Source of the DNA: Pseudomonadota bacterium
Lineage (GTDB): Bacteria > Pseudomonadota > Alphaproteobacteria > Acetobacterales > Acetobacteraceae
NCBI GenBank assembly: GCA_021807785.1
Contig: JAKBCO010000004.1
Span: forward strand, 1-33,755
Length of the DNA: 33,755 bases
Reading direction: 5' to 3'
This document shows, one piece after another, positions 1 to 33,755 of this stretch. Both the position numbers and the translations under genes were made by a program. The first letter of the stretch is position 1. Every line of letters starts with the position of its first letter. The notes beneath the pieces were generated by a model. The model saw only the letters and a list, made by a program, of their open reading frames with translations. It was not told where the DNA came from and did not search any database.

Positions 1-711
1 CCAGCGCAGATGCTCGGCCATCTCCTGCGGCCCGGTGGCGCAGTTGAGCCCCAGCATCGGCACATCGAGCGCATGCGCCACCGCGGCGGCGGCGGCGATA
101 TCGGGGCCGACCAGCAGGGTGCCGGTGGTCTCCACCGTGACCTGCACGAAGGCCGGGGTGTCGGTGCCGGCCTCGGCGCGGGCGCGCTTGGCCCCGTTCA
201 CCGCGGCCTTGATCTGCAACGGGTCCTGACAGGTCTCGATCAGGATCGCGTCCACGCCGCCGGCGATCAGGCCCCGGCATTGCTCGGTCAGCGCGTCCTC
301 CAGCGGATCGTAGGCGATATTGCCCAGGCTCGGCAGCTTGGTGCCCGGGCCGATGCTGCCCAGGACGTAACGGTCGCGCCCGTCGGCGAAGCTTTCGGCA
401 GCCTCGCGGGCCAGTTCGCCGGCGCGGCGGTTGATCTCGAAGGCGCGGTCGGCGAGATCGAACTCGGCCAGGGTGACCGGGGAGGCGCCGAAGCTGTTGG
501 TTTCCACCATGTCGGCGCCGGCCGCGAAATAGCCGTGATGGATCTCGCGCACCAGGTCGGGGCGCGACAGGCACAGCACATCGGTGCAGTTCTCGCGCCC
601 CCAGTAGTCGCGCTCGATATCCAGATGCAGCGCCTGCACGCGCGAGCCCATGCCGCCGTCGGCCAGCAGCACGCGGTCTTTGAGTACGTCGAGCAGATGG
701 GATCGGGGCAT
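1..711 (-). CDS. metH: Homocysteine S-methyltransferase / methionine synthase N-terminal module (partial, runs off left edge)
   Basis: Reverse translation from ATG at 711: MPRSHLLDVLKDRVLLADGGMGSRVQALHLDIERDYWGRENCTDVLCLSRPDLVREIHHGYFAAGADMVETNSFGASPVTLAEFDLADRA..., with LADGGMG and ETNSFGA motifs of the homocysteine-binding domain; open to the window edge. This frame is not in the supplied ORF list. Confidence 0.88.
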   Translation of the reverse strand, partial: MPRSHLLDVLKDRVLLADGGMGSRVQALHLDIERDYWGRENCTDVLCLSRPDLVREIHHGYFAAGADMVETNSFGASPVTLAEFDLADRAFEINRRAGELAREAAESFADGRDRYVLGSIGPGTKLPSLGNIAYDPLEDALTEQCRGLIAGGVDAILIETCQDPLQIKAAVNGAKRARAEAGTDTPAFVQVTVETTGTLLVGPDIAAAAAVAHALDVPMLGLNCATGPQEMAEHLRW

Positions 712-719
712 GGTCTCGC

Positions 720-1667
720 TCAGGCAGGCGCAAGGGCAGCGGCGCGCGCGGTCCAGATCAGGACCGGCAGGCCGCCCGGATGGGTGGGGGCGATGTCGTG
801 CGCGGGTTCGGGGGCCAGCCCGGCCTCGGCCAGCAGGCGGCCGATATCGGCGGCGGCGAAGCCTTGCCAGCGATGCGCGAACCGCAGCGCGAGATCGGCG
901 CGCCGATGCGCCGCCAGGTCGATCACCACCAGCCGTCCGCCGGGGGTCAGAACCCGCGCGGCCTCCGCCAGCACGCGCCCGGGCGCCTCGGCGTAGTGCA
1001 GCACCATCTGCGCCACCACCAGATCGAACCCGGCATCGGCGAAGGGCAGCCGATACATGTCGGCGCGCCGCACCGCGGCATTGGCGAGGCCGGCGCGGGC
1101 CAGCCGGGCGCGGGCCAGCGCCAGCATGGCGGCGGAGGCGTCGATGCCGATCGCCTCCGCCACGCTCGGGGCGAGCAGTTCCAGCACCCGCCCGGTGCCG
1201 GTCCCGATATCCAGAACCCTGGCCGCGCCGCCGGGCGGAACCTGGGCGAGCAGGGCCGCCTCCACCGCGGCGGCGGGCAGGTCGAGCGCCCGGGTCTCGT
1301 CCCACTCCGCGCCCTGGCGCTGGAAGCTTTCGGAGGCGATGCGAGCTCGCTCGGCGAGCACCCGCGCCGCCTCCCGCCGGTCGGCGGCGAGCACCGGGTC
1401 ATCCGCCGGCAGCCGCGCCAGCAACTCCCGCGCCAGCGCGCCGCCGGCGCCGGGGGGGACGGCGAACCAGACATTCGCCCCTTCCCGTTGCCGGTCCAGC
1501 AGTCCGGCATCGCAGAGCAGCTTCAGGTGGCGCGACAGGCGGGGCTGGGACTGGCCGAGGATCTCGGTGAACTCGGAGACGCAGAACGCCCCCGCCGCGC
1601 CGAGCGCCAGCAGGCGCAGGCGGGTCGGTTCGGCACAGGCGCGCAGGGCGGCGAGCAGCGTCTCCAT
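720..1667 (-). CDS. ArsR-family HTH regulator fused to a SAM-dependent methyltransferase domain
   Basis: 315 aa. N-terminal winged HTH (EPTRLRLLALGAAGAFCVSEFTEILGQSQPRLSRHLKLLCDAGLLDRQREG) and C-terminal class I methyltransferase motif (VLDIGTGTGRVLELLAP). 8 nt upstream of metH. Confidence 0.9.
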   Translation of the reverse strand: METLLAALRACAEPTRLRLLALGAAGAFCVSEFTEILGQSQPRLSRHLKLLCDAGLLDRQREGANVWFAVPPGAGGALARELLARLPADDPVLAADRREAARVLAERARIASESFQRQGAEWDETRALDLPAAAVEAALLAQVPPGGAARVLDIGTGTGRVLELLAPSVAEAIGIDASAAMLALARARLARAGLANAAVRRADMYRLPFADAGFDLVVAQMVLHYAEAPGRVLAEAARVLTPGGRLVVIDLAAHRRADLALRFAHRWQGFAAADIGRLLAEAGLAPEPAHDIAPTHPGGLPVLIWTARAAALAPA

Positions 1668-1679
1668 GCACCGCAGAAT

Positions 1680-1701
1680 GACATAAACATATCCTTATGT
1701 C
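1680..1701. promoter_or_regulatory. Palindromic operator, probably autoregulatory site of the ArsR-methyltransferase/metH unit
   Basis: GACATAAACATATCCTTATGTC: arms GACATAA/TTATGTC are perfect and the central ATAT is symmetric, giving 18/22 symmetric positions. Begins 13 nt upstream of the regulator start codon; AT-rich in a GC-rich background. Confidence 0.72.
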
Positions 1702-1724
1702 CAGAGGGTGTCTCTGCCGGCCGC

Positions 1725-2936
1725 TCAGATCACCCCCGCCTGCCGCAGCGCCGCGAGCCGCGCCGCGTCCAGCCCCAGCAGCGTGCCCAGCACCGCGTCG
1801 GTCTGCCCGCCCAGCAGCGGCGGGGCGTGGCGGTAATCGACCGGGGTTTCCGACAGCCGCACCGGGTTGGCGATCACCTTCACCGGCACGCCCGCGTCAT
1901 GGGCCATTTCCCGCAGCATCCCGCGCGCGATCACCTGCGGGTCGGCGAACACCTCGGCCAGCCGGTTGATCGGGCCGCAGCCGATCTTCAGCGCCTCCAG
2001 CCGGTCGATCCACCAGCCGGTGGGATGGGCTTGCAACACCGGGGTCAGGGTGTCGGTGACCAGCTGGCGGTTTTCCACCCGCGCCGCGTTGGTGGCGAAG
2101 CGCGGGTCCTCCAGCAGATGGGTCAGCGCGAAGGCCTCGCAGAAGCGCTTGAAGGTGGGGTCGTTGCCGATCGACAGCACGATATGGCCGTCGGCGGTGG
2201 GGAACACCTGGTAGGGCACGATGTTCGGGTGCTGGTTGCCCAGCCGCGGCGGGTTCTGGCCGGTGGCCAGAAAGTTCATGCCCTGGTTGGCCAGCCAGGC
2301 GACATGGGTGTCCAGCATCCCGATATCGATCTGCTGGCCCTGGCCGGTGGCCTCGCGGTGGCGCAGCGCGGCCAGGATGCCGATGCAGCCGTAGAGCCCG
2401 GCGAACAGATCGGCCACCGGCACGCCCACCTTCTGCGGCATCCCGTCCGGCTCGCCGGTCAGGCTCATCACCCCGCCCATGGCTTGGATCAGGCTGTCAT
2501 AGCCGGGGCGCGGCGCGTAGGGGCCGGTCTGGCCGAAGCCGGTGATGGAACAATAGATCAGCCCTGGATGTTTCGTATGCAGCTGCTGGTAGCCGAGCCC
2601 GTATTTCGCCAGCGCGCCGACCTTGAAGTTCTCCACCAGGATGTCGCAGCGCGCGATCAGCGCCCGCGCGAGCTCCTGCCCCTCGGGCGTGGCGATATCG
2701 AGCGTGACCGAGTGCTTGTTGCGGTTCACGCCGACGAAATAGGCGCTCTCCTTGGTGCCCGGCATCAGCGGCGGGGCGAAGCCGCGGGTATCGTCGCCGG
2801 CACCCGGGCGCTCGATCTTGATGACCTCGGCGCCGAGATCGGCCAGCATCTGGGTGCAGGTGGGGCCGGCGAGCACGCGCGTAAGGTCGAACACGCGCAG
2901 GCCGCGAAGCGGGCCGGTCGGGGTGGGTTCGGACAT
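1725..2936 (-). CDS. CaiB/BaiF family (class III) CoA-transferase
   Basis: MSEPTPTGPLRGLRVFDLTRVLAGPTCTQMLADLGAEVIKIERPGAGDDTRGFAPP...; typical family III N-terminus. Start at 2936 preferred over the longer ORF start at 3035. Confidence 0.92.
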   Translation of the reverse strand: MSEPTPTGPLRGLRVFDLTRVLAGPTCTQMLADLGAEVIKIERPGAGDDTRGFAPPLMPGTKESAYFVGVNRNKHSVTLDIATPEGQELARALIARCDILVENFKVGALAKYGLGYQQLHTKHPGLIYCSITGFGQTGPYAPRPGYDSLIQAMGGVMSLTGEPDGMPQKVGVPVADLFAGLYGCIGILAALRHREATGQGQQIDIGMLDTHVAWLANQGMNFLATGQNPPRLGNQHPNIVPYQVFPTADGHIVLSIGNDPTFKRFCEAFALTHLLEDPRFATNAARVENRQLVTDTLTPVLQAHPTGWWIDRLEALKIGCGPINRLAEVFADPQVIARGMLREMAHDAGVPVKVIANPVRLSETPVDYRHAPPLLGGQTDAVLGTLLGLDAARLAALRQAGVI

Positions 2937-3021
2937 GGGGGGGCCTTGGCTGCGAGGGGGGGCAAAATGGCGGCAGGAGTCGGCGCGGCGCAAGGGGGCG
3001 GTTGTCGCGGAGCGTCGGGCG

Positions 3022-3070
3022 TTGATCCACGTCATTGTGGCCCCACCCCAGGGACCTAACCTGTCGCCCC
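3022..3070 (+). promoter_or_regulatory. Predicted FNR/FixK-type class II promoter of the ppsA operon
   Basis: TTGATCCACGTCAT at 3022-3035 (8/10 matches to TTGAT-N4-ATCAA; centre 3028.5). -10-like TAACCT at 3057-3062 implies TSS near 3070, i.e. box centre about -41.5. RBS-like GAGGAGGGA at 3071-3079, ATG at 3086. Confidence 0.5.
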
Positions 3071-3085
3071 GAGGAGGGATCGGCC

Positions 3086-5476
3086 ATGCTGACCGAACAG
3101 TCGCTGGTACGCTGGTTCGCCACCCTGGGAATCGGCGATGTGGGCGAGGTCGGCGGCAAGACCGCCTCGCTCGGAGAACTCTATGGCCACATGGCGGGCG
3201 CCGGGGTGCGGGTGCCGAACGGGTTCGCGCTCACCGCGATCGCCTATCGCCAGGCGCTGACCGCTGCTGGAGCTTGGCCGCGCCTCCATGCGCTGCTCGA
3301 CCGGCTGGACGTGACCCACTTGCCAGCCCTGGCGAACGCCGCGGCGGCGGCCCGCGAGATCGTCCACGCCGCCACCGGCACCGAGATCCTGCGCGCGGCG
3401 GTCGCGGCGGGCTACGCGGAACTCGAACGAGAATACGGCGCCGCAGTCGCGGTCGCGGTGCGCAGCTCCGCCACCGCCGAGGACCTGCCCGATGCCAGCT
3501 TCGCCGGCCAGCACGAGAGCTTCCTCAACGTCACCGGCGCCGAGGCCGTGTTCGAGGCCTGCCGGCGCTGCTTCGCCTCCCTCTTCACCGACCGCGCAAT
3601 CGTCTATCGGGTCAATAACGGCTTCGACCATTTCCGGGTGGCGCTGTCGGTCGCGGTGATGAAAATGGTGCGCTCCGACGCGGCATCGAGCGGGGTGATC
3701 TTCACCCTGGATACCGAATCCGGCTTCCGCGACGTGGTGCTCCTGACCGGCGCCTGGGGCCTGGGCGAGAACGTGGTGCAGGGCGCGGTCGATCCAGATG
3801 AATTCGTGGTCCACAAGCCCACCTACCGCGCCGGGCATCGCGCCGTGCTGCGTCGCCGGCTGGGACAGAAGCAGATGACCATGGGCCTGGTCGAGGGCGT
3901 GACGCGCAACCTGCCGACCCCGCCCGAGCAACGGGCGCGCTACTGCCTGACCGATCCCGAGGTGTTGGAACTGGCCGGCGCCGCGCTGCGGATCGAGGAC
4001 CACTATTCCGCCGCCGCCGGCCATCCGCTGCCGATGGACATCGAATGGGCCAAGGATGCGGACGATGGTCAGCTCTATATCGTGCAGGCGCGGCCGGAGA
4101 CCGTCGCCTCCCGCCGCGCCGCGGGGATGCAGGAGACCTACGCCCTGACGCAGGACGCGACGCCGCTGGTGACCGGACGCGCGGTGGGCGAGAAGATCGC
4201 CGCCGGGGCGGTGCGCCTGGTGCGCGGCGCCGCCGACCTCGCCGCCTTCCGCCCGGGCGAGGTGCTGGTCGCCGAACAGACCAGCCCGGACTGGGAGCCG
4301 GTGATGAAGACCGCCGGCGCCATCGTCACCGACCATGGCGGGCGCACCTGCCACGCCGCAATCGTGGCGCGCGAGCTCGGCGTGCCGGCGGTGGTCGGCG
4401 CCGGCAATGCCACCGCGGCGCTGGAAGGCGGCACCGAGGTCACGGTCTCCTGCGCCGCCGGCGAACAGGGCGCCGTCTATGCCGGCCGGCTGCCGTTCGA
4501 GGTGACGCGGGTCGATCTGGGCGCGCTGGCGATGCCGAAGACGGCGATCATGGTCAATCTCGGCAACCCCGAGCGCGCCTTCCATACCGCCATGCTGCCC
4601 AATGAGGGCGTCGGACTGGCGCGGATGGAGTTTGTCATCAGCGAGCATATCGGCATCCACCCGATGGCGATCGAGCATCCGGAGCGGATCGCGCCGGCCG
4701 CGCGCGCCGCCATCGCCGCGCGCGCGGGCGCGGATGCCTCGCCGCGCGAGTTCTTCATTCGCGCCTTGTCCGAAGGCATCGGCACCATCGCCGCCGCCTT
4801 CTTCCCGCGCCCGGTGATCGTGCGCCTGTCCGACTTCAAGACCAACGAATACGCAGCCCTGATCGGCGGCGCGGCGTTCGAGCCGGTGGAAGCCAACCCG
4901 ATGCTCGGCTTCCGCGGCGCGGCGCGCTACGCCCATCCGGCCTATCGCGAGGGTTTCGCGCTCGAATGCGCCGCGCTTTCGCGGGTGCGCCGCGAGATGG
5001 GCCTGACCAATCTGCTCATCATGGTCCCGTTCTGCCGCCGCGTCGCCGAGGCCGAGACGGTGCTGGCCGAGCTGGCGCGCAACGGCCTGCAACGCGGCCA
5101 GGACGGGCTCGAGATCTATGTGATGTGCGAGATCCCGAACAACGTGATCCAGATCGACGCCTTCGCCCGCGTGTTCGACGGGTTCTCGATCGGCTCCAAC
5201 GACCTGACCCAGCTGACGCTCGGCGTCGATCGCGATTCCGACATCGTCGCCTTCGATTTCGACGAGCGCGATCCCGGCATGATCGAAATGCTGCGCCTCG
5301 CGGTGACCGGTGCGCACCGCAACGGCCGCAAGGTGGGCATCTGCGGCGAGGCCCCGGCCAACTACCCCGAGCTGGCGCGCTTCCTGGCCGGGATCGGCAT
5401 CGACTCGATCAGCGTCAATCCCGGCAGCGTGCTGCGCACGATCGCCGAGGTCCGCGCCGCCGAAGGCGCCGGATGA
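3086..5476 (+). CDS. ppsA: Phosphoenolpyruvate synthase (pyruvate, water dikinase)
   Basis: MLTEQSLVRWFATLGIGDVGEVGGKTASLGELY...; SSATAEDLPDASFAGQHESFLNV, phosphohistidine motif GGRTCHAAIVARELGVPAVVG, C-terminal GICGEAPANYPELARFLAGIGIDSISVNPGSV. Upstream RBS supports start 3086 over 3035. Confidence 0.95.
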   Translation: MLTEQSLVRWFATLGIGDVGEVGGKTASLGELYGHMAGAGVRVPNGFALTAIAYRQALTAAGAWPRLHALLDRLDVTHLPALANAAAAAREIVHAATGTEILRAAVAAGYAELEREYGAAVAVAVRSSATAEDLPDASFAGQHESFLNVTGAEAVFEACRRCFASLFTDRAIVYRVNNGFDHFRVALSVAVMKMVRSDAASSGVIFTLDTESGFRDVVLLTGAWGLGENVVQGAVDPDEFVVHKPTYRAGHRAVLRRRLGQKQMTMGLVEGVTRNLPTPPEQRARYCLTDPEVLELAGAALRIEDHYSAAAGHPLPMDIEWAKDADDGQLYIVQARPETVASRRAAGMQETYALTQDATPLVTGRAVGEKIAAGAVRLVRGAADLAAFRPGEVLVAEQTSPDWEPVMKTAGAIVTDHGGRTCHAAIVARELGVPAVVGAGNATAALEGGTEVTVSCAAGEQGAVYAGRLPFEVTRVDLGALAMPKTAIMVNLGNPERAFHTAMLPNEGVGLARMEFVISEHIGIHPMAIEHPERIAPAARAAIAARAGADASPREFFIRALSEGIGTIAAAFFPRPVIVRLSDFKTNEYAALIGGAAFEPVEANPMLGFRGAARYAHPAYREGFALECAALSRVRREMGLTNLLIMVPFCRRVAEAETVLAELARNGLQRGQDGLEIYVMCEIPNNVIQIDAFARVFDGFSIGSNDLTQLTLGVDRDSDIVAFDFDERDPGMIEMLRLAVTGAHRNGRKVGICGEAPANYPELARFLAGIGIDSISVNPGSVLRTIAEVRAAEGAG

Positions 5477-5477
5477 C

Positions 5478-6419
5478 ATGACCCGGCGGATCGTCACCCT
5501 GACGCTCAATCCGGCGGTTGACTTGGCGACCGTCGCCCCGCGCATCGTGCCGACGCACAAGATCCGTACGCGCGGCGAGGAGGTCGATCCCGGCGGCGGC
5601 GGCATCAATGTCGCCCGGGTGATCCATGCGCTGGGCGGGGACGCGCTGGCGGTACTGGCCGAAGGCGGCGCCACCGGCCGCTTTCTGACCGAACTGCTGG
5701 AGGAAGCGGGCGTACCCTTCCGCGCCGTGCCGATCCGCGGGCGCACCCGGGTGTCCTTCGCGGTGCGGGAGGCGGCCACCGGGCAGGAGTACCGGTTCGT
5801 TCCCGAAGGCCCGACCCTGACGGAAGCGGACTGGCGCGCGGCGGTCGAGACGGCGCTGGCCGAGCCGGGCGAATTCCTGGTGCTGAGCGGCAGCCTCCCG
5901 CCAGGCGTGCCGGCGACAGCCTATGCCGAGATCGCGCGCCGCGCCGCCGCGGCCGGGCGGCGGGTGGCGCTGGACAGTTCCGGCCCGGCGCTGGCCGCCG
6001 CGCTGGCGCCAGGGGGGGCGCCTGGACTCGATCTGATCAAGCCGAGCCTGGGCGAGCTGGAGGCCCTGATCGGTCGCGCGCCGGCCGATCCGGCCGCCGA
6101 GGCCGCCGCGCTCGTGCGCGCCGGCGCGGCGCGGATGGTGGCGGTGACGCTGGGTGCCGAAGGCGCGCTGCTGGCCAGCCGGGACGGCGTGCTGCGCCGC
6201 CCGGCGCTGCCGGGGAGGGTGCGAAGCGCGGTCGGCGCGGGCGATGCGTTCCTCGGCGGGCTGGTGTTCGCGCTCGCGGGCGGCGCCGCGCCGGCGCTCG
6301 CGCTCGATTGGGCGCTCGCCGCCGGCGCCGCCGCGGTCGGCGGGGTCGGCACCGCGCGCCTGACCCGCGCCGACGTGCTTGCCCGCCTGCCCGCCGGATC
6401 GGAGCTTTCCGAATGTTGA
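5478..6419 (+). CDS. pfkB: PfkB-family sugar kinase, probable 6-phosphofructokinase II / 1-phosphofructokinase
   Basis: MTRRIVTLTLNPAVDLATVAPRIVPTHKIRTRGEEVDPGGGGINVARVIHALGG... with DPGGGGINVAR and C-terminal VGAGDAFLGG catalytic motif. 1 nt after ppsA stop. Confidence 0.9.
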   Translation: MTRRIVTLTLNPAVDLATVAPRIVPTHKIRTRGEEVDPGGGGINVARVIHALGGDALAVLAEGGATGRFLTELLEEAGVPFRAVPIRGRTRVSFAVREAATGQEYRFVPEGPTLTEADWRAAVETALAEPGEFLVLSGSLPPGVPATAYAEIARRAAAAGRRVALDSSGPALAAALAPGGAPGLDLIKPSLGELEALIGRAPADPAAEAAALVRAGAARMVAVTLGAEGALLASRDGVLRRPALPGRVRSAVGAGDAFLGGLVFALAGGAAPALALDWALAAGAAAVGGVGTARLTRADVLARLPAGSELSEC

Positions 6420-8044
6420 AACGCAGCGACATGACCCGCGCGCTCGATCTGACCGCGGCGCCGGGCGCCGGGCCGGTGCGCACCCGCCGTCCGGTCTATC
6501 GGGACCTGTTGCCGCCCTGCAACGAGGCCTGCCCGGCCGGCGAGGACATCCAGGCCTGGCTCGCGCTCGCCCAGGCCGGACAGTATCGCGCCGCCTGGGA
6601 AAAGCTGGTCGAGGCCAATCCGCTGCCGGGAACGCATGGGCGGGTCTGCTACCACCCGTGCGAATCCGCCTGCAACCGCAACGAACTGGACGACGCGGTG
6701 AGCATCCATGCGGTGGAACGCTTCCTCGGCGACGCGGCGCTGGCCGCGCGCTGGCCGTTGCCGCGCGGCGCGGCGGACAGCGGCAAGCGGGTGCTGGTCG
6801 TCGGCGCCGGTCCCTCGGGGTTGTCCGCCGGCTATCATCTGCGCCGCCTGGGGCACGCGGTGGATCTGCACGAGGCCGGGCCGGTGGCCGGCGGGATGCT
6901 GCATTTCGGCATCCCCGCCTATCGCCTGCCGCGCGCCGGACTGGCCGCCGAGATCGCGCGGCTGGAGGAGTACGGCGTGCGCATCCGCCGCGACAGCAAG
7001 GTGGAGGACCTGCTGGCCCTGCGCGAGGCCGGCGGGTTCGACGCGGTATTCGTCGCCATCGGCGCGCAGCTCTCCCAGCATGTCGGCATCCCGGCGCGCG
7101 ACGCGGCGCGGGTGCTGGACGCGGTGGCGCTGCTGCGCGACGTCGCCGCCGGCGAGCGCCCGCTGCTCGGCCGCCGCGTCGTGGTCTATGGCGGCGGCAA
7201 CACGGCGATGGACGCGGCGCGCACCGCGCGGCGCCTGGGCGCGGCGGAGACCATGATCGTCTATCGCCGCGACCGCGCGCACATGCCGGCGCACGAATTC
7301 GAGGCCGACGAGGCGCTGTCCGAAGGCGTGAAGATCCGCTGGCTGACCTCCATCCGCGAGATCGCCGGTCCCGACCTCACGGTGGAGCGGATGGCGATCG
7401 ACGCCGAGGGCCGCCCGCATCCCACCGGCGAGATCGAGACCTTGTCGGCCGACGCGGTGGTGCTGGCGCTGGGCCAGGCGACCGATAGCGGCTTCCTCGC
7501 CCGTGTTCCCGGCCTCGTGCGTCGCCCGGACGGCACGGTCGAGGTCGGGCCCGATCTGATGACCGGCCATGCCGGCATCTTCGCCGGCGGCGACGCGATC
7601 CCGGCGCAGCGCAGCGTCACCGTCGCGGTCGGCCATGGCAGGCAAGCGGCACGCCAGATCGATGCCTGGCTGCGCGGCGCGACGCATGAGGAGGTGCCGC
7701 CGCCGTCACGCGTCGGCTTCGCCATGCTCAACCTGCCGGTATTCAGCGACGCCGATCCGGCGGCGCAGCGCCAGCGCCCGCTCGCCGAGCGCGACGGCTT
7801 CGCCGAGATCGCCGAGGGCCTCGCCGAACGCGAGGCGCGGCGGGAGGCGCAACGCTGCCTGTCCTGCGGCGTCTGCTTCGAATGCGACAATTGCTGGGCC
7901 GCCTGCCCGGAGGATGCGATCGTCAAGCTCGGCCCCGGCAACCGCTACCGCTACGACTATGCGCGCTGCACCGGCTGCGCCGTCTGCTTCGAGCAATGTC
8001 CCTGCCATGCCATCGGCATGGAACCCGAGCCGGCGGAGGGCTGA
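6413..8044 (+). CDS. GltD/DsrL-like FAD- and NAD(P)-binding oxidoreductase with C-terminal Fe-S ferredoxin-type domain
   Basis: N-terminal CNEACPAGEDIQAW...CYHPCESACNRNELDDAVSIHAVERF, two Rossmann GxGxxG motifs (VLVVGAGPSGLSAGYHL; VVVYGGGNTAMDAARTARRLG), C-terminal CLSCGVCFECDNCWAACPEDAIVKLGPGNRYRYDYARCTGCAVCFEQCPCHAI. ATG overlaps pfkB stop (ATGTTGA). Confidence 0.9.
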   Translation: MLKRSDMTRALDLTAAPGAGPVRTRRPVYRDLLPPCNEACPAGEDIQAWLALAQAGQYRAAWEKLVEANPLPGTHGRVCYHPCESACNRNELDDAVSIHAVERFLGDAALAARWPLPRGAADSGKRVLVVGAGPSGLSAGYHLRRLGHAVDLHEAGPVAGGMLHFGIPAYRLPRAGLAAEIARLEEYGVRIRRDSKVEDLLALREAGGFDAVFVAIGAQLSQHVGIPARDAARVLDAVALLRDVAAGERPLLGRRVVVYGGGNTAMDAARTARRLGAAETMIVYRRDRAHMPAHEFEADEALSEGVKIRWLTSIREIAGPDLTVERMAIDAEGRPHPTGEIETLSADAVVLALGQATDSGFLARVPGLVRRPDGTVEVGPDLMTGHAGIFAGGDAIPAQRSVTVAVGHGRQAARQIDAWLRGATHEEVPPPSRVGFAMLNLPVFSDADPAAQRQRPLAERDGFAEIAEGLAEREARREAQRCLSCGVCFECDNCWAACPEDAIVKLGPGNRYRYDYARCTGCAVCFEQCPCHAIGMEPEPAEG

Positions 8045-8045
8045 G

Positions 8046-11000
8046 ATGGCCATACGCGCCACCATGGACGGCAACACCGCGGTCGCCCATGTCGCCTACC
8101 GGGTGAACGAGGTCTGCGCGATCTTCCCCATCACGCCCTCGTCCACCATGGCCGAGCTGGCCGACGAATGGGCCGCCGAAGGGGTGCGCAATCTCTGGGG
8201 CGGCGTGACCGTGGTGCAGGAGATGCAAAGCGAGGGCGGCGCCGCGGGCGCGGTGCATGGCGCGCTGCAATCGGGCGCGCTGACCACCACCTTCACCGCC
8301 TCCCAGGGCCTGCTGCTGATGCTGCCCAACATGTTCAAGATCGCGGGCGAACTGACGCCGACGGTGTTCCATGTCGCGGCACGCGCGGTGGCGACCCAGG
8401 CGCTGTCCATTTTCGGCGATCATTCCGACGTGATGGCGGTGCGCGCCGCCGGCTTCGCCCAGCTCTGCTCGGCCTCGGTGCAGGAGGCGCACGATCTGGC
8501 GCTGATCGCGCAGGCCGCCACCCTGGCCGGGCGGCTGCCGGTGCTGCATTTCTTCGACGGGTTCCGCACCTCGCACGAGTTGAACACGCTCGATCTGATC
8601 GACGACGCCACCTTGCGGGCGATGATCGACGAGCGGCTGGTGCGCGCGCACCGCGCCCGCGCGCTCGACCCCGAGCACCCGGTGGTGCGCGGCACGGCGC
8701 ATAACCCGGACACGTTCTTCCAGGCGCGCGAGACCGCCAACCCGTTCTATGCCGCGATGGGCGGGCATGTGCGCGCGGCGATGGATCGCTTCGCGGCGCT
8801 GACCGGGCGGCGCTACGGCCTGGTGCAGTACGACGGCGCGGCGGATGCGGACCGGGTCATCGTGGTCATGGGCAGCGCCGCCGAGACGGCGCGCGCCACC
8901 GCCGCAGCACTCGGCGATCAGCGCCTGGGCGTGCTGCAGCTGCGCCTGTTCCGCCCGTTCCCGACCGAGGACTTCCTGGCCGCGCTGCCGCGAAGCACGA
9001 CGCGCATCGCGGTGCTGGAACGCACCAAGGAGCCGGGTGCGCCGGGCGAGCCGCTCTATCAGGACGTGATCGCCACCCTGGCACAGGCTCATGCGGCCGG
9101 GGACATCGCCGCCATGCCGCGCGTCGCCGGCGGGCGCTTCGGGCTGTCGTCGAAGGATTTCACTCCGGCGATGGCCAAGGCAGTGTTCGATCACCTGGCC
9201 CAGGCGGCGCCGCGCCACGGCTTCACGGTGGGCATCGAGGACGACGTCTCCCACACCAGCCTGAAGGTCGATCCGGAGTTCACGATCGAGCCGGACGACG
9301 AGGTGCGCGCGATCTTCCTTGGCCTCGGCGCCGACGGCACGGTGGGCGCCAACAAGAACAGCGTGAAGATCATCGCCGAGGATGCCGGGCGCTACGCGCA
9401 GGGTTATTTCGTTTATGATTCGCACAAATCCGGCGCCGAGACCGTGTCCCATCTGCGCTTCGGGCCGCGCCCGATCCACGCGCCCTATCTGATCGAGCGG
9501 GCCAATTTCCTCGCCTGCCACCATTGGGGCTTCGTCGGCCGGCGCGACGTCCTGCGTTCCGCCGCGCCCGGCGCCACGGTGCTGCTGAACAGCCCGCACG
9601 GGCCGGCGGAGGTCTGGGACCGGCTGCCCCGCGCGGCGCAGGAGCGTATCCTGGCGCTCGGGCTGCGCCTGTTCGTGATCGACGCCTCGCGCACCGCGCA
9701 GGAGGTGGGGTTGCGCGGGCGCACCAACACCATCCTGCAGACCTGCTTCTTCGCCATCGCCGGCGTGCTGGGGCGCGAGGCGGCGATCGAGCGCATCAAG
9801 GCGGCGATCCGCAAGACCTACGCCGCCAAGGGCGAGGCGGTGGTGCAGGCGAATTTCCAGGCGGTGGACGGCACCCTGGCGCGGCTCGCCGAGGTGCCGA
9901 TCCCCGCCGCCGCCACCGCGAACTGGGACCGCCCGCCGCCGGTGCCGGCGGATGCGCCGGAATTCGTCCGCCGCGTCACGGCGGCGATGCTGGACGGGCG
10001 CGGCGACGCGATCCCGGTCGGCGCGCTGCCGGTGGACGGCACCTTCCCGCCCGGCACCGCCGCCTACGAGAAGCGCGACATCGCCGAGGAGGTGCCGGTC
10101 TGGGACGCCGAGGCCTGCGTGCAATGCGGCCAGTGCGGCTTCGTCTGCCCGCACGGCGTGATCCGCGGCAAATACTACGACGCGGCGCGGCTGGCGGGCG
10201 CACCCGCAGGGTTCCGCTCCGCCCCCATCAACGCGCGCGGCTTTCCCGACGTCGCCTTCACCTTGCAGCTCTATCTGGAGGACTGCACCGGCTGCGGGCT
10301 TTGCGTCGAGGCCTGCCCGACGCCGAGCCTGGCCGATCCGGCGCGCAAGGCGATCGACCTCGCGCCCAAGGGCGACCGCGCGCACGCCGAACGCCCGCGC
10401 ATCGCCTTCTTCGAGGGCCTGCCGGTGAACGACCGCGCGCGGGTGGATTTCGCCACCGTGCGCGGCGTGCAGTTCCTGGAGCCGCTGTTCGCCTTCTCCG
10501 GCGCCTGCGCCGGCTGCGGCGAGACGCCCTATCTGAAACTGCTGTCGCAGCTGTTCGGCGATCGGATGATGGTGGCCAACGCCACCGGCTGCGCCTCGAT
10601 CTATGGCGGCAACCTGCCGGTCACGCCCTGGAGCCAAAACGCCGAGGGGCGCGGCCCGGCCTGGTCCAACTCGCTGTTCGAGGACAACGCCGAATTCGGC
10701 CTCGGCTTCCGCCTGGCCGCCGATCAGCATCTCGACCTGGCGCGCCGTCTGGCCGAGCGTCTGGCCCCGCGCCTCGGCGCCGAGCTGGTGGCGGAGACGC
10801 TGGCCGCGCCGCAGCGGCGGGAGTCCGAAATCCGCGCCCAGCGCGCGCGGCTGGCCGAGCTGACCCGTCGCGCCGCGGCGCTGGACGCGGAGGAAGGGCG
10901 CGAATTCCTCTCGGTCGCCGACCATCTGATCCGGCGCAGCGTCTGGATCGTCGGCGGCGACGGCTGGGCCTACGATATCGGCTATGGCGGGCTGGATCAT

Positions 11001-11615
11001 GTGCTGGCCAGCGGACGCGACGTGAACCTGCTGGTGCTGGACACCGAGGTCTATTCCAACACCGGCGGGCAGTCCTCCAAGGCGACGCCGCTCGGCGCGA
11101 TCGCCAAGTTCGCCGCCGCCGGCAAGCGCACGGCGCGCAAGGACCTGGCGCTGCAAGCCATCGCCTACGGCAATGTCTATGTCGCGCAGGTGGCGATGGG
11201 CGCCAATCCGCAACAGACCCTGATCGCCTTCCGCGAGGCCGAGGCCTATCCCGGCCCGTCGCTGATCCTGGCTTATTCGCATTGCATCGCGCATGGCTAC
11301 GATCTGCGCCACGGGCTGCGCCAGCAGGATCTGGCCGTGGCCTGCGGCTACTGGCCGCTGTTCCGCTACAATCCGGCGATGCGCGGCGTGGGGGAAAATC
11401 CGTTCCGGCTGGATTCGCCGCGGCCGACGATCCCGTTCCGCGACTATGCGTATCGGGAGACCCGATACCGCGCGTTAGCGGACACCCGCCCCGAGGAGGC
11501 GGCGCAATTGCTGGCCGCGGCGCAGGTGGCGGTGACCGAGAAATACCGCAGCTACGAGGACATGTCGGGCTGGCAGGCGACACGCTTCCACCCGCCGGTT
11601 CCGGCAGCGGGATAG
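8046..11615 (+). CDS. nifJ: Pyruvate:ferredoxin (flavodoxin) oxidoreductase, full-length single-chain type
   Basis: 1189 aa: MDGNTAVAHVAYRVNEVCAIFPITPSSTMAELADEWA; two ferredoxin motifs (ACVQCGQCGFVCPHGVIR, DCTGCGLCVEACP); SGACAGCGETPYLKLLSQLFGDRMMVANATGCASIYGG; TPP motif GDGWAYDIGYGGLDHVLASG; YSNTGGQSSKATPLGA. Confidence 0.96.
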   Translation: MAIRATMDGNTAVAHVAYRVNEVCAIFPITPSSTMAELADEWAAEGVRNLWGGVTVVQEMQSEGGAAGAVHGALQSGALTTTFTASQGLLLMLPNMFKIAGELTPTVFHVAARAVATQALSIFGDHSDVMAVRAAGFAQLCSASVQEAHDLALIAQAATLAGRLPVLHFFDGFRTSHELNTLDLIDDATLRAMIDERLVRAHRARALDPEHPVVRGTAHNPDTFFQARETANPFYAAMGGHVRAAMDRFAALTGRRYGLVQYDGAADADRVIVVMGSAAETARATAAALGDQRLGVLQLRLFRPFPTEDFLAALPRSTTRIAVLERTKEPGAPGEPLYQDVIATLAQAHAAGDIAAMPRVAGGRFGLSSKDFTPAMAKAVFDHLAQAAPRHGFTVGIEDDVSHTSLKVDPEFTIEPDDEVRAIFLGLGADGTVGANKNSVKIIAEDAGRYAQGYFVYDSHKSGAETVSHLRFGPRPIHAPYLIERANFLACHHWGFVGRRDVLRSAAPGATVLLNSPHGPAEVWDRLPRAAQERILALGLRLFVIDASRTAQEVGLRGRTNTILQTCFFAIAGVLGREAAIERIKAAIRKTYAAKGEAVVQANFQAVDGTLARLAEVPIPAAATANWDRPPPVPADAPEFVRRVTAAMLDGRGDAIPVGALPVDGTFPPGTAAYEKRDIAEEVPVWDAEACVQCGQCGFVCPHGVIRGKYYDAARLAGAPAGFRSAPINARGFPDVAFTLQLYLEDCTGCGLCVEACPTPSLADPARKAIDLAPKGDRAHAERPRIAFFEGLPVNDRARVDFATVRGVQFLEPLFAFSGACAGCGETPYLKLLSQLFGDRMMVANATGCASIYGGNLPVTPWSQNAEGRGPAWSNSLFEDNAEFGLGFRLAADQHLDLARRLAERLAPRLGAELVAETLAAPQRRESEIRAQRARLAELTRRAAALDAEEGREFLSVADHLIRRSVWIVGGDGWAYDIGYGGLDHVLASGRDVNLLVLDTEVYSNTGGQSSKATPLGAIAKFAAAGKRTARKDLALQAIAYGNVYVAQVAMGANPQQTLIAFREAEAYPGPSLILAYSHCIAHGYDLRHGLRQQDLAVACGYWPLFRYNPAMRGVGENPFRLDSPRPTIPFRDYAYRETRYRALADTRPEEAAQLLAAAQVAVTEKYRSYEDMSGWQATRFHPPVPAAG

Positions 11616-11722
11616 GCGCGCGAGCTTGGCCGGTGTCCCGGACCTGGAGCGGGCCCGCGCCGAGACCGACGAAGCAGAGAACTCCATCCACGCCATGATC
11701 CGATGAATGGCGCAGCGGGGGG

Positions 11723-11749
11723 CATCCCGCCTCCTGTGGTGACGGGATG
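11723..11749 (+). terminator. Weak terminator-like hairpin downstream of nifJ
   Basis: CATCCCG-N13-CGGGATG, 7-bp stem; no T-tract, so classification is tentative. Confidence 0.25.
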
Positions 11750-12102
11750 GGCTTCGGGGTCGGATGCCGACGAATTGCCGGCTCCGCAATCGACAGATTC
11801 GGCCGGAGAGGGGGAAGATTCGATCAGCGTTCTCGTGGGCAAAGCCGCGCGTCTTGCTCTTGCCGCGCCGATGCCGGTGACCGCCGGGCCGTCGGACAGC
11901 GGCCGGTGCCGCAGTGGAAGGAACGCTTGGTCAGGGTCGGCCCATCCAACCGCGCCATCCTGCCGCTCGATCGGGCCCTCAGGGTCATCGCTTCCAAGGA
12001 CCTCGTCCGGGCGATCCGATAGCCGCGCCGCGTCACCGGGGCGCGGGAGGTCGGGCTCAGGGCAGGTGAACGATGGCACCTTGAGCGAGGCAACCCATTC
12101 GG

Positions 12103-12132
12103 TTGGGGTTGGGACAACTTTGTCAACAAAAT
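12103..12132 (+). promoter_or_regulatory. Possible sigma70-like promoter for minCDE, overlapping a small inverted repeat
   Basis: AT-rich patch GGTTGGGACAACTTTGTCAACAAAATC in a GC-rich gap: TTGGGG - 18 nt - CAAAAT, with TTTGT-CA-ACAAA dyad at 12119-12130. Confidence 0.3.
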
Positions 12133-12196
12133 CTTGTGTCGGCGCACCCCCGAATCGCGTTGACCGCCGGCCCGGCCGCCGTTACCCCTTTCCGCC

Positions 12197-12931
12197 GTGT
12201 CCAGCACCGCCCCCATGATGATGCTTCGAGTCCGCGGCCGGTCCTTCATGGCCCTGGTCCTGGCGCCCGAACCGCCGCTGGCGGGCTGGCTCGGCGCGCT
12301 CGACGCGCAGATCACCCGCGCCCCCGGCTTTTTCGATGGCCGCCCGGTGCTGATCGACCTCGGCGCCCTGCCGCCCGAGCAGCCCGACGTGGCCGGCCTG
12401 CTGCAATCCCTGGCCGATCGCGGCATCCGCATCATCGGCACCGAGGGTGCCCATAAATCCTGGGCCGGCGTGGCCCGCTGGGGCGGCAGCCTCGGCCCGC
12501 CGCCGCCGCCCGGCGCCGCTCCGGCGCGGGGCGGGCGGACGGTAGAAATCGCCGATGCCCCGAAACCGGCCGCCCCCCTGCCCGACGCCGCTCCGGCGGC
12601 CGCGCCCGCCCTGCTGATCGATCGCGCGGTCCGCTCCGGCCAGCAGATCGTTCACGAAGCCGGCGATGTCACCGTGCTGGGCGCGGTGGCCTGGGGGGCG
12701 GAGATCATCGCCGGCGGGTCCATCCACGTCTATGGTGCCCTGCGCGGCCGGGCGATCGCGGGACTCGGCGGCAACCGCGCCGCGCGCATCTTCTGCCGCC
12801 GGCTGGACGCGGAGCTGCTGGCGATCGACGGGGTCTATCGCACCGCCGAGGATCTCGATCCCGCCCTGGCCGGCCGCCCCGCGCAGGCCTGGCTCGAGGC
12901 CGAGTCGATGCTGCTCGGTCCGCTCGACTGA
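12197..12931 (+). CDS. minC: Septum site-determining protein MinC
   Basis: C-terminal DVTVLGAVAWGAEIIAGGSIHVYGALRGRAIAGLGGNRAARIFCRRLDAELLAIDGVYR is diagnostic of MinC; immediately upstream of minD. GTG start at 12197 or ATG at 12215. Confidence 0.94.
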   Translation: MSSTAPMMMLRVRGRSFMALVLAPEPPLAGWLGALDAQITRAPGFFDGRPVLIDLGALPPEQPDVAGLLQSLADRGIRIIGTEGAHKSWAGVARWGGSLGPPPPPGAAPARGGRTVEIADAPKPAAPLPDAAPAAAPALLIDRAVRSGQQIVHEAGDVTVLGAVAWGAEIIAGGSIHVYGALRGRAIAGLGGNRAARIFCRRLDAELLAIDGVYRTAEDLDPALAGRPAQAWLEAESMLLGPLD

Positions 12932-12955
12932 ACGATTGGGAAAGGAAACGACGCG

Positions 12956-13777
12956 ATGGCACAGGTGGTGGTGGTCACCTCGGGCAAGGGAGGGGTCGGC
13001 AAGACCACCTCCACCGCTTCCCTTGGCGCCGCGCTCGCCCAGAGCGGGGAGAATGTGGTGGTGGTCGATTTCGACGTCGGCCTGCGCAACCTCGACCTGG
13101 TGATGGGCGCCGAACGGCGGGTGGTGTTCGACCTGGTCAACGTGGTGCAGGGTGACGCCAAGCTGGCGCAGGCGCTGATCCGCGACAAGCGGCTCGAGAA
13201 CCTGTCCCTGCTGCCGGCCTCGCAGACCCGCGACAAGGACGCGCTCACCTCGGAAGGGGTCGAGCGGATCATCGGCGAACTGCGGGAGAGATTCGACTGG
13301 ATCCTGTGCGACAGCCCGGCCGGAATCGAGCGCGGCGCGACGCTTGCCATGCGCCACGCCGATCAGGCGGTGGTGGTGACCAACGCCGAAGTCTCCTCGG
13401 TGCGGGATTCCGACCGCATCATCGGCCTGCTCGATTCCAAGACCGAGAAGGCCGAGAAGGGCGGGCGCATCGACAAGCATCTGTTGCTCACCCGCTACGA
13501 CGCCGCCCGCGCCAGCCGCGGCGAGATGCTGAAGGTGGACGACGTGCTGGAAATCCTGTCGATCCCGCTGCTGGGGATCATCCCGGAAAGCCAGGACGTG
13601 CTGCGCGCCTCCAACCTCGGCGCGCCGGTGACCCTGGCCAGCCCCAACTCGGCGCCGGCGCGGGCCTATATCGAAGCCGCCCGCCGCCTCAAGGGCGAGC
13701 AGATCCAGATCATCCTGCCCGCGGCCGAGCCGCGCGGCTTCCTCGGCAAGCTGTTCGGACGGAGGGCGGTGGCGTGA
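12956..13777 (+). CDS. minD: Septum site-determining protein MinD (ATPase)
   Basis: [63 protein letters not shown]; deviant Walker A and C-terminal amphipathic [10 protein letters not shown]. Confidence 0.97.
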
Positions 13778-14058
13778 ACCTGCTGACGCTGTTTCGCCGG
13801 CGCCCGTCCGCACCCGTCGCGCGGGAGCGCCTGCAGGTGCTGCTGGCGCATGACCGCGGCGTCGTCGGCGGCTCCGACCTGATCGCGGTCCTGCAGGAGG
13901 AGATCCTGGCGGTCATCGCCAAGCACGTCGCGCTGGACCGCGACAAGGTGCAGATCAAGCTCGATCGTGGCGATCCGGTCTCCACCCTCGAGATCGACGT
14001 GGAAGTGCCGAGCCTCGCGCGCCCGCGGGAACGCGGACTGGCCACCGCCCGGCCGTGA
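13774..14058 (+). CDS. minE: Cell division topological specificity factor MinE
   Basis: GTG start overlaps minD stop (GTGA). [79 protein letters not shown]. Confidence 0.95.
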
Positions 14059-14504
14059 ACACCCCGTCTGAGACCCGGCCGCCGCCCGGCACCCGCGCCG
14101 GCTATCGCTGGTTCCACGAGATCACCACCCGCTGGATGGACAACGACGTCTTCCGGCACGTGAACAACGTGAACTACTTCTCGTTCTTCGACACCGCGGT
14201 GACCTATTTCGAGATGTCGCGCGGGGTGGTCGATCTGCTGGACGGGGCGGTGCATTGCGTGGTGGCGGAAGTGGCCTGCCGCTATCATAGCTCGGTGGCC
14301 TGGCCGGACCGGGTCAGCGTGGGGGTGCGGGTGGCGCGGCTCGGCGGCAGTTCGGTGCGCTACGAGCTCGGCGTCTTCCGCAACGACGAGGACGTGGCCG
14401 CCGCCGAGGGCCATTTCGTGCATGTGTTCGTGACCCGCGGGGAGCAGCGGCCGACGCCGATCCCGCCGGCGTCACGGGAGATTCTGCAAGCCATCGCGGT
14501 CTGA
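14055..14504 (+). CDS. 4HBT hot-dog fold acyl-CoA thioesterase
   Basis: [37 protein letters not shown], typical YbgC/FadM-type thioesterase motif. GTG start overlaps minE stop (GTGA). Confidence 0.9.
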
Positions 14505-14527
14505 GCCGCGTCACGGAGGGAACCGAC

Positions 14528-15310
14528 ATGGATCTGGGCATCAGGGGCCGCAAGGCCATCGTTTGCGCGGCCAGCAAGGGGCTGGGGCGGGCCTGCGCGT
14601 TGTCGCTGGCGCGGGAAGGGGTGGACCTGGTCATCACCGCCCGCGGCGCCGAGGCGCTGGAGGCAACGGCGGCCGAGATCCGCGCCGCCACCGGGGTCGC
14701 GGTGACCGCGGTCCCCGGCGACATCGCCACCGAGGCCGGCCGCGCCGCCGCCCTGGCGGCCTGCCCCGCGCCCGACATCCTGGTGAACAACGCCGGCGGC
14801 CCACCGCCCGGCGATTTCCGCGACTGGGGGCGGGATGACTGGATCAAGGCGGTGGACGCCAACATGCTGGCCCCGATCTTCCTCATCAAGGCGGTGGTGG
14901 ACGGCATGATCGGCCGCAGGTTCGGGCGGATCGTGAACATCACCTCCGCCTCGGTGAAATCGCCGATCCCGCAGCTCGGCATGAGCAACGGCGCCCGCGC
15001 CGGGCTCACCGGCTTCGTGGCCGGCCTCGCCCGCCAGGTGGCGAAGCACAACGTCACCATCAACAACCTGCTGCCCGGCCCGTTCCTGACCGACCGGCTG
15101 CGCAGCGGCGCGGCCTTCGCGGCGCAGAAATCCGGCCGCCCGGTGGACGAGGTGCTGGCCGAGCGCGGCAAGGAGAACCCCACCGGCCGTGTCGGCGACC
15201 CCGCCGAGTTCGGCGAGGCCTGCGCGTTCCTCTGCGCCGCAAGCTCGGGCTTCATCGTCGGGCATAATCTGCTGCTGGACGGGGGAGCCTTTAACTCCTC
15301 GATTGCGTAG
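14528..15310 (+). CDS. SDR family oxidoreductase
   Basis: MDLGIRGRKAIVCAASKGLGRACALSLAREGVDLVITARG; DILVNNAGGPPPGDF; C-terminal SGFIVGHNLLLDGG. Confidence 0.93.
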   Translation: MDLGIRGRKAIVCAASKGLGRACALSLAREGVDLVITARGAEALEATAAEIRAATGVAVTAVPGDIATEAGRAAALAACPAPDILVNNAGGPPPGDFRDWGRDDWIKAVDANMLAPIFLIKAVVDGMIGRRFGRIVNITSASVKSPIPQLGMSNGARAGLTGFVAGLARQVAKHNVTINNLLPGPFLTDRLRSGAAFAAQKSGRPVDEVLAERGKENPTGRVGDPAEFGEACAFLCAASSGFIVGHNLLLDGGAFNSSIA

Positions 15311-15336
15311 CCACCGCCCTCCACCGGGTGTAGGAT

Positions 15337-15783
15337 GTGAAGGTCATGCCCGGTCCGGATCAGGATTTCGCGCTTTGGACCCGCGCGCAGGCCCAGGCCC
15401 TGCGCGCGGCGGCGCGGGTGGGCAATAATCTGCCGATCGACTGGGAGAACGTCGCCGAGGAGATTGAGGATTTGGGCCGATCGGAACGCCGTGAGCTGGC
15501 CAGCCGCATCGGCACCATCCTTGAACATCTGCTGAAACTGACCGCCTCCCCGGCGCAGGCACCTCGCGGCGGGTGGGAAGCGACGGTGCTGCGCGAGCGC
15601 GCGCGGGTCGCCGATCTGTTGTCCGAGAGCCCCAGCCTTCGCGCCGAAATCCCGGCTATCATCGATCGCCAGCAGCCGCTCGCGCGGCGGATCGTTGCCC
15701 GCGAATTGGCCGCGCACGGCGAAACATCTGGCGAGCTGCCCCCGCTGGACGCCGCGACGGTGCTGGGTGACTGGCTACCCTGA
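15337..15783 (+). CDS. DUF29 family protein
   Basis: FALWTRAQAQALRAAARVGNNLPIDWENVAEEIEDLGRSERRELASRIGTILEHLLKL, the recognisable DUF29 pattern. Confidence 0.87.
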   Translation: MKVMPGPDQDFALWTRAQAQALRAAARVGNNLPIDWENVAEEIEDLGRSERRELASRIGTILEHLLKLTASPAQAPRGGWEATVLRERARVADLLSESPSLRAEIPAIIDRQQPLARRIVARELAAHGETSGELPPLDAATVLGDWLP

Positions 15784-16797
15784 CGCGATCTCGTCGAGGA
15801 ACCGCCGCAGCGAAGGCGCCCATTTCGCCCCGTCCAACCCCGACGCCATGTGGCCGAAGGCGCTCTCCAGCGCCACGTAGTCCGCCCGCACCCCCGCAGC
15901 CTCCAGCGCCCCCATCACCTCCGGCGCCAGGCTGGGCGGAAACAGCGTGTCGGTCGAGGACAGCACATACATCACCCGCGCCCGGATGGCGCCGAGCCGC
16001 GAGGCGACGTCGTAGCGTCCCATCGCCTTGCGCAGGATCACCAGCGAATTGGCATCGAACTGCTCGGCCCATCCGCGGGCGATGCGGGCCAGCTCGGCCG
16101 CCCGCGGAGCCGGGTCGGGGAAGCGCTCCGCCAGCTTCGCCTCGAGACCGTATCCTTTCAGCGTCTCGATGCGCAGCGCGGTCAGGGTCTCGGCCACCCC
16201 GCCGCGATCGTAATAATCGCCGCCGTTCCAGTTCGGGTCGGCCGCCAGCCGCGCCAGCAGCGGCTCCACCCGCGCCACCGGCGAGCGCAACGCGGTCACC
16301 ACCGGCACGATCCCGCGCATCGCGGTGGGGAAATCCACCGCCCATTGGAACGCCTGGAACCCGCCGTAGGACGGCCCCACCACCGCGATCAGCTCGCGCA
16401 CCCCCAGCGCGTCCAGCAGCTGCTTCTGGGCGGCGACGATGTCGCTCACGGTGAGTTCGGGGAAGCGCGATCCGTAGGGGCGGCCGGTGGCCGGATCGGT
16501 GCTGGCGGCATTGGTGGACCCGAACGAGGAGCCGAGCATGTTCGACGCCACCACGAAGAAGCGGTCGGTGTCGATCGCGCGGCCCGGCCCGACCAGCGCC
16601 GACCACGAACCCTCGGAGGCGCTCTCCTCGCCCTCGATCATGCGCGGGCCGGAGGTGTAGCCGTGGGTGACCAGGATCGCGTTGCGCCCGTCGGCCGCCA
16701 GCCGGCCGCGGGTGAGATAGGCGATCCGCGCCTCCGCCAGCACGCCGCCGAGGCGGAGGCGGAAATCGCGGATGGTGTGGAACTGCATCGGCAGCAT
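15775..16797 (-). CDS. MetX-like alpha/beta hydrolase (homoserine O-acetyltransferase family, divergent)
   Basis: ILVTHGYTSGPRM, nucleophile elbow GPSYGGFQAFQWAVDFP, STDTLFPPSLAPEVM, ESAFGHMASG. Overlaps the convergent DUF29 gene by 9 bp at the stop codons. Confidence 0.85.
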   Translation of the reverse strand: MLPMQFHTIRDFRLRLGGVLAEARIAYLTRGRLAADGRNAILVTHGYTSGPRMIEGEESASEGSWSALVGPGRAIDTDRFFVVASNMLGSSFGSTNAASTDPATGRPYGSRFPELTVSDIVAAQKQLLDALGVRELIAVVGPSYGGFQAFQWAVDFPTAMRGIVPVVTALRSPVARVEPLLARLAADPNWNGGDYYDRGGVAETLTALRIETLKGYGLEAKLAERFPDPAPRAAELARIARGWAEQFDANSLVILRKAMGRYDVASRLGAIRARVMYVLSSTDTLFPPSLAPEVMGALEAAGVRADYVALESAFGHMASGLDGAKWAPSLRRFLDEIASG

Positions 16798-16805
16798 GTC
16801 GCCCC

Positions 16806-17681
16806 CTATCGCACCAGCTGGAACGCCACCAGCGCGCTCACCATGATCGCCGCCCCCACTGCCTGCAAGCCGCCGATGGTTTCGCCCAGCACCGCGATGC
16901 TGAGGAGGGTGGAGACCACCGGTTCGAGATTCATCACCAGCGCGGTGCGAAAGGCGCCGATCCGCGCGGTGGAGGCGAACAACCCCAGGGTGGACACGGT
17001 GCTCGCCACCGCCACCCCCAGGAACGCCGCCCAGCCGATCGGATGACGCGGCAGCTGCCAGGTATCGGACGCGCCCGCCAGCGCCAGCAGCACCACGGTG
17101 GAGGTGATCAGCGAATACCAGCTGGTCAGCCGCGGGTCCGCCCCCATCAGCCGGGCGCGGGTCACCAGCAGCATCACCACCCGGCAGAGCGCCGCGCCGA
17201 ACGCGACCGCGATGCCAAGCGGGGCCAGCCCCGCCGGCGCCGCGCCGATCATCAGCGCCAGCCCGGCGAAGGCCGCCAGCGCCGCCGCCGCGCCGGCCGC
17301 GCCCAGCCGCTCCAGCCCGATCGCGGCGCCGGCGATCCCGGTCAGCAGCGGATAGACGAAATAGCTGAGGATCGCGATCGGCACCGGCACCAGCTGGATC
17401 GCCTTCAGCACGCCATAGATGTTGGCGGCGTAGAGCACGCCGAGACCGATCGAGACCATCAGCTGGCGCCGGTCATGCGCGCGCGGCGGCAGCCCGACGC
17501 GCAGCCAGCCGGCCAGCATCGCCACCCCCAGCAGCCCGCGCACCGCGCTGACGGTGAGCGGCGCCGCCCCGTCGCCGAAGACGATCTTGCCCAGGACGTC
17601 GGAGATGCCGAACGAGACCGCCGCGGTGACGCCAGGTCCCAGATCGGCGATCGCCGGCCGTTCGGTCACGCCGGATAGCAT
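16806..17681 (-). CDS. EamA/DMT-superfamily transporter
   Basis: Multi-TM protein from MLSGVTERPAIADLGPGVTAAVSFGISDVLGKIVFGD...; duplicated EamA-like repeats (PVPIAILSYFVYPLLTGIAGA; ALVMNLEPVVSTLLSIAVLGETIGGLQAVGAAIM). Confidence 0.9.
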   Translation of the reverse strand: MLSGVTERPAIADLGPGVTAAVSFGISDVLGKIVFGDGAAPLTVSAVRGLLGVAMLAGWLRVGLPPRAHDRRQLMVSIGLGVLYAANIYGVLKAIQLVPVPIAILSYFVYPLLTGIAGAAIGLERLGAAGAAAALAAFAGLALMIGAAPAGLAPLGIAVAFGAALCRVVMLLVTRARLMGADPRLTSWYSLITSTVVLLALAGASDTWQLPRHPIGWAAFLGVAVASTVSTLGLFASTARIGAFRTALVMNLEPVVSTLLSIAVLGETIGGLQAVGAAIMVSALVAFQLVR

Positions 17682-18649
17682 CCGGCCTGGCGCGCCCGCT
17701 CGCGCACCAGCCCCAGCACCGCCTCGCAGAGCGGCATGGCGTGCCCGGTCATGGCGCCGAGCTCCACCACCGCGCCCAGCAGCGCGTCGATCTCCATCGG
17801 CCGGCCGCGTTCGAGGTCCTGCAACATCGAGGTACGGTGCTCCCCCACCTCGGCCGCGCCGGCGATGCGCTTGTCCACGTCGATGGCGAAGCGGGTGCCG
17901 AGCGCCTCGGCCACCGCCTTGGCCTCCAGCATCATCCCCCGGCAGAGCTCGCGCAGCGCGGGATCGCCGGTGATGCGGTCGAGGGTGGCGAGCGTCAGCG
18001 CCGAGACCGGGTTGAACGCCAGGTTGCCCCAGAGCTTCACCCAGATCTCGTCGCGGATGCGCGGGCGGATCGGCGCTTTCAGCCCGGCGCCGATCAGCAG
18101 CTTCGCCAGCGCCTCGATCCGCGGGGAGCGCGATCCGTCCGGCTCGCCCAGGCTGAACCGGTCGCCATAGCCATGGGCGATGACGCCGGGCTCCACCACC
18201 TCGGCGGCCGGATAGACCACGCAGCCGATCACCCGCCGCGGCGGCAGGAGGTCCCATAACCGCCCGCCGGGATCGACCGCGTCCACCCGCCGGTCGCGGA
18301 ACGGCCCGTCCAGGCCATGGAAATACCAGTAGGGCACCCCGTTCACCCCGGTCACCAGCATGGTCTCGGGGCCGAACAGGCGGGCGATGGCGGGCGCCGC
18401 GCCGGGCAGGGAATGGGCTTTCAGGGTGACGATCACCGCGTCCTGCGGTCCCGCCTCGGTGGCGTCGGCGACGCAGCGCGGATGGACGGTGATGGTTTCA
18501 TCGCCGCTGATGAGTCGCACCCCGTTTGCCTGCATCGCCGCCAGATGCGGGCCGCGGGCGATGAAGGTGACCTCGGCGGTGCCCGCCGCCGCCAGCTTCG
18601 CGCCAAGGAACCCGCCGATCGCTCCGGCGCCGAAGATGGCGACCTTCAT
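17666..18649 (-). CDS. panE: 2-dehydropantoate 2-reductase (ketopantoate reductase) family
   Basis: MKVAIFGAGAIGGFLGAKLAAAGTAEVTFIARGPHLAAMQANGVRL; IRDEIWVKLWGNLAFNPVSALTLATL; HRTSMLQDLERGRPMEIDALLGAVVELG. Confidence 0.9.
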   Translation of the reverse strand: MKVAIFGAGAIGGFLGAKLAAAGTAEVTFIARGPHLAAMQANGVRLISGDETITVHPRCVADATEAGPQDAVIVTLKAHSLPGAAPAIARLFGPETMLVTGVNGVPYWYFHGLDGPFRDRRVDAVDPGGRLWDLLPPRRVIGCVVYPAAEVVEPGVIAHGYGDRFSLGEPDGSRSPRIEALAKLLIGAGLKAPIRPRIRDEIWVKLWGNLAFNPVSALTLATLDRITGDPALRELCRGMMLEAKAVAEALGTRFAIDVDKRIAGAAEVGEHRTSMLQDLERGRPMEIDALLGAVVELGAMTGHAMPLCEAVLGLVRERARQAGCYPA

Positions 18650-20181
18650 GCCGAGAGGCCGAGCTTCCCGGCCAGCCCGATGCGTTGCAGCTTGCCGGTG
18701 GCACCTTTCGGGATCTCGTCGAGGAAGACCACCTTGCGTGGCACCTTGAACTGCGCCAGCCGCTTCGCCGCGAAGTCCCGCAATTCCGCCTCGGTCGCGG
18801 CGGCACCTTCGGCCAGCACGATGGCGGCGGCGACCTCCTCGCCCAGCATCGGGTGCGGCAGGGCGAAGGTGAGGCATTGCGCGACCGCCGGATGATCCAT
18901 CAGGATCGTATCGACCTCGATCGGGCTCACCTTCTCCCCGCCGCGGTTGATGAGTTCCTTGAGGCGCCCGGTCAGGCGCAGATAGCCGGCCTCGTCCAGC
19001 ACGCCCTGATCGCCGGTGCGGAACCAGCCGTCGGTGAAGGCGCTGGCATTGGCGGCCGGGTTGTTCTCATACCCCGCGGTGACGTTGCGTCCGCGGATCA
19101 CCACCTCCCCCAGCGCGCCGGGTGGCAGCAGCGTGCCGGCCTCGTCCATGATGCCGATCTCGGGGCCGGCGGCGATGCCGACCGAACCCGCGTAATGCTG
19201 TGCCGGCGGCAGCGGGTTGGAGGCCATCTGGTGCGCCGCCTCGGTCATCCCGTAGGCCTCGATCACCGGCACGCCGAAGCTGGCTTCCAGCGCCTCCATC
19301 ACCTGCGGCGGCAGCGAGGCGGAGGAGGAGCGGATGAAGCGCAGCCGCCCGGCCGCGATGGCCGCCTGGTTGCGCGGGGCCAGCCCCAGGATCGCCTGGT
19401 GCATGGTCGGCACGGCGGTGTACCAGCTCGGCCGGACCTCGGTGAACCAGGAGAAGAAGCGGAAGGCGTTGAAGCCCGGGGTGCAGGAGACCGCCGCCCC
19501 GGCGCCCAGGCTGGACAGCGTCGCCGCGATCAGCCCGTGGATATGGAACAGCGGCATGATGTTGAGGCAGACGTCATCGGCGCCGAGCCGCAGGGTCTCG
19601 CCGATGTGGAAGGCCGAGGCGGTGATGTTGATCTGCCGCAGCGGCACGATCTTGGGCCGGGAGGTGGTGCCCGAGGTGTGCAGCACCAGGGCCACGTCGT
19701 CGGCCGCCGCCGGGCCCGGGGCGACGGGAGTGCCGATGAGATCGGACGGCGGAGCCAGGGTGAACGCGCCGGCCGGGCCCTCGGCATCGGCGAGCAGCTC
19801 GATCACCGGGATTCCCCGCGCCGCGGCCACCGCCCGGGCGGGGCTGTCCATCCCGCGCGGGATCACCAGGGCGCGGGCGTTCAGGTCCGAGAGGTAGAAA
19901 TCGAACTCGTCCTGCTTGTAGGCCGGGTTGAGCGGGGCGGTGGTGGCGCCGGCGGCGATGGCGATGAAGCTCGATGCCATCTCCGGCCCGTTGGGGGCGA
20001 CGATCGCCACCCGGTCGTTGCGGCCGATCCCGCAGCCGTTCAGCACCGCCAAGGTGCGCCGGGCCAGGGCGCGAAGCCCGGCGCGGGTGAGCCAGGGGCG
20101 CCCTGGGGCGCCGATCGCATGCGCCTCGGCCGGGTGGCGGTCGATCAGGTCGAGCACGGTGTCGGCGGGGTAGTCGGTCAT
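18646..20181 (-). CDS. AMP-forming acyl-CoA synthetase (resembles AAE3/Pcs60 oxalate-CoA ligase group)
   Basis: MTDYPADTVLDLIDRHPAEAHAIGAPGRPWL...; LVLHTSGTTSRPKIVPL; AAPLNPAY-type segment TAPLNPAYKQDEFDFYLSDLNA; C-terminal GRLKELINRGGEKVSPIEVD, IPKGATGKLQR. Overlaps panE start by 4 nt. Confidence 0.92.
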   Translation of the reverse strand: MTDYPADTVLDLIDRHPAEAHAIGAPGRPWLTRAGLRALARRTLAVLNGCGIGRNDRVAIVAPNGPEMASSFIAIAAGATTAPLNPAYKQDEFDFYLSDLNARALVIPRGMDSPARAVAAARGIPVIELLADAEGPAGAFTLAPPSDLIGTPVAPGPAAADDVALVLHTSGTTSRPKIVPLRQINITASAFHIGETLRLGADDVCLNIMPLFHIHGLIAATLSSLGAGAAVSCTPGFNAFRFFSWFTEVRPSWYTAVPTMHQAILGLAPRNQAAIAAGRLRFIRSSSASLPPQVMEALEASFGVPVIEAYGMTEAAHQMASNPLPPAQHYAGSVGIAAGPEIGIMDEAGTLLPPGALGEVVIRGRNVTAGYENNPAANASAFTDGWFRTGDQGVLDEAGYLRLTGRLKELINRGGEKVSPIEVDTILMDHPAVAQCLTFALPHPMLGEEVAAAIVLAEGAAATEAELRDFAAKRLAQFKVPRKVVFLDEIPKGATGKLQRIGLAGKLGLSA

Positions 20182-20214
20182 GCCGCGTCTCCTCGTTCGC
20201 GCCCGGCAAAGCAC

Positions 20215-20231
20215 GCACCGACAGGCGGTGC
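20215..20231 (-). terminator. Hairpin between RND pump gene and acyl-CoA ligase gene (possible attenuator)
   Basis: GCACCG-ACAGG-CGGTGC, perfect 6-bp stem, 3 nt downstream (minus strand) of the RND stop codon; no convincing U-tract. Confidence 0.3.
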
Positions 20232-20234
20232 AAG

Positions 20235-23200
20235 TCAGGCCGCGGGCATGGTGGCGATCCGCCGCGCCCGCCGCCGCCCGAACCCCGCCAGGGCCAGGTA
20301 GATCACCGGGGTGGAATACAGGGTCAGCGCCTGACAGACGATCAGCCCGCCGATCACCGCGATCCCCAGCGGCCGGCGCAGCTGGTAGCCGGTGCCCACC
20401 GACAGCGCCAGCGGCAACGCGCCCAGAATGGCCGCGAGCGAGGTCATCATGATCGGCCGGTAGCGCTCGATGCAGGCCTCGCGGATCGCGGCACGCGGGT
20501 CGAGCCCGCGCTCCCGTTCCGCCTCCAGGGCGAAATCGACCAGCATGATGCCGTTCTTCTTCACGATCCCCATCAGCAGGAAGATGCCGATGATCCCCAC
20601 CACCGAAAGCGGCGTGCCGGTCAGCAGGAAGGCGAGCAGCGCGCCGACCCCGGCCGAGGGCAGGGTGGAGAGAATGGTCAGCGGCTGGCTGAGGCTCTCG
20701 TAGAGCACGCCCAACACGATATAGATGGCGATCAGCGCGGCGCCGATCAGCAGCGGCTCGGTCTGCAAGGATTGCAGGAAGTATTTGGCGTTGCCGCCGA
20801 AGCTGATGCGCACGTCCGCCGGCAGGCCCATCGCCGCGATCGCCGCCTTCACCGCCGCCACCGCGGACCCCAGGCTGGCACCCGGGGCCAGGTTGAAGCT
20901 GATGGTGCCGGACGGCTCGCCGTCCAGATGCGCCACCTGCAACGGCGCGGTGGCGCGCACGATCCGCGCCACTTGCAGCAGCGGCACCGGCCCGGCGCTG
21001 CCCTGCACCCGGAGATGATCCAGCGCGTCCGGGTGTTGCGCGCGCGCGGCGCCGACCGTCAGCACCACGCTGTACTGGTTCTGCGCCTGGTAGATGCGCG
21101 AGATCTGCCGCTGCGCGAACGCGCTGCCGAGCGCGGTATCGATGGCGGCGACGCTGACGCCGAGCCGGGCCGCGGCGGCGCGGTCGATGGTGACCGTGAG
21201 CTGGGTCTCCGCCCGGTCCTGATCGGAGGAGACGTTGGTGATCGCCTTCACGCCGCGCAGCCGCCGCTCCATCCGCGCGATCACCTGGTCCAGGTCCGAA
21301 AGCGACGGGTCCAGCACCGAGAAGCTGTATTCCCCCCCCGTCGATTGCCCGCCGAAGAACAGGTCCTGCGCCACGTTCATATAGGCGCTGATGCCGGGAA
21401 TGCGCGCGATCTTCCGCCGCAGCCGCACGATCACCTGCTGCGCCGAGACGGTGCGCTGGTTGAGCGGCTTCAGTCCGATGATGAGGTTGCCGCGATTGGC
21501 GGTGGAGAACCCGTTGACCACGCCGATGCGGGAGGAGAGCGTCTCCACCGCCGGGTCGGCGCGGATGATGCGCACCACCCGGTCCTGCAAGCGCTGCATC
21601 CGCGCGAAGGAGACATCCGGCGCGGCGATGGTCTGGCCCATGATGAGGCCGGTGTCCTCCTCGGGAATGAACGCCTTGGGCACCTTGACGTAGAGGAACA
21701 CGGTCGCCGCCACGGTGAGCGCGAAGCCCGCCAGGACCAGCCGCCCATGCGCCAACGCCCAGTCCAGGCTGCGCGCATAGGCCTCCAGGCTGTGGCGATA
21801 GGCGGCATCGATCGCCCGCGCCATCCGCGAATCCCGCCCGACCCGTGGCGTGCGGCCCATGAAGCGCCCGCAGATCATCGGCGTGACGGTGAGCGAGATC
21901 AGCCCCGAGATCAGGATCGAGACCGACAGCGTCAGCGCGAACTCGTTGAAGAGCCCGCCGATGATGCCGCCCATCAGGGTGAGCGGCAGGAACACCACCA
22001 CCAGCGAGACGGTGATCGAGAACACGGTGAACCCGATCTGCCGCGCCCCGGCGATGGCGGCTTCGATCCCCGATGCGCCCTGCTCGTGGCGGGAGACGAT
22101 GTTCTCGATCATGACGATCGCGTCATCGACCACGAAGCCGACCGAGATGGTGAGCGCCAGCAGCGAGAAATTATCGAGCGAGAATCCCATCGCCCACATC
22201 GCCGCCAGGGTGCCGGCGATGGAGAGCGGCACGGTGACGCCGGCGGCGATGGTGGGCGTCAGCCGGCGCATGAACAGGGTCACCACCAGCAGCACCAGCA
22301 CCACGGTGATGAGCAGGGTGAACTCGATATCGGTGACGCTGGCGCGGATGGTGGTGGTGCGGTCGGTCATGATCCGCAGATGCACCGCCCCCGGCAGGTG
22401 GTGGGCGATCTCGGGCATCCGGGCGCGGATGCCCGCGACGGTCTGGATCACGTTGGCCGAGGCGGTCTTGGTGATCGCCACCACGATCCCCGGCGAGCGC
22501 CCGTCGGTCGCCGCCACCTGGGTGTTGGAGACGCCGTCGATCACCGAGGCGACGTCCCCGAGCCGCAGCAGCGCGCCGTTCGCGGCGTGCAACACCAGCC
22601 GGCGGTACTGGGCGGCGGTCGCCATCTGCCCGTCGAGGGAAAGAATGGTGCTGCGATGCGGGCCGGAGATCACCCCGAGCGGGGCCAGCACATTGGCGCT
22701 GCGCACCGCGTTGTAGATGTCGCCCGGGGTCAGCCCGACCGCGGCCAGCCGGCGCGGGTCGAAGCGGATGCGCACCGCCGGCTGCTCGCCGCCATAGAGA
22801 TTGACCTGCGCCACCCCCGCCACCTGCGAGAGCATCTGCACGATCACGGTGTTGGCGAAATCGAACACCTGGCGCAGCGGCAGGGTGCGCGAGGAGAGGA
22901 ACATGGTCATCACCGGCCGCGAGGCCGGGTTGAACACCCGGTAGAACGGCAGCGCCGGCATCCCCGAAGGCAGGTTGGGCAGGGCGGCATCGATGGCGGC
23001 CTGCACCGCATGGGCATCGGCGTCGATATTCGTGCCGGAGTCGAACAGCACGATCACGGTGGTGGAGCCGATGGAGTTGAGCGAACGCACCTCCTCCACC
23101 CCGGGGATGACGCCGAGCGTCTGTTCCAGCGGGGCGGCGACGGTGCTGGCCATGGTGGCCGGATCGGCGCCGGGGTCGGAGGCGAAGATCACCACCCCCG

Positions 23201-23327
23201 GCACCGGGATCGAGGGCACCGCGGCCACCGGCAGGCGGAAGAAGGCCAGCGTGCCGGCCAGCAGAATCCCCATCGCCAGCAGCGCGGTGCCGATCGGCCG
23301 GCGGATGAAGAGCGCCGAAAACCCCAT
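20235..23327 (-). CDS. RND multidrug efflux permease, MdtC-like
   Basis: 1030 aa; MGFSALFIRRPIGTALLAMGILLAGTLAFFRLPVAAVPSIPVPGVVIFASDPGADPATMASTVAAPLEQTLGVIPGVEEVRS; ...GFVVDDAIVMIENI...; MGIVKKNGIMLVDFALEAERERGL. Confidence 0.95.
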   Translation of the reverse strand: MGFSALFIRRPIGTALLAMGILLAGTLAFFRLPVAAVPSIPVPGVVIFASDPGADPATMASTVAAPLEQTLGVIPGVEEVRSLNSIGSTTVIVLFDSGTNIDADAHAVQAAIDAALPNLPSGMPALPFYRVFNPASRPVMTMFLSSRTLPLRQVFDFANTVIVQMLSQVAGVAQVNLYGGEQPAVRIRFDPRRLAAVGLTPGDIYNAVRSANVLAPLGVISGPHRSTILSLDGQMATAAQYRRLVLHAANGALLRLGDVASVIDGVSNTQVAATDGRSPGIVVAITKTASANVIQTVAGIRARMPEIAHHLPGAVHLRIMTDRTTTIRASVTDIEFTLLITVVLVLLVVTLFMRRLTPTIAAGVTVPLSIAGTLAAMWAMGFSLDNFSLLALTISVGFVVDDAIVMIENIVSRHEQGASGIEAAIAGARQIGFTVFSITVSLVVVFLPLTLMGGIIGGLFNEFALTLSVSILISGLISLTVTPMICGRFMGRTPRVGRDSRMARAIDAAYRHSLEAYARSLDWALAHGRLVLAGFALTVAATVFLYVKVPKAFIPEEDTGLIMGQTIAAPDVSFARMQRLQDRVVRIIRADPAVETLSSRIGVVNGFSTANRGNLIIGLKPLNQRTVSAQQVIVRLRRKIARIPGISAYMNVAQDLFFGGQSTGGEYSFSVLDPSLSDLDQVIARMERRLRGVKAITNVSSDQDRAETQLTVTIDRAAAARLGVSVAAIDTALGSAFAQRQISRIYQAQNQYSVVLTVGAARAQHPDALDHLRVQGSAGPVPLLQVARIVRATAPLQVAHLDGEPSGTISFNLAPGASLGSAVAAVKAAIAAMGLPADVRISFGGNAKYFLQSLQTEPLLIGAALIAIYIVLGVLYESLSQPLTILSTLPSAGVGALLAFLLTGTPLSVVGIIGIFLLMGIVKKNGIMLVDFALEAERERGLDPRAAIREACIERYRPIMMTSLAAILGALPLALSVGTGYQLRRPLGIAVIGGLIVCQALTLYSTPVIYLALAGFGRRRARRIATMPAA

Positions 23328-23330
23328 GCG

Positions 23331-26300
23331 CTACTCCGCCGGGTGCGGCAGCGCCGCCGGGCGCGGACGCAGCCGGTCCAGCGCCAGGTAGATCACCGGG
23401 GTGGTAAACAGGGTCAGCGCCTGGCTGACCAGCAGCCCGCCGATGATGGCGATGCCGAGCGGGGTGCGCAGCTCGGCCCCGGCGCCGCGTTCCAGCACCA
23501 GCGGCACGGCGCCGAAGAGTGCCGCCATGGTGGTCATCATGATCGGGCGGAAGCGCAGCAGCGCCGCCTCGGTGATCGCCTGCTCGGGGTCCAAGCCGCG
23601 CGTGCGCTCCGCCTCGATGGCGAAATCCACCAGGATGATGCCGTTCTTCTTGACGATGCCCATCAGCAGCACGATGCCGACCAGGGCGACGATGGTGAAC
23701 TGGGTCCCGGTCAGCATCAGCGCCGCCAGCGCGCCGACGCCGGCCGAGGGCAGGGTGGACAGGATGGTGAGCGGGTGGATCGTGCTTTCGTAGAGCACGC
23801 CGAGCACGATGTAGATCACCACCAGCGCCGCCAGGATCAGCCACGGGGTATCGGCCAGCGCCGACTGGAACTCCGCCGCCGCGCCCGAGAAGACGCCGCC
23901 GATGCCGGCGGGCACGCCGAGCTTCGCCTCGGCCGCGGCGATCGCCTGTTCCGCCGCGCCCAGCGAGGTGCCGGGGGCAAGGTTGAAGCTGATCGTCACC
24001 GCCGGGAACTGATCCTCCCGGGTGATGACCAGCGGGCCGTGGCCGGTGGTGATGCGCGCCACCGCCGCCAGCGGAATCTGCGCCGGCGGGGTGGTGGCGG
24101 TGGCGCTGGTGGTCACCGTGCCGGTGCCGCTGACCGCGCTGCCGGGGCCGCTCGCGGAAGTGCTGGCCGCCGCCGTCAGGCTGCCGGCGGGCAGATAGAT
24201 CGAATCGAGCGCCGCCGGCGTGCTGGCCTGAGCCGGGTCGATCCCCAGCACCACCCGGTACTGGGCGTTCTGCGCATAGATGGTGGTGATCTGCCGCTGC
24301 CCGAACGCATCATAGAGCGCGTTCGCCACCGCGGAGACCGTCACCCCCAGGCGGGCGGCGGCGGCGCGTTCGATATGCAGCCGGGTCTCGAGCCCGTCCG
24401 GTGCCTGGTCGGAGACGACGTCGGCCAGTTCCGGCGACGCCCGCAGCGCCGCCAGCAGCTTGCCCGACCACGCATCCAGGGTTGCCTGATCGGTCCCGGT
24501 GAGCGTGTACTGGTACTGGGTGGGCGAGACGCGGGAGGACAAGGTGATGTCCTGCACCGGCTGCATATAGACGGTGAGGCCGGGGATCGTCGCCAAGGCG
24601 CGGTTAAGGTCGGTCATCACCGTCCCGATCGCCGGGCGGGTGCCGATCGGTTTCAGGATGATGGTGATCTGCCCGGTGTTCGGTGTCGGGTTGGTGGCCC
24701 CGGCGCCGATCAGCGAGGTCACCGCCGCCACCGCCGGATCGCGCCGGATCGCCGCGATCGCGCGGTCCTGCAACCGCAGCATCGCCGAAAGCGAGATATC
24801 CTGCCGCGCATCGGTGACGGCGACGATCTGGCCGGTGTCCTCCTCCGGCAAAAGCGCCTTCGGCACCAGGATGAACATCACCACCGTCAGCGCCACCGTC
24901 AGCGCGAAGCCGGTCAGCATCAGCCGCTGGTGGCGCAGGCACCAGCGCAGCCCGACCGCATAGGCATCGCGGGTGCGCGCGAGCGCCGCCTCGGCCGCCT
25001 GCGCCACCCGGCCGGGATGCGAAACGGCTGCCGGACGCAGCAGCCGCGCGCTCATCATCGGCGTCAGGGTAAGCGAGATCACCGCCGAGATGGCCACCGC
25101 CACCGACAGCGTGACCGCGAATTCCGAGAACAGCCGTCCGACCAGCCCCGACATGAACAGGAGCGGGATGAAGACCGCGATCAGCGAGACGGTGAGCGAG
25201 ATGATGGTGAAGCCGATCTGCGCCGCCCCCAGATAGGCGGCGCGCAGGGGGGATTCGCCGGCCTCGATGAAGCGGACGATGTTCTCGATCATCACGATCG
25301 CGTCGTCCACGACGAAGCCGGCGGCGACGGTGAGCGCCATCAGCGACAGATTATCCAGCTGATAGCCGAGCCCATCCATGACCGCGAAGGTGGCGATGAT
25401 CGACAGCGGCAGCGCCGCCGCCGGGATCAGCACCGCGCGCGGATTGGGCAGGAACAGGAAGATCACCAGCACCACCAGCAGCGCCGCGGTCACCAGGGTG
25501 ATCTCGACATCACGCACCGAGGCCTCGATGGTCGCGGTGCGGTCCCCCACGATCGTCAGCCGGATCGCTGGCGGCAGCGCGGCGCGGTCGGCGGCGAGTG
25601 CGGCGCGCACCCGCGCCACCGTGCTCACGATGTTGGCGCCGGGCTGCCGCTGGATCTGCAACACCACCGCCGGGGTGCCGTTGAAGCTCGCCATTTCCTG
25701 GTCGTTCTCCAGGCCGGAAATGACCCGCCCCACCGCTTGCAGCCGCACCGGCGCGTCGTTACGGTAGGCGATCACCAGCCGCCGGTATTCCGCCGCCGCA
25801 GTGATCTGGTCGTTGGCGCCGATCGCATAGGCTTGGTGCGGCCCCTGCAACCCGCCCTTGGCGCCTGCCTGGTTGGCGTTGACGATGGCGTTGCGCACGT
25901 CCTCGAGCGAGATGCCGTAGGCGGCCAGTCGTACCGGATCGACCAGCACCCGGATCGCCTTGCGCGCGCCGCCGGCCACCGTGACCAGCCCGACCCCGCG
26001 CACCTCCGCGAGCTTCTGCAGCAGCACCGTCTGGGCGGTGTTCGCCACCTCGGCAAGCGGCAGGGTGCGGGAGGTCATCGCCAGGGTCATGATCGGCGCG
26101 TCGGCCGGGTTCACCTGGTGATAGACCGGCGGGTATTGCAGGTTCGGCGGCAGGGTGCCGGAGGCGGCGTTGATGGCCGCCTGTACCGCCTGCGCCGCCG
26201 ACGAGGCCGACATGCTGAGCGAGAAGCGCAGCGTGATGATGGACGTATCGAGCCCGGAGACCGAGCTCATGGCGTCGAGGCCCGCGATCTCCCCGAACTG

Positions 26301-26507
26301 GCGTTCGAGCGGCGCGGTGAGGAGCTTGGAGACGGTGTCCGGCGATGCGCCGGGCAGCTTGGTCACCACCTGGATGGTCGGGAAATCCACCTGCGGCAGC
26401 GAGGAGACCGGCAACGCCCGATAGCCCAGCACGCCAAGCAGCAGGATCGCCACCGCCAGCAGCGCGGTGGCGACCGGCCGGGCGATGAACGGGGCGGAGA
26501 CGTTCAT
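23331..26507 (-). CDS. RND multidrug efflux permease, MdtB-like
   Basis: 1058 aa; MNVSAPFIARPVATALLAVAILLLGVLGYRALPVSSLPQVDFPTIQVVTKLPGASPDTVSKLLTAPLERQFGEIAGLDAMSS; MGIVKKNGIILVDFAIEAERTRGL. Confidence 0.95.
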   Translation of the reverse strand: MNVSAPFIARPVATALLAVAILLLGVLGYRALPVSSLPQVDFPTIQVVTKLPGASPDTVSKLLTAPLERQFGEIAGLDAMSSVSGLDTSIITLRFSLSMSASSAAQAVQAAINAASGTLPPNLQYPPVYHQVNPADAPIMTLAMTSRTLPLAEVANTAQTVLLQKLAEVRGVGLVTVAGGARKAIRVLVDPVRLAAYGISLEDVRNAIVNANQAGAKGGLQGPHQAYAIGANDQITAAAEYRRLVIAYRNDAPVRLQAVGRVISGLENDQEMASFNGTPAVVLQIQRQPGANIVSTVARVRAALAADRAALPPAIRLTIVGDRTATIEASVRDVEITLVTAALLVVLVIFLFLPNPRAVLIPAAALPLSIIATFAVMDGLGYQLDNLSLMALTVAAGFVVDDAIVMIENIVRFIEAGESPLRAAYLGAAQIGFTIISLTVSLIAVFIPLLFMSGLVGRLFSEFAVTLSVAVAISAVISLTLTPMMSARLLRPAAVSHPGRVAQAAEAALARTRDAYAVGLRWCLRHQRLMLTGFALTVALTVVMFILVPKALLPEEDTGQIVAVTDARQDISLSAMLRLQDRAIAAIRRDPAVAAVTSLIGAGATNPTPNTGQITIILKPIGTRPAIGTVMTDLNRALATIPGLTVYMQPVQDITLSSRVSPTQYQYTLTGTDQATLDAWSGKLLAALRASPELADVVSDQAPDGLETRLHIERAAAARLGVTVSAVANALYDAFGQRQITTIYAQNAQYRVVLGIDPAQASTPAALDSIYLPAGSLTAAASTSASGPGSAVSGTGTVTTSATATTPPAQIPLAAVARITTGHGPLVITREDQFPAVTISFNLAPGTSLGAAEQAIAAAEAKLGVPAGIGGVFSGAAAEFQSALADTPWLILAALVVIYIVLGVLYESTIHPLTILSTLPSAGVGALAALMLTGTQFTIVALVGIVLLMGIVKKNGIILVDFAIEAERTRGLDPEQAITEAALLRFRPIMMTTMAALFGAVPLVLERGAGAELRTPLGIAIIGGLLVSQALTLFTTPVIYLALDRLRPRPAALPHPAE

Positions 26508-27643
26508 CCCCCCCCCGGCACGATCTTCACCGCCGCGCCGTCATGCAGCCGCGACGTGCCCTCGGTGACCACCTGATCGCCGGGTTGCAGCCCCTTGGTG
26601 ATGACCACCGCCGTGCTGCCCTGATAGCCGATCTCGACCGGGCGCATCACGACAGTCGGCTTCGGCCCCGGCTTCACGAGATAGACGAAGCTGCCGGTCG
26701 GCCCCTGCTGCAACGCCACCGGCGGGATGGTGAGCGCGCCGGCGATGACCCGCACCCGCACCCGCACATCGACGAAGGCGCCCGGCCAGAGCGCCAGCTT
26801 CGGGTTGGGGAAGCGGCCCTTCAGGGTCAGCGTGCCGGTGCTGGCGGCGACCGTGTTGTCCAGCACCTCGAGCGTGCCGCGGTCCAGCACCGGCGCGGTG
26901 GCCGGATCGCCGCCGGCGGTGGCCTCGAGCGGCACCGGGCCGGCCGCCATCGCCGCCTGGATCGCCGGCAGGTCCTGCTGCGGCAGGCTGAACTGCACCG
27001 CGATCGGCTGGACGGTGTTGATGGTCACGATGCCGCCGGAGGTGGTCGGCCCCACGATGTTGCCGGCGTTGACGTTGAGGATGCCGGTGCGCCCGCCGAT
27101 CGGGGCGGTGATGCGGGTGTAGCCCAGGTTGATGTGGTCGGTCTCGATGCTGGCTTGGTCCTGGCGGACCTGGGCGCGGTCCTCGGCGGCGGTCGCCTCG
27201 GCGGTCGCGGCCTGCTGCTTCGAGGTGTAGTTCTGCCGCACCAGGGCGGCGTATTGGCGGGCCTGCAATTCGGCGTTGTGCAAGGCCGCCTGGTCCTGCG
27301 CCAGCTTGGCCTCGGCCTGGGCCAGCGCCGCCTTGTACGGCGCCGGGTCGATCCGCGCCAGCAGCTGGCCGGCGGCGACCGTCTGGCCCTGGTGGAACAG
27401 CACCGATTGCAGCGGCCCGGTGATCATCGGCTGCACCGTCACCGTCTGGTCGGCCACCACGGTGCCCAGCGCATCCAGATAGACCGGCACAGTGCCGGTG
27501 ACGGCGGTGGCCACCTCCACCAGCGCCGGCGCCGCGCCGCCATGGGCGGTGGCGGTGGGGCGATGGGCGAGGTGCCAGGCGATGCCGGCGGCCAGCAAGG
27601 CCGCGAGTCCCAGGCCGATGATGCGTCCGCGTCGTCGTGCCAC
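26504..27643 (-). CDS. RND periplasmic adaptor (membrane fusion protein), MdtA-like
   Basis: Signal/TM N-terminus, VEVATAVTGTVPVYLDALGTVVADQTVTVQPMITGPLQSVLFHQGQTVAAGQLLARIDPAPYKAALAQAEAKLAQDQAAL (biotinyl-lipoyl-like), C-terminal VVITKGLQPGDQVVTEGTSRLHDGAAVKI. Confidence 0.94.
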   Translation of the reverse strand: MARRRGRIIGLGLAALLAAGIAWHLAHRPTATAHGGAAPALVEVATAVTGTVPVYLDALGTVVADQTVTVQPMITGPLQSVLFHQGQTVAAGQLLARIDPAPYKAALAQAEAKLAQDQAALHNAELQARQYAALVRQNYTSKQQAATAEATAAEDRAQVRQDQASIETDHINLGYTRITAPIGGRTGILNVNAGNIVGPTTSGGIVTINTVQPIAVQFSLPQQDLPAIQAAMAAGPVPLEATAGGDPATAPVLDRGTLEVLDNTVAASTGTLTLKGRFPNPKLALWPGAFVDVRVRVRVIAGALTIPPVALQQGPTGSFVYLVKPGPKPTVVMRPVEIGYQGSTAVVITKGLQPGDQVVTEGTSRLHDGAAVKIVPGGG

Positions 27644-27647
27644 CGGT

Positions 27648-29027
27648 CTATTTCTCCCCCATCGCGGCTTCGGTCCAGCCGCCGCCCAGCGCCTTGTAGA
27701 GCGCCACCGAGGCCTGCAACCGGGTCAGCCGCGCATTCACCAGCGTGTTCTGGTCCGCAAGCAGGGTCTGCTCGGCGGTCAGGACGGAGCCGATGTCGAT
27801 CACGCCCACCCGCAGCTGGGCCTCCGCCGCCGCCAGCGCGGCGCGCGCGCGGGCGACGGCGCGGGCGGCCAGCGCCTCCTGGCGCGTGGCGTAGTGGAGC
27901 GCCGTCAGGGCGGTCTCGGTATCGGAGAACGCCTGCACCACCGAAGCCTCGTAGGCGGCCACGTCCTCGCGCCAGGTGGCGCGGGAGACCCGCAGCGCCG
28001 CCCGCCGCGCGCCGCCCTCGAACAGCGGCGCGCTGAGCGAGGCGGCGGCCGAGAGCAGGCCCGCGCCCGGCACGAACAGCGCGTTCAGCGCCGCCGATTG
28101 CCAGCCGGCGCTGCCGGTGAGCGAGATGGTGGGGAAGAAGGCGGCGATGGCGGCGCGGATATTGGCGTTGGCGCCGATCAGCACCGCTTCCGCCTCGGCC
28201 ACGTCCGGGCGGCGGGCGAGCAGCGCCGAGGGCAGCCCGGGGCGCAGCCGCGGTACCCGCAGCGCGGCCAGCGTCCCGCCGGCCACATGCATCGATTCCG
28301 GCGCCTGCCCGGTCAGCGTGCCGAGGGCGATGATCTGCTGGCGGTACAGCGATCGCAGGTTGGGGATGGTGGCCGCCTCGGCGGCGACCAGCGCGGCCTG
28401 CTGGGCGACGGTGGGGGCATCGGCCACCCCGGCGGCGAACTCGGCCCGGAGTTGGGCGAGCAGGCCGCGCGCGGCGGCGAGATTGCGCCGGGCGATGCGC
28501 AGCAGGTCGGCATCGGCCAGGGCTTGCAGATAGGTGGTGGCGACGGCGGATTCCGCGGTCAGGGCAACGGTGGCGGCGTTGAAGCGGGCGGCCGCGGCAT
28601 TGGCCCGGGCGGCATCCAGCGCGTCGCGGGTCTTGCCCCAGAAATCGACCTCGTAGGAGGCCTGCCCATTGGCGGCATAGAGATGGGTGTCGCGGACGCC
28701 GGCGGTCTGGCTGAAGCTGCCGGACCCGCCCAGGCCGATGGTGGGGAACAGCGGCGCGGCGGCGCTTTCCACTTCGGCATTGGCGATCTCGAGCTGCGCC
28801 ACCGCTTCCCGCACCGAGAACCCGCGCGTGCGGGCGGCATCGACCAGGGCGGTCAATTGCGGCGAGTCATAGCGGCGCCAGAAGCCGCGCGCCGGCCAGA
28901 TCGGCGCCCCGCCGCCGGCGGCGGTGAAGCGGGGCGGCAGGGGCGGGCGCGGGGCGTGGAACGCCGGCCCCACCTGGCAGCCGGCCAGCAGGGTCGCCAA
29001 CCCGACGGCGAGCAGCCGGCGGATCAT
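27648..29027 (-). CDS. NodT/OprM-family outer membrane efflux lipoprotein
   Basis: MIRRLLAVGLATLLAGCQVGPAFHAPRPPLPPRF (lipobox LLAGC, CxVGPxFxxP); TAL repeats. Start at 29027 gives a proper lipoprotein signal; the ORF start at 29147 lies in repeat DNA. Confidence 0.94.
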   Translation of the reverse strand: MIRRLLAVGLATLLAGCQVGPAFHAPRPPLPPRFTAAGGGAPIWPARGFWRRYDSPQLTALVDAARTRGFSVREAVAQLEIANAEVESAAAPLFPTIGLGGSGSFSQTAGVRDTHLYAANGQASYEVDFWGKTRDALDAARANAAAARFNAATVALTAESAVATTYLQALADADLLRIARRNLAAARGLLAQLRAEFAAGVADAPTVAQQAALVAAEAATIPNLRSLYRQQIIALGTLTGQAPESMHVAGGTLAALRVPRLRPGLPSALLARRPDVAEAEAVLIGANANIRAAIAAFFPTISLTGSAGWQSAALNALFVPGAGLLSAAASLSAPLFEGGARRAALRVSRATWREDVAAYEASVVQAFSDTETALTALHYATRQEALAARAVARARAALAAAEAQLRVGVIDIGSVLTAEQTLLADQNTLVNARLTRLQASVALYKALGGGWTEAAMGEK

Positions 29028-29062
29028 GCCGGAGCACTCCCCGTCATGGCCGCGGCTTCCCC

Positions 29063-29161
29063 CGTCATCGCCGGGCTCGACCCGGCCATCGGCGGAGGAT
29101 GGCGCCAAGGCCGCGCTGTCGGGACGGGGGGTGGATGGCCGGGTCAAGCCCGGCCATGACG
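29063..29161. repeat. Inverted pair of REP-like palindromic elements upstream of the efflux operon
   Basis: Left CGTCATCGCCGGGCTCGACCCGGCCATC (29063-29090) and right GATGGCCGGGTCAAGCCCGGCCATGACG (29134-29161): 26/28 matches in inverted orientation; each arm is itself a dyad (GCCGGG/CCCGGC). Further degenerate copies flank (about 29040 and 29185). Confidence 0.8.
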
Positions 29162-29341
29162 CGTGGGCAGGTGCCGGATGCGGGATGGCCGGGCGGGTCG
29201 GTCATGGCGGGGCATGTGGGGACGGATTGTAACCCGGGTATTGCGGCATCCGCCGGCGCGAACCGATGCCAGGTCGCCTGGACGGCGCGCCGCCGGTGGG
29301 GTCTCGATTTCGCGCGCAGCCGTCAGCTCAACCCTGCGCAC

Positions 29342-29372
29342 GATACGGTCGGCCGAAGGGGCCGTCCCTATC
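29342..29372 (-). terminator. Terminator-like hairpin overlapping the ABC-F stop codon
   Basis: GATACGGTCGGCC-GAAGG-GGCCGTCCCTATC: 13-nt arms with 11 Watson-Crick pairs; no T-tract on the minus strand. Confidence 0.4.
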
Positions 29373-31230
29373 ATGCCCCCTCCAATGCCAGCGAGGCTTC
29401 GAGCCAGGTCGCCTCGGCCGCCTCGGCGGCGCGGGCGAGTTCGGCGAGCCGCGTCTGCGCCGCCACCACCTCGGCCCCGCCGCCGGCGGCATAGAAGCCG
29501 GGGTCGGCGAGCCGCGCTTCCAGCCGGGCCCGCTCGGTGGCGATCCGCGCCAGTGCCGCCTCCGCCTCGCGCGCCTGCCGGCGCAGCGGCGCCACCGCGG
29601 CGCGGGCCTCGGCGCGCTCGCGCCGCTCCTCCCGCCGCGGTGGCGCGGCGGTGGGCGCGGCGGGGCGGGCGCGTTCGGCCAGCAGGGCGCGGTAGTCGTC
29701 GAGGTCGCCGTCGAACGGGCGGGCGGTGCCGCCTTCGACCAGCCACAGCCGCTCCGCCACCAGCTCCACCAGATGCGGATCATGGGTAATCAGGATCACC
29801 GCCCCCTGGTAGTCGGCCAGCGCCTTCACCAGCGCCTCGCGGGCGTCGATGTCGAGGTGGTTGGTGGGCTCGTCCAGGATCAGCAGATGCGGCGCCTCGC
29901 GGGTGGCGAGCGCCAGCAGGAGCCGCGCCTTCTCGCCGCCCGAGAGGGAGGCGACCGGCGTGCCAGCGCGGTCGGCGTCCAGCCCGAACCGGGCCAGCTG
30001 GGCGCGCAGCGCGGTCTCGGTCGCGCGCGGCTGGGCGGCGGCCAGGTGGTCCAGGGCCGAGGCGGCGGCGATCAGCTCCTCCTCCTGGTGCTGGGCGAAA
30101 TACCCGACCGAAAGACGGGGCGGCCGGCGGACCTCGCCGGCGAGCGGGTCCATCCGCCCGGCCAGCAGCCGGGCCAGGGTGGATTTGCCGTTGCCGTTGG
30201 CGCCGAGCAGGGCGATCCGGTCCTCGGTATCGAGGGAGAGCGAGACGTTCCGCAGCACCGGCACGCCGTCATAGCCCGCGGCGACCCGGTCCAGCGCCAG
30301 GATCGGCGGCGCCAGCCGCGGCGGGTCGGGGAAGGCGAAGCGGGTGGGCGCGTCCTCGATCACCGTCTCGATCGCCGGCAGCCGCGCCAGCGCCTTGAGC
30401 CGCGACTGCGCCTGGCGGGCCTTGGTGGCCTTGGCGCGGAAGCGGTCGATGAAGGACTGGATATGGGCGCGCTCGGCCGCCACCCGTTCGGCGGCGCGGG
30501 CCTGCTGGGCGGCGCGCTCGGTGCGGATGCGCACGAATTCGTCGAACCCGCCCGGGGTCAGGGCGATCTTGCCTCGGTCGAGATGGGCGATGGCGTGGAC
30601 GGCGCGGTCGAGCAGGAACCGGTCATGCGAGACGATCAGCGCCGCGCCGGGGAAGCGGGCGAGCCAGGTTTCCAGCCACAGCGTCGCTTCCAGGTCGAGA
30701 TGGTTGGTCGGTTCGTCGAGCAGCAGCAGGTCGGGGGCGGCGAACAGGGCGGCGGCCAGCGCCACCCGCATCCGCCAGCCGCCGGAGAAATCGCCGACCG
30801 GGCGGGCCTGGGCGGCGGCATCGAAGCCGAGCCCGGCCAGGATGGCGCCGGCGCGGGCGGGCGCGCTGTCGGCCTCGATCACCCGCAGCCGCTCGTGGAG
30901 TTCGGCCAGCCGCTCGGGCGGGGCGGCGGCGGCCTCGGCGAGCAGGCGCAGCCGCTCGGGATCGGCGGCCAGCACCGTGTCCAGCAGCGAGGCGGGGCCG
31001 GATGGTGCCTCCTGCGCCACCGATGCCAGCCGGGCCCGGGCGGCGAGGCGGATGGTGCCGCCGTCGAGGGCGAGCTGGCCCTGGATGGCGCGCAGCAGCG
31101 AGGATTTCCCGGCCCCGTTGCGGCCGACGAGGCCGATCCGCCGGCCCGGATCGACGCTGAGGTCGGCGCCGTCCAGCAGCGCCCGCCCGCCCAGCCGCAG
31201 CGCCGCCCCGGTGATGGTCAGCAGCGACAT
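29371..31230 (-). CDS. ABC-F family ATPase, YheS-like
   Basis: Two ABC domains with GRNGAGKSSLL / GANGNGKSTLA, two LDEPTNHLD motifs, linker AERAHIQSFIDRFRAKATKARQAQSRLKALARL typical of YheS, C-terminal coiled-coil. Start MSLLTITGAALRL at 31230. Confidence 0.94.
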   Translation of the reverse strand: MSLLTITGAALRLGGRALLDGADLSVDPGRRIGLVGRNGAGKSSLLRAIQGQLALDGGTIRLAARARLASVAQEAPSGPASLLDTVLAADPERLRLLAEAAAAPPERLAELHERLRVIEADSAPARAGAILAGLGFDAAAQARPVGDFSGGWRMRVALAAALFAAPDLLLLDEPTNHLDLEATLWLETWLARFPGAALIVSHDRFLLDRAVHAIAHLDRGKIALTPGGFDEFVRIRTERAAQQARAAERVAAERAHIQSFIDRFRAKATKARQAQSRLKALARLPAIETVIEDAPTRFAFPDPPRLAPPILALDRVAAGYDGVPVLRNVSLSLDTEDRIALLGANGNGKSTLARLLAGRMDPLAGEVRRPPRLSVGYFAQHQEEELIAAASALDHLAAAQPRATETALRAQLARFGLDADRAGTPVASLSGGEKARLLLALATREAPHLLILDEPTNHLDIDAREALVKALADYQGAVILITHDPHLVELVAERLWLVEGGTARPFDGDLDDYRALLAERARPAAPTAAPPRREERRERAEARAAVAPLRRQAREAEAALARIATERARLEARLADPGFYAAGGGAEVVAAQTRLAELARAAEAAEATWLEASLALEGA

Positions 31231-32504
31231 CAGGCCTCCGGCAGCGGGCGCGCCTCGGCCAGCCCCCAGCCGATGGCGAGCAGGATCCAGCCGACATTCG
31301 GCAGCGTAAAGAACGAGGTGGTGGAGGCGATCGGCCAGAGCACCATCGCGGCGGTGAGGAACGGCCCCAGCCGGCGTGGGGTGCCGGCGCCGCGCCCCAG
31401 CCGCCACAGCCAGGCGAGGCCGAGGGCCACGAACAGCGCGAGGCCGGGAAGGCCGGCGCCGGTGGTCACCTGCAGATAGTAGTTGTGCGGGTGGATGGAG
31501 CAGCCCTGGGTGCTGGCGGCATCGACCACCGGGAACCAGGAAAGGCCGTGGGCGTAGATCTTGTCCAGGCAGTGGTCGCGGAATCCGTCGAAGCCCAGCC
31601 CCAGCCACGGATGGGCGGTGATCATCACCAGCGCGCGGCCGAAGAGCTGGGCGTATTGGGTGGCCATGAAATGGCCGAGCTGATGGCCGAAATGCACCAC
31701 CAGTTTGTGATAGGTCGGCGGCGAGACGATGCTGGCGAGCGCCGCCAGCAGCGCTCCGGCCAGGATGGCGATGCCGGCCGGGCGGCGCATCCGCGGCACG
31801 AAGAGCGCCGCCAGGACCAGCCCGAGCAGCATCAGCATGGTGGGCATCCGCTGGCCGATCAGCACCTGGGTCAGGGCCATCGCCACGATCCCCGCCACCC
31901 CGAGGACGCGCGCCCAGCGGCCCGGATGCGCGAGCAGCGGCATCAGCCAGGGCATGAAGGCGGGGAAGGCGAGCAGCGCCCAGGTGGGGCCGATCCGCGG
32001 CTTGGTGATCGGGCCGGTGAGCGAGCCGTCATTCCAGCGGCCGATGCCGAAGACGTTGAAGCCGGTCAGGTATTGCTGCCAGCATTCGAGGCCGATCCAG
32101 AGCGCGGTGACCAGCAGCGCAATGCCGAACCAGCGCCGCGCCCAGGGGTGGTCCAGCACCCAGGTTTCGAGCGCGGCCAGGAAGACGAACAGGCGGATCA
32201 GCACCAGCGCCTCGATGATCTGGTGCCCGTCGCCGCGCAGGACCGAGGTGACGACCTGCCAGACCCAGAACGCCAGCGCCAGCGCGTGCCAGGGTTTGGC
32301 GACGAAACCCCAGTCGCCGCGCCGGCGGCTCGCCAGGAACAGGAGCCCGGTGAGGGAGATCAGGACGTCGGAGATCGAGCGGCTGGCCAGCAGCATCGGC
32401 GCCAGCGCGAGCGTGCAGGCCAGCGCGAGGTGCCGCGCGTGCGGCTCGCGCCGGAAATGGGCGAGCAGGCGGGTGGGCAAGGAGGGGGGGGTGGTCTCGC
32501 TCAC
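31230..32504 (-). CDS. O-antigen ligase (WaaL/RfaL)-like polytopic membrane protein
   Basis: GTG start (VSETTPPSLPTRLLAHFRR...), many TM segments, periplasmic loop HPWLGLGFDGFRDHC...SIHPHNYYLQVTTGAGLPGL, with the G(x)G/HPHNxYLQ pattern of the Wzy_C/O-antigen ligase family. Confidence 0.88.
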   Translation of the reverse strand: MSETTPPSLPTRLLAHFRREPHARHLALACTLALAPMLLASRSISDVLISLTGLLFLASRRRGDWGFVAKPWHALALAFWVWQVVTSVLRGDGHQIIEALVLIRLFVFLAALETWVLDHPWARRWFGIALLVTALWIGLECWQQYLTGFNVFGIGRWNDGSLTGPITKPRIGPTWALLAFPAFMPWLMPLLAHPGRWARVLGVAGIVAMALTQVLIGQRMPTMLMLLGLVLAALFVPRMRRPAGIAILAGALLAALASIVSPPTYHKLVVHFGHQLGHFMATQYAQLFGRALVMITAHPWLGLGFDGFRDHCLDKIYAHGLSWFPVVDAASTQGCSIHPHNYYLQVTTGAGLPGLALFVALGLAWLWRLGRGAGTPRRLGPFLTAAMVLWPIASTTSFFTLPNVGWILLAIGWGLAEARPLPEA

Positions 32505-33526
32505 GTCGCTTCGCTTTCCAGCTGGTGGGGGCGCCCGGCGGGGTCGCGGACGGTGTTGCCAGGGCCGAGATAGTCGGGGCCGATCGGCACTTTGCCGGCC
32601 CCGCCCGGGATATCCAGCACATAGGTGGGCCAGGCGAGGCCAGTGACCCGCCCGCGCAGCGCCCTGAGCAGGGCCTGGCCGCGGGCGATGGGGACGTGGA
32701 ACCTCGCGGTGCCGGGGGCGGGGTCCAGCTGATGCAGGTAATAGGGTTTGACCCGGGCGGCGAGCATGGCGCGGAACAGCGCCTCCAGCGCCTCGGGGCT
32801 GTCGTTCACGCCGGCGAGCAGCACCGACTGGCCGAGCAGCGGCAGGCCGGCGCGGCGCAGGCGGTCGAGCGCGGCACGGCCGGCCTGGGTGAACTCGCTG
32901 GCGTGGTTGGCGTGCAGGACGAGCCAGAGCGGGGTGGTGGTTTCGAGGGCGGCGAGCAGGGCGGGGGTGATCCGCTCCGGGGTGGCGAGCGGGAGGCGGG
33001 TGTGGATGCGGAGGGTTTCGATGTGGGGGATGGCGTCGAGGGCGCGCAGGATGGCGCCGAGGCGGCTTGGGGCGAGCATCAGCGGATCGCCGCCGGTCAG
33101 GATCACTTCGCGGATTTCGGGGCGGGCGGCGAGCCAGGCGAGGGCGGCGGCGAGCTCGGGTCGGCTCAGCAGGCCGCCATCGGGGCCGACATGTTCGCGG
33201 CGGAAGCAGAAGCGGCAATAGACCGGGCAGGCGAGCAGGGGCTTGAGCAGGGCGCGGTCCTGGTAGCGATGGACGACGCCCTTGAGCGGGGAGAGGGCGT
33301 CATCGCCGATCGGGTCGGGGTGCTCGTGGGGGGCGTGGCGGAGCTCGTCCGGGTGGGGGACGAACTGGCGGGCGATGGGGTCGTCGGGGGATTCGATGAG
33401 GGCGGCGAGGGTGGGGGGGATGGCGATGGCGTAGCGCGCGGCGACGGCGTCGAGCGCCGGGCGCTGGGTTTCGGGGACGAGGCCGGCGGCGATCAGCGCG
33501 GCTTGGGTGCGGAGGGGGGCGGACAC
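32501..33526 (-). CDS. KamA/EpmB-family radical SAM lysine 2,3-aminomutase-like protein
   Basis: GVVHRYQDRALLKPLLACPVYCRFCFRREHVG (CX3CX2C radical SAM motif), EVILTGGDPLMLAPSRL, PYYLHQLDPAPGTARFHVPIARGQALLRALRGRVTGLAWPTYVLDIPGGAGKVPIGPDYL. GTG start. Confidence 0.92.
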   Translation of the reverse strand: MSAPLRTQAALIAAGLVPETQRPALDAVAARYAIAIPPTLAALIESPDDPIARQFVPHPDELRHAPHEHPDPIGDDALSPLKGVVHRYQDRALLKPLLACPVYCRFCFRREHVGPDGGLLSRPELAAALAWLAARPEIREVILTGGDPLMLAPSRLGAILRALDAIPHIETLRIHTRLPLATPERITPALLAALETTTPLWLVLHANHASEFTQAGRAALDRLRRAGLPLLGQSVLLAGVNDSPEALEALFRAMLAARVKPYYLHQLDPAPGTARFHVPIARGQALLRALRGRVTGLAWPTYVLDIPGGAGKVPIGPDYLGPGNTVRDPAGRPHQLESEAT

Positions 33527-33577
33527 GGGGGGGAGATAGGCCCGATCCGGGGGTGGGCGCTACCCTGGGTCGTTAGT

Positions 33578-33592
33578 TGGTATATCGTAACA
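33578..33592. promoter_or_regulatory. Zur-like imperfect dyad upstream of the kamA-like gene
   Basis: TGGTATATCGTAACA matches 11/14 informative positions of a TGTTATANTATAACA-type Fur/Zur-family motif (motif recalled from memory); AT-rich island in a GC-rich gap. Confidence 0.25.
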
Positions 33593-33633
33593 TTCTGGGC
33601 GTGCGTTTTTGCTTGGCGTCCGGGGTTGCCCCC

Positions 33634-33755
33634 TCACCCTCGGAACGAATACGGGATCGGCTGGAGTTCGGGCGGCTTGAGGTGGGGCCCCAGCCAGACC
33701 GGCCGCTTGTCGTGGTTGTGGCGCTTGTCGCGCGCCACCTCCCGCACCCGCACCT
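33634..33755 (-). CDS. C-terminus of an unidentified protein (partial, runs off right edge)
   Basis: Open minus-strand frame to the window edge: ...VRVREVARDKRHNHDKRPVWLGPHLKPPELQPIPYSFRG*; stop at 33634-33636. Family not recognised. Confidence 0.5.
   Translation of the reverse strand, partial: VRVREVARDKRHNHDKRPVWLGPHLKPPELQPIPYSFRG

Follow-up and report, generated by a model that had tools for sequence, protein, structure and literature searches.

The inverted repeat at 3022–3035 of the window—the whole 33,755-nt stretch of DNA analysed here—is very probably the operator of a class II FNR-activated promoter, at which the host FnrL would switch on the ppsA-PFOR operon under low oxygen. This reading is built on comparative sequence analysis: the box itself, how well it is conserved and spaced, the other boxes counted across the genome, and a regulator found to be encoded there. 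The 148 nt between the start of a divergent CoA-transferase gene and ppsA contain the box (TTGATCCACGTCAT), a −10-like hexamer (TAACCT) and a Shine-Dalgarno sequence (GAGGAGGGA), and the ppsA ATG lies 57 nt downstream of the box centre (Table 1).

Table 1 Features of the ppsA promoter region and of the genes around it, in window positions
Feature	Position	Strand	Basis
CoA-transferase family III gene, divergent	1725..2937	−	likely start ATG 2937
FNR/FnrL box TTGATCCACGTCAT	3022..3035, centre 3028.5	+	sequence, matrix scan, boxes of orthologs
−10-like hexamer TAACCT	3057..3062	+	sequence, 21 nt past box; recurrence in orthologs
Predicted transcription start	3069..3070	+	inferred from spacing of −10-like hexamer
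Shine-Dalgarno GAGGAGGGA	3071..3079	+	sequence
ppsA, phosphoenolpyruvate synthase, 796 aa	3086..5476	+	TIGR01418 1021 bits, cutoff 740
pfkB-family hexose kinase	5478..6419	+	TIGR03168 over cutoff; TIGR03828 (1-phosphofructokinase) below cutoff
GltD-like FAD/NAD(P) oxidoreductase, C-terminal PorD-like 4Fe-4S domain	6413..8044	+	
Pyruvate:ferredoxin oxidoreductase (PFOR/nifJ type)	8046..11615	+	TIGR02176 1627 bits, cutoff 911

The box matches TTGAT-N4-ATCAA at 8 of 10 positions, with mismatches at G10 and T14. Its left half is a perfect TTGAT and its right half, GTCAT, has one mismatch; under the alphaproteobacterial form of the consensus, TTGAY-N4-RTCAA, T14 is the sole departure among the ten positions. 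A preliminary description of this DNA had reported the 8/10 box with its imperfect second half-site, the TAACCT hexamer and a ribosome-binding site right after the predicted start, all of which we recovered in the sequence.

Judged by the 8/10 rule within the window alone, the motif is weakly above chance: allowing up to two mismatches to TTGAT-N4-ATCAA, five matches occur as compared to 1.88 expected, a count reached by 3 of 100 shuffles. A scoring matrix built from the 25 perfect boxes of the host genome ranks the box as the best site of the whole window (19.1 bits; next 14.1), just below the weakest of the perfect genomic sites (19.8–32.5 bits). The host assembly is a 3.2 Mb draft, 88% complete, in which the window is contig C7 (about 71% GC). 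Pattern searches of this genome returned 25 exact TTGAY-N4-RTCAA boxes versus one for a reversed control pattern, and 153 versus 37 sites when one mismatch was allowed. Over the host and five genus relatives, exact boxes and controls numbered 25/1, 14/0, 12/0, 49/0, 37/2 and 44/2, summing to 181 versus 5. Three of the host boxes read TTGATCCACGTCAA and differ from the window box in the last base alone.

The enrichment in the host genome (25 versus 1) lies ahead of low-oxygen genes. Genes behind the boxes—assigned by reading N-terminal sequences rather than by profile search—include hemN, two universal stress proteins (Usp), two CBS proteins, a host-attachment protein and fnrL, as well as a FixJ-like regulator, a cytochrome c, an acetate-type transporter and a CO/xanthine-dehydrogenase-type small subunit. 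A small membrane protein gene (MPEMRALCRWAATVS...) is present in two copies (L124, box 1501, and L137, box 472; G000:C64 and C214), both with the identical box TTGATCCACGTCAA at equal distance. An FNR box at ~2113 of L145 lies close to a gene with an N-terminal sequence similar to that of 6-oxocyclohex-1-ene-1-carbonyl-CoA hydrolase, which we take to belong to the anaerobic benzoyl-CoA pathway, and another at ~1501 of L129 lies near a BoxB-like gene, presumably of the aerobic hybrid pathway.

To assess conservation, as the preliminary description had proposed, we compared 60 relatives and counted ppsA orthologs with the 5’ end present. A perfect TTGAY-N4-RTCAA box was found just upstream of ppsA in 7/7 orthologs of 67–86% identity with an intact 5’ end, four from the same genus (G002, TTGACCCAGGTCAA; G001 and G005, TTGACGCAGATCAA; G004, TTGACCCAGATCAA) and three from the same family (G019, TTGACGCAGGTCAA; G024, TTGACCCACATCAA; G022, TTGATCGAGATCAA). 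A more distant ortholog from the same class (G050, 52% identity) also has a perfect box, TTGATCTGTATCAA, so that the inverted repeat is perfect at eight orthologous positions; a Caulobacterales ortholog (68% identity) carries TTGACGTCGATCAA. Of the four more distant orthologs whose 5’ end could be read, three (G010, G026, G042) showed no box upstream of ppsA, while G003, which lacks the 5’ end, and G051, matching over the N-terminal half only, are uninformative on this point. The gene upstream of the box varies among genomes while the box stays at the matching position before ppsA, implying that the box is tied to ppsA rather than to the adjacent gene. Lack of conservation in orthologs, an outcome that the preliminary description had named as refuting its reading, did not occur. 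Among the close orthologs, the window box departs furthest from the consensus, its GTCAT right half being confined to this genome, and it may be weaker than the boxes of the relatives.

We then counted TATAAT matches at each distance after the box, with p values from random cyclic shifts. In ppsA orthologs one clear −10-like peak emerged, at 22 nt (p 0.0016); 14 other promoters of the host regulon, taken separately, gave a peak at that distance too (p 0.0044). Hexamers in the orthologs are TAGCCT, TAGGCT or TATCCT at 21–22 nt, comparable to TAACCT at 21 nt in the window. Placing this hexamer at −12 to −7 would set the start at 3069 and the box centre at −40.5; the −41.5 of the preliminary description requires a start at 3070. 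Either predicted centre fits a class II layout, and the proposed class II spacing is supported by the recurrent hexamer. A generic sigma-70 scan found no promoter in the ppsA upstream region; in DNA of 70% GC, a promoter that depends on an activator and lacks a −35 box would be expected to escape such a scan.

The clearest candidate regulator among the host Crp/Fnr proteins is encoded at C184:12929-13639. It has the four cysteines expected for a 4Fe-4S cluster (CADC-x7-C, that is C-x2-C-x7-C, plus a fourth in RLC) and an ETVSR recognition helix of the E-x-x-S-R type, and it aligns with FixK2 (4i2o) and an FNR regulator (5cvr). NCBIfam FnrL is its best family, yet the score stays below the equivalog cutoff (NF045989, 161 versus 300 bits); by its sequence, the protein is FnrL-like/FnrN and not the Rhodobacter FnrL equivalog for which that model is named. 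The CxxC motif and the recognition helix are kept in genus relatives, and host fnrL has its own box, TTGATCTGGGTCAA, centred 59 nt upstream of the start. Two further host Crp/Fnr proteins were found. One is of a separate type and differs in its helix; the second, FtrB-like (L003, at G000:C108), is the sole additional candidate, its ExxSR recognition helix making it a possible competing or second reader of TTGA-type boxes. A FixK type, without N-terminal cysteines, was not found among the Crp/Fnr proteins of the 88% complete assembly. Of the FNR/FixK-like box put forward initially, the FNR part therefore stands, backed by a four-cysteine FnrL in the genome, and the FixK part found no support in this assembly: the likely regulator is the iron-sulfur type.

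On this basis we predict binding, activation and oxygen dependence, together with a start site and a transcript, as follows. When oxygen is low, FnrL, with four cysteines for an oxygen-labile 4Fe-4S cluster, would form an active dimer and bind 3022–3035. Sitting at about −41, it would substitute for a −35 element and contact RNA polymerase, which would use the −10 TAACCT and start at ~3069–3070. The resulting transcript would have a leader of ~16 nt with a strong Shine-Dalgarno sequence and span ppsA-pfkB-gltD-like-PFOR. Given that pfkB starts 1 nt after ppsA, that the GltD-like gene overlaps pfkB and that all four genes touch or overlap, their co-transcription is likely.

Downstream of PFOR lie minC-minD-minE, at 12197–14058. 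A near-box, TCGATCAGCGTCAA, at 5405–5418 and ~60 nt upstream of pfkB, was rejected as a second site: it scores 12 bits and falls within the ppsA 3’ end, where it encodes the peptide SISVN. The identical sequence occurs at the matching ppsA position in G003 and G004, where the distance to pfkB is larger by several hundred nt; its conservation is explained by that of the protein and thus probably reflects coding constraint.

Gene order in the relatives bears on which gene the box serves. Several of them keep box and ppsA without PFOR—none was found in the genomes of G024, G022 and G050, and in G019 it lies on another contig—so the box, as judged from this comparison, belongs primarily to ppsA, PFOR having joined the operon only in this genus. 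The order ppsA-pfkB-gltD-PFOR is kept in G001, G002, G003 and G004; additional sequence separates ppsA from pfkB in the latter two (holding a BON-like gene in G003). No box was found directly before PFOR in any of these four. Elsewhere the parts have boxes of their own. In other genera (G025 and G009), gltD-PFOR operons without ppsA follow a perfect box (TTGACCTGCATCAA), and a −10-like hexamer comes after it, TAGAAT at 22 nt or TAGTGT at 23 nt, and in G005 a pfkB-gltD-PFOR run lies away from ppsA behind a BON-like gene with its own perfect box. All three loci (L187, box 5436; L194, 4479; L192, 7086) combine a perfect FNR box with a −10-like element 22–23 nt downstream. Across these genomes, then, FNR boxes stand before much the same functions, and it is the arrangement of the genes that differs. 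The link between an oxygen sensor and an oxygen-labile PFOR that had been suggested for this promoter is genus-specific, as relatives have the box without PFOR and PFOR operons elsewhere have one of their own.

We consider it somewhat more likely than not that an ancestral FNR-controlled ppsA promoter captured pfkB, the GltD-like flavoprotein and PFOR in this genus, yielding a single low-oxygen pyruvate hub. Such a hub would convert pyruvate to PEP, and pyruvate to or from acetyl-CoA with reduced ferredoxin; other genera would keep the modules apart, some under their own FNR boxes, the regulon staying alike while operons are reshuffled. Beyond this group, the actinobacterium Mycobacterium attenuatum has a gltD-like gene, PFOR and ppsA grouped at one locus (L051 2789-11385), which suggests that the module also exists beyond Proteobacteria, where another regulator would govern it. 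DosR-like boxes were absent from two mycobacterial ppsA loci at up to five mismatches.

Could the box be a chance match without a regulatory role, or a site serving the divergent CoA-transferase only? About two 8/10 matches per window are expected by chance, and the CoA-transferase start is 92 nt from the box on the other side. Against both stands the ortholog comparison, in which the position before ppsA is conserved whatever the upstream gene, and we rejected the CoA-transferase as the target because its place is taken by varying neighbours while the box stays; the other 8/10 matches of the window also score far lower in the matrix. This comparison nearly refutes either version, which we regard as highly improbable. 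A decayed box, in which FNR control is ancestral and T at position 14 has left the window copy non-functional, would account for GTCAT in this genome only, next to perfect boxes in all close relatives. We hold such decay to be quite unlikely, as the box leads every other position of the window by 5 bits or more and has kept both its left half and its distance to the −10. Among known targets, moreover, FNR sites degenerate on one side are common.

It is also conceivable, if unlikely, that another host Crp/Fnr protein reads the box—the FtrB-like protein of G000:C108 or a FixK missing from the assembly—in which case the signal would not be direct oxygen sensing by FnrL. The E-x-x-S-R recognition helix of the former, the 88% completeness of the genome, a box at the FixJ-like regulator gene and the near identity of FixK and FnrN sites (PMC4999443) speak for such a reader. 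Set against these are an FnrL in the genome that has its full complement of cysteines and a box before its gene, the finding of no FixK in the host genome, and a survey in which the Rhodospirillales covered had FnrN only (PMC4999443). FnrL remains our preferred regulator of this promoter, a concrete candidate through which low oxygen would govern pyruvate metabolism. The group is little studied and probably related to Acetobacteraceae, a placement based on the closest named locus (L041, 72%).

In E. coli, class II FNR promoters carry a box near −41.5 followed by a −10 element, with no −35 box. The layout predicted here is alike, except that the consensus allows TTGAY/RTCAA. With FnrL/FnrN regulons (Rhodobacter FnrL, Rhodospirillales FnrN) the host shares the motif, a four-cysteine regulator, a box before the gene of the regulator itself and hemN as a target; by contrast, ppsA and pyruvate metabolism go unmentioned in the main text of an alphaproteobacterial comparative study (PMC4999443). 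Within the literature searched, of partial coverage, no description of FNR control of a ppsA-PFOR operon was found. The closest parallel is Bradyrhizobium diazoefficiens, where ppsA (blr4655) is a FixK2 target with the box TTGACCTGCCTCAA at −47, is 14.2-fold down in a fixK2 mutant and is activated by FixK2 in vitro (PMC9104804; target also in PMC6201568), and PEP synthase is among the microoxia-responsive proteins of Bradyrhizobium (PMC6515984). Both systems have a ppsA ortholog (window ppsA is 68% identical to Bradyrhizobium orthologs) whose start is closely preceded by a box of the Crp/Fnr family, activation at low oxygen (predicted here) and a regulon that also takes in hemN and genes for Usp, CBS and host-attachment proteins. 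They differ in the regulator—cluster-free FixK2 under FixLJ there, candidate FnrL here—in the box, TTGACCTGCCTCAA there, and in the operon, as ppsA is listed there without a multi-gene operon or linked PFOR, whereas pfkB, the GltD-like protein and PFOR follow it here. Crp/Fnr-type (FixK2) low-oxygen control of ppsA is thus already known in Bradyrhizobium, and what is new is PFOR added behind the box and an FnrL-type candidate regulator. For the specialist this is confirmation and extension more than surprise: a regulon content (ppsA, Usp, CBS, hemN) common to FnrL-type and FixK2-type bacteria, with a changing operon behind the promoter.
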